This document shows, piece by piece, positions 1 to 64,000 of a DNA stretch of 64,000 nt. The translations under genes and the position numbers were made by a program. The stretch is from contig PKDZ01000039.1 in the NCBI GenBank assembly GCA_002862785.1, positions 54,198 to 118,197 on the forward strand. The letters are read 5' to 3'. Every line of letters starts with the position of its first letter. Position 1 is the first letter of the stretch. Source of the stretch: Flavobacteriales bacterium (GTDB taxonomy: Bacteria > Bacteroidota > Bacteroidia > Flavobacteriales_D > Sanyastnellaceae). Under the pieces are notes generated by a model. It was not told the origin of the DNA, did no database searches, and saw nothing but the letters and a program-made list of their open reading frames with translations.

Positions 1-598
1 CCGCGGTGAATGGGGGGTCATGGTCGGATCTGGTGGGGTGCAGGTCTCGCACAGCTTCAGGGGCGATCGGCTCCCCATCCGATGGCAGATCGGATGGATG
101 CGGGCTGGCATTCCTTGGGCCGGAGCCCGATTTGACTCGGCTGGAGCCCGGAGTCCGGGCTGGTCTGCAGGGTGCATGTCGGCGCCGGCGGGCAGGGGCG
201 GATGAGGGGTGGTCTGGTGGGCTTCGTGGCGGCCTTCGAAGCGCCCAGGATGGGACGATGGAAAATGGGGTGTGCGCAGGCCTGGGGTCACCGGGAAGCA
301 CCTGTTCGTTACATCCCCGGATGGGACCGCCTCCCGGCCCGCGCCTTCGGAGATGGCGATGCCCATGCCTTCATCCGGCTTCGGCCATCTGGGGGGCACA
401 CGGAATGGGCTTTGCGATTCTCTTGGCAGGATCCGGAGGGGTCGGGGTGGGAGCGGGGCAGGCGAAAAACGGGAATTGCAGGGTTCAGCGTGGATTTTCG
501 GCCGGGCAACGGCAGACGGGTCCGTCCGGGGCGGCGCTATATTGGGCGGGCGGAGCACAAGGCTTTCCTTCCGCCGACAAACCAACCGAAAGACGACC

Positions 599-1165
599 AT
601 GGCCACCACTTCCGACATCAAGAATGGACTCTGCATCCGCCACCAGGGGGGGTTGTACCAGGTCATTGAATTCCTCCACAAGAAGACCGCTCGGGGCTCG
701 GGCAATGTCTGGACGAGGATGAAGAACCTCGAGAACGGCAAGATCATCGAGCACAGCTACAACACCGGGTCCAAGATTGACGTGATCCGCGTGGAGACCC
801 GGGAGTACACCTACCTCTATGAGGATGACATGGGATACAATTTCATGAATTCCGACACCTTCGAGCAGATCAGCTTGGAGAAGCACCTCATCGACAACTC
901 CCAGTTCCTGCAGGATGAGATGAAGTGCCTCATCGTGTTCCACGCCGAGGAGGAGCGCCCGTTGAGCGCCAGCCTGCCCAGCCACATCGAGGCTGAAATC
1001 ACCTACACCGAGCCGGGGGTCAAAGGCGACACCGCCACCAACACGCTCAAGCCGGCGACAATTGATACGGGAGCTGAGGTCCGCGTGCCGCTCTTCATCA
1101 ACATCGGCGACCGCATCAAGGTGGACACCCGCACGGGAGACTACTCCGAACGGGTCAAGAAGTAA
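599..1165 (+). CDS. efp: Elongation factor P
   Basis: ORF 209..1165 contains MATTSDIKNGLCIRHQGGLYQVIEFLHKKTARGSGNVWTRMKNLENGKIIEHSY...GDRIKVDTRTGDYSERVKK, full-length EF-P; ATG at 599 in frame. Confidence 0.97.
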   Translation: MATTSDIKNGLCIRHQGGLYQVIEFLHKKTARGSGNVWTRMKNLENGKIIEHSYNTGSKIDVIRVETREYTYLYEDDMGYNFMNSDTFEQISLEKHLIDNSQFLQDEMKCLIVFHAEEERPLSASLPSHIEAEITYTEPGVKGDTATNTLKPATIDTGAEVRVPLFINIGDRIKVDTRTGDYSERVKK

Positions 1166-1170
1166 GGGCC

Positions 1171-2394
1171 ATGTCCGCCGATCTCCGGACACGGAAGCGG
1201 CTGGACCGTCTGCGACAGCAGGCGGACGCGTTGTTGGACCTGACCCAGGCCATCAACCGCAACGTGCCCGATGACGAGCTCTTCGGTCACTACCAACGCA
1301 TTCTAAATGCCCTCGGCGTCGGCAAGCTGGCCCTGTTCTGCCGTGACTTCGGAGATGGCACCTGGGCGTGTTCCGTGGAGTGGGGTTACCCGACCAAGCT
1401 GCCCCGTTTGGACGATGCCGACGCGGCCCTCGGTGGCAAAGCCCATGGCATCGTCGCGGGCGACACCGAGGTGGAGTTCGACCTCGCCATTCCCGTCGAG
1501 CACGAGCAGGAGGTCATCGCTTATGTGGTGATGGGCGATCGTGAGGAAGGCCGGGGCATGAGCCCGTCCATCCGCCACGTCCGCTTCATCACGACCTTGA
1601 CCAATGTGCTCGTGGTCGCCCTCCGGAACCGGGAGCTGACGGCCGAACGCATCCGGACGGCCGGAATCGAGCGGGAGCTGGAACTGGCTGGTGAGATGCA
1701 GTCCATGTTGCTCCCTCGGGTGTTGCCCGAGGACGACCACCGAAGTTTTTCCGCCCGGTATCGGCCCCACCATCACGTGGGCGGGGACTACTACGATGCC
1801 GTGCGGCTCGCCGACGGACGCATGGCCATCGCCATCGCCGATGTGAGCGGCAAGGGCATGCCCGCGGCGTTCCTGATGTCCAACTTCCAGGCCCATCTGC
1901 ACGCCCACCTCGAGCGGGGCGAGGTGGACCTCGAGAATCTCGTGCGGTCCCTCAACCAGCGGGTCTTCAGCAGTGCCCGCGGAGAGCGCTTCATCACCTT
2001 CTTCTTTGCACTCCACGATCCAGCACGGGGCGCCATCGACTACGTCAACTGCGGCCACAACCCACCGCTCTTCGTGCCGGACAAGGGGCCGGGGATGTTC
2101 CTCGGGGCCGGTTGTCCTGGCCTCGGCATGCTGGATGCGTTGCCCGTGGTGGGCGTCGGGACGCTGGATGCGCGTCCCGGATCGACGCTGGTCTGCTTCA
2201 CCGACGGTCTGGTCGAGCAGGAAAACGAAGCCGGTCAGGATTTCGGGGAGCACCGCCTGCAGCGCCTCGTCGAGTCCGATCGGAAGGCGGGAGCGGAGGC
2301 GATGAACGCCGCCATCATCGTGGAATGGGAGCGCCACCGGGGGACGGCGGATCCAGCGGACGATACGGCCCTGCTGACGACTCGCTTCTCCTGA
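1171..2394 (+). CDS. PP2C/SpoIIE-type serine phosphatase (RsbU-like) with N-terminal sensory (GAF-like) region
   Basis: GGDYYDAVRLADGRMAIAIADVSGKGMPAAFLMSNFQA and C-terminal DDTALLTTRF motifs. Confidence 0.85.
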   Translation: MSADLRTRKRLDRLRQQADALLDLTQAINRNVPDDELFGHYQRILNALGVGKLALFCRDFGDGTWACSVEWGYPTKLPRLDDADAALGGKAHGIVAGDTEVEFDLAIPVEHEQEVIAYVVMGDREEGRGMSPSIRHVRFITTLTNVLVVALRNRELTAERIRTAGIERELELAGEMQSMLLPRVLPEDDHRSFSARYRPHHHVGGDYYDAVRLADGRMAIAIADVSGKGMPAAFLMSNFQAHLHAHLERGEVDLENLVRSLNQRVFSSARGERFITFFFALHDPARGAIDYVNCGHNPPLFVPDKGPGMFLGAGCPGLGMLDALPVVGVGTLDARPGSTLVCFTDGLVEQENEAGQDFGEHRLQRLVESDRKAGAEAMNAAIIVEWERHRGTADPADDTALLTTRFS

Positions 2395-3826
2395 GTCCGA
2401 CGTCCATCATGACGAGCATCGCGAGGAAGCCCCAGAACGGGGCGCTGGCCTTGTCGGTGTCGAGGTAGTTGTTCAACACCCCGTGGATGAAGTAGGTCAG
2501 CACACCGAGGTAGATGGAGAGGGCCCACCAGGATCGCCAGCGGTCCTGGTGGCGCAGGGCGCGATGGACGCGGAACCCCACGACGGAGGTCCACCACAGC
2601 AGGACGAGCACGATCAAGGCGCCGGGCACGCCCTGCTCAGCCAGCGGCCCCAGGTATTCGCTGTGGGCGTTGCCCCGGTCGGCATTGTTGGTCGAGATGA
2701 TCGTCCGGTGTTCCGACCGTTGCAAGGGGGCGTAGACGAATTGATACGTCCCGGGGCCCCACCCCACGAGGGGGCGTTCCTGCCAGAGGGCGACGGCGCA
2801 GCTCCAGCGGTTGATGCGCTCGAGGTTGGAGGCGTCACTGGAGACGTTGGAGATGGACTCCACATGCTCGGTCAGGTCATCTGAAGAGTCCTGGTCGTTG
2901 CGTTCCAGGGAGATGAGCAGCTGGTCCCAGACCAGGAACAGCATCAGCAATCCCAAGATGCCCGTGCCCAGCAGCGTGCGCAGCCGCACCCCGAACATCA
3001 TCAGCGCGCCGATGCCGGCCGCCGCCGCCACGGAGACCCAAGCGGCTCGAGTGAAGGAGAGAATCAGACCCACGGTCAGGACCGTGAATGCCACGGTCAG
3101 GCCCAGCTTGCCGATGCCCGATCGGCTGGGCTTGAGCAGCAGGGCGAGCGAGGGGAACCAGAACATGGCGAGCACGGCGCCGTAGCTCGTGTGGTCCTTG
3201 AAGAAGGGGTCCATGACCCAGTGTCCGGCTTGCTTCTCAAACCCATAGCCTGCGTGACGCACCACGGTGTAGACGATGACGGCGAGCAGCGGGATTAAGT
3301 AGAGCAGGACGAAGCGTTCTTGCTTCCGCTCCCCGGTGACAAGGGGGGCCAGCAGGAAGAAGAAACCGACCACGAACCATCCCCGTGCGATGAGGAATTT
3401 GACCGAGACCATCGGGTCGGAGGAGGTGAGGGTGGTCAGGGCGAGCCACACGAACATCACCTGGATGCACCGCGTGATGGGATGCGCCTCGAGGCTGGCA
3501 TTGAGGCGAATGCCCCGCAGCCGGTCCAGCAGGAAGAGCAGGAGCAGACCGAAGAGCAGGGGTTCGGTGGGCAGGTACAGTCCGACGCCGCCGATCTCAA
3601 GCTGTTCGAGATTCAGGCTCAGAGGGACGGTGGCGACCAGCCCGAGGAGGAGCAGGTCCCGACGGGCGAGGGCGAGGGCGACGACCCCGACCACCAGGGG
3701 CAGGGCAGCGACCGGCCAGGTTTGTGTGGCGATGGCAGCTCCGAGCAGCACGGCATACCCGATCGCCACCGCGACGGCGGTGCGGTGTTCGGGAAGCCAG
3801 AGCCGGAGGCCGTTGCCGGAGGGCAT
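2315..3826 (-). CDS. O-antigen ligase family membrane protein
   Basis: Multi-TM ORF with WaaL-like region VGWGPGTYQFVYAPLQ...NAHSEYLGPLAEQGVPGALIVLVLL. Confidence 0.85.
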   Translation of the reverse strand: MPSGNGLRLWLPEHRTAVAVAIGYAVLLGAAIATQTWPVAALPLVVGVVALALARRDLLLLGLVATVPLSLNLEQLEIGGVGLYLPTEPLLFGLLLLFLLDRLRGIRLNASLEAHPITRCIQVMFVWLALTTLTSSDPMVSVKFLIARGWFVVGFFFLLAPLVTGERKQERFVLLYLIPLLAVIVYTVVRHAGYGFEKQAGHWVMDPFFKDHTSYGAVLAMFWFPSLALLLKPSRSGIGKLGLTVAFTVLTVGLILSFTRAAWVSVAAAAGIGALMMFGVRLRTLLGTGILGLLMLFLVWDQLLISLERNDQDSSDDLTEHVESISNVSSDASNLERINRWSCAVALWQERPLVGWGPGTYQFVYAPLQRSEHRTIISTNNADRGNAHSEYLGPLAEQGVPGALIVLVLLWWTSVVGFRVHRALRHQDRWRSWWALSIYLGVLTYFIHGVLNNYLDTDKASAPFWGFLAMLVMMDVGLRRSESSAGPYRPLDPPSPGGAPIPR

Positions 3827-4818
3827 CAGCGGACCGCGTCGCGGAAGAGCAGGAAGACGAGGGCGGCCAGGGCGACGGACACAGCGCCCATGACGGTGAT
3901 GAGCCAGCGGATGGGGCGGGCTTTCTTGTCCGCCACGGCGGCCCGGTCCACCACGAACGCAGCCGGAATCTGGGACTCGGCATCCAGCTTGTTGAGGTCG
4001 AAGCGCTTTTTGAGCACGGCTTCCTGCTCAAAGGCGTCTTCGAGCTTCGTGGTCAGCTGGTTGAATTCCGTCGCGAAGGGGGCCAGTTGCTCCATCTTGC
4101 CCAGGATGTTGGCCGCCCGGGAGGGTTGGCCTTCGGCGAGGGCGGTGGCGTATTGCTCATTGAGCCCCTCGATCTGGACGGGGTAGTCATACACGCCTTC
4201 GCGCCGGAGATCGGCCAGCCGGTCTTCCATGCGCTCGATGCCTTCCTGGTGCTGTTCGAGGCTTTGCTTGGCATAGCGGAAGGCCTCCATGGCGCGGTCG
4301 TTGCGGAGTTGGTTGGAGACCGAATCGGTGAGGTTGGCGATGTCGTTGGCAATGTCGCGGGCCATCAGCGGCTCCTTGTCGAAGACGTCGATGCGGATGG
4401 AGCCGTAGCGTGTCAGGGCGGCGTCGACCTTGCCGGCGTAGACCTTCGCCATCGCCGCCTGGGCACCGGCTTCCCCCCGCTCGATGTCGTAGTGCGCCCA
4501 GAGGTCGTACTTGTCGATGATGCGGCGCCGTACCCGGTCCGAATTCAGAATCTGGAGCAGGCGCTCGGCATCTTCCGTTTCTCCGTAGGCCAAAATGTCC
4601 TCGCGCTTTTCGGCCTCATAGAACTGCGCCCCAATGGATTGCTGGGGCAGGGCAAACAGAACGACCGAAGACTGGAATTCGGGTTCGATGAGGAAGGTGG
4701 CCGCGGCGCTGATGAGGCCGCCGATCAGACCGGACAGAATCAAGGGGTTCCGCCAGGCCCAGATGCGCCGAAGCAAGGCGTTGTCTTCCTGTCGGTTGGC
4801 GGAGTTGGAGTCAATCAT
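3826..4818 (-). CDS. Wzz/chain-length determinant family protein
   Basis: Two terminal TM segments flank a coiled coil; WRNPLILSGLIGGLISAAATFLIEPEFQSSVVLF... Start chosen at MIDSNSANRQ. Confidence 0.8.
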   Translation of the reverse strand: MIDSNSANRQEDNALLRRIWAWRNPLILSGLIGGLISAAATFLIEPEFQSSVVLFALPQQSIGAQFYEAEKREDILAYGETEDAERLLQILNSDRVRRRIIDKYDLWAHYDIERGEAGAQAAMAKVYAGKVDAALTRYGSIRIDVFDKEPLMARDIANDIANLTDSVSNQLRNDRAMEAFRYAKQSLEQHQEGIERMEDRLADLRREGVYDYPVQIEGLNEQYATALAEGQPSRAANILGKMEQLAPFATEFNQLTTKLEDAFEQEAVLKKRFDLNKLDAESQIPAAFVVDRAAVADKKARPIRWLITVMGAVSVALAALVFLLFRDAVR

Positions 4819-4946
4819 GGTGGTGCGTGGTCGGATGTCCCGAAGCAACCGCAAGATGCACCGAGACACGCCCCCAACGGATGGGATTCCCTTTCGAGTA
4901 TGCGCGTTCTTTCCACGGCCCGCGGGTGCGCAGTAGCTTCGCCGCC

Positions 4947-6137
4947 ATGGCTGTGATTGCCGTCAATACCCGATTGGTTGTTCCCGGACGGCTGGACGGC
5001 ATCGGTTGGTTCACCTTGGAGACGGTCCAACGGATGGTGGCGGATCACCCCGAACACGAATTCCACCTGCTGTTTGACCGCAATCCCCCGGTGGATTTGT
5101 TCCCGGGAGACAATGTGCACCACCATTGGGTCTGGCCTCCGGCTCGGCGTCCGTTTCTCGTGGATTGGTGGATGGACCGAAGCATCCCGGCGCTCCTCAG
5201 GAAGGTGGAGGCCGACCTCTTTCTTTCTCCAGATGGCTTCCTGAGCCACCGGACGGAGGTGCCGCAAGTGGCCGTTCAACACGATTTGAATTTCGAGCAC
5301 CATCCAGAATGGCTGCCGGCCAACGTCGCTCGGCACTACCGCCGACGGTTTCCGCAATCGGCAGAACGTGCAGTCCGGATTGCCACGGTGAGCCAATACA
5401 GCGCCCAAGACATTGTGGCGCAATACGGGGTCGATCCGGGCAAGATTGACGTGGTGTACAACGGAGCCGGGGCGGCGTATCATCAGCCCTTGGGGGTCCG
5501 ACCGGACCAAGAGGCCCGGGCCATACGGAACCGGCTGACTGGGGGGCAGCGTTATTTCGTCTTCGTGGGCACCCAGCATCCCCGGAAAAACCTCGAAGGC
5601 TTGCTCGAAGCGTTCACGGCGTACCGAAAAGCCGGCGGAACGTGGGATTTACTGCTGGTCGGGACGGCCATCTGGCGGAAACGGGGCTTCGATGCCCGCA
5701 ACAGTCTGGAGGCCATGCCGGAGGACATCCGCCCCTTCGTGCACCGTTCGGGATGGCTTCCGCAGGACGAATTGGCGGCCGTGCTCGCCGCCGCCGGAGC
5801 CATGGTGTTCATCCCGTGGTTCGAAGGGTTTGGCATTCCCTTGTTGGAGGCGTTTGCCGCTGGCACTCCGGCCATTCATTCCAATCGAACTTCCTTGCCG
5901 GAAGTGGCCGGCGGCGCTGGGCTGGAAGTGGCCCCGGAAGACACCTCGACGGTGGTCGAAGCCCTGTTGCGCATCGAGCAGGAACCAGCATTGCGTGAGG
6001 CCCTCATCGAAAAGGGGCGGCACCGCGCCGACGCCTTCAGTTGGGAGCAAACCTCTGCCCTGCTGTGGGACTGCCTGGTGAAGGCCGGCGAGCAGGTCGG
6101 GGTGCATCTCGGATCGCCTCAGGCCATGGAAGCGTGA
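4947..6137 (+). CDS. Glycosyltransferase family 4/1
   Basis: FVGTQHPRKNLEGLLEAF...FIPWFEGFGIPLLEAFAAGTPAIHSNRTSLPEVAGGAGLEV: GT-B fold motifs; ATG at 4947. Confidence 0.9.
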   Translation: MAVIAVNTRLVVPGRLDGIGWFTLETVQRMVADHPEHEFHLLFDRNPPVDLFPGDNVHHHWVWPPARRPFLVDWWMDRSIPALLRKVEADLFLSPDGFLSHRTEVPQVAVQHDLNFEHHPEWLPANVARHYRRRFPQSAERAVRIATVSQYSAQDIVAQYGVDPGKIDVVYNGAGAAYHQPLGVRPDQEARAIRNRLTGGQRYFVFVGTQHPRKNLEGLLEAFTAYRKAGGTWDLLLVGTAIWRKRGFDARNSLEAMPEDIRPFVHRSGWLPQDELAAVLAAAGAMVFIPWFEGFGIPLLEAFAAGTPAIHSNRTSLPEVAGGAGLEVAPEDTSTVVEALLRIEQEPALREALIEKGRHRADAFSWEQTSALLWDCLVKAGEQVGVHLGSPQAMEA

Positions 6138-6745
6138 AGGGAACGCTGTCGCTTTACGGAGTGGAGGGTCGCCTCGAAGCCGGCGTGGACGAGGCGGGCC
6201 GAGGCTGTCTGGCGGGGCCGGTCACGGCCGCTGCCGTCATTCCCGGTCCCCATGGCGAGGCTTGGCTGAAGATGGGATTGGACGACAGCAAACGGCTCGA
6301 TGCGCAGGCCCGCGAGGCCCTAAGGGAGGCCATTGAAGCGGAAGCGAGTGCCTGGTGTGTGGGGTGGGCCAACGTCGAGGAAATCGAGCGCATCAACATC
6401 CTTCAGGCCACTTACCTCGCCATGCACCGGGCCATCGACGGACTGGACCAACAGCCCGAGCACCTGCTGATCGACGGAAACCGGTTCAAGCCCCATTCCA
6501 TTCCGCACACCTGCGAAGTCAAGGGGGACGGGCGTTTCCTCGCCATCGCGGCGGCGAGCATCCTCGCCAAGACCCACCGCGATGCCCACATGCTCAGGCT
6601 CGCCGAAGACCATCCCGAATACGACTGGGCGTCCAACAAAGGCTATCCCACCCCTCCCCACAAGAAGGCGTTGTCCCGTCACGGCCATACCCCCCACCAC
6701 CGTAGAACTTTTCGCGGCGTACAGGGGACATTATTCGCGTCTTGA
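6134..6745 (+). CDS. rnhB: Ribonuclease HII
   Basis: EAGVDEAGRGCLAGPVTAAAV...DDSKRL...LAIAAASILAKTHRD; GTG start overlaps the upstream TGA. Confidence 0.95.
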   Translation: MKGTLSLYGVEGRLEAGVDEAGRGCLAGPVTAAAVIPGPHGEAWLKMGLDDSKRLDAQAREALREAIEAEASAWCVGWANVEEIERINILQATYLAMHRAIDGLDQQPEHLLIDGNRFKPHSIPHTCEVKGDGRFLAIAAASILAKTHRDAHMLRLAEDHPEYDWASNKGYPTPPHKKALSRHGHTPHHRRTFRGVQGTLFAS

Positions 6746-6813
6746 CCCCGCACGTGTAAAGTCGGTCTCCATTACCCGTTACGATTGAGTTAAACATCAA
6801 GGATTTCAGGGTG

Positions 6814-6835
6814 TTAGGACCTCGAAAGGACCTAA
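6814..6835 (+). promoter_or_regulatory. Hairpin in the leader of the giant secreted protein gene
   Basis: TTAGG-A-CCT-CGAA-AGG-A-CCTAA: stem with one A/A mismatch, 25 nt upstream of ATG 6861. Confidence 0.45.
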
Positions 6836-6860
6836 TTTCCCATTAGCCAATAACCACATT

Positions 6861-9800
6861 ATGAAACGATATGCAATGTGGAAGCTTGCTTCCCTTCTTT
6901 GCGCGGTCCTGATGACCGGAACCCTCTCCGCTCAAACCGCTTATCTCTCGATGCTCGCGGACCCCACCGACGCTTCGAGCGCTCGGTTTGTCAAAATCGA
7001 GAACAATTCAGGGGCGAACCTTGACATGACCGGCTGGTCCCTTCTCCGTTGGACCAACGGCAACGCCGAGCCCCAATCCTCTTCGTTTGACTTGGGCACC
7101 TACGGGACCTTGTACGACGGAGGCTGCATCTACGTGGCCAATTCTGCTTCCGGGTTCCAGGACGCTTACGGTTTCGCCCCTGACTTGGTGGCGGGCACCG
7201 GCGGACCAGCCGACAGCAATGGTGACGACCAGATTGCGCTAAACAACGCAGCAGGCGAGATCGTGGATTTCTTTGGTGTGATCGGAGAGGACGGATCCAA
7301 TACCTGCCATGAATTTGAGGACGGATATGCCCTCCGCACGACCACGGCCCCTGACGGGGAGACGTGGAACGGTGCGAACTGGACCATCTACAGCGATGGC
7401 TCGAGTGCGTCCGGATGTGTTGACCACAATGCTGGGCAAGAGCAGACGGCCGCGGCCATCGCCTCGCTCGTTTCTGCGTGCCCCGCAGACGGCGGCGGAA
7501 GCAACGATGCCAATGCTTGCGGTGTCGAGGGCACAGTCATCGAGTCAGGGAGCTATTTCTATTCCCCAAGCAACGTGATCGTCCCTGTGGGAGGCACAGT
7601 GGTGTGGGTCAATGTCGGCGGGTTTCACAACGTCAACGGGGACATCAACTCATTGGATGGCCAGCCTTACGGCAACCCAGAAGCGTTCTCGTTGGGCGCC
7701 GTGAGCGGTGGTACGCCAGAGACGCCCACCTGCATTGGCAGCTACACCTTCACGGTGCCAGGTGTGTACACCTACGATTGTTCCATTGGGAGCCACGCGG
7801 CCCAAGGCATGGTGGCCACAGTCACTGTCGGAACGGGTGGTTGCACCGACAACACTGCGGTCAACTACAGCGCGAATGCTGATTTTGACAATGGCTCGTG
7901 TGAGTTTGCCCAAGAAGCGACCATCAGCGCCATCCAGCAGGACATGGGGGCAGACGACAACGGCACCTATGACGGTCAGACCGTCCTCGTGCGGGGCGTC
8001 GTGACCGGCGTGTACGGCAGCAACACGTCCATCCAAGACGGAGAGGGCGCGTGGAGCGGTATCTTCATCTACGTTGGTGGCGGCCTGCTCGACGGCACCA
8101 CGCAAGTCGCCATGGGCGACAGTGTGCTCGTGGAAGGCACCGTCGGCAGCTACAACGGAGGCACCCAGTTGACCGGAGCCTCTGCGACCATTCTCAACAG
8201 CGGCAACACCCTTCCGGCCCCGCTCGTGCTGTCCACGGCCGACGCCAATCTTGAGGAGTACGAAGGCGTGCTCTGCCAGGTCACGGGCGCCATCACGGGC
8301 GAACCCAACAACTTCGGCGAGTTCACGATCGACGACGGATCGGGCAACCACACGGTGGACGACCTCGGATACGACGGATACACCGAGCAGGGCGCCATGT
8401 TGGGCGATTCCTACCGGGTGACCGGCGCCATCAACGGCAGCTTCGGCAACAGCATCGAGCCCCGTGACGCGGACGACTTCCAGAAGCTCGGCTGCACCAA
8501 CCCCGCTGCCAACAACTACGACGCCGACGCCATCATCGACGACGACAGCTGTGAAGTCGTGGACGGCGCCATCTCCATCGCCACCATCCAGCAGGGCCAA
8601 GCCCTCGACCCGCCGGTGTTCACCGATTCCTTGGTGACCGTCAGCGGCATCGTGACCGGCGTGTACGGCAGCCTGTTCAGCTTCCAGGAAGGCACGGGCG
8701 CCTACAGCGGCATGTTCGGATTCAACCCGGAGGTCGCCGTCACGGTCGGCGACTTCGTGGCCTTGACCGGTACCATCAATGAATACTTCGGGCTCACACA
8801 GATTATGGGTGTGGACGGCAATCCCATCGCCACGACCATCGTGAGCCAAGGCAACGACCTGCCCGCAGCCGAAGTGCTCGGCACCGCTGCCGCAGACATG
8901 GAGGAATGGGAAGGCGTGCTGGTGCAATCCACCGGTTCCGTGTCTTCTCCAGACCTCGGCAACGGCGAATGGGGCATCGACGACGGTTCCGGTGAACTGC
9001 GTGTCGACGACCGCGGCTGGGACCACCAGGCCACCGGCGAGGTGGTCATCAACGCCCAGTTCCAGGTGACGGCCCCGTTGCACTACAGTTTCGGCAACTA
9101 CAAGCTCATCCCGCGCGGTGAGGGCGACGTGCTCCTGTACGGATGCACCTTGCCCAATGCCGACAACTACGTGGCCGGCGCCGACATCGACGACGGGTCC
9201 TGCACGGGCAGCGAGCCCTGCGACCTGTTCTTCAGCGAGTATGCCGAAGGGTCCTCCAACAACAAGTACCTCGAGATCTACAACCCGACCGATGGTCCCG
9301 TGAGCCTCGCGCTCTACTCGCTCGCCAACCAGTCCAACGGAGCCAACAACTCCGATCCGGCAGCCGCAGAGTGGGACTACTGGAACGATCTCTTCGCCAC
9401 GGGCGCCTCCATCGGCGCCGGGGAGACCTACCTGATCGTGCATCCGAGTGCCAGCGCGGCCCTGCTCGACAGCGCCGACGTCACCTTCGGCTTCCTCTCC
9501 AACGGAGACGATGCCTGGGGCCTGATCTACAGCGCCAATGCCTCCTTCGGCAACGGAGGAGACTGGGAACTGATCGACGTGGTCGGTGAGCCTTACGGTC
9601 TGGATCCCGGCTCCGGTTGGGACGTGGCCGGCGTGACCAATGCGACGCAGAACCACACCCTGCGCCGGAAGTCCTCCATCTCCTACGGAAACGGCGGAGA
9701 TTGGGCCGCTTCGGCCGGCACCAATGCCGACGACAGCCAGTGGATCGTCCTCGAGAACGATTACGCCCTGAACAACGGCCTGGAAGGCTACAACAGCCAC

Positions 9801-11507
9801 GACTTCACCGGGCTCTGCGCCTCCAACACGGAAGGCTGCACCGACCCCTTTGCCATCAACTATGACCCGACCGCCACGGTGGACGACGGCAGCTGCCTGT
9901 TCATCCCCAACGTAACGATTCAAGAGATCAACGAGGGCTTGACATCGGGCATCGTGACCACCACGGGCATCGTGACCGGTGTGTACCTCACCGACGACGG
10001 CTCCTTCGGCGGACAGGCCGCCTTCACCATGCAGAACGGAACAGGGGCCTTCTCCGGAATCTGGGTGCGCGGTGCGGATGCCACGCCGGAGTCCATTGGC
10101 AACGTCCAGGTCGGCGATGAGGTGGAGATCACCGGTGCTCCAGACAGCTGGTACGGCAACGACTTCTTCCCGAACCCCGCCCTCACCATCCTGTCCTCCG
10201 GCAACCCACTGCCGGCGGCCGAGGTGCTCGCCACCGGTGATGTGAACCTCGAAGACTGGGAGGCCGTGCTCGTCACGGTGACTGCGGAATGCGACAACCC
10301 AGATCTCGGATTCGGAGAATGGTCCGTCAACGACGGCAGCGGTGCTGCCCGCATCAATGACCGTGCCTATGACGCCCTCGATGCGGGCGTTGTGGAAGCC
10401 GGCCGCACCTACCGCGTGACCGCCCCGACCGGATACGCTTACGGCAACTGGAAGATCGAGCCGCGGGACAGCACCGACGTGGTGCGCCTCGGTTGCACCG
10501 ATTCCACCTTCCCCAACTACTGGCCATTGGCCAATGAGGACGACGGGTCCTGCGCCAACCTCCCCGGTTGCACCGACCCAGCTGCCGACAACTACAACCC
10601 GGATGCCACCTCCGACGACGGAAGCTGCATCATCACGGGCTGCACCGATCCGACGGCCCTCAACTACAACGAGGCGGCGACGGTGGCAGACAACGACCTG
10701 TGCTACTACACCCTCCCCAACGTCATCGTCAACGAGATCCACTACAACCCCTGCGACAACCAGGGCGGGGACTTCGATTGGGAGTATGCGGAGTTCTACA
10801 ATGCCGGTGACGAGGCCGACCTGAGCGGTTACGAAGTCTGGTTCGCCTTCTCCAACCCGGAGAACATTTCCCTTGCCCTGACCTTCCCGGCCGGCACGAT
10901 CATTCCGGCGGACAGCTACTTCTTGGTCGTCCCGGGAGTGGTGGCCGAGGCCAACTACACGGCCATGGGCATCACGTGCTTCGTCATGGACAATGGCAAC
11001 TGGGGCAATGGCGGGGGCACCGTACAGCTGCAGGATGCCTTCGGCAACATCGTGGACGCCGTCACCTACGACGACGCCGATCCCTGGCCTTCTCAGGAAA
11101 TCAGCATCCTGGGCAATGTTTTCGCGGCCAGCCCTGACGGCGGATGTGCCTCGCTCGAGCTCATCCTGCCGACGCTCAACAACGACGATCCCGACAACTG
11201 GCAGGGAAGCTGGGTGGACAACGGCACCCCGGGTGCGGCCAACAGCTCCGCCTTCGGTTGCACGGACGGTGCCGCCTGCAACTACTCGGCCGTCGCCTTG
11301 TTCGACGACGACAGCTGCACATATGACTGCTACGGCTGTACGTACCCCGAGGCCAACAACTACGACGAGACGGCAACGGTCGACGACGGCACCTGCGAGG
11401 TGACGGCCGAGGACAATTGTCCGACGGACCTCAACGACGACGGCACGACGTCTGTGAGTGACCTTCTCATCCTGCTCGGTGCGTTCGCCACCGACTGCGA
11501 GGAGTAA
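6861..11507 (+). CDS. Large secreted multidomain protein: lamin-tail (LTD)-like domains, cupredoxin-like domain, three OB-fold-like repeats, nine GCTD...DDGSC repeats, dockerin-like C-terminus
   Basis: Signal peptide MKRYAMWKLASLLCAVLMTGTLSAQ; repeats GCTDPAADNYNPDATSDDGSC etc.; LTD-like FFSEYAEGSSNNKYLEIYNPTDGPVSL; C-terminus DLNDDGTTSVSDLLILLGAFATDCEE. Confidence 0.85.
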   Translation: MKRYAMWKLASLLCAVLMTGTLSAQTAYLSMLADPTDASSARFVKIENNSGANLDMTGWSLLRWTNGNAEPQSSSFDLGTYGTLYDGGCIYVANSASGFQDAYGFAPDLVAGTGGPADSNGDDQIALNNAAGEIVDFFGVIGEDGSNTCHEFEDGYALRTTTAPDGETWNGANWTIYSDGSSASGCVDHNAGQEQTAAAIASLVSACPADGGGSNDANACGVEGTVIESGSYFYSPSNVIVPVGGTVVWVNVGGFHNVNGDINSLDGQPYGNPEAFSLGAVSGGTPETPTCIGSYTFTVPGVYTYDCSIGSHAAQGMVATVTVGTGGCTDNTAVNYSANADFDNGSCEFAQEATISAIQQDMGADDNGTYDGQTVLVRGVVTGVYGSNTSIQDGEGAWSGIFIYVGGGLLDGTTQVAMGDSVLVEGTVGSYNGGTQLTGASATILNSGNTLPAPLVLSTADANLEEYEGVLCQVTGAITGEPNNFGEFTIDDGSGNHTVDDLGYDGYTEQGAMLGDSYRVTGAINGSFGNSIEPRDADDFQKLGCTNPAANNYDADAIIDDDSCEVVDGAISIATIQQGQALDPPVFTDSLVTVSGIVTGVYGSLFSFQEGTGAYSGMFGFNPEVAVTVGDFVALTGTINEYFGLTQIMGVDGNPIATTIVSQGNDLPAAEVLGTAAADMEEWEGVLVQSTGSVSSPDLGNGEWGIDDGSGELRVDDRGWDHQATGEVVINAQFQVTAPLHYSFGNYKLIPRGEGDVLLYGCTLPNADNYVAGADIDDGSCTGSEPCDLFFSEYAEGSSNNKYLEIYNPTDGPVSLALYSLANQSNGANNSDPAAAEWDYWNDLFATGASIGAGETYLIVHPSASAALLDSADVTFGFLSNGDDAWGLIYSANASFGNGGDWELIDVVGEPYGLDPGSGWDVAGVTNATQNHTLRRKSSISYGNGGDWAASAGTNADDSQWIVLENDYALNNGLEGYNSHDFTGLCASNTEGCTDPFAINYDPTATVDDGSCLFIPNVTIQEINEGLTSGIVTTTGIVTGVYLTDDGSFGGQAAFTMQNGTGAFSGIWVRGADATPESIGNVQVGDEVEITGAPDSWYGNDFFPNPALTILSSGNPLPAAEVLATGDVNLEDWEAVLVTVTAECDNPDLGFGEWSVNDGSGAARINDRAYDALDAGVVEAGRTYRVTAPTGYAYGNWKIEPRDSTDVVRLGCTDSTFPNYWPLANEDDGSCANLPGCTDPAADNYNPDATSDDGSCIITGCTDPTALNYNEAATVADNDLCYYTLPNVIVNEIHYNPCDNQGGDFDWEYAEFYNAGDEADLSGYEVWFAFSNPENISLALTFPAGTIIPADSYFLVVPGVVAEANYTAMGITCFVMDNGNWGNGGGTVQLQDAFGNIVDAVTYDDADPWPSQEISILGNVFAASPDGGCASLELILPTLNNDDPDNWQGSWVDNGTPGAANSSAFGCTDGAACNYSAVALFDDDSCTYDCYGCTYPEANNYDETATVDDGTCEVTAEDNCPTDLNDDGTTSVSDLLILLGAFATDCEE

Positions 11508-11528
11508 TCCACCGGAACGACTTCAAGG

Positions 11529-11563
11529 GGAAGGGTGGCCTTTGGGCCGCCCTTCCTGTTTTT
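11529..11563 (+). terminator. Intrinsic terminator after the giant secreted protein gene
   Basis: GGAAGGGTGGCC-TTTG-GGCCGCCCTTCC (12 bp, one G-U) followed by TGTTTTT. Confidence 0.9.
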
Positions 11564-11606
11564 GACCCCCGCGAAAATCTGCGAACTTCGGACTCCTTAG
11601 ACGCTC

Positions 11607-13292
11607 ATGAACTCCTTGCTCCAGGTCTTCCAACTCGTCGGTTCCCTCGGACTGTTCATTTACGGGATGGTCCTGATGAGCGAGTCCATTCAGAGGCTGG
11701 CCGGCAAGCGACTCCGGTCCGCGGTCTCCGCCGTGACGAGGAATCCCGTGCGGGCCTACCTGTCCGGTCTGAGTCTGACGGGCCTCTTGCAGTCGAGCAG
11801 CGTGACCTCACTGATGGCCGTCAGTTTCGTACAGGTCGGTCTGCTTCGACTCAGCGAGGCCTATTTCGTGCTGCTCGGGGCCAATCTGGGCACCACGGTC
11901 ACCGGGTGGCTGGTTGCCCTGACCATCAGCAAGCCCTCCATCGGGAGCTTTTCCCTGCCCCTCCTCTCTTGTGCATTGCCCTTGCTGTTCGCGCAGCGGC
12001 GGAGGACGCGTTCGGCGGGAGAGGCGGTCATCGGCTTCGCCCTGATGTTTGTTGGGCTCGGGCTGCTCAAAAACGGGGTGCCCCCGATCACAGAGGCGGG
12101 ACTCGCGCAATTCCTGGCCCAGTTCTCAGGCGGGGGGAGCATCGGGGGTGCGCTGGGCATCGTCGCCATCGGCATTGCGGGCACCGTGGCCTTGCAGAGC
12201 TCCTCCGCCATGATGGCCCTCATCATCACCCTCGCTGCAGGAGGGGTGGTTTCCGAATGGGGAGGGGCCGCCATGTTGCTTGGCGCGAACATCGGCACCA
12301 CCTCCACCGTGATCCTGGCTTCCCTTGTGGCGGGCCGGGAGGCGCGGCGGGCCGCCTTGAGCCATTTTCTGATCAACCTCTTCGGCGTGCTTCTCGCCCT
12401 GCCCGTTCTGCACATCCTCCTCGACGGCATTGCCTGGTTCCTCGCTCCGATGGGAGACAGAGCCGCGGACATCGCCATCCACCTGGCAATGTTGCACACG
12501 GGATTCAACGGCGTCGTGACCGGTCTCTTCGGTCTGTTTCCCCGGCCCATCCTCTGGCTGGTCCGAAAGCTGGTGCCGGGCGAAGGCATTCGCGGATTCA
12601 AGAGCCCGCTCGTGACCGCCAGCGTGATGGACGCCCCAGAGCTCCAAGTGCTCGAGGCTCAGCGGGAAGCGGAACGCCACCACGAGCTGGCCTTGGGGAT
12701 GGTGGACGAGATGAAGGCCCTGCTTGAGGAGATGAGCCCCACCAAGCGGAAGTCCATTGCGGACCGTTTGATGGAGGCCCACAGCCTCGGAGCGCGGTAC
12801 GAAGGAGAGATCAAGGGCTTTTTGGAGCGCCTCGCCCGGAGCAAATTGTCCGGGTCCACGTATCGCCAGGTGCAGTTCCTTCTCGAATGGACCACCGAAA
12901 TGGGTCAGGTCGTGGAGCTCGGCCACCGGTTCCGTCTGCTTCAGTCTGAGCGCGAGCGGGACGAGGTGTTCTTCGTGCCCAAGCAGCGGAAGCGGCTCAA
13001 CGAGATGATGGACCTGCTCAAGGAGGCGATGGGGACCCTTGGGGAATTGAACACCCCCATTGCCCAACCCTTTGGCGAGGCGGAAGTCCATCTGGGCAAG
13101 GTCGAGTCCATCCTCATCGAACTCGACGGCGTCCGGCAGCAGATGAGCAAGAGCCGCAAGGAGGACATCCGGAAGGGCCGCTACACGCCGGAGAGCGCGA
13201 GGGCCTACAAGGAGATGGGGGATCTGCTCGAGGAAATGGGCCTGCGGATGGGCCTCGTCGTCTCCCGCTACGCGGAGATTTTCAAGGTTTGA
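11607..13292 (+). CDS. Na/Pi cotransporter family protein with C-terminal PhoU-like region
   Basis: LQSSSVTSLMAVSFVQVGLL and ALQSSSAMMALIITLAAGG repeats (QSSS motifs of the NptA/PF02690 family) plus a helical C-terminus. Confidence 0.9.
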   Translation: MNSLLQVFQLVGSLGLFIYGMVLMSESIQRLAGKRLRSAVSAVTRNPVRAYLSGLSLTGLLQSSSVTSLMAVSFVQVGLLRLSEAYFVLLGANLGTTVTGWLVALTISKPSIGSFSLPLLSCALPLLFAQRRRTRSAGEAVIGFALMFVGLGLLKNGVPPITEAGLAQFLAQFSGGGSIGGALGIVAIGIAGTVALQSSSAMMALIITLAAGGVVSEWGGAAMLLGANIGTTSTVILASLVAGREARRAALSHFLINLFGVLLALPVLHILLDGIAWFLAPMGDRAADIAIHLAMLHTGFNGVVTGLFGLFPRPILWLVRKLVPGEGIRGFKSPLVTASVMDAPELQVLEAQREAERHHELALGMVDEMKALLEEMSPTKRKSIADRLMEAHSLGARYEGEIKGFLERLARSKLSGSTYRQVQFLLEWTTEMGQVVELGHRFRLLQSERERDEVFFVPKQRKRLNEMMDLLKEAMGTLGELNTPIAQPFGEAEVHLGKVESILIELDGVRQQMSKSRKEDIRKGRYTPESARAYKEMGDLLEEMGLRMGLVVSRYAEIFKV

Positions 13293-13812
13293 GCGCGGGG
13301 GCGGTTCGAAGCGTGTCGCTCGACTGGAGATCACGGTCCACAATGTGGACGGCAAACCTCAGGGTGTCCCACTCGGAGGTCAGGTAATACCGAGGTGCTA
13401 GTTCCACAGTGATGGTGCCCCGGAGGGCTTTGTTCTGTCCGGAGGGCTCAATGCGCGGGGCCCTGTAGAAGAAGGGCACCTGTCCGATGGCCGGATCCAG
13501 GACAATCGGGGTCCATTGTCCGTCCCGCAGCTCCTCGTATGCGCAGAAGACGTTGTGGTGGAAGGGACACGTCGGGCAGAAGGCGCCTGTGGTGTCGGCC
13601 TGATCGAGCCCAAAGTTGCCGTCTCCATCTTCGAAACCGATGGAAAGCTGGCCCACTTCCCCGTCGGTGGTCAGTCTCAATTCAGTCAGGCGAGGCTCGG
13701 GGGGCAGAGAGACGGGCGGTTCACACCCGGTGAGGAGGGCCAGCCCAGCCGCTGACAAACACAACCCCCATGCATTCCCTGCGGTGGAATTCGTCGATCG
13801 TCGTCGGCTCAT
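13282..13812 (-). CDS. Small predicted lipoprotein
   Basis: MSRRRSTNSTAGNAWGLCLSAAGLALLTGCEPPVSLPPEPRL: lipobox LLTGC. The 1005-aa ORF in the track is a spurious upstream extension. Confidence 0.7.
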   Translation of the reverse strand: MSRRRSTNSTAGNAWGLCLSAAGLALLTGCEPPVSLPPEPRLTELRLTTDGEVGQLSIGFEDGDGNFGLDQADTTGAFCPTCPFHHNVFCAYEELRDGQWTPIVLDPAIGQVPFFYRAPRIEPSGQNKALRGTITVELAPRYYLTSEWDTLRFAVHIVDRDLQSSDTLRTAPALKP

Positions 13813-13833
13813 GCCGGGAAAATAAGCCGCAAT

Positions 13834-14964
13834 TTGCGTGTCATGGAAGGTTCGACAGGCCAACAGAACCCAATCCGAGGGCAGGAGGACGGCCGCGCCT
13901 TGCGGGACCGCATCGCCGCGGCCATCCGCTCGGGGGAGGACCTCACCAGCGCCGCCTTTGACGCCCTCACCCTCGCCGCCTTCCGGCTTCAGTTCGCCGC
14001 CAACCCCCTGTATGGACAGTGGTGCCGCCACATCGGCTGGACGGCGGACCGGGTCGCTCGCCTCGAGCGTGCTTCGGAGATTCCTTGTCTGCCGGTCGAG
14101 GCCTTCAAATGGGGTGACGTCCACACGGCTGGTACAGAAGAGGGCGGGGCCGACCCGGTCCGCTTTCGGACCAGTGGCACCACTTCGGACACGCACCTGC
14201 GTGGAGTGCATACCGTTCGGACCCCGGATTTGTATCGCCTGAGTGCCCGGTCTGGATTCGAGCGTGTCCATGGCCCGCCGTCCGCCGATGGCGCTGTCGT
14301 CCTCGGTCTGCTGCCGGGCTACCTCGAACGGAGCGACAGCAGCCTCGTCCACATGGTGGAAGATTTGCGGAAAGCCGGATGGGCCCTTCCCGGAGAGTCT
14401 CCAGCAGACGGGTTCCACCTCCATGATGTGGGCGAGCTGTTTCAGGCCATTGATCACGCTTTGGCCAGGGGACGGAAACCGGTCGTCATCGGCGTCACCT
14501 GGGCCCTCGTCGACGCCGCGGATGCCTGGGCGGCTTCCGGGCGCGATCCGATTTCGAATGCAGTTTCCATCGTGGAAACCGGAGGGATGAAGGGACGCCG
14601 TAAGGAGTGGGTCCGGGAGGAGGTTCATGCCCACCTCAAGTCCGGATTCGGTTGCGACGCCATCCGAGGTGAATACGGCATGACCGAGCTGCTCAGCCAA
14701 GCATGGTCCTCTGGCAGTGGACACTACGTGACGCCCCCGTGGATGCGGGTCCGCATCCGCCGAACGGACGACCCCTTTTCCGCCGAGTCCGGCGGGGCCA
14801 CCGGAGGACTCGACCTTATCGACCTCGCCAACCTCGGCAGTTGCTGCTTCCTCTCGACGCAGGACTTGGCGCGTCCGCTGCCCGGAGCGCCCTGCCGCCA
14901 TTTCGAAGTCTTGGGGAGGTTCGACGACGCCGAGGTGCGGGGGTGCAATCTGATGATAGAATGA
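13834..14964 (+). CDS. LuxE/PaaK-like acyl-protein synthetase/acyltransferase family protein
   Basis: VRFRTSGTTSDTHLRGVHTV...VVIGVTWALVDAADAW...GEYGMTELLSQAW: LuxE-type adenylation-like motifs; alternative ATG at 13843. Confidence 0.75.
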   Translation: MRVMEGSTGQQNPIRGQEDGRALRDRIAAAIRSGEDLTSAAFDALTLAAFRLQFAANPLYGQWCRHIGWTADRVARLERASEIPCLPVEAFKWGDVHTAGTEEGGADPVRFRTSGTTSDTHLRGVHTVRTPDLYRLSARSGFERVHGPPSADGAVVLGLLPGYLERSDSSLVHMVEDLRKAGWALPGESPADGFHLHDVGELFQAIDHALARGRKPVVIGVTWALVDAADAWAASGRDPISNAVSIVETGGMKGRRKEWVREEVHAHLKSGFGCDAIRGEYGMTELLSQAWSSGSGHYVTPPWMRVRIRRTDDPFSAESGGATGGLDLIDLANLGSCCFLSTQDLARPLPGAPCRHFEVLGRFDDAEVRGCNLMIE

Positions 14965-14980
14965 GTTCGGTTCTTTTTTC

Positions 14981-15011
14981 TTGACCACCCGCCTTTCGCC
15001 GTGTAGCTTCG
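14981..15011 (+). promoter_or_regulatory. Bacteroidota-type promoter (-33 TTG, 20-nt spacer, -7 TAGCTTCG)
   Basis: TTG at 14981-14983; TAGCTTCG at 15004-15011, 7 nt before ATG 15019. Confidence 0.65.
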
Positions 15012-15018
15012 CCGCGCC

Positions 15019-16068
15019 ATGGAGTCGGTCATTGCCCTGCTCGGATTCACCCTTGCTGCCTACTCGGTGGTGGGCAACGACAGCATCCAGACACTGGGCA
15101 CCTTTCTGACCTCCAACGAGGACAAGCCTTGGTGGGTTCTTTGGCTCTACGCCGGCGGCATCATGGCCATTGTCGTCACCATGGGCTACCTCGGACTGGG
15201 CGAATACCTCGGGGGACGGGGTGGAGACCTCACCTTCGGCAAATACGCCGGGCTCTTCCAGGATCCCGACAAGCCCATCGACTTTCCGACCATGTCGATC
15301 TGGTACGTGCTGCCTCCCCTTGCACTGCTGGCCATCACTCGGCTGGGCATCCCGGTGAGCACCACCTTTTTGGTCCTGACGTTTTTCGCTCCCAAGGCCC
15401 TGCCCAAGATGCTCGTGAAGAGCCTTGGAGGCTACGGTGTGGCCTTCCTCTTCGCCATCGTGGCCTTTGTGGCCTTGAGTCGATTGACTGAGCGGTTCTT
15501 CCTCCGACATCCGATGGAGGAGGGCAAGGGGCTCCTGCAGAACAAACGGTTTTGGACGGTCACCCAATGGCTCGCCACCGGATTCCTCTGGAGCCAATGG
15601 CTGACCCAGGATCTGGTCAACATCCTCGTCTACCTCGGGGACCCCGCCCAGGTGGAGTTTTGGAAGTTTCTGTTCGCCCTGACGGTTCTGGTGGGCATGC
15701 TCGGCTACATCTTTTACCAGCGCGGGGGAGAGATTCAGAAAATCGTTCGGGTCAAGACCAACACCGCCGACATCCGATCGGCCACCTTCATCGACCTGTT
15801 CTATGGGATGGTGTTGCTCATTTTCAAGTTTGACACCTTCGGCATCGGAGCCAAGGTGCCAATGAGCACGACCTGGGTCTTCCTCGGCATGCTGGCCGGA
15901 CGTGAGGTGGCGCTTCGCCTGCGGTTGAATGAGCTGGACCGGACGCGCCTGTGGCCGATGGTGTTCAGCGACCTTGGGAAGGCCACTCTCGGCCTGGTGA
16001 TCAGCGTCCTGCTGGTGGTCTTGCTGTACCTGGTGGAGGGCCGGGAGATGGCCGCCTTGTTCGGCTGA
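15019..16068 (+). CDS. Multi-TM membrane protein, distant PiT-type phosphate/sulfate permease-like
   Basis: VVGNDSIQTLGTF...LGIPVSTTFLVLTFFAPK...AKVPMSTTWVFLGMLAGREVALRL: two (V/M)STT motifs in an inverted-repeat-like layout. Confidence 0.65.
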   Translation: MESVIALLGFTLAAYSVVGNDSIQTLGTFLTSNEDKPWWVLWLYAGGIMAIVVTMGYLGLGEYLGGRGGDLTFGKYAGLFQDPDKPIDFPTMSIWYVLPPLALLAITRLGIPVSTTFLVLTFFAPKALPKMLVKSLGGYGVAFLFAIVAFVALSRLTERFFLRHPMEEGKGLLQNKRFWTVTQWLATGFLWSQWLTQDLVNILVYLGDPAQVEFWKFLFALTVLVGMLGYIFYQRGGEIQKIVRVKTNTADIRSATFIDLFYGMVLLIFKFDTFGIGAKVPMSTTWVFLGMLAGREVALRLRLNELDRTRLWPMVFSDLGKATLGLVISVLLVVLLYLVEGREMAALFG

Positions 16069-16076
16069 CGCCCGAC

Positions 16077-17354
16077 TCAGTCCGTGACCCGGACCAAATA
16101 GTAATTCTTCTTGCCGCGCTGCAGGAGCACCAGCCCGCTTCCGATGCAGTCCTCCTCGGTCACCACCTTGTCCTCGGTCACCTTGTTGCGGTTGACACTC
16201 ACCGAATTCTCCTTGAGCGCACGGCGGGCCTCCCCGCCACTGGCGAGGAAGGCGGACTCGCCCCCGGCGAGCAGATCGATGATGCCGATGCCACTGCACA
16301 GGACGTCGCGGGACACTTCGCGTTGGGGCACCCCTTCGAAAACACTCAGGAGTTCGCTTTCAGGCAAAGCACGGAGGTCATCCTCGGTGGATTTGCCGAA
16401 CAGCAGGGCCGTGGCGGCCAAGGCGGTCTGAAGATCCTCCTCTCCATGGATGCGGCGGGTGACGTCGGCGGCCAGCTCCTTCTGAAGGAGGCGGGCGCCG
16501 GGGTTCTCGGCATGGGCGGACTCGATGTCCTCGATGCGTTCCCGGTCCAGCAAGGTGAAGATGCGGATGTACCGGGCCGCGTCCTCGTCGGCCGCATTGA
16601 TCCAGTACTGGTAGAACTTGTAGGCGCTGGTGCGGGCCTTGTCAATCCACACGTTGCCCCCTTCGCTCTTGCCGAATTTCGAGCCGTCCGCCTTGGTGAT
16701 GAGCGGAGCGGTGAGGGCAAAGGCGTGGCCCTGGCCCTTGCGGCGGATGAGCTCGGTCCCGGTGGTCATGTTGCCCCACTGGTCGCTGCCGCCCATTTGC
16801 AGCATGCACCCCTCCTCCTTCCACAGGTGGTAGAAGTCATAGCCCTGGACGAGCTGGTAGCTGAACTCCGTGAAGCTCATGCCGCCCTCGAGGCGGTTTT
16901 TCACCGAGTCCTTGGCCGTCATATAGTTGACGGTGATGTGCTTGCCGACGTCGCGGATGAAGTCGAGAAAGCTGAAGTCCTGGAACCAGTCGTAGTTGTT
17001 GACCACCCGGGCCGCAGCCGGGCCATCGAAGTCGAGGAAGCGCTCGAGCTGGGCTTTCTGGCAGGCGAGGTTGTGTTGCAGCACCTCCACGTCGAGAAAC
17101 TGGCGCTCGGCCGTCTTTCCGCTGGGGTCACCCACCATGCCAGTGGCGCCCCCAACGAGGGCGATGGGACGGTGGCCGGCCCGTTGAAGGTGCACGAGCA
17201 GCATCACCGGCACGAGGTTGCCGATGTGCAGGGAATCCGCCGTCGGATCGAAGCCGACATAGCCGGTTGTCTGCTCCTTGGCGAGATGCTCCTCGAGGCC
17301 CGGCATGGCATCGTGCAGCAGACCGCGCCACGTCAATTCGGCAATGAAATCCAT
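16077..17354 (-). CDS. tyrS: Tyrosyl-tRNA synthetase
   Basis: [52 protein letters not shown]...[13 protein letters not shown]. Confidence 0.97.
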
Positions 17355-17359
17355 GGGCG

Positions 17360-17367
17360 CAAAGGTA
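17360..17367 (-). promoter_or_regulatory. Putative -7 element TACCTTTG for tyrS
   Basis: Minus-strand TACCTTTG, 5 nt upstream of the tyrS ATG at 17354. Confidence 0.6.
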
Positions 17368-17398
17368 CGGTGGGAGCGGGGCGTTGCAGGGAGTGGAG

Positions 17399-18715
17399 TC
17401 AGAGGAAGGGGACCAATTCCTCCAGCTTCATGGACCGGGACCCCTTGAGCAGGATCGTGCGGCCCGACAGCATGTCGGCCTGGAGCGCGGTCGTCATCTC
17501 CTCTGTGTTGGGGAAGGTCCGGTCACCCGGCGCGTGTTCTGAGAATTGCGCACCGACCACCCAGCATTCGAGGCCACATTTCCGGGCCACGTCCCGGGCG
17601 AGACGGTGACCCTGTGCCGAATGCGCCCCGAGCTCCATCATGTCTCCGAGGATGGCCAGCGGCGCATCATGGCTGGCGGCGGCAAAGGCGCGGAGGGTGG
17701 ATTCTACCGAACTCGGATTGGCATTGTAGCAGTCGACGATGACGGTGTTGCGGCCGGTGTCCACGGTCTCACCGCGTTGGCGGACGGGCTCGAACGTGGA
17801 CAAGGCCTCGCCAATCTCGGCTTCTGGTACGCCGAAGTGAAGTCCGGTGGCGACGGCGGCGGCCATGTTGGCGACCTGATGCGGCCCCTCGAGTTGGACC
17901 GGGAGGGGCTTCCCCTCCGCGTGCCACGGTCCTGGCGTCCGGGTGCCATCCAGGGACCAGAAGAGGGGCGCATCCGGAGCGTTTCCATCCCGCCACAGAA
18001 GCGGAGGATGATCCTCGGTCCGGTAGAGGCTCCGCGTGAGGCCGTCCAACGCACTCAGCGCCATGAGGTCCGGGTCATCCGCCGGCACCAGCGCCGTGCC
18101 GCTCCTGGAGGCGAGGTGGACGTAGAGTTCTTGTTTGCCCTTCTTGACCCCTTCGACGCCGCCGAATCCTTCGAGATGGGCGAGTCCGACATTGGTGATC
18201 ATGCCGTGGGTCGGGTCGGCGATGCGGGACAACAGGGCAATCTCGCCCTGGTGGTTGGCCCCCATTTCCACGAGGGCGAATTCCACGTCGGCTGGCATGG
18301 AGAGGAGGGTGAGGGGCACCCCGATGTGGTTGTTCAGGTTGCCTTCGGTGGCGTGCACATCGAAGGACCTCGACAGGACGGCCCGCAAGAGTTCCTTGGT
18401 GGTCGTCTTCCCGTTGCTCCCGGTCAGGCCGAAGACCGGGCCCGGAAACCGCGTCCTGTGTCGGTGGGCCAGGTCCTGCAGGGCACTCAGCACATCCTCT
18501 ACGTGAAGCAGGCGGTCTCCGCTGAGCGCAGGGTCGTCCACCACGGCGGCGAGGCAGCCGGCGGCGAGGGCCTCATTGGCAAAGGCGTTGCCATCGAAGC
18601 GCTCCCCTTTCAGGGCGAAGAAGAGCTTGCCCGGTCCACATCGGCGGGTGTCGGTCGTGACCCCGTCGGATCGATCGAACCAATCGAGCAGCGCTTCGGT
18701 GGACGTGAAGTTCAT
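17399..18715 (-). CDS. murF: UDP-N-acetylmuramoyl-tripeptide--D-alanyl-D-alanine ligase
   Basis: [43 protein letters not shown]...[21 protein letters not shown]. Confidence 0.95.
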
Positions 18716-18719
18716 GCCC

Positions 18720-18768
18720 GCCAAGAAAAGGCGAACCCCGTGAGGCTCGAGGCCAGCACGGGGTTCGC
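18720..18768 (-). terminator. Intrinsic terminator/attenuator between gldJ and murF
   Basis: Perfect 12-bp stem GCGAACCCCGTG (18731-18742)/CACGGGGTTCGC (18757-18768), followed on the minus strand by CTTTTCTT. Confidence 0.75.
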
Positions 18769-18794
18769 AATGAACAGGGGTCCGGTGGTGGGGA

Positions 18795-20540
18795 TCAGTT
18801 GTCGCCCATGGCGTTGCCCCGCGGGGATCCGACACGCGTCATGGCGCAACGGAATCCGATGGTGGAGCTGCTTTGGTCCTCCTCGAGGAACCGGCGGGTA
18901 CCCGGGATGACCCAGTACACGCGATCGTTCCAACTTCCTCCCTTGTAGACGCGGACGTTGTCGTTGATCAGCGAGGTGCCTCCGTACTCGTAGACGGCGC
19001 CTTCTTCCTCCTGGTCGAAGTAGATGCTGCTCTCCTTGTCGCCATCGAGGTAATCGATGTTGTCGGCGATCTGGTAGTTGCGGCGTCCGATGTTCTCCTC
19101 CAGGGTCACCTCGCGGTACCGCATCTGGCCCGGCGTGTTCGTGATGTTGCGGGTCCACGCCTTCCGCAGGTCTGGAGCGCAGGGAGCCTCACTCTCTTCA
19201 ATCAGATCGAGTGCCTCGTCCATTTGGATCATGGCGTCCTCCACCCGCTTCAGGTCGAGGTTCTCGTTGGCGTTCTCAATCTTCTGGTTGAGGGCGTCGA
19301 TGAGGTTGTTGCCCGCGGAGGTCAGGCGGCCTTCCGTCGCCTCGGTATACTCCTCGAGGAAGCCCTCGATGGCGCTCACGTCGTACTGCACGTAGTCCAG
19401 CTTGTCGGCCACGTTGCCCTCGCTGTCGAGGAGCTTGGTGGAGAAGACGTTTCCACGGAACGGACGGAACTCCTGGGCGTCCTGCAGCGTGCCGGGACGG
19501 TAGACGTCCATGACCCATTCGCTGACGTTGCCAGCCATGTTGTAGAGGCCGTAGTCGTTGGGCGCGTAGCTGTACACTGGAGCGGTGACGTCGGCATTGT
19601 CGTTCAGGGCTCCGGCGACACCCATGTAGTCACCGCGGGCACGGACGAAATTGGCGTTGATCTCACCGTAGAACTTGCCGCGGCTGTCGTCGTTCCGGAC
19701 GTAGTGGCCATCCCACGGGTAGGTCCGGCGGCTCGTGATGAGCTCCTCACCACTGTTTCCGATGAGGGACAGGGCGGCGTACTCCCACTCGGCCTCGGTG
19801 GGCAGGCGGTAGTCCGGAAGCAGGATCCCGTCGGTCATGGCCACGTTGCGGTAGCCGACGCCGTTGGGGCGGAGGTCCTTGATGCCATCGGCGGCCTTGG
19901 CGGCTTCCTCATACTGTCCGTCGAGGTAGGCTTCCGTGCTGAAGTAGCTGTCGTCCACCTGTCCGGTCGGGTTGTGGACGAGGAAGCCCTCGCGCACCAT
20001 GATCTGCTCGTTCACGCGGTCGGTCCGCCACTTGCAGAAGTCGTTGGCCTGCAGCCAGGAGACACCGACAACCGGGTAGTCGCGGTAGGCCGGGTGGCGC
20101 AGGTAGTAGTTCACGTAAGGCTCGTTGTAGGCCCGGGGATCCCGCCACACGAGGGTGTCGGGCTTGGCCCGGTCCACAATCTCGGGGAAGCCGTCGCCGT
20201 AGACGCGGCCCAGCCAGAAGAGGTATTCGAGCCAGTAGAAGTTGGTCACCTCGGCCTCGTCCATGTAGAACGAGCTGACGGTCACCCGGCGGGGGATGTT
20301 GTCCCAGGCGCCGGTCAGGTCGTCCTCGACCTGGCCCATGGTGAACGTGCCGCCTTCGACGAACACGAGGCCGGGGCCGGTCTCCTGTCCGATGTAGGGG
20401 AGGCGTTGGAATCCGCCGTTCTCCGAGTCGTTGTAGGCCCAACCGGTGGAGCTCGATGCTCCGCCGGCACAGGAGGAGAGGAGGGCGGCGGACAGGATGG
20501 CCACGCTGGAGAGGAGGAGGATGGAATGAAGCTTTTGCAT
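18795..20540 (-). CDS. gldJ: Gliding motility/T9SS lipoprotein GldJ (FGE-sulfatase-like fold)
   Basis: Lipobox LLSSC; GPGLVFVEGGTFTMGQVEDD...NFYWLEYLFWLGRVYGDGFPEI...MAGNVSEWVMDVYRP...GFRCAMTRVG; position next to porU/porV. Confidence 0.92.
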   Translation of the reverse strand: MQKLHSILLLSSVAILSAALLSSCAGGASSSTGWAYNDSENGGFQRLPYIGQETGPGLVFVEGGTFTMGQVEDDLTGAWDNIPRRVTVSSFYMDEAEVTNFYWLEYLFWLGRVYGDGFPEIVDRAKPDTLVWRDPRAYNEPYVNYYLRHPAYRDYPVVGVSWLQANDFCKWRTDRVNEQIMVREGFLVHNPTGQVDDSYFSTEAYLDGQYEEAAKAADGIKDLRPNGVGYRNVAMTDGILLPDYRLPTEAEWEYAALSLIGNSGEELITSRRTYPWDGHYVRNDDSRGKFYGEINANFVRARGDYMGVAGALNDNADVTAPVYSYAPNDYGLYNMAGNVSEWVMDVYRPGTLQDAQEFRPFRGNVFSTKLLDSEGNVADKLDYVQYDVSAIEGFLEEYTEATEGRLTSAGNNLIDALNQKIENANENLDLKRVEDAMIQMDEALDLIEESEAPCAPDLRKAWTRNITNTPGQMRYREVTLEENIGRRNYQIADNIDYLDGDKESSIYFDQEEEGAVYEYGGTSLINDNVRVYKGGSWNDRVYWVIPGTRRFLEEDQSSSTIGFRCAMTRVGSPRGNAMGDN

Positions 20541-20574
20541 CGCTTTCTATTGAATTTCCTTGCAGGGAGTGGGG

Positions 20575-21606
20575 TCAGAATCCGGGGCAGGGCGGGCTGC
20601 GGAACTTGATGCGCTTGGCGCGACAATCGAAATTGAGCGACATGCTCACCTCGTGCGAACCGCCGGTGGCGGGGGTCAGGTCGGAGACCGTGACGTCGTA
20701 GCTGTAACCGAACTTGATGACATCGGACTGAATCCCCAACGTAACGATGAAGGCGTCGCGATATTGAGTGCCGAGGATGCCGCGGTACCAGATTCCACCG
20801 ACAATGGGCCCCTTGCTCACGTAACCACCGAAGTTCATCTGCTGGAATTCTCCTTGCCTGCGGTACAGGATGTTGGGGGAGATGAAGGCACTGGCATACT
20901 TGGAGTCGCCGTCGAGCGGGAGCAACGCGCCGAAGTGGGCGGTGAGCTTCATGGGCAGACGGCTGACGCCGACCACGAGGCTCTCGTTGGGCTCGTTGAG
21001 GTGGTGGGCCGCAAAGCCGAAGTAGACTTTTTTCGAGAAGCCGATGATGCCGGCGCTGAAATCGACCTGGCTGACCTTGCCACCCCGGGGTTGATCCTGC
21101 GTCTCGTAGATGAAGCCCTTCCGCGGGTCAATCATGTCGCCAAAGGTCAACTGGCTCCAGTCCAGCGCCTTTTGGAAGTAGGTGGCCTCAAAGCCGGCTT
21201 TGATGGAGAATTTCCGGCTGACGGCCTGCTGGTAACTGTAGATGCCGCTGATGCGAGAGGTGCTGAGCGTTCCCCGTCCTGCCCGGTCGTTCATCACGAT
21301 GAAGCCGAGGCCACCCGAAATGCTTGGGATGTGCTGGTCGTAAGCGGCAGCCGACGTGACGTAGTTGCCGCTCATGGCGGGCCACTGGTTCCGGTAGTTC
21401 ATGACGAACCGCGGGCAACGCGCCGCACCGGCAAAGGCCGGGTTGAGGTACACCGGGTTCGAGTAGAACTGGGTGAATTCAGGGTCCTGAGCCGACGCGG
21501 ACTCCGGTGTCAAAGTCCCAATGCAAGTGAGCATCAGGGCCAACACGGGCAGCGCCAGCGCACGGAGTGCGCCGGGATTGGAGGGCTGGGGGAGCTTCAT
21601 GGCCAT
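20575..21606 (-). CDS. PorP/SprF family type IX secretion system membrane protein
   Basis: SASAQDPEFTQFYSNPVYLNPAFAGAARCPRFVMNYRNQWPAMSGNYVT: hallmark PorP/SprF N-terminus. Confidence 0.95.
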   Translation of the reverse strand: MAMKLPQPSNPGALRALALPVLALMLTCIGTLTPESASAQDPEFTQFYSNPVYLNPAFAGAARCPRFVMNYRNQWPAMSGNYVTSAAAYDQHIPSISGGLGFIVMNDRAGRGTLSTSRISGIYSYQQAVSRKFSIKAGFEATYFQKALDWSQLTFGDMIDPRKGFIYETQDQPRGGKVSQVDFSAGIIGFSKKVYFGFAAHHLNEPNESLVVGVSRLPMKLTAHFGALLPLDGDSKYASAFISPNILYRRQGEFQQMNFGGYVSKGPIVGGIWYRGILGTQYRDAFIVTLGIQSDVIKFGYSYDVTVSDLTPATGGSHEVSMSLNFDCRAKRIKFRSPPCPGF

Positions 21607-21743
21607 GCGGTTTCCCAAGACAAAAGTCTCGTGTATAAGGTCGTGAAAATTACAAACTTGTGGGAATTGGCCGTCATCTTTGCTGACAAGCAATAAGCAA
21701 CGCCCTGTGAGCGTTGGCGCAGCAAGCGATTCTGACCCTTTCC

Positions 21744-24700
21744 ATGAACCGAACGTCTCATCGTCCCCTTTCGTTGCCCCAACCGGCTTTCACAACGAGG
21801 TCCAATGGTGTGCGGAAGGCCCTGTTGTTGGGTTTTCTCATCGGATTCGTGGGCACGGGATGGGCCCAATTCGAATACGATTGGCCCGAGCATTCCGCCC
21901 TCTCCGAAGGCCAATGGTTCCGGATCGCGACGACCAAGTCGGGATTCCACAAGGTGGACGTCGCCGTGCTCAATGCGCTTGGACTCGATGCCACCTCGGT
22001 CAATCCCCAGTCCATCAATCTGTATGGACATGGCGGTGATGCCCTGCCCATTGACAATGCCGAGCCCCGCCCGCTTGACCTCGTGCCCGTTGCCATCGAG
22101 ATGGTGGACGATGGCGATGGCCAATTCGACGGGGCCGACCATTTCATCTTCCTGGGCGACGGCCCTGAGGAGTGGTCGATCAGTGACCTCTCCGGACGCT
22201 GGGAGCACGAAGTAAACCCTTGGTCGGACACGGCCTGGTATTTCCTTCGCGTCGACGATTCCGGTCCGGTCCGCATCGAGACGGACCCTGGCCTCGGGGG
22301 CGACGTCGACACGGTCCTGGCCGTGACCGATTTCCACCAGTTCCACGAGCTCGAGCAGGAGACCATCATCCGATCTGGCCGCAACTTCTTCGGGGAGGTC
22401 TTCGATCAGAACCCGACCCACACCATTCCCTTTCAGGTGCCCGACATCCTGTCTGAACCGGCGCGTTTGGAAGTCCGTCTGATGGGCCGCTCCGTCGGGG
22501 CCGCGAGCCCGTATGCGGTGACCCTGGGGGACAGCGCCTGGACCATCCTGCCGCCCGTCACGGGCTCCCAGACCTACGTGAGTCAAGCGCGCATCGGAAC
22601 CGGAGACTGGACGTGGATTCCCTCGTCGGAGCTCATTCAAGTCGGCATCACCCTCGATGCCCAGGTGGCCGATGCGAAGGGGTGGCTCGATTACGTCCGC
22701 ATCACCGGAACCCGGTCCGCCGACATGTCTGGCGGCTCGCAACAGGAATTCGTTCGGGCCTCTGAGGCGGCTCCGGGCCGCATCGTCGAGTGGGCCGTGT
22801 CCGGGGCGCAGTCCGTCCAGCGGGTCTGGGACGTGACCAACCCCCAGGTGCCCCGCGCCATCCCACACGAAGTGGTGGATGGCACGCTGTCCTTTCGGGT
22901 CGCCTATGATGCCGTGCGGCGGTTTCGGGCAGGCACCGGCTCCGGCTTTTACACCCCAGTGCCGATTGGTCCCGTGCAGAACACGGATGTCCACGCGCTG
23001 CCGCAGGTGGACCTTGTTGTGATCACGCCGCCCGTCCTGCGGGAAGCGGCCGACAGCCTGGCGCGGATCCACCAGGCGGAGGGGCTGGATGTGGCTGTGC
23101 TGGAGCCCAGTTTCATTTACGATTGTTTCAGCTCGGGACGCGTGGATCCCACCGCCTTCAAGATGCTGATGAAGATGTTGTACGACCGGGCCGACGGGAA
23201 TCCCACCCTGGAACCCCGCTACCTGCAGCTCTTTGGCGACGGCACCTTCCGCAACCGCAACCTGCCGCGCTTCGGCAACCTGCTGATCACCTTCCAAAGT
23301 GCCCAAAGCCACACCCCCACGCAGAGCTACGTCACCGACGACTATTTCGGTTTTCTCAGCGATGTTGCTTCCGAGCGGCTAACGGACACATTGGCCATCG
23401 GGATTGGCCGGATCCCCGCGGGCACCCCGGCCGAAGCGTGGGACGCCGTGGCCAAGGTGGTGGCCTACTCCGGAGGCAATCCGGACCCCGATGGAGCAGG
23501 CTGCACGACAGCGGGTCTGCCCGGTGCTGGCGGGGGCAACCCGTTTGGCCCCTGGCGCAACCGCCTCTGTTTCGTAGCAGACGATTTCGATGGCAACGGC
23601 GGGGCAACGGAAACCGGTCACACCCTGTACAGCATCGGCCACGCCGAAGGGGTGGAGGAGGACCACGGGGCCTACGACATCGAGCGCATTTTCATGGACG
23701 CCTATCCCCAGGTGGCGACGCCAGGTGGCGAGCGCTATCCCGAGGTGGAGGAGGCCATCGACCGCCGGGTGCGGGATGGCGCCTTGCTGGTCAATTACAT
23801 CGGCCACGGCGGCGAACGCGGTTGGGCCCACGAGCGCGTGCTGAACACGTCCACCATCGGCGCCTGGGACAATCTCGATCGGATGCCACTGTTCTTCACG
23901 GCGACCTGCGAGCTGGCGCGGTTCGATGATCCCGAGCTGGAGACCGCCGGCGAGATGATGGTGATGAACCCCAATGGAGGGGCCATTGCCATGATGACCA
24001 CGACTCGCGTGGTGTACAGCTATGCCAACGAGCAACTCAACACGGCCTTCTTTGCGGTCGTGTTCGATTCTCCGGTTGGGCAGCGCCAGCGCCTCGGGGA
24101 CATCCTGCGCCGCACGAAGAACCATCCGTCCTCCGGGGCGTCCTCCAACAAGCGGAACTTTACCCTGCTCGGCGATGTGGCCCTCCAGCTCGCCACGCCG
24201 CAGATGGAAGTCCTGACCAGCGAGGTCAACGGGGTGCCCGTCGACGCCTGGGCCGACACGTTGAGCGCGCTGGAGCACGTCGTCGTGAAGGGCTACATCT
24301 CCGATGGCGGGGGCAACGTCATGACCGACTTCAACGGCTTCGTCTACCCCACCGTCTTCGACCAGCGCTCCGAAGTGACCACCCTGAACAACGACGGAGG
24401 CAGCGGCGGTGTGAGCTACGGCGAATGGCGCAACCGGATCCACACCGGTGCGGTCCGGGCCGAGGGGGGCACCTTCAGTTTCGAGTTCATCGTGCCCCGC
24501 GACATCGGTTACGAGCCCGCCCCGGGGCGCATCAGCTATTACGCGGTGGATGGCGACCTCGATGCCCACGGCTACACGCAAGACGTGTACATCGGTGGGG
24601 TGGACGCAGACGCCGAGCTGGACGGCACCGGCCCTGAGATCGCGCTGTATCTCAACGACACGACCTTCCGCAACGGGGGGACGACCGACCCGGATCCGGT

Positions 24701-25280
24701 CCTCTTTGCCCTGCTCCGCGACGACCAGGGCCTGAACACCGTCGGCAATGGCATTGGACACGATCTGAAGGCCACACTCGACGGGGGACAGTCGGTCGTG
24801 CTCAACGAGTTCTACGCCAGCGACCTCGATACTTACCAGAGCGGCCGGGTGGTCTACCCGCTCAGCGGACTGGAAGAGGGGCCGCACACCTTGGAATTGA
24901 AGGCGTGGGACGTGCACAACAACAGCGCCAAGGCGACCCTCGACTTCGTGGTGGTCTCCAGCCTTGAGGTCTTCCTCGACGGGCTCGTCAATTATCCCAA
25001 CCCGATGGACCGGAGGGGAACGACCTTCCGCTTCGACCACAACCAAGCCTGCGTGGCATTGGAAATGTCACTCCACGTATACGATGCGATGGGAAATGTC
25101 GTTTGGGTCGGTGAACGGGAGGAGACCCCCCCGGCATACCGAGTGGATGGATGGCATTGGGATGGCGCCTCCTCGGGGGGGAGTCCCCTCGATGCGGGAG
25201 CCTACCTCTACCGCCTGAGCCTCAGAACTCCCGAAGGCCGAGAGGCCACCCGGACCGGACGTCTCATCCTGCTCGACTGA
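21744..25280 (+). CDS. porU: Type IX secretion system sortase PorU (C25 gingipain-like)
   Basis: NYIGHGGERGWAHERVL...LFFTATCELARFDDPELETAGEMM (C25 His/Cys region); C-terminal type A CTD; divergent from porP and upstream of porV. Confidence 0.93.
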   Translation: MNRTSHRPLSLPQPAFTTRSNGVRKALLLGFLIGFVGTGWAQFEYDWPEHSALSEGQWFRIATTKSGFHKVDVAVLNALGLDATSVNPQSINLYGHGGDALPIDNAEPRPLDLVPVAIEMVDDGDGQFDGADHFIFLGDGPEEWSISDLSGRWEHEVNPWSDTAWYFLRVDDSGPVRIETDPGLGGDVDTVLAVTDFHQFHELEQETIIRSGRNFFGEVFDQNPTHTIPFQVPDILSEPARLEVRLMGRSVGAASPYAVTLGDSAWTILPPVTGSQTYVSQARIGTGDWTWIPSSELIQVGITLDAQVADAKGWLDYVRITGTRSADMSGGSQQEFVRASEAAPGRIVEWAVSGAQSVQRVWDVTNPQVPRAIPHEVVDGTLSFRVAYDAVRRFRAGTGSGFYTPVPIGPVQNTDVHALPQVDLVVITPPVLREAADSLARIHQAEGLDVAVLEPSFIYDCFSSGRVDPTAFKMLMKMLYDRADGNPTLEPRYLQLFGDGTFRNRNLPRFGNLLITFQSAQSHTPTQSYVTDDYFGFLSDVASERLTDTLAIGIGRIPAGTPAEAWDAVAKVVAYSGGNPDPDGAGCTTAGLPGAGGGNPFGPWRNRLCFVADDFDGNGGATETGHTLYSIGHAEGVEEDHGAYDIERIFMDAYPQVATPGGERYPEVEEAIDRRVRDGALLVNYIGHGGERGWAHERVLNTSTIGAWDNLDRMPLFFTATCELARFDDPELETAGEMMVMNPNGGAIAMMTTTRVVYSYANEQLNTAFFAVVFDSPVGQRQRLGDILRRTKNHPSSGASSNKRNFTLLGDVALQLATPQMEVLTSEVNGVPVDAWADTLSALEHVVVKGYISDGGGNVMTDFNGFVYPTVFDQRSEVTTLNNDGGSGGVSYGEWRNRIHTGAVRAEGGTFSFEFIVPRDIGYEPAPGRISYYAVDGDLDAHGYTQDVYIGGVDADAELDGTGPEIALYLNDTTFRNGGTTDPDPVLFALLRDDQGLNTVGNGIGHDLKATLDGGQSVVLNEFYASDLDTYQSGRVVYPLSGLEEGPHTLELKAWDVHNNSAKATLDFVVVSSLEVFLDGLVNYPNPMDRRGTTFRFDHNQACVALEMSLHVYDAMGNVVWVGEREETPPAYRVDGWHWDGASSGGSPLDAGAYLYRLSLRTPEGREATRTGRLILLD

Positions 25281-25322
25281 CCCCATAGAATCGCCCCCGT
25301 TCGCTTAAATTCAGCCCCTTCA

Positions 25323-26591
25323 ATGGCTTCCAGGAACTTCCTCCTCCGCGCCTCCGGTCTCCTCGTGATGGCCGGCCTCTTCGCCTCCACGGCCAGCGCC
25401 CAGCTGACCCAGGTGGAGACGGCGCAGCAACTCCAGCTGAACACCATCACCACGGCCGTCCCGTTCTTGACGATCGCCCCGGATTCCCGGAGCGGCGCCC
25501 TTGGCGATGCCGGTGTGGCCCTCACGCCGGACGGCGCCGCGATGGCGTGGAACCCGGCGCGGATGGCCTTCACCGACCAGACCTTCGAGGCCCACATGGG
25601 GTATGCCCCATGGCTCCGGGCCCTCGTGGACGACATGTCGCTGGCCTACCTCAGCGGCACCCGGAAGCTCAACAAGCGCCAGGCCGTCGGCATGGCCCTG
25701 CGGTACTTCTCCCTCGGCAACATCACGTTCACGGACGTCAACGGCACGGCCATCCGGGACTTCAGCCCCAATGAGTTCTCCCTCGACTTCGGGTTCTCCC
25801 AGAAGTTCGGTGACAAGTTCAGTGGCGGCTTCACGGCGCGCTACATCCACTCCAACCTCACCGGAGGCACCAACATTCTCGGGGCGGACAGCCGTCCAGG
25901 ACGTTCGGTGGCCGTCGACGTGGGGGTGTTCCACACCAACGACAACGTCAAGTTCGGCGACCGAGACGGCCGCATGAACTGGGGGGTGTGCGTGTCCAAC
26001 GTGGGCGCCAAGATGAGCTACACGGAGACCGCCGAGCGGGATTTCATCCCGACCAACCTGAAGGCCGGAGCCGCGGCCACGGTTTTCCTCGACGACTATA
26101 ACAACCTGACCTTCACCATGGACGCCAACAAGTTGTTGGTGCCCACGGCCCCCGCCTACGGGGAAGGAGAAGACGACGACCTCATCGTCAGCGGGTTCGA
26201 CCCCAACGTCGGTGTGGCCTCGGGCATCATCCAGAGCTTCTATGACGCTCCGGGCATCGTCGAACGGCAGGGAGATGGTACCTACCTCGTCGAGCCAGGG
26301 AGCGTCTTCCGCGAAGAGTTGCGGGAAATCAACCTTGGCGGTGGCATCGAATACGACTACAACGGCGTCTTCGCTGTGCGCGGAGGCTACTTCTTCGAGC
26401 ACTACACCAAGGGCAACCGGCAGTTCATCACCCTCGGCGCCGGCATCAAGTACACCGTGCTCGACATCGACCTGAGCTACCTGATCGCCACCACCCAGCA
26501 GAATCCGCTGGCCAACACCCTGCGGTTCTCGCTGCGTCTCGCCTTCGACGACATGGTGGGAGGTTCGGACGACGACCCCGCCAACTTCTGA
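25323..26591 (+). CDS. porV: Type IX secretion outer-membrane protein PorV (LptO)
   Basis: [44 protein letters not shown]; follows porU. Confidence 0.95.
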
Positions 26592-26598
26592 TCGGCGC

Positions 26599-27084
26599 AT
26601 GCCCCACCTAGACCTTCGCATCGGCTACGGATACGATGTCCACCAGCTGGCGGAAGGGGAAGAATTCTGGCTCGGAGGCATCCACATTCCCTCCGACATC
26701 GGTGCGGTCGGCCACAGCGACGCCGACGTGCTGCTCCACGTGATCTGTGATGCCCTCTTTGGGGCGCGGGCCATGGGCGATATCGGGGCCCATTTCCCGG
26801 ATACAGATGCCGCGTTCAAAGGCATCGACAGCAAAATCCTGCTCCGCGACACCGTGGCCAAGGTCTGCACGGAGGGGTGGGGCATTGTCAATGTCGACGC
26901 GACCATCTGCCTCCAGTCGCCCAAGCTGAGGCCCCACATCGACGCCATGCGCGAGTGCATCGCGGAGTGCCTTGGCATCCCCGTGGGTCGGGTCGGCGTG
27001 AAGGCCACCACCACCGAGCGTTTGGGCTTCGTCGGGACAGGCGAGGGCATCAGTGCCCATGCGGTGGTCCTTTTGGGCCGCTGA
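26599..27084 (+). CDS. ispF: 2-C-methyl-D-erythritol 2,4-cyclodiphosphate synthase
   Basis: [25 protein letters not shown]...[38 protein letters not shown]. Confidence 0.97.
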
Positions 27085-27111
27085 GGTTCCTGTTGGGCGG
27101 GCCCTGCGGCC

Positions 27112-27119
27112 TATATTTG
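27112..27119 (+). promoter_or_regulatory. -7 element TATATTTG upstream of pdhA
   Basis: Match to TAnnTTTG, 20 nt upstream of ATG 27140. Confidence 0.6.
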
Positions 27120-27139
27120 TCTTTCGCAAATTGGGCATC

Positions 27140-28195
27140 ATGACTTCCACCACGCCTGCAAAGAAGACCACGGCACGACGGAAACCGGCCGCCAAGAAGA
27201 AGGCCAAGGCGCCGTACTCCAAGGAGACTTACATCAAGTGGCACCGCGACATGCTGTTGATGCGCCGCTTCGAGGAGCGCTGCGGTCACCTTTACATCCA
27301 ACAGAAATTCGGCGGATTCTGCCACCTCTACATCGGCCAGGAAGCCATCCTCGCTGGCATGGTGGAGGCCATCCGCCCGAACGACCGCGTCATCACGGCG
27401 TACCGTGACCACGCTCACCCGTTGGCCCTCGGCACCGATCCCAAAGTGGTGATGGCCGAGCTCTACGGAAAGAAGACCGGCTCGAGCAAGGGCAAGGGCG
27501 GTTCCATGCACATGTTCGACAAGGAGCGCAATCTCTTCGGTGGCCACGGCATCGTGGGCGGCCAGATCGGTCTTGGCGCCGGCATCGCCTTCGCCGACAA
27601 GTACCGCAAGGAGGACCACGTGACGGTCTGCTTCTTCGGGGACGGCGCCGCCCGCCAGGGCATGCTTCACGAGACCTTCAACATGGCCATGACCTGGAAG
27701 CTGCCGGTCATCTACGTGGTGGAGAACAACAAGTACGCCATGGGCACCTCGGTCGAGCGCACAACCAACGTGCACGACCTCTCTAAGCTGGGCGCCTCCT
27801 ACGAGATGCCGGCCGAGTCCGTGGACGGCATGTCCCCGGAAGCCGTGGCCGAGGCCATGGCCCGCGCCGCAGAGCACTGCCGCAAGGGAGAGGGGCCGTA
27901 CCTCCTCGACATCCAGACCTATCGCTACAAGGGCCACTCCATGAGCGACCCGCAGAAGTACCGCACCAAGGGTGAGGTCGAGGATTACCAGGAGCGCGAC
28001 CCGATTGCCCACTGCGCCGAGGTGATCACCGACAACAAGTGGATGACGGAAGCCGAGCTCAAGGCCGTCGACAAGGAAGTCAAGGCCCAGGTTGAAGAGG
28101 CCATCCAATTCGCTGAGGAGAGTCCGCTGCCCGAGGCGCACGAGCTCTACGAGGACGTCTACGTGACGCCCAACTACCCCTTCGTCAACGACTGA
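27140..28195 (+). CDS. pdhA: Pyruvate dehydrogenase E1 component, alpha subunit, with Lys/Ala-rich N-terminal extension
   Basis: MLLMRRFEERCGHLYIQQKFGGFCHLYIGQEA...GSKGKGGSMHMFDKERNLFGGHGIVGGQ...GDGAARQGMLHETFNMA. Confidence 0.96.
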   Translation: MTSTTPAKKTTARRKPAAKKKAKAPYSKETYIKWHRDMLLMRRFEERCGHLYIQQKFGGFCHLYIGQEAILAGMVEAIRPNDRVITAYRDHAHPLALGTDPKVVMAELYGKKTGSSKGKGGSMHMFDKERNLFGGHGIVGGQIGLGAGIAFADKYRKEDHVTVCFFGDGAARQGMLHETFNMAMTWKLPVIYVVENNKYAMGTSVERTTNVHDLSKLGASYEMPAESVDGMSPEAVAEAMARAAEHCRKGEGPYLLDIQTYRYKGHSMSDPQKYRTKGEVEDYQERDPIAHCAEVITDNKWMTEAELKAVDKEVKAQVEEAIQFAEESPLPEAHELYEDVYVTPNYPFVND

Positions 28196-28215
28196 ACGAC
28201 TGATTCACAACTCTG

Positions 28216-29490
28216 ATGGCTGAAATCGTACGCATGCCGAAGCTCAGCGACACCATGACCGAGGGTGTCGTGGCTGAGTGGCACAAGAACGTAGGGGACC
28301 AGGTCGAATCTGGCGAGGTGCTCGCCGAGATCGAGACCGACAAGGCGACCATGGAATTTGAGTCCTTCCAGGATGGTGTGCTCTTGCACATCGGTGTGGA
28401 CAAAGGCGCCACGGCCGCCGTGGACAGCATCCTCGCCATCCTCGGAGAGGCTGGAGAAGATGTGAGCGGCCTGCTCGCCGCGGAGGCCGAGGCTCCGGCC
28501 CCCGCCGCTCCGTCACCCGAACCGGCTCCGGCCCCCGCTCCGGCCCCCGCTCCGGTGGAGGCCGCTCCCGCTCCTGCTCCGGCCCCTGTGGTGGCTCCGG
28601 CTCCTGCTGTGGCTCCCGCGGCCAAGGTGGCCGCTCCGGCCCCGTCCGCCAATGGCAAGATCAAGGCCTCCCCGCTGGCGGCCCGCTTGGCCGCCGAGCG
28701 CGGCATCGACCTCGGCCGGGTGACCGGCACTGGCGACGGTGGTCGCATCGTCAAGCGCGACATCGAAGGCTACGTGCCCGCTCCGGCTGCGTCCGGACTC
28801 GGTGCTGTGGAGTCCTCCACCGACTTCCCAGTGACCCAGATGCGCAAGACCATTGCGCGCCGCCTCGCCGAATCCAAGTTCACCGCCCCGCACTTCTACC
28901 TCAAGTTGTCCGTCGACATGGGCGCTGCGGTGGAGGCTCGCATGGCCATCAATGAACAGGAAGGCGTCAAGGTGAGCTTCAACGACATGGTCGTCAAGGC
29001 CGTATCGCTGGCCCTCAAGAAGCACCCGGCCGTCAACAGCGCCTGGATGGACACCCACATCCGCCAGAACGACCATGTCCACATCGGTGTGGCCGTGGCC
29101 GTCGAGGATGGACTGCTCGTCCCCGTGGTGCGCCACGCCGACCGGAAGTCCCTCACCGAGATTGGGGCAGAGGTCAAGGATTACGCCGGCAAGGCTCGGG
29201 AGAAGAAGCTGCAGCCCAGCGATTGGGAAGGCAACACCTTCACCATCTCCAACCTCGGCATGTTCGGCATCGAGGACTTCACCGCGATCATCAACCCGCC
29301 GGATGCCTGCATCCTGGCCGTCGGCGGCATCAGCGATGTGCCGGTCGTCAAGGACGGCGCCGTCGTGCCGGGCAAAGTGATGAAGCTCACCCTCAGCTGC
29401 GACCACCGCGTCGTGGACGGCGCCACCGGTGCCGCCTTCCTCCAGGAGGTCAAATCCCTCCTCGAGCACCCGGTTCGCATGTTGGCCTGA
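28216..29490 (+). CDS. Pyruvate dehydrogenase E2 (dihydrolipoamide acetyltransferase)
   Basis: Lipoyl motif EIETDKATMEFES; Ala/Pro linker; E3-binding region ASPLAARLAAERGIDLGRVTGTGDGGRIVKRD; C-terminal CDHRVVDGA. Confidence 0.97.
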   Translation: MAEIVRMPKLSDTMTEGVVAEWHKNVGDQVESGEVLAEIETDKATMEFESFQDGVLLHIGVDKGATAAVDSILAILGEAGEDVSGLLAAEAEAPAPAAPSPEPAPAPAPAPAPVEAAPAPAPAPVVAPAPAVAPAAKVAAPAPSANGKIKASPLAARLAAERGIDLGRVTGTGDGGRIVKRDIEGYVPAPAASGLGAVESSTDFPVTQMRKTIARRLAESKFTAPHFYLKLSVDMGAAVEARMAINEQEGVKVSFNDMVVKAVSLALKKHPAVNSAWMDTHIRQNDHVHIGVAVAVEDGLLVPVVRHADRKSLTEIGAEVKDYAGKAREKKLQPSDWEGNTFTISNLGMFGIEDFTAIINPPDACILAVGGISDVPVVKDGAVVPGKVMKLTLSCDHRVVDGATGAAFLQEVKSLLEHPVRMLA

Positions 29491-29503
29491 TCTTCCGGCC
29501 ACG

Positions 29504-31624
29504 ATGCCGGAACCGCTGAACGCCTCCACCCCGATCGAATTCCTGAAGGGAATCGGTCCCAAACGGGCGGAGGCATTGGCGGAGGACCTCGCCATCCAAA
29601 CCTGTGGCGACCTGCTGTTCCACCTGCCGTTCCGGTATGAGGACCGCACCCGCTTCCATCGGGTCTCGGAGACCGTGCCCGGTCCCGTCCAGGTCCAATT
29701 GAGGGGCACCATCCGCAAGCTCAAGGAAGTCCAGCAGAAGCGGGGCCAAAGGCTCGAAGCTGAATTCGTCGACGAGCACGGGGACGCCCTGCCCCTTGTC
29801 TGGTTCAAGGGGGCCAAATGGGTGGCCCGCAACCTGCCCATCGGCCAACCCTGCGTGCTGTGGGGCCGCATCAGCGACTACAAGGGCGGACGCAACATGG
29901 CCCACCCCGAGGTGCTGACCCTGCAGGAGGCCCGGGCGGCCAGCGCCCTCCACCCAGTCTATGGTTCCACCGAACGCCTCGGCCGGTTCGGATTGAATTC
30001 CAACGGGATTGGCAAGGCCGTCCAACGCCTCATCGCCCAGCTCCGAGAGTTGCATGGACCCGAATGGATGGCGGAGACCCTGCCGGACGGCATCCTGGCC
30101 CATCGCGGATTGCCTCGTCTCGCCACGGCCATGGAACAGGTCCACCAGCCGGCCGATGTGCAAGCTGAACGGCTGGGCAGATTCCGTCTGAAATTCGAGG
30201 AATTCCTCTTCCTGCAGCTGCTGCTCGTCCAGCACCGGAACCGACAGACCACGGCCTTGCCCGGCCCGGCTTTCGCCGAGGTCGGCGAGCAGTTCAACCG
30301 CTTCTATTCGGAGCGGATTCCCTTTGAGCTCACCGAAGCCCAGAAGCGGGTCATCCGTGAAATCCGGGAGGATACGCGCAACGGAACCCACATGAACCGC
30401 CTGCTTCAAGGAGACGTCGGCAGTGGAAAGACGATGGTGGCGCTGCTGACGGCCCTGCTCGCCGTCGACAACGGGTGTCAGGCCTGCATCATGGCGCCCA
30501 CGGAAATCCTCGCTCAGCAACATCTCGCCAGCTTTCGGGAGATGCTGGGTGATCTGCCGGTGCGCGTGGAGCTGTTGACCGGGTCCGTCAAGGCTGCGGA
30601 TCGGAAGCCCATTCTTGCGGGCCTCGCAGAGGGGGCGGTTCACCTCCTTGTCGGCACCCATGCCGTGCTGGAACCCAAGGTGATCTTCCATCGCCTCGGA
30701 TTGGTCGTCATCGACGAGCAGCACCGCTTCGGCGTGGCCCAACGCGCTCGCCTCTGGGCCAAGGCAGACATCCCCCCGCACATCCTCGTGATGACCGCCA
30801 CGCCCATTCCCCGCACGCTGAGCATGACGGTGTACGGGGACCTCGATGTAAGCGTCATCGACGAGCTCCCGCCGGGACGGAAGCCGATTCGCACCGTCCA
30901 TCGGACCGATGCCCAGCGGCTCGCGGTCTTCGGGTTCATGCGGGACCAGATCGCCGAAGGCCGGCAGGTGTACGTGGTGTATCCGCTCATCGAAGAGTCT
31001 GCTCAGCTCGATCACAAGGACTTGATGGACGGCTATGAGAGCCTGACCCGTCATTTTCCGGCACCGGACCACCGCATCAGCATCGTGCACGGACGGATGA
31101 AGCCGGAGGACAAAGATGCCGAGATGCAACGCTTCGCCAGCGGGAAGACGCAGATCATGGTTGCGACCACCGTCATCGAGGTGGGGGTCAATGTGCCCAA
31201 TGCGTCTGTGATGGTCATCGAGAGCGCCGAGCGGTTCGGCCTGAGTCAATTGCATCAGCTCAGGGGGCGGGTCGGCCGGGGGGGCAACCAGAGTTTCTGT
31301 GTCCTGATGAGTGGCAAGGAACTCGGCAAGGAAGCCCGCCGGAGGTTGGAAACCATGTGCCGGACCCAGGACGGTTTCGAAATCGCCGAGGTCGACCTGG
31401 AGCTGAGGGGGCCAGGTGACTTGATGGGCACCAAACAAAGCGGCGTGCTCGACCTCAAGGTCGCCGACCTTGTCAAGGACCGGGCCCTGCTTGAGGATGC
31501 TCGGGACCTTGCGCGCCGCGTGCTGAGGGAGGACCCTGAACTCGATGCCCCGAAGCACGCCTTGCTCCGAACTGGGGTCGACCGACTGCGGGCCTCGCGT
31601 CCGGATTGGAGCCGAATCGCTTGA
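29504..31624 (+). CDS. recG: ATP-dependent DNA helicase RecG
   Basis: LKGIGPKRAEALAEDLAIQTCGDLLFHLPFRYEDR...RLLQGDVGSGKTMVALL...VVIDEQHRFGVAQR...TATPIPRTLSMTVYGDLDVSVIDELPPGRKPI. Confidence 0.98.
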   Translation: MPEPLNASTPIEFLKGIGPKRAEALAEDLAIQTCGDLLFHLPFRYEDRTRFHRVSETVPGPVQVQLRGTIRKLKEVQQKRGQRLEAEFVDEHGDALPLVWFKGAKWVARNLPIGQPCVLWGRISDYKGGRNMAHPEVLTLQEARAASALHPVYGSTERLGRFGLNSNGIGKAVQRLIAQLRELHGPEWMAETLPDGILAHRGLPRLATAMEQVHQPADVQAERLGRFRLKFEEFLFLQLLLVQHRNRQTTALPGPAFAEVGEQFNRFYSERIPFELTEAQKRVIREIREDTRNGTHMNRLLQGDVGSGKTMVALLTALLAVDNGCQACIMAPTEILAQQHLASFREMLGDLPVRVELLTGSVKAADRKPILAGLAEGAVHLLVGTHAVLEPKVIFHRLGLVVIDEQHRFGVAQRARLWAKADIPPHILVMTATPIPRTLSMTVYGDLDVSVIDELPPGRKPIRTVHRTDAQRLAVFGFMRDQIAEGRQVYVVYPLIEESAQLDHKDLMDGYESLTRHFPAPDHRISIVHGRMKPEDKDAEMQRFASGKTQIMVATTVIEVGVNVPNASVMVIESAERFGLSQLHQLRGRVGRGGNQSFCVLMSGKELGKEARRRLETMCRTQDGFEIAEVDLELRGPGDLMGTKQSGVLDLKVADLVKDRALLEDARDLARRVLREDPELDAPKHALLRTGVDRLRASRPDWSRIA

Positions 31625-31701
31625 GTCATGCACCGCTCGGTTGTGGGCAAGTTCGGCGGGATTGAACGCCAAAGACCCTGAGGGCCACTAAGTTTGAGAG
31701 A

Positions 31702-32628
31702 ATGAACGCCGGTGGACGTCCTTTCTGGTTGGCCTTGAGTGCAGGACTGGCTCTCGCGGCGGCCGCGAGTTGGTCCTTTCTGTCCGGTCCGGAGGCTGCA
31801 AAACCGACAGCGTCCGACCCCATCCTCACCGCCGTCAATCTGGATTCCTTGACCGAGGCGGTCGACGATCAGAGGGTTTCCGACGAGCGGGCGGCGGACG
31901 TGACCTTTTCCTTCGCGGTCGAGGTGAAGCGCTTCGACGATGGAACCGTCCTTGAACAGGATGACCTCCACCGCATGACCTGCCGGGCCCCTTCCGGCGA
32001 TGCCCGCTGGGAAATCGGGATGGATGGCCCTCTGCTCGGGGCGTATCGGTTCGACGCCAACGACGATGGCACGGATGAATTTCTGCTGGTTGACCGGGCC
32101 CACGCCATCGGCCTCGATGCCGGAGGCCGCTCGATTCCTGGATTCTCCATTCGACCCAATTGCGACATCACGGCCCATGCGGTCGTGGACTACGATGGAA
32201 AAGGGGAGGAGCGCTACCTGCTCGGCCTGTCCGATGGGCGCCTCCTGAACCACCGCAAGCTTGGTGAGGCGACCCCGGGTTGGAAGCATGTCTCCAAGGG
32301 AGCCGCGATCCAGTCGGTTGCTCACCTCCGGGCAGGGCGAAAGGATTACCTCTGCACGGTCGATGAGAAGGGCGTCGTGATGCTCCTCAAACGGAGCGGC
32401 CAGCGCCGGGTGAGGACGCCGGCCCAATTGCATCCGCAGGAGGGGCCACGTGCGGTCGCCTATGAAGTCCGGTCCGACATCGGGTCCTCCATTCTCGTGT
32501 CGAGGAATGCTGAAGGAGAGGTGGAATCCCGCCGGTTCGAGGATGGCATCGCCAGTCCGGCATCCAGCGCGGAAATCCGGTTGCTCGAGACCGTCGAGGC
32601 CCGGTTGCCCAACCCGGAGACGCCCTGA
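31702..32628 (+). CDS. Hypothetical protein with N-terminal membrane anchor and FG-GAP/VCBS-like DxNxDG segment
   Basis: N-terminal hydrophobic segment; YRFDANDDGTDEFLLVDRAHAIGLDAGG. TAAGTTTG (31689-31696) 5 nt upstream of ATG. Confidence 0.7.
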   Translation: MNAGGRPFWLALSAGLALAAAASWSFLSGPEAAKPTASDPILTAVNLDSLTEAVDDQRVSDERAADVTFSFAVEVKRFDDGTVLEQDDLHRMTCRAPSGDARWEIGMDGPLLGAYRFDANDDGTDEFLLVDRAHAIGLDAGGRSIPGFSIRPNCDITAHAVVDYDGKGEERYLLGLSDGRLLNHRKLGEATPGWKHVSKGAAIQSVAHLRAGRKDYLCTVDEKGVVMLLKRSGQRRVRTPAQLHPQEGPRAVAYEVRSDIGSSILVSRNAEGEVESRRFEDGIASPASSAEIRLLETVEARLPNPETP

Positions 32629-32629
32629 A

Positions 32630-33772
32630 TCAGTCTTGGAGGATGGAGCGCGAGATGACGATGCGCTGCACCTCGCTCGTGCCTTCGTAGATCTGCGTGA
32701 TCTTGGAATCGCGCATGAGGCGCTCCACGTGGTATTCCTTGACGTAGCCGTATCCGCCGTGCACCTGGACCGCTTGGTCCGTCACCCGGCCGGCCACCTC
32801 TGAGGCGTACAGTTTGGCCATCGAGCTGGCGAGGTCGTAGTCCTGACCCTGATCCTTGAGCCACGCGGCCTTGAGGCAGAGCATGCGGGCGGCCTCGACC
32901 TCGGTGGCCATGTCGGCGAGCTTGAAGGCGATGGCCTGATGCTTGTGGATTTCCTTGCCGAAAGCCTTGCGCTCCTTGGAGTAGGCCAGGGCAAATTCCA
33001 GGGCGCCGGAGGCGATGCCCAGCGCTTGGGCGGCGATGCCGATGCGACCGCCAGCGAGGGTCTTCATGGCGAACTTGAAACCGAATCCGTTCTCACCGAC
33101 GCGGTTGGCCTTGGGCACCTTGACATCCTGGAACATCAGAGTGTGTGTATCGCTGCCGCGGATGCCCATCTTGTCCTCCTTCGCCCCGACGATGAAGCCC
33201 TCCATTCCGCGCTCCACGACGAGACAATTGATGCCGCGGTGGCCCTTGTCGGCGTCGGTCTGTGCGATGACCAGGTAGGTGCTGGCCGAACCACCGTTGG
33301 TGATCCAGTTCTTGGTGCCATTGAGGAGGTAATGGTCCCCCATGTCGATGGCCGTCGTGCGTTGGCTGGTGGCGTCGCTTCCCGCTTCGGGCTCGCTCAG
33401 GCAGAAGGCCCCGATCTTCTCCCCCCGGGCGAGGGGGGCGAGGAACTTCTCCTTCTGCTCCTCGGTTCCATATTCTTCCAATCCCCAGCAAACGAGGCTG
33501 TTGTTGACCGAGACGCAGACCGAGGCGGAGGCGTCAATCTTGGACAGTTCCTCCATGGCGAGAACATAGCTCACCGTGTCCATGCCACTTCCGCCATATT
33601 TGGGGTCGACCATCATGCCCATGAAGCCCAATTCACCGAGCTGGCGAACCTCGTCGGCGGGAAAGCGCTGTTCGTTGTCCCGGTCGATGACGCCGGGTTT
33701 GAGGACGTTCTGGGCGAAATCGCGGGCCGCGTCGCGCACGGCGCGCTGCTCTTCGTTGAGTTCCAGGATCAT
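32630..33772 (-). CDS. Acyl-CoA dehydrogenase (short-chain/butyryl-type)
   Basis: FCLSEPEAGSDATSQRTTA...YLLNGTKNWITNGG...QVHGGYGYVKEYHVERLMRDSKITQIYEGTSEVQRIVISRSIL. Confidence 0.96.
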   Translation of the reverse strand: MILELNEEQRAVRDAARDFAQNVLKPGVIDRDNEQRFPADEVRQLGELGFMGMMVDPKYGGSGMDTVSYVLAMEELSKIDASASVCVSVNNSLVCWGLEEYGTEEQKEKFLAPLARGEKIGAFCLSEPEAGSDATSQRTTAIDMGDHYLLNGTKNWITNGGSASTYLVIAQTDADKGHRGINCLVVERGMEGFIVGAKEDKMGIRGSDTHTLMFQDVKVPKANRVGENGFGFKFAMKTLAGGRIGIAAQALGIASGALEFALAYSKERKAFGKEIHKHQAIAFKLADMATEVEAARMLCLKAAWLKDQGQDYDLASSMAKLYASEVAGRVTDQAVQVHGGYGYVKEYHVERLMRDSKITQIYEGTSEVQRIVISRSILQD

Positions 33773-33789
33773 TGCAGGAGTCTCGTAAG

Positions 33790-34926
33790 GTGAGGACGAC
33801 AAAGATAGCTCAGGATGCCCCCACGTCTTATCCGGAAGACAGGGTTTGGCGCGTCATCGGGACCATGTCGGGCACATCCTGTGACGGCCTTGATGTGGTG
33901 CTGGTCGAAATCAGGAAGGAAGGGACGGCCGTGACCCTCCTTGAATGGACGGCCTTCGACTACGGTCCCGAGTGGTCCAAGCGGTTGCGGGAACTTTCCA
34001 TCTTGTCCGAACTGGAGGCTCTCCGGCTTGAGCAGCAATGGACGGAGTGGGTGTCGGACCGGATTGCGGGATGTCTTCGGGTGTGGGCTGCGGTCCATGG
34101 GCCGGCCCACCTCGTTGGTTTCAGCGGCCACACCTGGTACCATGAGCCCGGTGGAAGGGGGACCCGGGCCATTGGGGCGGGTGCGCATCTGGCCAACACA
34201 TTGAGTTTGCCCGTGGTGGCCGACTACCGGTCGGCAGATGTGGCGGCCGGCGGCCAGGGAGCCCCCCTCGTGCCCCTGTTTGATAGCGTCGTCTTTGCCG
34301 GCCATGGCGCTTGTCTCAACCTCGGTGGCATCGCCAACTTTACCTGGCTTCCGAAGTCGACCGGCGGCTCTGTGAGGGCGGCCGACGTGTGCGGGGCCAA
34401 CCTCCTTCTCAACCGCCAGGCCCGGCGGGCAGGACTGGCCTTCGACCGGGATGGTGCCCTCGCGAAAAGCGGGACCGTCCAGCAAGACGCCCTCGCCGAG
34501 CTGGAGGCGTGGTCCTACCTTCATCGCGAGGGACCCAAGTCGCTGGCCGCAGAAGACCTCGACCCGCTGCATGCCGTCCTGGATCGCATTCCTGACCCCC
34601 GGGATGCGTCCGCCACAGCCGTGGAGTGGTTGGCCAAGACGGCAGCCAGCAGCCTCGACCCGTCGGAAGGATCCAACCGCATCTTGCTCGTGACCGGCGG
34701 CGGTGCGCATCACCAGCACCTCATGGAGCGGTTGCGCTCCATGCTGCCCATGGGGTGGGCGCTGGAGATCCCGGAACCGGAGTGGGTGGATGGCAAAGAG
34801 GCCGTCGCGTTCGCTTGGCTGGCGCTCCGCACGGCACAGGGTCAATTCACCTCGCTGGCGACGGTGACCGGCGCCTCACAGGATGTCTGCGGAGGGGTTC
34901 TCTTCGGTACCTTCGCGACGCCCTGA
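33790..34926 (+). CDS. anmK: Anhydro-N-acetylmuramic acid kinase (start uncertain: TTG 33772 or GTG 33790)
   Basis: VIGTMSGTSCDGLDVVLVEI...GFSGHTWYHEPGG...NLGGIANFTWLP...LVTGGGAHHQHLMERLR. Confidence 0.9.
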   Translation: MRTTKIAQDAPTSYPEDRVWRVIGTMSGTSCDGLDVVLVEIRKEGTAVTLLEWTAFDYGPEWSKRLRELSILSELEALRLEQQWTEWVSDRIAGCLRVWAAVHGPAHLVGFSGHTWYHEPGGRGTRAIGAGAHLANTLSLPVVADYRSADVAAGGQGAPLVPLFDSVVFAGHGACLNLGGIANFTWLPKSTGGSVRAADVCGANLLLNRQARRAGLAFDRDGALAKSGTVQQDALAELEAWSYLHREGPKSLAAEDLDPLHAVLDRIPDPRDASATAVEWLAKTAASSLDPSEGSNRILLVTGGGAHHQHLMERLRSMLPMGWALEIPEPEWVDGKEAVAFAWLALRTAQGQFTSLATVTGASQDVCGGVLFGTFATP

Positions 34927-36182
34927 TGTCCCGGGGACACGATTCGAACATGAAGGAGCTTCTCGACCAGTACAGCGCCCGCGCCCCGGAAATCGTCTTC
35001 GAATGGACGGATTCTGAAACGGAGGCTCGGGGTTGGGTCGTCATCAACAGCTTGCGCGGCGGTGCGGCCGGAGGCGGCACCCGGATGCGGAAGGGCCTTG
35101 ACCGCAACGAGGTGGTCTCCCTCGCGAAGACGATGGAGATCAAATTCACCGTCAGTGGACCCCAGATCGGAGGTGCCAAGAGTGGCATCGATTTTGATCC
35201 GGCCGACCCTCGCAAGGAGGGCGTCCTGCGCCGTTGGTATCAGGCCGTGACCCCGCTCCTCAAGCATTATTACGGCACCGGAGGGGACCTCAATGTCGAC
35301 GCGGGCCTGGAGGTCATCCCGATGACCGAGGCCTGCGGCGTCTGGCATCCCCAAGAGGGCGTCTTCAACGGCCATTTCAAGCCGGACGAAGCCCAGAAGG
35401 TGCGGCGCATTGGCCGCCTGCGCCAAGGCGTCAGCAAGGTGGTCGAGGATGCGGATTTCCTGCCCGATGGCGGGGGCGTCCGATACCGTGTGGCGGACAT
35501 GATCACCGGCTATGGCGTGGCGGAATCCGTGCGCCATTTCTACGACCTCTACGGCGGTTCCGTCCGGGGCAAGCGCGTGCTCGTCCAGGGCTGGGGCAAC
35601 GTGGGGGCCGCAGCGGCCTTGTATTTGGCCCAGCGGGGCGCGGTGATCACCGGCATCATCGACCGGGTCGGGGGCCTGCTCCGTCCGGATGGCATGGGCC
35701 TCGATGAGGTGCGGGAGCTCTTCCTCTCGAAGAAAGGCAATGCCTTGTCGACCCCCGATCTCGTCAGCTTCGAGGAGGTCAATCGCACCATTTGGGAGGT
35801 CGGAGCGGACGTGTTCCTGCCGTGTGCCGCGTCTCGCCTCGTGACCGAGGACCAGCTCGACCGGATGCTGGCCGCCGGCCTCGAGGTCATCTCGTGCGGG
35901 GCCAACGTCCCGTTTGCTGACAAGGCCATCTTCTACGGACCCATTTCCGAAAAGGCGGACCGCGCCTGTGCCGTGATTCCCGACTTCATTGCGAACTGTG
36001 GGATGGCCCGTGTGTTTGGATATCTGATGGGCGATGGTGACGTTCAATTGGAAGATGGTGCGATCTTCGTGGACACCTCGGACTGCATCCGCTCCGCGAT
36101 GGAACGGTGCCATGCCCGAAGCCCCGAGCGCAACGGATTGTCCTCCACGGCCCTGTCCATCGCACTCGAACAACTCGTCTGA
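34926..36182 (+). CDS. Glu/Leu/Phe/Val dehydrogenase family protein
   Basis: GGAAGGGTRMRKGLDRNEVVSLAKTMEIKFTVSGPQIGGAKSGIDFDP...VLVQGWGNVGAAAALYLAQRGA. Confidence 0.93.
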   Translation: MSRGHDSNMKELLDQYSARAPEIVFEWTDSETEARGWVVINSLRGGAAGGGTRMRKGLDRNEVVSLAKTMEIKFTVSGPQIGGAKSGIDFDPADPRKEGVLRRWYQAVTPLLKHYYGTGGDLNVDAGLEVIPMTEACGVWHPQEGVFNGHFKPDEAQKVRRIGRLRQGVSKVVEDADFLPDGGGVRYRVADMITGYGVAESVRHFYDLYGGSVRGKRVLVQGWGNVGAAAALYLAQRGAVITGIIDRVGGLLRPDGMGLDEVRELFLSKKGNALSTPDLVSFEEVNRTIWEVGADVFLPCAASRLVTEDQLDRMLAAGLEVISCGANVPFADKAIFYGPISEKADRACAVIPDFIANCGMARVFGYLMGDGDVQLEDGAIFVDTSDCIRSAMERCHARSPERNGLSSTALSIALEQLV

Positions 36183-36194
36183 TTCACTGCCCAC

Positions 36195-37580
36195 ATGGCT
36201 ACGCTCCTCATCCTCGTCTTTGTCCTGGGTTACCTGCTCATCGCTCTTGAGCACAACCTCCACATCGACAAGGCGGCCAGTGCCCTGATCACGGGCACGC
36301 TGTGCTGGGCCATTCTCGTGCTGGGTTGGCACCAGGCGCCGGGTCACCTGGTGGACTCCTTCAATGACTTTCTGCACGGCCATGGCGGTGACGGCCATGG
36401 TGGATTGAAGGTCTTCTTCGAGCACCGGCTGCTCCACCACATGGAGGAAATCTCGAGCATCCTCTTCTTCCTGCTCGGGGCCATGACCATCGTCGAATTG
36501 GTGGATGCCCACAATGGGTTTGCCATCATCACCGACCGGATCAAAACCCGGAAAAAGGGCCGCTTGCTCTGGATCATCGCCACCCTAACCTTCTTCTTTT
36601 CCGCGGCGCTGGACAACCTCACGACCTCCATCGTGATGATTTCCCTGCTCCGCAAGCTGATCGCGGACAAGCCCACGCGGTGGCTGTTTGCCGGTGCGGT
36701 CATCATTTCGGCCAACGCTGGGGGTGCCTGGTCGCCCATTGGCGACGTCACAACGACCATGCTGTGGATTGGCGGCCAGCTGACCACCCCTGTGATCGTG
36801 ACCCACCTGATTCTGCCGAGCATCGTTTGCATGGTGGTGCCCATCGGCATCATGTCGATGCGGATGAAGGGAGAGGTGGACCGTCCAGACCAGGCCGATC
36901 CCGATGAAGCTGCGGATCCGACGACCCAAGGAGAGCGCAACCTGATTTTCGCCATGGGTGTGAGTGGCTTGCTGTTCGTTCCGGTCTTCAAGACGGTGAC
37001 CCATCTGCCACCCTTCATGGGCATGATGCTCTCCCTCGGCGTCCTGTGGCTCACCACTGAGGTGCTGCACCGGTCGAAGAATGACCAGGAACGCTCCAAG
37101 TTGAGTGTGGTGGGGGTCCTGCGGAAAATCGACACGGCCTCCGTCATGTTCTTCCTGGGCATTCTGTTGGCGGTGGGGGCCCTGCAGGAGGCGGGCCACC
37201 TGATCGCCACGGCCGATTGGCTGCGGGATTCCCTCGGGGACGTCTACCTGATCAACATTGCCATCGGACTGCTCTCGGCCATCGTGGACAATGTGCCCCT
37301 TGTGGCCGCTTCGATGGGCATGTACGAAGTGGCGGCGCCGGGCACGATGGATGCCTGGATGGGCTTCTTCGTTCAGGACGGCATCTTCTGGCAGTTCCTG
37401 GCCTACTGCGCAGGGACCGGCGGTTCGGCCCTGATCATTGGCTCTGCAGCCGGCGTGGCGGTCATGGGCCTCGAGAAGATTGATTTCGTGTGGTACATGA
37501 AGCGCATGAGCTTGTTGGCCATTGCCGGCTACCTCGCCGGTGCGGCCGTGTACTGGCTGATGTTCGGCATGGGCGCCTGA
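36195..37580 (+). CDS. nhaD: NhaD family sodium:proton antiporter
   Basis: EISSILFFLLGAMTIVELVDAHNGFAIITDRI...FFFSAALDNLTTSIVMISLLRKL...ANAGGAWSPIGDVTTTMLWIG. Confidence 0.93.
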   Translation: MATLLILVFVLGYLLIALEHNLHIDKAASALITGTLCWAILVLGWHQAPGHLVDSFNDFLHGHGGDGHGGLKVFFEHRLLHHMEEISSILFFLLGAMTIVELVDAHNGFAIITDRIKTRKKGRLLWIIATLTFFFSAALDNLTTSIVMISLLRKLIADKPTRWLFAGAVIISANAGGAWSPIGDVTTTMLWIGGQLTTPVIVTHLILPSIVCMVVPIGIMSMRMKGEVDRPDQADPDEAADPTTQGERNLIFAMGVSGLLFVPVFKTVTHLPPFMGMMLSLGVLWLTTEVLHRSKNDQERSKLSVVGVLRKIDTASVMFFLGILLAVGALQEAGHLIATADWLRDSLGDVYLINIAIGLLSAIVDNVPLVAASMGMYEVAAPGTMDAWMGFFVQDGIFWQFLAYCAGTGGSALIIGSAAGVAVMGLEKIDFVWYMKRMSLLAIAGYLAGAAVYWLMFGMGA

Positions 37581-37688
37581 CCCTGACGGTGTAAACAATC
37601 GGAGGAGGGTAACCCTTCCCCCGTCTGTCCCGCCCCGCATACGGAATCGGCGACCTTCGGCGTTGAGCTACAACGCAGAGAGAACGCC

Positions 37689-38429
37689 ATGCAATTTCCC
37701 CTTCTCGTCCTCGCCCGCATTCAGGACCTGACCCTCGGCGGTTCCACCGCCCAGGAGGCCGAGGGTGCCTCCGATGTCCTGTCGGCCACCGGTGAGGTGG
37801 TCACCCGCGATGTGTCCATCTTCGAACTCCTGCTCTCCGGTGGATGGTACATCATGCTGCCGCTCGCCGTCATGAGCTTCATCGCCATTTTCATCTTCTT
37901 CGAACGCTCCATGGCCATCCGCAAGGCCGCCAAGGAGGACGGCGATTTCATGGCCAAGCTGAAGGACTACCTGTCCGCGGGCAGCCTCGACTCGGCCCGG
38001 AACCTCTGCGAACAGAGTGGGACGCCCATTGCCCGGATGTTGCACAAAGGCATCGCCCGCATCGGCAAGCCCCTCAAGGACATCTCCGCCAGCATTGAGA
38101 ACGTCGGAAAGCTGGAGATCTACAGCCTCGAGAAGAACCTCAGCACCTTGGCTACCATTGCGGGAGCGGCGCCCATGATCGGGTTCCTCGGAACGGTCAT
38201 CGGCATGGTCAACGTCTTCCTCGACATGGAAAACGCCGGCATGGTCCGGGTGGACGACATCTCGTCCGGCACGAAGCAGGCGATGATCACGACCATCGTT
38301 GGCCTGATCGTCGGCATCATTGCCTACATGGCGTACAACCACCTGGTCAGCCGTGTGAGCAAGGTCATCCACATGATGGAGGCCAGCAGCCTTGAATTCA
38401 TCGACATCCTCGAGGAACCCGCCCGCTGA
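37689..38429 (+). CDS. exbB: MotA/TolQ/ExbB proton channel family protein
   Basis: LSTLATIAGAAPMIGFLGTVIGMVNVF...GTKQAMITTIVGLIVGIIAYMAYNHL. Confidence 0.93.
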   Translation: MQFPLLVLARIQDLTLGGSTAQEAEGASDVLSATGEVVTRDVSIFELLLSGGWYIMLPLAVMSFIAIFIFFERSMAIRKAAKEDGDFMAKLKDYLSAGSLDSARNLCEQSGTPIARMLHKGIARIGKPLKDISASIENVGKLEIYSLEKNLSTLATIAGAAPMIGFLGTVIGMVNVFLDMENAGMVRVDDISSGTKQAMITTIVGLIVGIIAYMAYNHLVSRVSKVIHMMEASSLEFIDILEEPAR

Positions 38430-38821
38430 TGAACCTCGGACAACGCAATCAGGTGCAGGCCGGGGGCAACATGTCCTCGATGACGGACCTCGTGTTCCTG
38501 CTGCTCATCTTCTTCGTGATTCTATCGACGCTGGTGTCGAATGGGGTCAACGTGGACCTGCCGCAGAGCAAGGGCACGAGCAGTGCGAGCTCGCGGCTGA
38601 CCGTTTCAATCAAGCCCGACGGAACCTATTACCTCAACGGCACCGCCATCGCACGGGCCGACATCGAGCCCGCCCTGAAGGTCAAATTCGCCGACCAAAG
38701 CGATCCGGTATTGTATTTGCAAGTCGACAAGGAGGTGCCCACCGGGCAGACCGTCGAGGTGATTGGCCTGGCCAAGGCGAACGACTGGAAGGTCATGCTC
38801 GGCGCCCAACCCACCCGCTGA
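38429..38821 (+). CDS. exbD: ExbD/TolR family biopolymer transport protein
   Basis: NMSSMTDLVFLLLIFFVILSTLVSNGVNVDLPQSKG; follows exbB with ATGA overlap. Confidence 0.93.
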   Translation: MNLGQRNQVQAGGNMSSMTDLVFLLLIFFVILSTLVSNGVNVDLPQSKGTSSASSRLTVSIKPDGTYYLNGTAIARADIEPALKVKFADQSDPVLYLQVDKEVPTGQTVEVIGLAKANDWKVMLGAQPTR

Positions 38822-38828
38822 TACGCCC

Positions 38829-39638
38829 ATGTCGCACTTTGACTGGAACGCCCACCAGGCCGAGCAGGAACGCCGCGAGCGCCGCCGCGCCGCCGTCTTT
38901 TCGACGGTGACGTACGCTGTGATTGTGGTGGGGTGCCTGTTTCTCGTGGCGTTTCAGGAGGTCACCCCCCCACCGGGGGAGCAATTCGTGGCCGTGGGTG
39001 TGGCGGACTTCGGCAATGTGGAAGAAGCCGGTGGCGAGCGCGAGACCGAAGTGCCCTCTGAACAGGTGGAGGAGGTCATCGAACAGGAGGTGAGCGAAAG
39101 CACGGTGGAGGAAGTGGCGCCTGTGGAAGCCGTGGTCACCGAGGAATCGAGTGAAGTGGATGTTCCCGCACAGGAGGAGGTGGTGGAAGAGGTGACGGAG
39201 GTCGAGGATCCCGACCCGGAGCCTGAAATCTCCCAAGACCTGTCCAACGCCCTGAGCCAGATGTTCAGCAACAGCGGCGGTGGCGGCTCGGAGGGCCAGC
39301 AGGAGGGGATTGGCAACAGTGGCGCTGAGGATGGGAAGATCGAAGGCGCGGGCGTGGTCTCCGGAGATTTCGGAGACAGCTTCCTCGAGGGTGGCACCAT
39401 GATTGGTGAGCCGAGCCTAGACCGCAAACCCGATGAGGAGGGGGTGGTGCGAATGAAGATTTACGTCGACAAATCCGGACGGGTGACGGATGCCCGATTT
39501 GACCCCAACAACAGCACGACGTCGAGCAGCCGCTTGGTGGCCTTGGCCAAGGAAGCGGCCCTGACGGCCAAGTTCAGCAGCCACCCGACCAAGCCAACCC
39601 GCATCGGGTGGATTCAATTCAACTTCGAGTTGCAATGA
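38829..39638 (+). CDS. TonB-like energy transducer with acidic Val/Glu-rich linker
   Basis: Single N-terminal TM; C-terminal GVVRMKIYVDKSGRVTDARFDPNNSTTSSSRLVALAKEAALTAKF; in exbB-exbD operon. Confidence 0.85.
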   Translation: MSHFDWNAHQAEQERRERRRAAVFSTVTYAVIVVGCLFLVAFQEVTPPPGEQFVAVGVADFGNVEEAGGERETEVPSEQVEEVIEQEVSESTVEEVAPVEAVVTEESSEVDVPAQEEVVEEVTEVEDPDPEPEISQDLSNALSQMFSNSGGGGSEGQQEGIGNSGAEDGKIEGAGVVSGDFGDSFLEGGTMIGEPSLDRKPDEEGVVRMKIYVDKSGRVTDARFDPNNSTTSSSRLVALAKEAALTAKFSSHPTKPTRIGWIQFNFELQ

Positions 39639-39868
39639 GCGCTTGGCCTGAGCAGTCTCTTCCGGCCGATTTTTCTGCAAACCGCATCCAAGACCTGGCG
39701 TTCACCACCTTGGACCGGGCGGACTTCGATGCGCTCATGGATTGGTGCGATTTCGAAGGGTGGAATCCCGGAGAGCCCGTTTTTGAAGTGGCCCGGATGG
39801 TGCACGGTCCCACTCCCGCTTGGCCCGCGGACCGGATGTACGGCGTGACCTCCTACGAGCTGGGGTGA
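39635..39868 (+). CDS. Small ORF (77 aa) resembling the N-terminal part of a GNAT acetyltransferase
   Basis: MSAWPEQSLPADFSANRIQDLAFTTLDRADFDALMDWCDFEGWNPGEPVF...; ATG overlaps the tonB stop, 13-nt gap to folC. Confidence 0.5.
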   Translation: MSAWPEQSLPADFSANRIQDLAFTTLDRADFDALMDWCDFEGWNPGEPVFEVARMVHGPTPAWPADRMYGVTSYELG

Positions 39869-39881
39869 AGAACAGCGTACC

Positions 39882-41084
39882 ATGACCTACCCACAGACGT
39901 TGGAATGGCTGTACGCGCAGTTGCCCATGTTTCAGAGGACAGGACCTGTGCGGTACCGCTTGGATTTGTCCAAGACCCTCGGGCTGTGTAACGCCCTTGG
40001 CCATCCGGAAAAGGGGCTTCAGGTCATTCACATCGCGGGCACCAATGGCAAGGGCTCGGTGTCCCATGCCGTGGCTGCAGCGCTCCAGGCCCGAGGCCTG
40101 AAAGTGGGGTTGTCCACGTCGCCGCATTTGGAGGATCCACGCGAACGAATCCGCGTCAACGGGACCTGCATCTCTGAATCGGATTTCGTCGCCTTCGTGG
40201 CGGACAACATGAAGGTCTGGCGCACATGGGAGCCCAGCTTCTTTGAAGTCATGTTCACCATGGGACTCGACGCCTTCCGCAAGGCTGAAGTCGATGTGGC
40301 GGTGTTGGAGACCGGGATGGGGGGGAGGTTGGATTCGAGCAACATTTTTCCAGCGCCGCTGGTGACGGCCATCACGTCCATCGGGATGGATCACCAGCAA
40401 TTCCTCGGCAACGACCTGCGCTCCATCGCTCGCGAGAAAGCGGGCATTCTGAAAGAAGGCGCGCCCTGTGTGCTGGGCATCCTGCCGCCGGAAGCGCGGT
40501 CTGTGGTGCTGGAGCAATCGTTGCGGCTGGGGGTGGAAGTCCACGATGGCCTGCCGGACCCAGAACGGATGAAGGGCCCGGAGTGGCTTTCTCGGAACCG
40601 CGCGGTGGCGCGTCGCATTCTTCACCTGCTGCCGGGACAAGCTGCCACGGATGAGAAAATTCTGATGGCGGGTCCTGTGGCCTGGGGCCTGCGTGGTCGC
40701 TGGCAATTCTGGGATGAGGATTGCTTGTTGGATTGCGCGCACAACGTGGAGGGGATCACGGCGGCCGGCAAGGCCTTGGAGGCCCTCGGCCGGCCAGTTC
40801 GACTGGTCTACGCGGCGGTGGCGGACAAGGATGTGGTTGAAGCCCTTTCCTGTCTGCCGGAGACGGCGCACAACCACTGGTGTGCGGCGGAAGTGCCTCG
40901 TGCCATGCCCGTGGAGGAGCTGGCCGCCTTGGCCTCGTCGGCGGGCCGGACCGGATCGATTCACCAGAGCGTGGCGGACGCCCTGGCAGCGGCCAGAAGC
41001 AGCAGAACGGGGCAGGAGCTCGTGGTGGTCCTCGGCAGCGTGTTCACCGTGGGAGAAGCCCTCACGGCATTGCAAGCGGGCTGA
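39882..41084 (+). CDS. folC: Bifunctional folylpolyglutamate synthase/dihydrofolate synthase
   Basis: VIHIAGTNGKGSVSHAVAAALQARGLKVGLSTSPHLEDPRERIRVNG...LETGMGGRLDSSN. Confidence 0.96.
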   Translation: MTYPQTLEWLYAQLPMFQRTGPVRYRLDLSKTLGLCNALGHPEKGLQVIHIAGTNGKGSVSHAVAAALQARGLKVGLSTSPHLEDPRERIRVNGTCISESDFVAFVADNMKVWRTWEPSFFEVMFTMGLDAFRKAEVDVAVLETGMGGRLDSSNIFPAPLVTAITSIGMDHQQFLGNDLRSIAREKAGILKEGAPCVLGILPPEARSVVLEQSLRLGVEVHDGLPDPERMKGPEWLSRNRAVARRILHLLPGQAATDEKILMAGPVAWGLRGRWQFWDEDCLLDCAHNVEGITAAGKALEALGRPVRLVYAAVADKDVVEALSCLPETAHNHWCAAEVPRAMPVEELAALASSAGRTGSIHQSVADALAAARSSRTGQELVVVLGSVFTVGEALTALQAG

Positions 41085-43274
41085 TCAGGGGCAGGTGCAT
41101 CCGAAGACGCCGAGCAGGATGAGCAAATCAGTCGTGCCGACGAGGTCGTCCAGGTCGAGGTCGGCGGGGTGCGGTCCTACGTTGCCGAAGTTGGCCAGCA
41201 TAAACAGCACGTCCTCCACGGTTTGGGCCCCATCGCCATCGATGTCTCCGAGGCAACCTCCATACGGGCCGATGCCGCAGGTGTTGTTGATGGAACCATC
41301 GAAGTAACTGTTGGCCAGATCACAGGCCTGCGTGCCGCAGACAATGCCCATGAGGCGGCCGCGGATGTCGTCAGTTACTGGATGGATGCCCCCCCAGATG
41401 CGGGACAAACTGCACTGGTCGGAGGCGTCGTAGTAGGTGGCCCACTGCAGGGTCACATCCACCGACGGTCCGATTTCGAAGACGAGAAAGTCATCCTGAG
41501 GACATTCGAATTCGCCCATGCCCCCAGGGAAGAAGGGGTCCCCGGTGATGCAGGTCAGGACCTCGGCCGCAGACCGGCTGAAGGTCGAATGGCCGGAGAC
41601 GTACCCGGCGAACGGCGGGGTCACGAAGCTGGGCCGCTGGTAGGGCCACCAGTTCTCGGCCAGGATCCAACCTACGCCGGCGATGTTGCCGGCGGTGTCG
41701 ATGGGAATGTCCAGCCCGTTGTCGGCCTCGTAGGTGTCGATGTAGTCAGGACCTTGCCACGTATAGACCTTGACCTTGCCGATGTTTTCCCCTCCGATTC
41801 CGGCCAAATCGTCCGTGTCGTCCACGAGTTCGATGAAGCCCGGGTAGAGCGGAATGCCGTTGGGGCTGTAGCTCGGCAATGCCGGATCCGTGGATTGACC
41901 TTGGTCGGCCATGTAGCGGATGGCGGAGACGGGACGAGCATAGTCGTAATAGCCTTTCACACTCCAGGCGGCAATGGCGGCGTCGTGGACGGCACCGCCC
42001 AACGTGAGGTAGGCTTTGACCTCATACTCGAGCGGGTCGAGCTCTTCTCCCTCGCCCATCCAATCGCGGGTGAAGTCCGGGTGGGACATGACCTCGTTGA
42101 GGATGCTGAACCAGTGACCCGGGGGGGTCTCGCTGTCCGGGCCATCCGCCCAGAATTCCGCGAGGATGCGGGTGTAGTCTCCAAGGGGCACGATCTGCTC
42201 CTCGTAGGGAAGTCCGGTGTGCGGATTGAGGTCGTGTCCGATGCCGACGTCACCGCCGTTGAAATAGGTGTAGAAGTCCCCGTAGTCGGCGATGTCCTCC
42301 GGGAGAGACGGCACGTTTCCGATGGTGGCGGGGCTCGCGTCCACCATCACCCCGTTGTAAGGATCATGATGCGACTGCCAGATGCTCACCATCGCGAAAT
42401 GGTGCTTGTACATGCTGTCCTCGGCGAAGGGCTGGTCGCCTCCGATGTAGACCGGCGGGCCGGGATCGAGCCAAGTGGGCCACATCTCCCCATCCCGTTC
42501 GTACATGATCATCTGGTCATTTTCCAAGGCAAACGGTTGGACCCACCCCCACTCGGGGCTTTGGAACGGCGGAGCGCTCTCCAGCACCTCTCCGGACTGG
42601 TCGACGAAGCCGTCGATGGCGAGGGGCTGCCAGCGGTTGGGGTCGATCACGGTCGGATTGCCCGGGTCGGACACCACGAGTTGGTCGTTCAGGGGCTCGT
42701 AGTAGACGTTGGAGTAGTCGAAGGCCTCATTGGCTCCATCCTGCAGTCCGAAGGCGATGACCTGTTCGGCGATGTAATTTCCCAGCGCGGCCGGAGAACC
42801 AAAAGCGTAATTGGTGGACGTTAGGGAAGGATCATAGCCCAAAGCCGTGAGCAGGGAGTCGAACCGCGCCTGGGAGGGAATGACCCCCGGGGAGTTCGAA
42901 TAGCGGTGGCTCAGCACCCGATAGGCGGCATAGGAAGCCGCTTCCTTCCGCGCCGTGGGGATGTCGAGGAAGGGGAGGATGTTCTCTGGAATGCCGTCAA
43001 ATTCAGCGGTGTAGCCACCCACGGTGTGGCCAAGGAGCGTGGGCTCAGCGGTCTCGTCGTACGCCGCCCACGCATCGTACATGGCCAGGGAGACATGGTA
43101 CAGGTTCCGGGCGTGAACGGGGGGTCGGGCGAAATCGTCTCGGATGCCCATCAGTTGCGCCTCGATCCATTCGAACGCCACATCGTGTTCCGCTTCCTGA
43201 GCTTCAACGGTGCCAATCGGCGAGCCAAGAAGGGTCAACAGAGCGGCTGCGATGGAAAATTGACGAAGGGGCAT
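41085..43274 (-). CDS. Secreted vanadium-dependent haloperoxidase-like (PAP2 superfamily) protein with dockerin-like C-terminal repeats
   Basis: KGYYDYARP (Kx6RP), GYVSGHSTFSRSA (SGH), SRIWGGIHP (SRx5H); signal peptide; C-terminus GDIDGDGAQTVEDVLFMLANFGNVGPHPADLDLDDLVGTTDLLILLGVFGCTCP. Confidence 0.88.
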   Translation of the reverse strand: MPLRQFSIAAALLTLLGSPIGTVEAQEAEHDVAFEWIEAQLMGIRDDFARPPVHARNLYHVSLAMYDAWAAYDETAEPTLLGHTVGGYTAEFDGIPENILPFLDIPTARKEAASYAAYRVLSHRYSNSPGVIPSQARFDSLLTALGYDPSLTSTNYAFGSPAALGNYIAEQVIAFGLQDGANEAFDYSNVYYEPLNDQLVVSDPGNPTVIDPNRWQPLAIDGFVDQSGEVLESAPPFQSPEWGWVQPFALENDQMIMYERDGEMWPTWLDPGPPVYIGGDQPFAEDSMYKHHFAMVSIWQSHHDPYNGVMVDASPATIGNVPSLPEDIADYGDFYTYFNGGDVGIGHDLNPHTGLPYEEQIVPLGDYTRILAEFWADGPDSETPPGHWFSILNEVMSHPDFTRDWMGEGEELDPLEYEVKAYLTLGGAVHDAAIAAWSVKGYYDYARPVSAIRYMADQGQSTDPALPSYSPNGIPLYPGFIELVDDTDDLAGIGGENIGKVKVYTWQGPDYIDTYEADNGLDIPIDTAGNIAGVGWILAENWWPYQRPSFVTPPFAGYVSGHSTFSRSAAEVLTCITGDPFFPGGMGEFECPQDDFLVFEIGPSVDVTLQWATYYDASDQCSLSRIWGGIHPVTDDIRGRLMGIVCGTQACDLANSYFDGSINNTCGIGPYGGCLGDIDGDGAQTVEDVLFMLANFGNVGPHPADLDLDDLVGTTDLLILLGVFGCTCP

Positions 43275-43392
43275 CTCTTTTCGATGAATTGACGTGCTCT
43301 CCCGCTGGGCTTCCTTAAAGATACGAAGAGCATGGAAAAGCACTTCGCAACGCAGGTTTCCCTCCGGTGGCGCGGATTGTCAGGCTGTGTGG

Positions 43393-43467
43393 TGGGCGGT
43401 GAGGGACTCGAACCCCCGGCCCTCTCGGTGTAAACGAGATGCTCTGAACCAACTGAGCTAACCGCCC
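43393..43467 (-). tRNA. tRNA-Val (anticodon TAC), CCA encoded at 43390-43392
   Basis: Minus strand GGGCGGTTAGCTCAGTTGGTTCAGAGCATCTCGTTTACACCGAGAGGGCCGGGGGTTCGAGTCCCTCACCGCCCA-CCA; complete cloverleaf. Confidence 0.97.
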
Positions 43468-43505
43468 GGGGAGGGCAAAAATACGGAAGGGCGATCTTGC
43501 GGGCC

Positions 43506-44321
43506 ATGGCGCGGACACAGACGGCTTGGCAATGGTTCCGGTGGTGGAGGCAATGGCGCCATCTGCCCGTTGTCGAGCGGGGCGGGACGTTCCAGAAGCT
43601 GTTGCGTGCCCGTCGGACGACCTCCTTGGATTGGCGTTTGGTCCGGAATTCGTTGCCCCGTCCGTCCACGGAACTCATCGAGATGCTGGATTTCGGAGCC
43701 GCGTCGGGGGAGGAGGGCGTGACCCGTCGCCTTTCCGTGGGCCAACTCGAGGGGACAGCGTCCACGGACCGGAGGAAGGCCCTTTGGCTGGCGGCCTTGG
43801 CCGAATCCGTTGAACCGAGATCGGACAAGGACCGGGTCATCCTCGAGCTGGGCACTTGTCTGGGGGCCGGTGCAGTCAGCTTTGTGCTCGGGGCTGGAGG
43901 ACGTTGCCGGTATGTCGGGCTCGAAGGGAGTCCGCAATTGGCGGCCTTGACGGGTGAACGTCTGAACAAGACGGCCCCGGAAGCCACCGTCGACCTGCGG
44001 GTGGGCCCGTTCCGTGACACCTTGCCCACATTGTTGGCGGAACAGCCGCGCTTCGACCTCGTTTTCCTCGATGGCCACCACGATGGCCGCATCCTTCTCG
44101 ATCAATGGGAACGGCTTCGGACCTCCATCCTCCCAGGGGGGTGGATGGTGGTGGATGACATCCGGTGGTCCACGGACATGCAGGCCGTATGGAACACCCT
44201 GGCCCATCAGCCTGATGTCCAGGCGGTGGACCTGTTCCGCATGGGCGCATTGCGGAATTCCGGGCCGGGACAACCGACTTCAGGCGGGCCGAGACGGATT
44301 CCATTCCCCCTGTTGGCTTGA
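43506..44321 (+). CDS. Class I SAM-dependent methyltransferase
   Basis: RVILELGTCLGAGAVSFVLGAGGRCRYVGLEGSPQLAALTGERL...FDLVFLDGHHDGRILLDQWE...GGWMVVDDIRWS. Confidence 0.85.
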   Translation: MARTQTAWQWFRWWRQWRHLPVVERGGTFQKLLRARRTTSLDWRLVRNSLPRPSTELIEMLDFGAASGEEGVTRRLSVGQLEGTASTDRRKALWLAALAESVEPRSDKDRVILELGTCLGAGAVSFVLGAGGRCRYVGLEGSPQLAALTGERLNKTAPEATVDLRVGPFRDTLPTLLAEQPRFDLVFLDGHHDGRILLDQWERLRTSILPGGWMVVDDIRWSTDMQAVWNTLAHQPDVQAVDLFRMGALRNSGPGQPTSGGPRRIPFPLLA

Positions 44322-44371
44322 GGAAGAAAATCGGCTGTGGCGAGGCAAATCGGGGATACCTTCGCGCCCCG

Positions 44372-45880
44372 ATGACCAACAAGACCGCCCTCATCATCCT
44401 CGACGGCTGGGGAATCGGCCGCCCCGACGGCAACAACGCCGTGCATGTGGCCTCCACACCCTGTTTCGACCGCCTGCTGGCGGACCACCCCCACGCCACG
44501 CTCACCACGCACGGTGAGGACGTCGGCCTTCCCGCAGGGCAGATGGGCAACAGTGAAGTGGGTCACCTCAACATCGGGGCCGGCCGCGTTGTCTATCAGG
44601 ACCTGCTCCGCATCAACCGGGCCGTCGCGGACGGGTCCATCGCCACCGAGCCGGTGCTCCAGGAGGCGCTGTCGGCCGCCAAGGAGGAGGGCCGACGGCT
44701 CCATTTCATGGGGTTGGTGAGCCGGGGGGGCGTCCACAGCCAGCAGGACCACCTGCACGCCCTGCTGCGCATCGCCGCCGATGCCGAGGTGCCTGACGTG
44801 GTGGTCCACGCCTTCACCGATGGTCGGGATACGGCGCCCAAGCTCGGCGCGGGATACCTCGAGGAACTCGAGGCCGTTTGTGCCGAAACCGGTGCTGGAC
44901 TCGCCACCGTCTGCGGCCGGTACTGGGCGATGGACCGGGACAAGCGCTGGGAGCGCATCGCCAAGGCTTATGACCTTTTGGTTCACGGGCAGGGGAACGC
45001 CTTTCCGGATGCGGCAACGGCCATGGCCGCCGCCTATGCCGCGGAAGTCACCGATGAGTTCGTGGAGCCTGCGATCCTCGAGGGAGTGGACGGCCGGATT
45101 CGTCCGGGGGATGTGGTGTTCTGCTTCAATTTCCGCACCGACCGGTGCCGGCAGATCACCACGGCCTTGACCCAGCAGGATTTTCCGGACCACTCCATGG
45201 CGACGTTGGATGTGCACTACGTCACGATGACCAACTACGACGAGCGGTTCGAGGGCGTGGAGGTGCTCTACGACAAGCCCAACCTGCCGATGACGATGGG
45301 CGAGGTGGTCAGCGCGGCCGGCGGCACCCAGCTCCGGCTGGCCGAAACCGAGAAGTACCCGCACGTCACCTTCTTCTTCAGCGGCGGCCGGGAGGCCGAA
45401 TTCGAGGGAGAGCAGCGCGCCGTGGCGCCTTCGCCCAAGGTGGCGACCTATGACCTGCAGCCGACGATGAGCGCGGCAGGCGTGGCCGATGCCGCCATCG
45501 GGGCCGTGGGGTCTGCAGCCCCTCCGGATTTTGTCTGCTTGAACTTCGCCAACCCGGACATGGTGGGACACACCGGCGTCTTCGAGGCGGTGGTGGCCGC
45601 CTGCGAGGAGACGGACCGCCAACTCCAGCGTGTCATGGAGGCCGGGCTGAAGGCCAGGTATTCCTTCTTGGTCATCGCCGACCACGGCAATGCGGAGTTG
45701 GCCCGCAACCCGGATGGGACGCCGCATACGGCGCACACGACGAATCTCGTTCCGGTCGTGGCGGTGGCCGAGGGCGTGGAGGCCGTGCGCGATGGCATCC
45801 TCGCGGATGTGGCGCCCACCTTGCTTCGGCTCATGGGCTTGGAGGCACCGCAGGAAATGACGGGAACCGCCCTCGTCTGA
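44372..45880 (+). CDS. gpmI: 2,3-bisphosphoglycerate-independent phosphoglycerate mutase
   Basis: ALIILDGWGIGRPDGNNAVHVASTPCFDRLLADHPHATLTTHGEDVGLPAGQMGNSEVGHLNIGAGRVVYQDL. Confidence 0.98.
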   Translation: MTNKTALIILDGWGIGRPDGNNAVHVASTPCFDRLLADHPHATLTTHGEDVGLPAGQMGNSEVGHLNIGAGRVVYQDLLRINRAVADGSIATEPVLQEALSAAKEEGRRLHFMGLVSRGGVHSQQDHLHALLRIAADAEVPDVVVHAFTDGRDTAPKLGAGYLEELEAVCAETGAGLATVCGRYWAMDRDKRWERIAKAYDLLVHGQGNAFPDAATAMAAAYAAEVTDEFVEPAILEGVDGRIRPGDVVFCFNFRTDRCRQITTALTQQDFPDHSMATLDVHYVTMTNYDERFEGVEVLYDKPNLPMTMGEVVSAAGGTQLRLAETEKYPHVTFFFSGGREAEFEGEQRAVAPSPKVATYDLQPTMSAAGVADAAIGAVGSAAPPDFVCLNFANPDMVGHTGVFEAVVAACEETDRQLQRVMEAGLKARYSFLVIADHGNAELARNPDGTPHTAHTTNLVPVVAVAEGVEAVRDGILADVAPTLLRLMGLEAPQEMTGTALV

Positions 45881-45901
45881 GGGCCAGGTTCCGGAAGGGC
45901 A

Positions 45902-48118
45902 TCACTGACGCTCGCGAAGGATCTGGACCGATCCCGTGAAGCGCTGACCGTCGCTCCGGTCAAACTGATAGTAGTACGTCCCGTCCGGGCAGCCTTCGCC
46001 GTCCCATTGGCCGGTGTAGTCTGTGCTGGAGTACACCTCGTTGCCCCAGCGGTTGGTGATGCGCAGGTCGCTACCCGCATAGCACTCGAGGCACTGGATC
46101 TGGAACTCGTCGTTCTTGTTGTCCCCGTTGGGGGTGAAGACGTTGGGAATGATCATCTCGCAGATGTCCACGTCCACCGTGGCCTGATCGCTCAACCCGC
46201 ACTCGTCCGTGACCACCACGATGGTCGTGGTGAGGACATCACCGACGTACATGCTGCCGGTTTCGTTGGTGAACACCACATTGGAGCCGTACTCCGTTCC
46301 TGGACCGTTGGCGGCGGTCAGGGGCGTACCGTCCTCGTCGGTGAAGGTGTAGCTCTGCGTGCCCCCCTCGATGCCGAGCACGGCGGATTCACCAGGGCAC
46401 AGATCGATGTCGTACGCCACCACCGGGTCGAAGGTGGGCACGAGGACGGTCCACATGGCCTCGTCGGTTTGGCCGCAGGCATCTTCCGCATCGACCGTGA
46501 AAGTCTCGTTGGTGCTCGGGCTCACGTTGGCGTTGCTACCGGTGGCATTGTCCACATTGGAGGACCATGACCAGGTGACGGTGCCCGTACCGGAAAGGAC
46601 CTCGGTGCCCAGTTGGACGGGGTCTCCAGGACAATAGGGTTCGTCGAGCTGGACAATCTGCACCTCGAGTTCAGCGGGCGGAACCAAATCGACCGGCAGG
46701 ACCAGCGAGTCGCCACAGACATCCGTTACGGTCAGCGTGATGGTCGTCGGTTCCGGATCCTCGTATTCGATGGTGGCCGTGCTGTCCCCCGTGCTCCAGC
46801 CGAAGACGAACGGGGCATAGCCTTGCGTGACGAGGGCGGAGACCTCCACGGGAGGGCACAGGGCCACCTCGTCGGGAACCTGGACCAGCAGTGGGTCCGG
46901 GTCCTGGATGACGAGGGTGGCCGAAGCCAGGGTGGTGTCCCCGCACAGGTTGATGTAGAGGTACTCGAGCGTGACCGTTTCAGGTCCTTCCGCGAGGTTG
47001 TCGTCGACGACAATCAGAGGAATGAGCAGCTCGCTGACGCCGGCCTCCATGACCAACGAGGTGTCGATGGGCTCGAAGTCGATGCCGGACTGGGCCGTGC
47101 CGTACACCGTCACCTCCAGTGTGTCAGCGAAGTCCGCAAGGGGGCGGATGACGTTGAATCCCGCCTCGTTGCATCCTTCCACCACGACTGAATCGCCCAA
47201 GAAGACAGGAGCGCCCCCGATGCTGGCGGATGCTTCGATGCTGGCACTGTTCGAGGAGAAGCTGCCGCCCTCGAGGAACACCGCGCTGTCGAAGGCCGTG
47301 TCTCCAGCGTCAGCGATGGCAATCTTGATGTGGTAGGTCTGACCGCACTGGATTTGGGCAGCCGCAGTCAAAATGACCGTGAATCCGTCGAACTGGACCG
47401 AGGTGGGGTCACTGTTTCCGTCGTTGTCGACGTAGTAGTCGGTGTTGAGGTTCCACTGCTCGGAGACTTGGTTGCAGTTGGAGGCGGTTCCAGCGAACCC
47501 GGGCTGTCCATTGTTCACGGAATTGATCGTCACCGGGATGGACTCCCCCGCCAAGACGGGGTTGGGGATGGTGGCCAGGTTGATGGCGTTGTCCGCATAC
47601 GGACCCACGATGCCCGGGCCGGAGAGGAAGAACCCAAAGGCGTCGTTGACCGAGCCGCAGACGTATTCGTTGTACTCCTCGGAAGCGAAGATGTAATTGA
47701 AAATCAGCGAGTCACCGGAAGGGACAAAGTCGAATTCGAGGATGGCCGCATCGTTCGTGTTGAAGGTGCTCAGCGCCGTCAGGTCGGGGTCTCCCGCTCC
47801 GAAATTGCCGCCGCCGAGTGCAGCGCCGCCGGCATCATTGGGGCCGATGGCCACGTCGATGTCGCCCGTGGCTAACATGATGCCGTCGAGGATGGCGATG
47901 TTGGTGGCGTTGGCATCGAAGCTGCCGATTTGGTTCAGGTCACCGCTGAAGGTGATGTTGCTGACCTCCACACCCTCGCCGAGCAGGTAGTCGAGCAGGG
48001 CTTCCTCCGGGGTGACGGTGTTGTCCGTGACAAGCTGGGCGCCCGCTCCGGCGGCCGCCAGCAACAGGGGAAGGAGACAGAGCGCCTTGGTGGTGTTCAG
48101 AATCCGATTGTTGAGCAT
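45902..48118 (-). CDS. Large secreted protein with choice-of-anchor L-like N-terminal domain and T9SS type B (gliding-motility-associated) C-terminal domain
   Basis: FDFVPSGDSLIFNYIFASEEYNEYVCGSVNDAFGFFLSGPG; C-terminus IIPNVFTPNGDNKNDEFQIQ...ITNRWGNEVYSSTDYTGQWDGEGCPDGTYYYQF. Confidence 0.93.
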   Translation of the reverse strand: MLNNRILNTTKALCLLPLLLAAAGAGAQLVTDNTVTPEEALLDYLLGEGVEVSNITFSGDLNQIGSFDANATNIAILDGIMLATGDIDVAIGPNDAGGAALGGGNFGAGDPDLTALSTFNTNDAAILEFDFVPSGDSLIFNYIFASEEYNEYVCGSVNDAFGFFLSGPGIVGPYADNAINLATIPNPVLAGESIPVTINSVNNGQPGFAGTASNCNQVSEQWNLNTDYYVDNDGNSDPTSVQFDGFTVILTAAAQIQCGQTYHIKIAIADAGDTAFDSAVFLEGGSFSSNSASIEASASIGGAPVFLGDSVVVEGCNEAGFNVIRPLADFADTLEVTVYGTAQSGIDFEPIDTSLVMEAGVSELLIPLIVVDDNLAEGPETVTLEYLYINLCGDTTLASATLVIQDPDPLLVQVPDEVALCPPVEVSALVTQGYAPFVFGWSTGDSTATIEYEDPEPTTITLTVTDVCGDSLVLPVDLVPPAELEVQIVQLDEPYCPGDPVQLGTEVLSGTGTVTWSWSSNVDNATGSNANVSPSTNETFTVDAEDACGQTDEAMWTVLVPTFDPVVAYDIDLCPGESAVLGIEGGTQSYTFTDEDGTPLTAANGPGTEYGSNVVFTNETGSMYVGDVLTTTIVVVTDECGLSDQATVDVDICEMIIPNVFTPNGDNKNDEFQIQCLECYAGSDLRITNRWGNEVYSSTDYTGQWDGEGCPDGTYYYQFDRSDGQRFTGSVQILRERQ

Positions 48119-48173
48119 GGTGGGACCCGGAATTTAAATCAAGGACGCGCAGGGAGCGGATTAACTTGCACTC

Positions 48174-48872
48174 ATGCCAACGTTGATACAGGTGGATGAT
48201 GTGTGGAAGACCTATCAGGTCGGCCAGCAGGAAGTGCACGCTCTGCGGGGGTTGTCGGTCGACATCGGGCAGGGGGAGTACACCGCATTGATGGGGCCTT
48301 CGGGTTCTGGTAAGTCAACGCTGATGAACATGCTGGGTTGCTTGGACACCCCGACATCGGGACGCTACCGCCTCGCGGGAGAGGATGTGGGCACCCTCGA
48401 TGATGATGCCTTGGCCGACATCCGGAACCGGCGGATCGGCTTCGTCTTCCAGACGTTCAATCTGATGCCGCGTTACACCGCCCTCGAGAATGTGGCCCTG
48501 CCTCTGGTGTATGCTGGAGCGTCCCGCACGGATCGGGAAGCCCGTGCCCGGGAGGTCCTCGAACAAGTCGGGCTCGCCGACCGCATGGACCACCGGCCCA
48601 ACGAACTGTCCGGTGGGCAGCGGCAACGCGTGGCGGTGGCCCGTGCGCTCGTCAACCGGCCAGACCTCCTTCTCGCGGACGAACCCACGGGAAACCTCGA
48701 CACCAAAACCTCGCTGGAAATCATGGCGCTTTTCGGCGAGATCCACGCAGCGGGGAACACCGTCGTGCTGGTCACCCACGAAGAGGACATCGCGGCCTAT
48801 GCCCACCGGGTCGTCCGGCTCCGAGACGGCGTGGTGTCCGCCGACGAAATGAAGGCGCCGAATCCGGCCTGA
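48174..48872 (+). CDS. ABC transporter ATP-binding protein (LolD/MacB-type)
   Basis: [32 protein letters not shown]...[34 protein letters not shown]. Confidence 0.93.
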
Positions 48873-48892
48873 ATCGCCGCATCTTTGCCGCC

Positions 48893-50323
48893 GTGAAGAG
48901 ACACGCCATTTCCGAATTGCTCGACACGGCACTCGTCGGGCAGAATGTCACCGTATGCGGCTGGGTGCGCACCTTCCGCAACAACCAGTTCCTCTCCGTC
49001 AATGACGGATCCTGTCTGGGCAATCTGCAGCTCGTTCTCAATCGCGAGGGCACCGAGGAGGCTTTGCTCAAGCGGCTCACCACCGGTGCGGCCATTCGGG
49101 CTGAGGGCACCCTCGTGGAGAGCCAGGGGGCCGGCCAGGCCACAGAAGTGGACGTGACCCGCATCGAAGTGCTCGGCGACGCCGACCCCGAGTTGTACCC
49201 CATCCAGATGAAGCGCCACACCATGGAGTTCCTCCGTGAGAAGGCCCACCTGCGCTTCCGGACCAGCACGTTCAACGCCGTCTTCCGCCTTCGCCACGGC
49301 CTGCAGTATGCCATCCACGAGTACTTCGACCAGGCTGGTTTTTACATGCTCCACACCCCCATCATCACCGGCAGCGACGCAGAGGGAGCGGGCGAGATGT
49401 TCCAGGTGACCACCCTCAACCTGGATGAGGTGCCGAAGACCGAAGACGGCGCGGTCGACCATGCGGCCGACTTCTTTGGAAAGCCCTCCAACCTCACGGT
49501 TAGCGGCCAGCTGGAGGCTGAGCTTGGCGCCATGGCGCTCGGCAAGGTTTACACGTTTGGACCCACGTTCCGCGCGGAAAACAGCAACACCTCCCGGCAC
49601 CTCGCCGAGTTCTGGATGATCGAGCCCGAGGTGGCGTTCAACGACCTCACGGACAACATGGATTTGGCCGAGGATTGCCTCCGTTTCGTCCTCACCAAGG
49701 TTCTCGAGCGCTTCCCGGCCGAACTGGAGTTCCTCGCCAAGCGCGAGGCGGACATCGAAAAGCAGCTTCCCGCCGACCAGCGCAACGAAATGGGCCTCAT
49801 CGAGCGTCTCCGCTTCGTCACCGAGAACCCCTTCGTCCGCATCACCTACACAGAGGCCATTGACTTGCTCCGCAACTCCAAGCCGTTCAAGAAAAAGAAG
49901 TTCAAGTACCCCGTGGAATGGGGCATTGACCTCCAGAGTGAGCACGAGCGTTGGTTGGTCGAGAAGAAGTTCAAGCAGCCCGTGATTTTGACCGATTACC
50001 CGGCGGAGATCAAGGCCTTCTACATGCGGGCCAACGACGACGGCAAGACGGTTGCGGCCATGGACGTGCTGGTTCCCGGGATCGGCGAGCTCGTCGGCGG
50101 CAGCCAGCGGGAGGAGCGGTTGGATGTGCTCAAGAAGAAGTGCGCCGACTTTGACATTCCAGAGGACCACGTGTGGTGGTACCTCGACACCCGCCGGTTC
50201 GGAACCGCACCGCACGCCGGCTTTGGCATGGGATTTGAAAGGTTGGTCATGTTCGCCACCGGCATGACGAACATCCGCGATGTGATTCCGTTCCCGCGGA
50301 CACCCCAGAACGCGGAGTTCTGA
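48893..50323 (+). CDS. asnS: Asparaginyl-tRNA synthetase (GTG start)
   Basis: VTVCGWVRTFRNNQFLSVNDGSCLGNLQLVLN...ITGSDAEGAGEMFQVTTL...PHAGFGMGFERLVMFATGMTNIRDVIPFPRTP. Confidence 0.96.
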   Translation: MKRHAISELLDTALVGQNVTVCGWVRTFRNNQFLSVNDGSCLGNLQLVLNREGTEEALLKRLTTGAAIRAEGTLVESQGAGQATEVDVTRIEVLGDADPELYPIQMKRHTMEFLREKAHLRFRTSTFNAVFRLRHGLQYAIHEYFDQAGFYMLHTPIITGSDAEGAGEMFQVTTLNLDEVPKTEDGAVDHAADFFGKPSNLTVSGQLEAELGAMALGKVYTFGPTFRAENSNTSRHLAEFWMIEPEVAFNDLTDNMDLAEDCLRFVLTKVLERFPAELEFLAKREADIEKQLPADQRNEMGLIERLRFVTENPFVRITYTEAIDLLRNSKPFKKKKFKYPVEWGIDLQSEHERWLVEKKFKQPVILTDYPAEIKAFYMRANDDGKTVAAMDVLVPGIGELVGGSQREERLDVLKKKCADFDIPEDHVWWYLDTRRFGTAPHAGFGMGFERLVMFATGMTNIRDVIPFPRTPQNAEF

Positions 50324-50359
50324 ATGGGATGCGGTGGCATCACTGCATTAAATTCAACC

Positions 50360-51808
50360 ATGCTCAAGCAAAGCCTCCAGCAGAAACTCCAGCAGAAGCT
50401 GAGCCCCCAGCAGATTCAGCTGATGAAGCTGCTGCAGGTGCCCACGCTGGAGTTGGAGGCGCGCATCAAGGAAGAACTGGAGGCCAACCCGGCCCTCGAG
50501 GAAGGCCGGGAGGAGGACGAGGAGTTTGATCGGGCGGACGGACTGGATGATGACCGGGGTGAGACCCGGGATGATTTCGACTTCGACGCCTATCTAGACG
50601 ATCCTACGCCGAGTTACCGCTACGCCGTCAACAACCATGGCGAGGACGAGGACCGGGACCTGCCCTTCGGGGCCGGAGAGACCTTTGCAGAGCGGCTCAC
50701 GGCGCAGGTCGGGCTTCGCCCGGTGAGCGATCGCCAGCGCCTGCTCGCCTCGTTTCTCATCGGCAACTTGGATGAGGCGGGATACCTGCGTCGGGACCTG
50801 TATTCCATCACTTCTGACCTGGCCTTCGGGCAGGGCATCGAGGTGGAGGAGGAGGAGCTCGAGGCCGTCCTCGGCATCGTCCAGCAGCTGGATCCTGCCG
50901 GAGTCGGCGCACGGGATTTACAGGAGTGCCTGCTGCTCCAGCTCGACCGCAAGCTTGAGTCGGCGCCCGAGGATGGGCCGCTTCGGCTGGCCCACCAGAT
51001 GTTGTCCGAGCAGTTCGATGCCTTCACCAAGAAGCACTACGACAAGTTGATCAGCCGCCTCGAGGTCGAGGAGGACATGCTCAAGGCCGCCATCGAAGAG
51101 GTCACGCGGCTCAACCCCAAGCCCGGCAATTCCGGGTCGGATTCTTCCCGGCCCATCCAGGCGGTGGTGCCGGATTTCCAAGTTTCCGTGGAGGGGGATG
51201 CCCTGCGCCTTCAAATCAATGGACGCAACGCTCCGGAGCTCCGCGTCTCTCACGACTACCGCGAGATGATGGCCGGGTACGCGGCCGCCAGGAAGCCGGA
51301 CCGGGCCCAGAAGGAAGCCATCACCTTCGTCAAGCGCAAGGTCGATGCGGCCAAGTGGTTCATCGATGCCATCAACCAGCGCCGGAACACGCTCAAGATC
51401 ACGATGGAGGCCATCATGGAGCATCAGGAGGCCTACTTCCTGACCGGGGATGAGACCGAGCTGAAGCCCATGATCCTGAAGGACATCGCCGAGCGCATCC
51501 GCATGGACATCAGCACGGTGTCTCGGGTGGCCAACTCGAAGTATGTCCAGACCCCCTACGGCACCTTCCTGCTCAAGACGCTCTTCAGCGAATCCCTGTC
51601 CACCGACAGCGGAGAGGAGGTGTCGACCCGGGAGGTCAAGAAGATCCTCGAGGAGGCCGTGGGCGAGGAGGACAAACGCAAGCCGCTCAGCGATGAAAAG
51701 CTGATGAAGGTGCTGCAGGACAAGGGCTACCAGATCGCCCGGCGGACCGTGGCCAAGTACAGGGAGCAGCTCGGCATTCCGGTCGCGCGCCTGAGGAAAG
51801 AACTCTGA
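50360..51808 (+). CDS. rpoN: RNA polymerase sigma-54 factor
   Basis: LKQSLQQKLQQKLSPQQIQLMKLLQVPTLELEARIKEELEANPALEEG...MDISTVSRVANSKYVQTPYGTFLLKTLF...GYQIARRTVAKYREQLGIP. Confidence 0.97.
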   Translation: MLKQSLQQKLQQKLSPQQIQLMKLLQVPTLELEARIKEELEANPALEEGREEDEEFDRADGLDDDRGETRDDFDFDAYLDDPTPSYRYAVNNHGEDEDRDLPFGAGETFAERLTAQVGLRPVSDRQRLLASFLIGNLDEAGYLRRDLYSITSDLAFGQGIEVEEEELEAVLGIVQQLDPAGVGARDLQECLLLQLDRKLESAPEDGPLRLAHQMLSEQFDAFTKKHYDKLISRLEVEEDMLKAAIEEVTRLNPKPGNSGSDSSRPIQAVVPDFQVSVEGDALRLQINGRNAPELRVSHDYREMMAGYAAARKPDRAQKEAITFVKRKVDAAKWFIDAINQRRNTLKITMEAIMEHQEAYFLTGDETELKPMILKDIAERIRMDISTVSRVANSKYVQTPYGTFLLKTLFSESLSTDSGEEVSTREVKKILEEAVGEEDKRKPLSDEKLMKVLQDKGYQIARRTVAKYREQLGIPVARLRKEL

Positions 51809-52422
51809 TGCGGGCGCTGGCGGTTCTGGTCTCGTACGTGTTCCATCCCCTGTGGACGCCCCTCATCGTGCTGGGCCTGTTGTGGACGGTCGATCCTTGG
51901 CTTCGCATGCAGCCCGCGGTCATGACCTATGTGGCCTCCGTGATGCTCATCAATGCCGTCGCGCCGGCCGTGTCCCTCTACGCATTGCATCGCCGGGGTG
52001 TGCTCGGCGACCTCGAGGTGTCCGACCGGTCCGAGCGCACCTTGCCCTTCCTGATTGTGCTCTTCTATCAGGCCCTCGGTTGGTTCGCCCTGACCCGGCC
52101 CGGGGTCTACCTTCCGCGAGAACTGCTCGGCCTTGTCGTGGCCATGATGGCCGCACTGGTGTTGGCTCTGCTTCTGAATCGACACATCAAACTCAGCATG
52201 CACCTCATGGCCAACGGCGGGGGCTTCGGCGCCATATGGGCCTTCAATCAGCTCCACGGTTTGGGCCTCGAGGCCTGGTTGCCAATGGGGTTCCTGCTGG
52301 CCGGCATCGTCGGGTGGTCCCGCATGGTGATGGGGGTGCACACCCCACGCGAATTGGCCCTCGGCTTCCTTGTGGGCTTTGCGATGATGCGGGCGGTCGT
52401 GGAGTCCGGTTGGTCTCCCTGA
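51808..52422 (+). CDS. PAP2-like membrane protein
   Basis: Multi-TM; HIKLSMHLMANGG...GWSRMVMGVHTPRELALGFLVG (SRx5H motif). Confidence 0.75.
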   Translation: MRALAVLVSYVFHPLWTPLIVLGLLWTVDPWLRMQPAVMTYVASVMLINAVAPAVSLYALHRRGVLGDLEVSDRSERTLPFLIVLFYQALGWFALTRPGVYLPRELLGLVVAMMAALVLALLLNRHIKLSMHLMANGGGFGAIWAFNQLHGLGLEAWLPMGFLLAGIVGWSRMVMGVHTPRELALGFLVGFAMMRAVVESGWSP

Positions 52423-52425
52423 CTG

Positions 52426-53463
52426 TCACTCCTTTTGTCCAAGACGCTGCTGCCAACGCCAGGCGTCTTCCAGGCAGGTCTCGAGAGACCGTTTGGTCAC
52501 CCATTCCAGTTCCCGGGCGGCCTTGGTGGGGTCGGCATAAATGGCCGTCACGTCTCCGGATCTTCGGGGTCCCATCCGATGCGGCACGTCGAGGCCGGTA
52601 GCGGCAGTGAAGGCGGCAATCACCTCCTTCACGCTGGCGCCTCGACCGGTCCCGAGGTTGAACGTCTCGAGTCGGCCTTCATTTCTTTCGAGCCAGCGCA
52701 GGGCCGACACGTGGGCCGCGGCCAAATCACAGACGTGGAGGTAGTCTCGAATGCAAGTGCCGTCCGGCGTGGGATAGTCATCTCCGAAGACCGTGAGGGG
52801 ACCGCGCAACCCGGCCACCGCTTGGGTCAGGAAGGGCACGAGGTTGGCTGGAGGGCCGAGGGGCAGCTCACCGATCTCCGCGCTGGGGTGGGCGCCAATG
52901 GGGTTGAAGTACCGGAGCAAAGCGACCCCGAAGTCGCCATCCGCCGCTTGGTGGGCGTGGTGGAGCAGGGTTTCGCAGGCCTGTTTGGTGAAGCCGTAGG
53001 GGGAGGCAGCAGGCAAAATGGGGGCTGACTCGGAAACGGGCAGGAACTCAGCTTCCCCATAGACGGTGCAGGAGGAGCTGAAGACCAGGTGCCGGACCCC
53101 GTGTTGTCGGAGCAGGGCAGTCAAGCGGGCTGTGCCGCCGATGTTGTTGTCGACATACTTCTCCGGCTGCTCAACGCTTTCCCCAACGGCCTTGTCGGCG
53201 GCAAAATGGATCGCTCCATGCACAGGCTGGTTGAAGACAGGGGCCATCGCCGCCGCATCTCCACAATCGACACAGTGCCATTCAATTTCTCTGCCCACAA
53301 TGCGCCGAATGCCCGCCACGGCCTCTTCGCGGCTGTTCCTGAGGTCGTCCACCAAGACGGGTTCGTAGCCGGCTTCGACCAAGGCAACGGCCGTGTGGGA
53401 GCCGATGAATCCGGCACCTCCGGTTACCACGATGCGCCTGCGTTTCTGCGAGCGGTCGGTCAT
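52426..53463 (-). CDS. galE: UDP-glucose 4-epimerase
   Basis: RIVVTGGAGFIGSHTAVALVEAGYEPVLVDDLRNS...FSSSCTVYGE...PYGFTKQACETLLHHAHQ...LRYFNPIGAHPSAEIGE. Confidence 0.97.
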   Translation of the reverse strand: MTDRSQKRRRIVVTGGAGFIGSHTAVALVEAGYEPVLVDDLRNSREEAVAGIRRIVGREIEWHCVDCGDAAAMAPVFNQPVHGAIHFAADKAVGESVEQPEKYVDNNIGGTARLTALLRQHGVRHLVFSSSCTVYGEAEFLPVSESAPILPAASPYGFTKQACETLLHHAHQAADGDFGVALLRYFNPIGAHPSAEIGELPLGPPANLVPFLTQAVAGLRGPLTVFGDDYPTPDGTCIRDYLHVCDLAAAHVSALRWLERNEGRLETFNLGTGRGASVKEVIAAFTAATGLDVPHRMGPRRSGDVTAIYADPTKAARELEWVTKRSLETCLEDAWRWQQRLGQKE

Positions 53464-53536
53464 GCTGCAATATCGGTAACCTTTCCCCCGCATTTCCCGT
53501 AGAGTGCGTGTCGGATTCCATTCCGTCGATTCACGC

Positions 53537-53959
53537 ATGTCCTCAGTGCACTACAACCTCGATTACCTCCAGCAGGTGTTCCAAGGCAACGATGCCATGG
53601 TCCAGCGCATTCTGGATTCCTTCGAGGAACAGGTCCCGGGCTATCTCGATGAGATGGAGGCCCGATGGAGCCGCGGGGAATGGCGGGATCTTCATCCCCT
53701 CGCCCACAAAGCGAGGAGCAGCATCAGCATGCTCGGCATGCAGTCCCTGCTCGACGACATCGTGCACATTGAGCGGACGTCCCGCAGCGGGGAGAACGAA
53801 GGCGACATTGGAGCCCGACTGGGTTCAGCGAAGCGCTCCCTGTCCCTCGCCCTCGATGCCCTGCGCCGGGACCGGACTGGCGGAGCGCTGGGGCGAGCCG
53901 ATCGGCCAGCGTTGAGCCCGTCCCGCCCATCGCGGAAGTCCGGATTGAGGCGGGCCTGA
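53537..53959 (+). CDS. Stand-alone Hpt (histidine phosphotransfer) domain protein
   Basis: YLQQVFQGNDAMVQRILDSFEEQVPGYLDEMEARWSRGEWRDLHPLAHKARSSISMLGMQSL: Hpt HxxKxxx motif. Confidence 0.8.
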   Translation: MSSVHYNLDYLQQVFQGNDAMVQRILDSFEEQVPGYLDEMEARWSRGEWRDLHPLAHKARSSISMLGMQSLLDDIVHIERTSRSGENEGDIGARLGSAKRSLSLALDALRRDRTGGALGRADRPALSPSRPSRKSGLRRA

Positions 53960-53995
53960 CCCTGAGCCTGCTCCATTCGGACCCGGGCGGCGTGG

Positions 53996-54003
53996 TACCT
54001 TTG
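53996..54003 (+). promoter_or_regulatory. -7 element TACCTTTG immediately before the DUF4301 GTG start
   Basis: 4-nt gap to GTG 54008. Confidence 0.6.
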
Positions 54004-54007
54004 GGAC

Positions 54008-55429
54008 GTGAGCCACGGCCCCACACCATCCTACATCCAGTCCGCACGGGAGCACGGCATTGCCGAGTCCGAACTGCGGCGTCAATTGGAGCGGCTGCGC
54101 TCGACCCCTTCCTTTTGCGTCCCGGAAGCCCCGTGCACTCCAGGACTGGGCATTCAACGCTGGTCGGAAGCGGAATTCGGGACGTGGGCACGTCATGGGG
54201 CCACCATGGATGCCCAGCGCGTGGTGCGGTTCGTTCCAGCGAGCGGCGCGGCCAGCCGGATGTTCAAGGCCTTGGTGGCCCGCGACAAGGCCGCCATGGA
54301 GCAGTTGGACGCCCGCTGGGATGAATTTCCCTTCCGGTCCATGGCCGAAGCCACGGGTCCTTGCGGAACGCGGGAAGAGCGTTGGTCGGCCATCGTGGAG
54401 CGGCTGGATTTGCCGGGACGGCCAAAGGGGGCTCTGCCTTTTCACAACGAAATGGGGGGAGTCAAAACGGCCTTTGAGGCCCAGTTGGTCGAATGGTCAA
54501 GGACCTTGGAGCAGCCGGGAGCCACACTGCATTTCACCCTTCCGGCGGAAGACATGCCCGCTCGTGTGGAGCAGCTCCGAGCGCTGGCGAACCTCATCGG
54601 TGTGCCGGTGGAGGCCTCGGTCCAGGACCCCTCCACCGATACAGTGGCGCTGGATGCCGAGGGAGCCCCCTTTCTCAAACCAGACGGCACCCCCCTGTTT
54701 CGACCCGGGGGGCATGGGGCGCTGCTGCACAACCTGGCCGCCATTTCGCGCGCCCACCCGGGGGCCTTGGTGAGCGTCAAGAACATCGACAATGTCCGCC
54801 CCACATCCGCCCTCGAGCAGGTGGTGCCATGGCGTCAGGCCCTCATCGGCCGGACGGAGGATCTCATCGCCTCCCGGAATGTGGCCCTGGCGGCTCTGCG
54901 GGAAGGGGAGGTAGGCCCCGCGCAGGATTGGCTGCGTCAGGGCGTGGCCCATCCGGGGGAGGCGATCCCCCCTGGCGCATCCGAATTGTGGTCCATGCTG
55001 GACCGGCCCCTCCTCGTGGCGGGCATGGTGCAGAACGAGGGCGAACCGGGTGGCGGGCCGTTCTGGCTTCGCGATGACCGGGGGGTCCTGCGCTCTCAGA
55101 TTGTGGAATCCGCCGAAATGGATGTGTCGGACCCGGTGATCCAGGATCGGGTGGGCCGGGCGACGCACTTCAATCCCGTCGACCTGGTCTGTGCCATGCA
55201 CGACGACCGGGGGGAGCCGTATGACCTCGAAGCCTTCGTCGATGCCAGTCGGGATTTTCTCGTGTCCAAGTCGTTTGCCGGCCAACCGTTGAAGGGGCTC
55301 GAACATCCTGGATTGTGGAACGGGGCCATGGGCCGTTGGAACACGGTGTTTGTCGAGGTCGACCTTCGAACGTTTGCCCCGGTGAAGACGGTGTTCGATC
55401 TCCTCCGTCCTGCCCACCGCTCCGAGTAA
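54008..55429 (+). CDS. DUF4301 family protein
   Basis: RFVPASGAASRMFKALVARDKA...KGALPFHNEMGG...HGALLHNLA...KNIDNVRP; family assigned from memory. Confidence 0.72.
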   Translation: MSHGPTPSYIQSAREHGIAESELRRQLERLRSTPSFCVPEAPCTPGLGIQRWSEAEFGTWARHGATMDAQRVVRFVPASGAASRMFKALVARDKAAMEQLDARWDEFPFRSMAEATGPCGTREERWSAIVERLDLPGRPKGALPFHNEMGGVKTAFEAQLVEWSRTLEQPGATLHFTLPAEDMPARVEQLRALANLIGVPVEASVQDPSTDTVALDAEGAPFLKPDGTPLFRPGGHGALLHNLAAISRAHPGALVSVKNIDNVRPTSALEQVVPWRQALIGRTEDLIASRNVALAALREGEVGPAQDWLRQGVAHPGEAIPPGASELWSMLDRPLLVAGMVQNEGEPGGGPFWLRDDRGVLRSQIVESAEMDVSDPVIQDRVGRATHFNPVDLVCAMHDDRGEPYDLEAFVDASRDFLVSKSFAGQPLKGLEHPGLWNGAMGRWNTVFVEVDLRTFAPVKTVFDLLRPAHRSE

Positions 55430-55430
55430 A

Positions 55431-55470
55431 CGGAAAAGGGCCACTTCCTTGCGGAAGCAGCCCCTTTCGG
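55431..55470. terminator. Bidirectional hairpin terminator between convergent genes
   Basis: CGGAAAAGGGCCACTTCCTTGCGGAAGCAGCCCCTTTCGG. Confidence 0.7.
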
Positions 55471-55488
55471 TTGGGATTGTCAGGAATT

Positions 55489-56796
55489 TCAGCCCTTGAG
55501 AATGCGCTTGCTCATCACCTTGTCGCCGTTGATCAGGCGGATGGTGTAGAGACCGGGGCGCAGCTGGTCGAGATCCGTGAACCGGATCGGAGCGTCGAGC
55601 TGACCACCGGCGAGGGAGATCACGCGCTCGGGCATGCCCACGTGGTTCAGGAGCTGGAGGGTGGCACCGGCCTTGACCACACCACGGATCGTGATGCTGA
55701 GGCTCTCGCCGAAGGGCACCGGATAGGCACCGATCTCGAGCTCGTCGCGGCCGTCGTTCTCAGACTGCACGTCGCTGGCGTTGGCGGAGTCGACGCCAAT
55801 CGCCATGGCGAGGTTGTACTGAATGGACTGGCCATTCACGTAGAGGCGACCGAAGTTGGCGTCGCTGGCGCCCTTGGCGAGGGCCGCGATGCGGGCACCC
55901 TGCGGACAGGTCACCTTGAGCAGGACGGTCTGGTCCTTGCTGACGGCACCCTTGTCGAAGGTGAGTTGGAGCTCACCGTCGGTGACGTCTTCGCTGGTGA
56001 AGAAGCCGGTGGCGATGATGCTGTTGTCAAAGCGAAGCAGAGCGTACTCGAAGCTGAAGCCCGGCTCGACAAACGGAGTGGCGAGCTTGATCTCACCGAT
56101 CCGTCCCTTGTCACAGGCATAGAAGAGCTGCATGAAGGTCTGGCCTTCGAAGTTGAGCACACCCGTGCTGTTGCGCTGGGCAGTCACACAGTCACCTTCG
56201 ACGTTCAGGTCGAGGCCGGCAGCAGAGCGGGCATGGGCGCCGGTCGTCTGGCTGTCGTTGCCGCGGGTGCGGCCCTCATTGGCGGCGTCGAGTTCCGGCG
56301 TCGCACCGCGCAGGCCAGACGTGAACTTGAGGTTCTTGGCCTCAGGGGTGCCACCGAGGCGCACCTCGCCGATGAAGTTGGTGGCGTCGTCCGTGGCCGG
56401 CATCACGAGGCTGGCTCCGTTGTAGGCCTTGATCATGATGATGAACTCATCACCCTGCAGAGCCGGGATGGACAGGTTGTCCATGAGGAGGCTCACGCCA
56501 TTGTAATTGTCAGCCGTAAAGGTTTTCAGGGCACGCGGCGTCATGTGGGCGTCCATGACACCCATGTCGACTGTGCCGCCATTGAATTGCACGCTGGCGA
56601 TCACTTCGAGGTTGGCGATGGTGCCCTTGCCGCAAGTGCGGTACGTCTGCGACACCATGGTTTCCACGAAGATGGCCGTGTTGACCTGGTCCTGCTCCAC
56701 CTTGCACTGGATGTCATCCTGCGGGGTGGCGGCGAGGGCCGTGTTGGAGAAAAGAATGCCGAGAAGGGCAAACGAGAGGAAAGAGAAGCGAATCAT
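55489..56796 (-). CDS. Secreted T9SS type A cargo protein of unknown function with internal duplication
   Basis: Signal peptide; two related modules (SQTYRTCGKGTIANLEVIA / MQLFYACDKGRIGEIKLAT); C-terminal type A CTD GAYPVPFGESLSITIRG...LRPGLYTIRLINGDKVMSKRILKG. Confidence 0.85.
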   Translation of the reverse strand: MIRFSFLSFALLGILFSNTALAATPQDDIQCKVEQDQVNTAIFVETMVSQTYRTCGKGTIANLEVIASVQFNGGTVDMGVMDAHMTPRALKTFTADNYNGVSLLMDNLSIPALQGDEFIIMIKAYNGASLVMPATDDATNFIGEVRLGGTPEAKNLKFTSGLRGATPELDAANEGRTRGNDSQTTGAHARSAAGLDLNVEGDCVTAQRNSTGVLNFEGQTFMQLFYACDKGRIGEIKLATPFVEPGFSFEYALLRFDNSIIATGFFTSEDVTDGELQLTFDKGAVSKDQTVLLKVTCPQGARIAALAKGASDANFGRLYVNGQSIQYNLAMAIGVDSANASDVQSENDGRDELEIGAYPVPFGESLSITIRGVVKAGATLQLLNHVGMPERVISLAGGQLDAPIRFTDLDQLRPGLYTIRLINGDKVMSKRILKG

Positions 56797-56849
56797 GTTT
56801 TGAGGTATTTGTGGATTCGCCCCCCTCTACGCCCCGCGGCTCCGTGCGG

Positions 56850-56885
56850 TTTCGATTTCCTAAAAAAAAGTGGAAGAAATCGAAA
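56850..56885. repeat. Perfect 10-bp inverted repeat, 16-nt spacer
   Basis: TTTCGATTTC (56850-56859) / GAAATCGAAA (56876-56885). Confidence 0.85.
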
Positions 56886-56889
56886 TAAA

Positions 56890-56906
56890 TGACTGATTAA
56901 CAGTCA
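56890..56906. repeat. Short palindrome TGACTG-ATTAA-CAGTCA
   Basis: 6-bp perfect arms, 5-nt AT spacer; operator-like geometry. Confidence 0.8.
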
Positions 56907-56910
56907 AATA

Positions 56911-56931
56911 AAAATTCACCCTTCCTAGGGT
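56911..56931 (-). terminator. Intrinsic terminator at the end of the lpx/ABC operon
   Basis: Minus strand ACCCT-AGGA-AGGGT then GAATTTTTATTT; the stem overlaps the ABC ATPase stop codon. Confidence 0.65.
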
Positions 56932-57563
56932 CAATTGCCGATTTCGAACCGGGCCGCGTCCCTTGGATGCTCTTCCTCGTTGTGATTCGAGGCGACCACG
57001 AGGGTTCGCCCACGGCGCCATTCGCCGAGCAGGTTCGCGTACCAGGCCCGCCCATCCCGGTCCAAATGGGAGACCGGCTCGTCGAGGAAGAGGGCAGCGG
57101 CAGCGGTGGTAAAGGCGAGGGACAGCGACAGCCGCTGGCGCATCCCTGAACTCAGGTCGCGCACGCGGGAATCCGGGTGACCCTCGAGGAGGGCAAGGTG
57201 AAGGATGCCCTCGGTGTCCATGTCCGGCAGGCAGGCGCGAAAACGGCGGTGGGCCTCGATGTGTTCGCGGACAGTCAGGTCTAGAATCAGCGACTGGTCC
57301 GGGGCGCAATAGGCCATGTGTCCGGGCACGTGGTGCCGGGTGAGGTCGAGGTCCCCGCGGTGCCAAGCAACGCGGCCCTCACTCGCGGCATCGAATCCGC
57401 ACAGCATGCGGAGCAGACTGGATTTTCCACTGCCGTTGGCACCGAGAAGGACCATGGAGCTCCCGGCGGGGATGTTGAGGTCGAGGTTGCGAAGCACCCA
57501 CTGCCGCCCGTGGCGTTTGCCCAATCCCAAGGCTTCAATTTCGAGGGGGGGATCCGGCTGCAT
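56931..57563 (-). CDS. ABC transporter ATP-binding protein (no adjacent permease)
   Basis: LLGANGSGKSSLLRMLCGFDAASEGRV...VRDLSSGMRQRLSLSLAFTTAAAALFLDEPVSHLD. Confidence 0.88.
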   Translation of the reverse strand: MQPDPPLEIEALGLGKRHGRQWVLRNLDLNIPAGSSMVLLGANGSGKSSLLRMLCGFDAASEGRVAWHRGDLDLTRHHVPGHMAYCAPDQSLILDLTVREHIEAHRRFRACLPDMDTEGILHLALLEGHPDSRVRDLSSGMRQRLSLSLAFTTAAAALFLDEPVSHLDRDGRAWYANLLGEWRRGRTLVVASNHNEEEHPRDAARFEIGN

Positions 57564-58361
57564 TCAGAAGGGGCCTCGGACGATGCCCTTGTCGGAGGCC
57601 CGAATGAAGTCGAGGATGGTCCCCTTGGCGTCGCTGATGGGAAGCTCCATCTCGGCGACTTTGATGGCCTGCGACATGTTGCCGCCGGTGACGTACAGGG
57701 TCCGGTAGATGTCTTCTACGGCGCGGACGAACTCATCGGGGAAGCCTCGGCGACGAAGTCCAATCGCGTTGACCCCGATGTAGCTGAGCGGCTCCCGGGC
57801 GACCTTGACGAAAGGGGGGATGTTCTTTCGGACGAGCGAGCCGCCCGCGACGAAGGCGTGCTGACCGATGCGGACGAATTGCTGCACGGCAACCACACCC
57901 TCAATGATGACCCAGTCCTCGATGGTCACATGGCCTGCGATGTTGGCGCAGTTGGCCAGAACGCAATGGTCACCCACCACGGCATCGTGTGCCACGTGAG
58001 TGTACGCCATCAACAAGCAGTGAGACCCGACCCGCGTGGTCATCCGGTCCGTGGTGCCCCGGTTGATGGTGCAACACTCCCGAATGGTGGTGTGGTCGCC
58101 GATGACGGCCGTTGTGTTTTCACCAGCAAACTTCAGGTCTTGCGGGACTCCGCCAATCACGGCCCCGGGAAAGATGCGGCAATGACTGCCGATGCGTGAG
58201 CCGTTGAGGATGGTGGCGTTGGGGCCGATCCACGTGCCGGGGCCGATGTCGACGTCGGCCTCCACGGTCGAGAACGGGCTGATGGTCACGCCTTCGCCGA
58301 TGCGGGCGTCCGGATGGACGACAGCCATCTCCGAGATGCCGGTGGAAGCAGTGGTGTTCAT
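57564..58361 (-). CDS. lpxA: Acyl-ACP--UDP-N-acetylglucosamine O-acyltransferase
   Basis: Hexapeptide repeats; GGVPQDLKFAGENTTAVIGDHTTIRECCTINRGT...AYTHVAHDAVVGDHCVLANCANIAGHV. Confidence 0.97.
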   Translation of the reverse strand: MNTTASTGISEMAVVHPDARIGEGVTISPFSTVEADVDIGPGTWIGPNATILNGSRIGSHCRIFPGAVIGGVPQDLKFAGENTTAVIGDHTTIRECCTINRGTTDRMTTRVGSHCLLMAYTHVAHDAVVGDHCVLANCANIAGHVTIEDWVIIEGVVAVQQFVRIGQHAFVAGGSLVRKNIPPFVKVAREPLSYIGVNAIGLRRRGFPDEFVRAVEDIYRTLYVTGGNMSQAIKVAEMELPISDAKGTILDFIRASDKGIVRGPF

Positions 58362-59815
58362 GCGGAGGTGGAGCTGGGGACGCGGTCCTGGATGATCTGG
58401 GCGAGCATTTCGGCTTGTGAGACCAGCTTGTCCCCCACGAAGGCCTCTCCCGTCATGTGAACCAGGCCGCGCCGGATGGGGCTGGCGAGCTTGAGGCGGA
58501 AGAGCACGGTGTCCCCGGGAACGACCTTCTGCTTGAAGCGAACGTTGTCAATCTTCATGAAGTAGGTCGACCATTGCTCAGGGTTGTCTACTCCGCTCAG
58601 GGCGAAGATGCCCCCAACTTGGGCCATGGCCTCGATCTGCAGAACGCCGGGCATGACGGGATTGCCTGGGAAATGGCCCTGGAAGAAGGGCTCATTCATG
58701 GTCACGTTCTTCAGGCCCACGATGCTGTCGTCTGAGCGGGAGATGATTTTGTCGACCAAAAGGAACGGGTAGCGGTGAGGCAGGAGCCGTTCGATGTCGT
58801 GGATGTCGAATACCGGGGCTTCAGTCGGGTCGTAATGGGGCACGCGGTCTGTGGCCTGGCTGAGTTTTTTCAGCTCCTTCGCGAAGGACACGTTGCCGGC
58901 GTGGCCCGGGCGGGCGGCCAGGATGTGGCCTCGGATGAAGCAACCGGTCAGCGCGAGGTCCCCGATGATGTCGAGCAGTTTGTGGCGGGCGGGCTCGTTG
59001 GCGTACTGAAGCGTTGTGTTGTTGAGGACACCGGTCTTGCCGGAGTCCACGGCGAGGCCCTCCTTGCCGGCGAGGCTCGCGATGGAGGCGATTTCCTCCT
59101 CGCTGTAGGTGCGCTCGGCGAGCACGATGGCGTTGTCCAGGTCCCCGCCCTTGATGAGCCCCTGCTCGAGCAGCGCCTTGACCTCCTTGAGAAAGACAAA
59201 GGTCCGGCAGCGGCTGATGTCGGAGACGAATTGTCCCAGGTGGCGCATGCTGGCATGCTGGGTGCCGAGGACCGGGCTTCCGTAGTCGACCATCACGGTG
59301 AGGCGAAACTCATCTTGGGCCGGGGGCACGGCGAGCATTTCAACGCCGTCCTCCGAGCGGTGGGTGATGGGCTCGGTGAGGGTAATGAAATGCCGGTCGG
59401 CTTCCTGCTCTGTGGTGCCGGCCTCTTCGATGTGGGCCACGAAGGGCCAACTGCTGCCATCGAGGATGGGCACCTCTGGGCCGTCCATTTCGATCAGGGC
59501 GTTGTCGATGCCGCACCCATGCAACGCGGCGAGGAGGTGCTCCGTGGTGTGGACCCGTGCGCCGTCTTTTTCGAGCGTGGTGCCTCGACGGGTTTCCACC
59601 ACGAGGTCGCAGTCCGCTGGCACGCGAGGCGCTCCTTCGAGGTCCGTGCGCTGGAAGACATAACCGTGGTCCGGATCGGCCGGGTGCACGGTCAACCGGG
59701 TCATTTCACCGGTGTGCAGGCCGATGCCCTCGAGCGAAAAGCTCGCGCCGAGAGTGTGCTGGCGCTCACTGCGAACTGCGGGACCGTGCAGGCCAGAGGA
59801 AGAGGAGTCAGACAT
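58358..59815 (-). CDS. Bifunctional LpxC deacetylase / FabZ dehydratase fusion
   Basis: LpxC: FSLEGIGLHTGEMTRLTVHPA...TTEHLLAALHGCGIDNALIEMDGPEVPILDGSS; FabZ: LLPHRYPFLLVDKI...EPFFQGHFPGNPVMPGVLQIEAMAQVGG. Confidence 0.97.
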   Translation of the reverse strand: MSDSSSSGLHGPAVRSERQHTLGASFSLEGIGLHTGEMTRLTVHPADPDHGYVFQRTDLEGAPRVPADCDLVVETRRGTTLEKDGARVHTTEHLLAALHGCGIDNALIEMDGPEVPILDGSSWPFVAHIEEAGTTEQEADRHFITLTEPITHRSEDGVEMLAVPPAQDEFRLTVMVDYGSPVLGTQHASMRHLGQFVSDISRCRTFVFLKEVKALLEQGLIKGGDLDNAIVLAERTYSEEEIASIASLAGKEGLAVDSGKTGVLNNTTLQYANEPARHKLLDIIGDLALTGCFIRGHILAARPGHAGNVSFAKELKKLSQATDRVPHYDPTEAPVFDIHDIERLLPHRYPFLLVDKIISRSDDSIVGLKNVTMNEPFFQGHFPGNPVMPGVLQIEAMAQVGGIFALSGVDNPEQWSTYFMKIDNVRFKQKVVPGDTVLFRLKLASPIRRGLVHMTGEAFVGDKLVSQAEMLAQIIQDRVPSSTSA

Positions 59816-59818
59816 GGT

Positions 59819-60835
59819 TCAGGCGTTCTTGTTGTTGAATTCGCGAATGATGCTGCGCAGGGCGACCTGCGTTTTCTGGTGTTCGCGGATGGGCCGGGCC
59901 GGATTGCCCTGCAGGACTTGGCCGGGTTCGAGGATACTGGCGGTGACCCCGCTCTTCGCAGCAATTTTGCTGCCGTCGGCGATGCGGATGTGTCCGTTGA
60001 TGCCGACCTGGCCGCCAATCATGCAACGGGAGCCGATTTCAGTGGACCCTGCGATGCCGGTCTGAGCGGCGATGACGGTGTGGTCTCCGATGCGCACGTT
60101 GTGGGCGACCTGGATGAGGTTGTCGAGTTTGACTCCGTGGCCCAACACGGTAGAGCCGAGGGTGGCGCGGTCAATGGTGGTGCCCGCTCCGATCTCGCAA
60201 GCGTCGCCGAGGATGACGTTGCCCAGCTGCGGCACCTTTTCGTAGCCGGCATCCGTTGGGGCAAACCCGAAACCATCCGCACCCAGAATGGCGCCGGCCT
60301 GAAGGATGCAATCGTTCCCGACCACGGTGTCCGTTCCCAGCACGCAGCGAGGCCCTATCCTGCATCCTGACCCAATCCGGACGTCCCGGCCCACAATGGC
60401 GCCGGATTCAATCACGCAACCGGAACCGATGGTCGCACCCGCCCCGATGTGGCAGAGGGCCCCGATGGTGACACCGGCCTCGATGCGGGCCTCTGAATGG
60501 ACCACGGCACTGGAATCGATGGCCCCTTGAGCAGGGTGTTCCTCCAACGAGGGCGCGAAGGTTTGCATGAGCTTGGCCATGGCCGCATAGGGGTCGTCCA
60601 CCCGGATGAGGGCAGTTCCCGGCTGCAGCGATCCGCTCAGCTGGAGGGTGTCCGACACGAGCACAGCCGAGGCGCACGTGGTATACAGTTGCGGTTCATA
60701 GGCCGGATTGGCGAGGAAGGTCAGCTGGCCAGAGCTGGCGTCCTCGATGCCGGCAAAGCCGGTCAGGGAAATGCCCTGGTCGCCTTCCAGACGTCCGTCC
60801 AGCAGGGCCGCCACATCACCGATGTTCACCTCCAT
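59819..60835 (-). CDS. lpxD: UDP-3-O-(3-hydroxymyristoyl)glucosamine N-acyltransferase
   Basis: Hexapeptide repeats [33 protein letters not shown]...[57 protein letters not shown]. Confidence 0.96.
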
Positions 60836-60839
60836 GGCT

Positions 60840-60847
60840 CGAAATTA
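60840..60847 (-). promoter_or_regulatory. -7-like element TAATTTCG 4 nt upstream of the lpxD ATG
   Basis: Minus-strand TAATTTCG-agcc-ATG. Confidence 0.5.
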
Positions 60848-60858
60848 CGCAAGGTCGC

Positions 60859-61929
60859 TCAGGCAGGCCGGGACCGGGACGCTCCACAGGCGGCACTGAA
60901 TTCCTCAAACGCGACCGTCTGGTCCACGAGTGGCTCACCTCCCTCAGAGAGCAGAACCATGCGAACCGCTTCGGCATCGTTCTTCTTGTCCATTTTCGCC
61001 CAGGTCCACAACTCATCCGCCGGGGGAGCGGAGACCGGACAAGGGAACCGCTCCGCCAGAGCCGCCCGCATGGACAGAATCATGGACACGGCGGGCGCGT
61101 CCTCGTTCATCCGGCTGGCACTGATGGCCAGTTCGATGCCCAACCCCCAGGCGACGGCTTCTCCGTGGAGAAGGTCGTGTCCTTCCGAAATGGCCCACGA
61201 CTCGAGCGCATGGCCGGCCGTATGTCCGAGGTTGAGTTGCTTCCTGATTCCGTTGGTCTCCTCCACATCCTGACGGACGATGCTGTCCTTGATGTCCACC
61301 GATTCCCGGATGAGCTCGGCAAAGGCGGCGGAATCGAGGGGGCCATCGAGCGAAGGCAAGGCGTCCATGCGCCGGGGCATGTCCTCCAAAGGATGGGTGA
61401 GCAGCAAGTGCTTGACATGCTCTGCCATGCCCGAAAGCAAGTGCCGCGGGGGAAGGGTGTTGAGGAATTCTGGAGACAGGCTGATACCGGTAGGATGGGA
61501 AAAGGTGCCAATGCGGTTTTTGGCACCACCCAAGTTGATGCCGGTCTTGCCGCCCGCCGCGGCATCGACCATCGCCAAGAGGGTGGTGGGGATGAGCCAG
61601 AAGTTGACGCCACGCAGGTAAGTACTGGCCACGAAGGCGGAGAGATCGGTCACGGTGCCTCCACCCAACCCGATGATGGCGCTGTTCCGGTCGTACCCCG
61701 CTTCATCGAGACTGCTCCACAATGCATGGGCATGTTCAATCCGCTTGATCTCCTCACCCGCCTCAGACAGCCGGAGGAAATCTGTATGGGGCGGCAAGAG
61801 CGGGGACACCACCGGCAGACAGTGCTTCTCGGTGTTGGGGTCCATGATGACCGCGAGCCGGTTTGGCCGGGTGCGGTCAATCCAATCGAGAACCAGGTGG
61901 AGGTGCGGATCTAGTGCGGGCGTGGTCAT
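60859..61929 (-). CDS. aroB: 3-dehydroquinate synthase
   Basis: IIGLGGGTVTDLSAFVASTYLRGVNFWLIPTTLLAMVDAAAGGKTGINLGGAKNRIGTFSHP...LNLGHTAGHALES. Confidence 0.97.
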   Translation of the reverse strand: MTTPALDPHLHLVLDWIDRTRPNRLAVIMDPNTEKHCLPVVSPLLPPHTDFLRLSEAGEEIKRIEHAHALWSSLDEAGYDRNSAIIGLGGGTVTDLSAFVASTYLRGVNFWLIPTTLLAMVDAAAGGKTGINLGGAKNRIGTFSHPTGISLSPEFLNTLPPRHLLSGMAEHVKHLLLTHPLEDMPRRMDALPSLDGPLDSAAFAELIRESVDIKDSIVRQDVEETNGIRKQLNLGHTAGHALESWAISEGHDLLHGEAVAWGLGIELAISASRMNEDAPAVSMILSMRAALAERFPCPVSAPPADELWTWAKMDKKNDAEAVRMVLLSEGGEPLVDQTVAFEEFSAACGASRSRPA

Positions 61930-61987
61930 GCGGACTCAGATGCAGAGAATGAAACAAGCGGACTGGTGTCAGCCCGCTTGTTGGATG

Positions 61988-62060
61988 TGGTACCACCTGG
62001 ATTCGAACCAGGGACACATGGATTTTCAATCCATTGCTCTACCACCTGAGCTATGGTACC
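61988..62060 (-). tRNA. tRNA-Phe (anticodon GAA), CCA not encoded
   Basis: Minus strand GGTACCATAGCTCAGGTGGTAGAGCAATGGATTGAAAATCCATGTGTCCCTGGTTCGAATCCAGGTGGTACCA; complete cloverleaf. Confidence 0.97.
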
Positions 62061-62348
62061 GTGGAAGGGCCGCAAAGGTAGACAAAGTTCTCTGACCCCA
62101 ACCGTCGTTTGTGGCCTTGAATCCGAGGTGGCGTCGCTGGAGGCTTCTGACAGCGGAGATTATCCACCCCGCACCTCAAAAATCAATAAGATTCGACGAA
62201 ACCGTCTTTATCGTAGATGAAAAAAAGAAAAGAGATAAAAACATCGGCATACAGTTTGTAAGCGTCGATGATTTTCGTCAACTCTTCGATTAAATTCACA
62301 TAGTCCTCTTGCCGGGACACAAAACCGCATTTACCAAATCGCTTGACA

Positions 62349-64000
62349 ATGATGTCCAAGTCCATCAATCTGGTCGCAGCCCTCTTGTGTTGTCTGACCA
62401 CCGTTTTTGCCCAACAGCAAGTTTCTGTGAATTCTGCTCCCGCCCCGGAAGGCTATGACATTTCCGTGGAGGTGGTCAACGAGAACATCGGCATTCTGGC
62501 CGGCGCCCTCGGTGTTGTCGACCTGACAGGATACAGCACCACCCATATTTATGTCACCATGAATGGTCCCGACGACTTCTTGTCTTCGGTCTCGGGTGAT
62601 CTCACGAATCCGACGTTCGTCAACACCACGACGAACTTTTACCACGCCACTTTGGGCGCAGGGGTTCCGAACGGCATCAACAGCTTGCTCTTCCCGGTGT
62701 ACCCGGACCTCGCTTACGACTCGTGGGTGACCATTGGTTTGGAAGGCACCCCGAATGCGCTGGCTGGCGAGGCCAACGTGAGCACGGTGCAGTCAACGGA
62801 CAACCCCTGGTTCACCAACTTCGATCCAGGCGGCGGTCTCCCTGGCGGCAACATTTCCATTGATGATGGCATCGGTGGTGCATGGTACGCCCTGAACGGA
62901 GACGCCAACGGTGTGGCTGGAGACGATTTGAAAGTGTTGGCCGGTCAGTTCACCACGACGGGTGAGATTGATGGCCAGATTTACGTCCAGGTCTTTATCG
63001 ATGGTGACGGTTCCAACGAATTCCGGGACACGTTCTACTTCGGTTCTTCGGCTCCCTCTCCTGGTTGTACGGATGAAACGGCCTGCAACTATGATGCGGA
63101 GGCCTCCGAGGACGATGGATCCTGTGAGTACCCGGCAGCGACCAACCTCGACTGTGACGGCAATTGCCTCGCCGACGCAGACGGAGATGGAATCTGTGAT
63201 GAGGACGAGGTTCCTGGCTGCACGGACGACACGGCTTGCAACTTCGACGCGTCCGCCACGGACGACGATGATTCCTGCACATTCGCTGATGCCGGTTATG
63301 ACTGTGACGGAAACTGCCTCGCCGACGCGGACGGAGATGGCGTCTGTGACGAGTTCGAGGTGCCCGGTTGTACGGACGATGCGGCCTGCAACTACAGCGC
63401 TTCCGCCACGGATGATGATGGTTCCTGTACGTACCCGGATGCTGACAACCTGGACTGTGATGGCAACTGCCTCAACGACGCCGACGGCGATCTCGTCTGT
63501 GACGAGGATGAAGTGGGCGGCTGCACGGATACCGGCGCCTGCAACTACAGCGGCTCGGCCACCGATGACGATGGTTCCTGTGAGTACCTCACCTGCGCCG
63601 GTTGTACCGACAACGCAGCGTGCAACTATGACGACACCGCCACGATTGACGACGGAAGCTGTACCTACACGGACGGCATCTGCGAGACCTGCGTGGACGG
63701 CGAAATCGTCGACAATGATGCGGACGATGATGGCATTTGCGACGCGGACGAAACGGCGGGTTGTACCGATCCCGCGGCCTGCAATGCTGGGGTCTTTACC
63801 GACACCGACAACAGCCTGTGCCTCTACCCTGAGGACGTCAATGACGGTGCCACCAACCTGGACTGCGACGGCAACTGCTACAACGATGCCGACGGTGATG
63901 GCGTGTGCGACGAGGACGAGATTCCCGGTTGTACCGACGAGAATGCGTGTGACTACAGCGCGTCCGCCACGGACGACGACGGGTCCTGCACCTACCCGAA
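62349..64000 (+). CDS. Large secreted Cys/Asp-rich repeat protein (3' end beyond window): unknown N-terminal domain, then alternating GCTDxxACNY...DDGSC and DCDGNCLADADGDGVCDEDE repeats
   Basis: Manual translation from ATG 62349: MMSKSINLVAALLCCLTTVFAQQQVSVNSAPAPEGYDISVEV...; no stop to 64000; missing from ORF track because it runs off the edge. Confidence 0.85.
   Translation, partial: MMSKSINLVAALLCCLTTVFAQQQVSVNSAPAPEGYDISVEVVNENIGILAGALGVVDLTGYSTTHIYVTMNGPDDFLSSVSGDLTNPTFVNTTTNFYHATLGAGVPNGINSLLFPVYPDLAYDSWVTIGLEGTPNALAGEANVSTVQSTDNPWFTNFDPGGGLPGGNISIDDGIGGAWYALNGDANGVAGDDLKVLAGQFTTTGEIDGQIYVQVFIDGDGSNEFRDTFYFGSSAPSPGCTDETACNYDAEASEDDGSCEYPAATNLDCDGNCLADADGDGICDEDEVPGCTDDTACNFDASATDDDDSCTFADAGYDCDGNCLADADGDGVCDEFEVPGCTDDAACNYSASATDDDGSCTYPDADNLDCDGNCLNDADGDLVCDEDEVGGCTDTGACNYSGSATDDDGSCEYLTCAGCTDNAACNYDDTATIDDGSCTYTDGICETCVDGEIVDNDADDDGICDADETAGCTDPAACNAGVFTDTDNSLCLYPEDVNDGATNLDCDGNCYNDADGDGVCDEDEIPGCTDENACDYSASATDDDGSCTYP

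Follow-up and report, generated by a model that had tools for sequence, protein, structure and literature searches.

Among the closest described relatives of the module reported here are the type I and type II dockerins of cellulosomes (PF00404; 2y3n_B, 4u3s_B), duplicated F-hands that are usually C-terminal on secreted proteins, mainly plant-wall enzymes. Known dockerins are closed head to tail by a ring-stacking clasp (PMC4728124). Of the curated families, NCBIfam NF041540 (dockerin_GC, 'GC-type dockerin domain-anchored protein', cut-off 29 bits) comes nearest and describes a two-F-hand C-terminal tail; the term 'GC-type dockerin' was not found in the open-access literature searched, where dockerin, Flavobacteriales and T9SS do occur together in one paper, on lignocellulose degradation by a microbial community. 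Two proposed systems rely on cohesins: Ca. Stygibacter (Cloacimonadota) encodes dockerin enzymes and a CTD-bearing cohesin scaffoldin, for which cohesin assembly was proposed (PMC8542988), and the planctosome of Nemodlikiaceae is a proposed, cohesin-dependent model for Planctomycetes in which dockerins reside on LTD- and peptidase-type exported proteins (PMC6461901). The signals of T9SS itself are CTDs of type A (PF18962, TIGR04183), type B (PF13585, TIGR04131) and type C, the last being a family (cl41395) of ~100 aa, as in F. johnsoniae ChiA (PMC10202324).

The window (the whole stretch of 64,000 nucleotides of Flavobacteriales DNA that was analyzed) encodes two exported proteins closed by a shared motif, as an earlier note made from the sequence had observed; both open reading frames and both tails were confirmed (Table 1). 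Domain profile matches of the 6861-11507 product consist of LTD domains and a plastocyanin-like copper-binding domain, with no endonuclease catalytic domain reported among them; three OB-like stretches match ExeM/NucH nuclease models, but only the N-terminal part of these models. The tail of this protein, CPTDLNDDGTTSVSDLLILLGAFATDCEE, has bracketing Cys, calcium-loop Asp/Asn at positions 1, 3, 5 and 12 and the helix DLLILLGAF, and its last Cys is followed by two residues and then the stop. The haloperoxidase ends in CLGDIDGDGAQTVEDVLFMLANFGNVGPHPADLDLDDLVGTTDLLILLGVFGCTCP, a two-repeat tail that corresponds to a complete dockerin, with one residue between the last Cys of repeat 2 and the stop; the note had read these two repeats as one, and the two tails, while alike in ending with the motif, thus differ in having one repeat and two. 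Neither protein matches the type A profiles PF18962 and TIGR04183 or the type B profiles PF13585 and TIGR04131, so the tails do stand where a recognizable T9SS CTD is absent. As to the contrast proteins, the type B assignment at 45902 holds, and the product of 55489, which had been taken for type A cargo and PorU, has a type A-like match but one that falls below the cut-off; with 435 aa it is also short for PorU, which is typically much longer.

Table 1. Coordinates in the window of the two tailed proteins, their parts, and two contrast proteins
Feature	Position	Strand	Description or basis
1548-aa CDS	6861..11507	+	exported protein, one-repeat tail at C-terminus
Predicted Sec signal peptide (MKRYAMWKLASLLCAVLMTGTLSA/QT)	6861..6932	+	sequence, heuristic scan
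GCTYPEANNYDETATVDDGTC repeat	11334..11396	+	precedes many one-repeat tails in the window's family
Single F-hand tail CPTDLNDDGTTSVSDLLILLGAFATDCEE	11418..11504	+	profile A1, 50.2 bits
729-aa CDS	41085..43274	-	vanadium-haloperoxidase-like exported protein (DUF6851, VCPO_2nd)
Predicted Sec signal peptide (MPLRQFSIAAALLTLLGSPIGTVEA/QE)	43200..43274	-	sequence, heuristic scan
F-hand repeat 1 (CLGDIDGDGAQTVEDVLFMLANFG)	41184..41255	-	profile; AlphaFold2 helix, residues 17-25 of 41088-41267
F-hand repeat 2 (ADLDLDDLVGTTDLLILLGVFGCTCP)	41088..41165	-	profile; AlphaFold2 helix, residues 45-53 of 41088-41267
Choice-of-anchor L protein (contrast, outside the system)	45902..48118	-	type B CTD, TIGR04131 46.6 bits
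Weak type A-like CTD protein (contrast, outside the system)	55489..56796	-	TIGR04183 18.3 bits, cut-off 23

D-x-N-x-D-G-x5-D and a helix after it make up the dockerin F-hand, and the best PDB match of the two-repeat profile A3 is the B. cellulosolvens dockerin 2y3n_B (E 1.7e-8). When the two-repeat tail of the haloperoxidase was modelled by AlphaFold2 with 31 relatives (pLDDT 91.6), the top 24 Foldseek matches of the model were all dockerin entries, the best being again 2y3n_B with a TM of 0.86, and the best E-value was only 3.4e-3; the modelled tail has two F-hands in the dockerin arrangement. The tail of the 6861-11507 protein has one repeat only, and is therefore not a two-F-hand dockerin; modelled together with its upstream repeats it gave a pLDDT of 83 and a pTM of 0.44. 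At the calcium-ligand positions of the loop (1, 3, 5 and 12), D1 and D12 are invariant and N/D3 and D5 predominant in profiles A1 and A5, as is expected of a loop predicted to bind calcium. The module thus resembles the type I and II dockerins in its fold, calcium-loop residues, duplicated F-hand and position, and differs from them in that many tails have one F-hand, the cargo is varied and a cysteine bracket occurs instead of the ring-stacking clasp.

The cysteines were counted in 90 non-redundant two-repeat tails, nearly all from Flavobacteriales with a few from Planctomycetota. Between the helices two cysteines are found in 71 tails, three in 2, none in 17 and a single one in no tail; 87 of the 90 have both cysteines of the outer pair, and 127 of 131 one-repeat tails have both of their cysteines. 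Because the cysteines occur as pairs, their covariation is suggestive of two disulfides, an inner one and an outer one that would close the tail head to tail. In the Fimbriimonadales tails the first cysteine lies inside calcium loop 1 (DVNGDGC; L169, L171, L283, L296, L307) rather than before the loop, which, judged by residue placement, is a different predicted disulfide layout. The fact that the inner pair of two-repeat tails is either present or absent as a whole is the basis of another idea, which we regard as quite unlikely, namely that a one-repeat tail is half a dockerin, whose fold becomes complete when two chains pair; following the two-fold symmetry of dockerins, two such tails would pair with reciprocal disulfides. 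If so, half-dockerins would cross-link exported proteins among themselves or with a hub that has two repeats, and a covalent tail-to-tail assembly would take the place of CTD-mediated attachment by T9SS.

The window's own genome (G000) contains no protein that reaches the NF041540 cut-off: its best match is 28.7 bits, only 3 of 48 tail proteins match at E≤0.01, and the two proteins of the window have no match even at E≤1; Dockerin_1 gives 32 matches in this genome, mostly weak. The cut-off is, however, passed in several genomes of the same family and by two-repeat tails of Phycisphaerae and Fimbriimonadales; the relatives that pass it include G342 (41.4 bits), G045, G413-G415 and G419. NF041540 covers the two-repeat form, and the kind of module is therefore known; one-repeat tails fall outside the model, as does the use that this lineage makes of the module. 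What is new is the one-repeat, cysteine-bracketed variant together with its context, a family-wide replacement of T9SS CTDs.

Recurrence of the motif in the window's genome (2.44 Mb) was quantified with profile A1, which was built from 29 repeats, has 30 positions (consensus x-x-C-x-x-D-x-N-G-D-G-x-V-x-x-x-D-x-L-x-x-L-G-x-F-G-x-x-C-x) and carries no C-terminal constraint. It finds 86 matches at E≤1, of which 75 are at E<1e-4, and the recurrence is not due to chance. Proteins ending in the motif, whose genome-wide count the earlier note had proposed, number 54: in these open reading frames a repeat lies no more than 10 residues from the stop, mostly with 0-1 residue past the profile end. The motif is thus common and C-terminal, contrary to the possibility raised in the note that it might be rare and not C-terminal elsewhere. 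A crude scan predicts a signal peptide in 39 of the 45 tail proteins with a complete 5' end, and the cargo is of many kinds, among them LTD proteins, metallopeptidases, haloperoxidase, GH16 and proteins with starch-binding domains or FG-GAP repeats. Type A CTDs are fewer in this genome, with 37 PF18962 matches compared to ~54 tail proteins.

Some copies in the same genome are internal, and the tail module therefore need not be terminal. Two glycosidase-like proteins of 1293 and 1158 aa (C8:4000-23000) contain an internal tail repeat and end in a type A CTD. In them the signal peptide and N-terminal domain are followed by GCTD repeats and the tail, and the catalytic domain comes after these, an arrangement that looks like the fusion of a tail protein with a cargo protein of T9SS. 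The tail is likewise internal in a 243-aa frame (signal peptide-tail-LTD; C1:47500-51500) and in a 716-aa frame in which a two-repeat tail separates two hydrolase parts (C19:4000-9000). Internal copies, including those of the two CTD-ended glycosidases, are easier to reconcile with a docking module than with an export signal of terminal type. Two small adjoining open reading frames at C6:49000-52000 carry cysteine-free F-hand tails, DLNGDGIITTSDLILLLGQLG and DLNGDGLISTSDLLLLLGQLI, and show no clear signal peptide.

The strongest result of the analysis is that the tail replaces the type A CTD on the same protein bodies. The window's haloperoxidase has homologues in 109 of the 114 genomes of its uncultured Flavobacteriales family, and 78 of their C-termini, from 19 genera, were read, 5 of them cut by contig ends. 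All 73 complete C-termini are of one kind or the other: 31 have a type A CTD and 42 the tail, where CTDs were called with a profile trained on 50 motif-chosen CTD-like proteins rather than with PF18962, and one tail (G045:C8) was counted by eye, its second repeat not being placed by the profile. Four further loci agree with the pattern; the four haloperoxidase C-termini in regions spanning two genes all have CTDs. The haloperoxidases of the tail-poor genera g143, g146 and g152 all have CTDs and those of the tail-rich genera g1, g157, g158 and g160 all have tails, with copies of both kinds in G045, G324, G340 and G342. The best tree of these proteins requires three switches between the two endings, and a single switch is not rejected (p-AU 0.235). 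A candidate paralogue at L071:3709-5655 was dropped on account of a tree branch length of 10.

Exchange extends to other proteins. In one pair of tandem paralogues (L185), 40% identical, one member has a tail and the other a CTD (TIGR04183, 33 bits); the same is true of paralogues at C1:12500-16000 of the window's genome that are 65% identical over 402 aa, the CTD in this case scoring only 16.4 bits, below the cut-off of 23. For another tail protein of this genome (L080), an alignment of 822 aa links it to proteins of genus g152 that end in a CTD. A CTD homologue over at least 120 aa exists for 79 of 238 distinct tail proteins when these are compared with a set of only 50 CTD proteins, some of the pairs sharing repeated domains rather than being orthologues, and many of the alignments between tail and CTD proteins stop where the CTD begins. 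Tails and type A CTDs per Mb are inversely related across the 114 family genomes (rho -0.68); on genus means the correlation is not significant (rho -0.36, p 0.11), so that relatedness may explain part of the inverse relation. It appears that this family has exchanged one system of addressing its proteins for a different one.

Since the tail has replaced the CTD on the same protein bodies, it most likely does the CTD's job by another route. The reading we favor, and hold to be somewhat probable, is that a GC-type dockerin tail took over the delivery or retention function of the CTD by docking onto a putative non-cohesin partner of the envelope or cell surface. The tail, in the form of one or two cysteine-bracketed calcium F-hands at the extreme C-terminus of Sec-exported proteins, has spread to ~50 proteins per genome in the window's family and there stands in for the type A CTD on protein bodies of the same kinds. 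Sec export, supported by the signal peptides, would come first; the tail would then probably fold, stabilized by calcium and disulfides, either within the periplasm or beyond it, and the folded tail would dock its protein to the envelope or surface partner, as the CTD serves its homologues. The receptor, any crossing of the outer membrane and the final location of the cargo belong to what we infer here, as do calcium binding and disulfide formation in vivo. The interchange of CTD and tail on the haloperoxidase in 19 genera amounts to a natural tail-swap experiment, by which the function of GC-type dockerins can be tested directly.

It could also be supposed that the tail is a mere stabilizing C-terminal cap, locked by calcium and disulfides against proteolysis and having no partner or sorting role. 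Paired cysteines and conserved calcium ligands do suggest stability, and no partner emerged from the cohesin profile or the neighboring genes; a mere cap, however, need not swap with a CTD, yet it is this sorting domain that the tail replaces on the same proteins, and genomes with many tails have fewer type A CTDs. We consider the cap very unlikely.

The search for a partner bears on the possibility of a classical cellulosome-like assembly, in which the tails would bind cohesins, either those of a scaffoldin anchored by T9SS, as proposed for Ca. Stygibacter, or in the way proposed for the planctosome. The fold is indeed that of a dockerin, and a single genome of the family, included under two handles (G339 and G415), has the sole cohesin over the cut-off, in a 668-aa frame (C45:54090-57389; L368/L369) that also has a GC-type dockerin match; a sub-threshold cohesin match was seen in G324. 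However, Pfam cohesin (PF00963), a profile that would miss a very divergent cohesin, has no match in the window's genome or in 16 of the 19 others tested, i.e. in 17 of 20, among them G342 and G343, which are closed or nearly so, and a Phycisphaerae genome (G412) with at least 150 tails, and a single-repeat tail is half of a normal dockerin. The cohesin partner expected of a cellulosome-type system was thus not found by Pfam in most of these genomes, the tail is not part of an ordinary cohesin-dockerin system, and the cohesin-type anchoring suggested earlier finds no support, nor is the tail an ordinary dockerin with an identified cohesin, the other outcome then envisaged; an assembly of this type is in our view scarcely probable. 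With Ca. Stygibacter the system has in common dockerin-tailed exported enzymes beside a T9SS-type CTD, and differs from it in that no cohesin scaffoldin was found. With the planctosome it shares dockerins on LTD- and peptidase-type exported proteins, and the tail is common to Phycisphaerae, but neither G412 nor the window's genome has a Pfam cohesin. Among the 119 tail loci listed there is no recurrent neighbor gene or linked receptor; the largest neighbor cluster, tRNA synthetase-like, accounts for 6 of them.

The tail is rare in the phylum and abundant in the window's family. At E≤1e-6 it occurs in 3 of 297 phylum-wide genomes, these being the window's own, one of the same family and one of the same order with one match; a genome of another family of this order has a single C-terminal tail, CPTDLNGDGITNTADFLIFAPAFGTSCN (L107, G041 C3:3711-6791). 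Within the family 109 of 114 genomes have it, with matches per genome ranging from 0-2 in genera g143 and g146 up to at least ~70 (24-71 in g1, g158 and g160), and type A CTDs are present in all 114. A collection-wide DNA pattern scan, which favors tails whose last Cys is followed by exactly one residue, returned at least 119 stretches; nearly all among the matches listed are Flavobacteriales MAGs, and the other sources among them are Fimbriimonadales, Phycisphaerae/Phycisphaerales and another Planctomycetota record. Tail matches number 75 and 62 in two Fimbriimonadales genomes (G409, G410), where SprA is represented only by fragments of 40-45 bits, and SprA was not found in the Phycisphaerae genome G412; every family genome tested has SprA at high score.

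These numbers bear on the proposal that T9SS has, besides types A, B and C, a fourth class of export signal in the tail, which the family's own T9SS would read. The tail does occupy the position of the type A CTD on homologous proteins, SprA is present in every family genome tested and type A CTDs in all 114, and the existence of three CTD classes (PMC10202324) makes a further one more plausible. Against this, the module is not confined to genomes in which SprA was found; it abounds in Phycisphaerae and Fimbriimonadales, two groups that yielded no SprA beyond the fragments mentioned, which indicates that it is independent of T9SS in general, while most Bacteroidota outside the family lack it and two proteins with an internal tail still end in a type A CTD. 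The type A CTD and the tail are mutually exclusive at the same C-terminal position of homologous exported proteins, but they share no similarity of sequence or fold, the CTD being an Ig-like beta-sandwich and the tail a small, helical module of 29-56 residues; the type C CTD is by description about 100 aa long. The tail is thus probably not a T9SS signal as such, and a fourth class is unlikely. The earlier note is therefore confirmed in its observation and partly supported in its interpretation: an alternative sorting or attachment signal stands in the form of a dockerin-type C-terminal tail that replaces the T9SS CTD, as fold and positional exchange indicate, and an alternative signal of T9SS itself does not.

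Two ideas that are usually merged, that of a C-terminal address and that of a T9SS signal, become separable under the docking reading, and where T9SS cargo is counted or predicted by CTDs a large share of the exported proteins of this family would be missed. Among the tail-bearing records of the collection, a Deltaproteobacteria genome (UBA9254; L194) was considered as coming from a further phylum and set aside as contamination, having 2 tails only, on short contigs, with GCTD repeats of the Flavobacteriales type. Records titled Chryseobacterium gleum (L163, L172, L180; CAMCYM01, CAMAYP01) carry tails of the family type and are probably misnamed MAGs.
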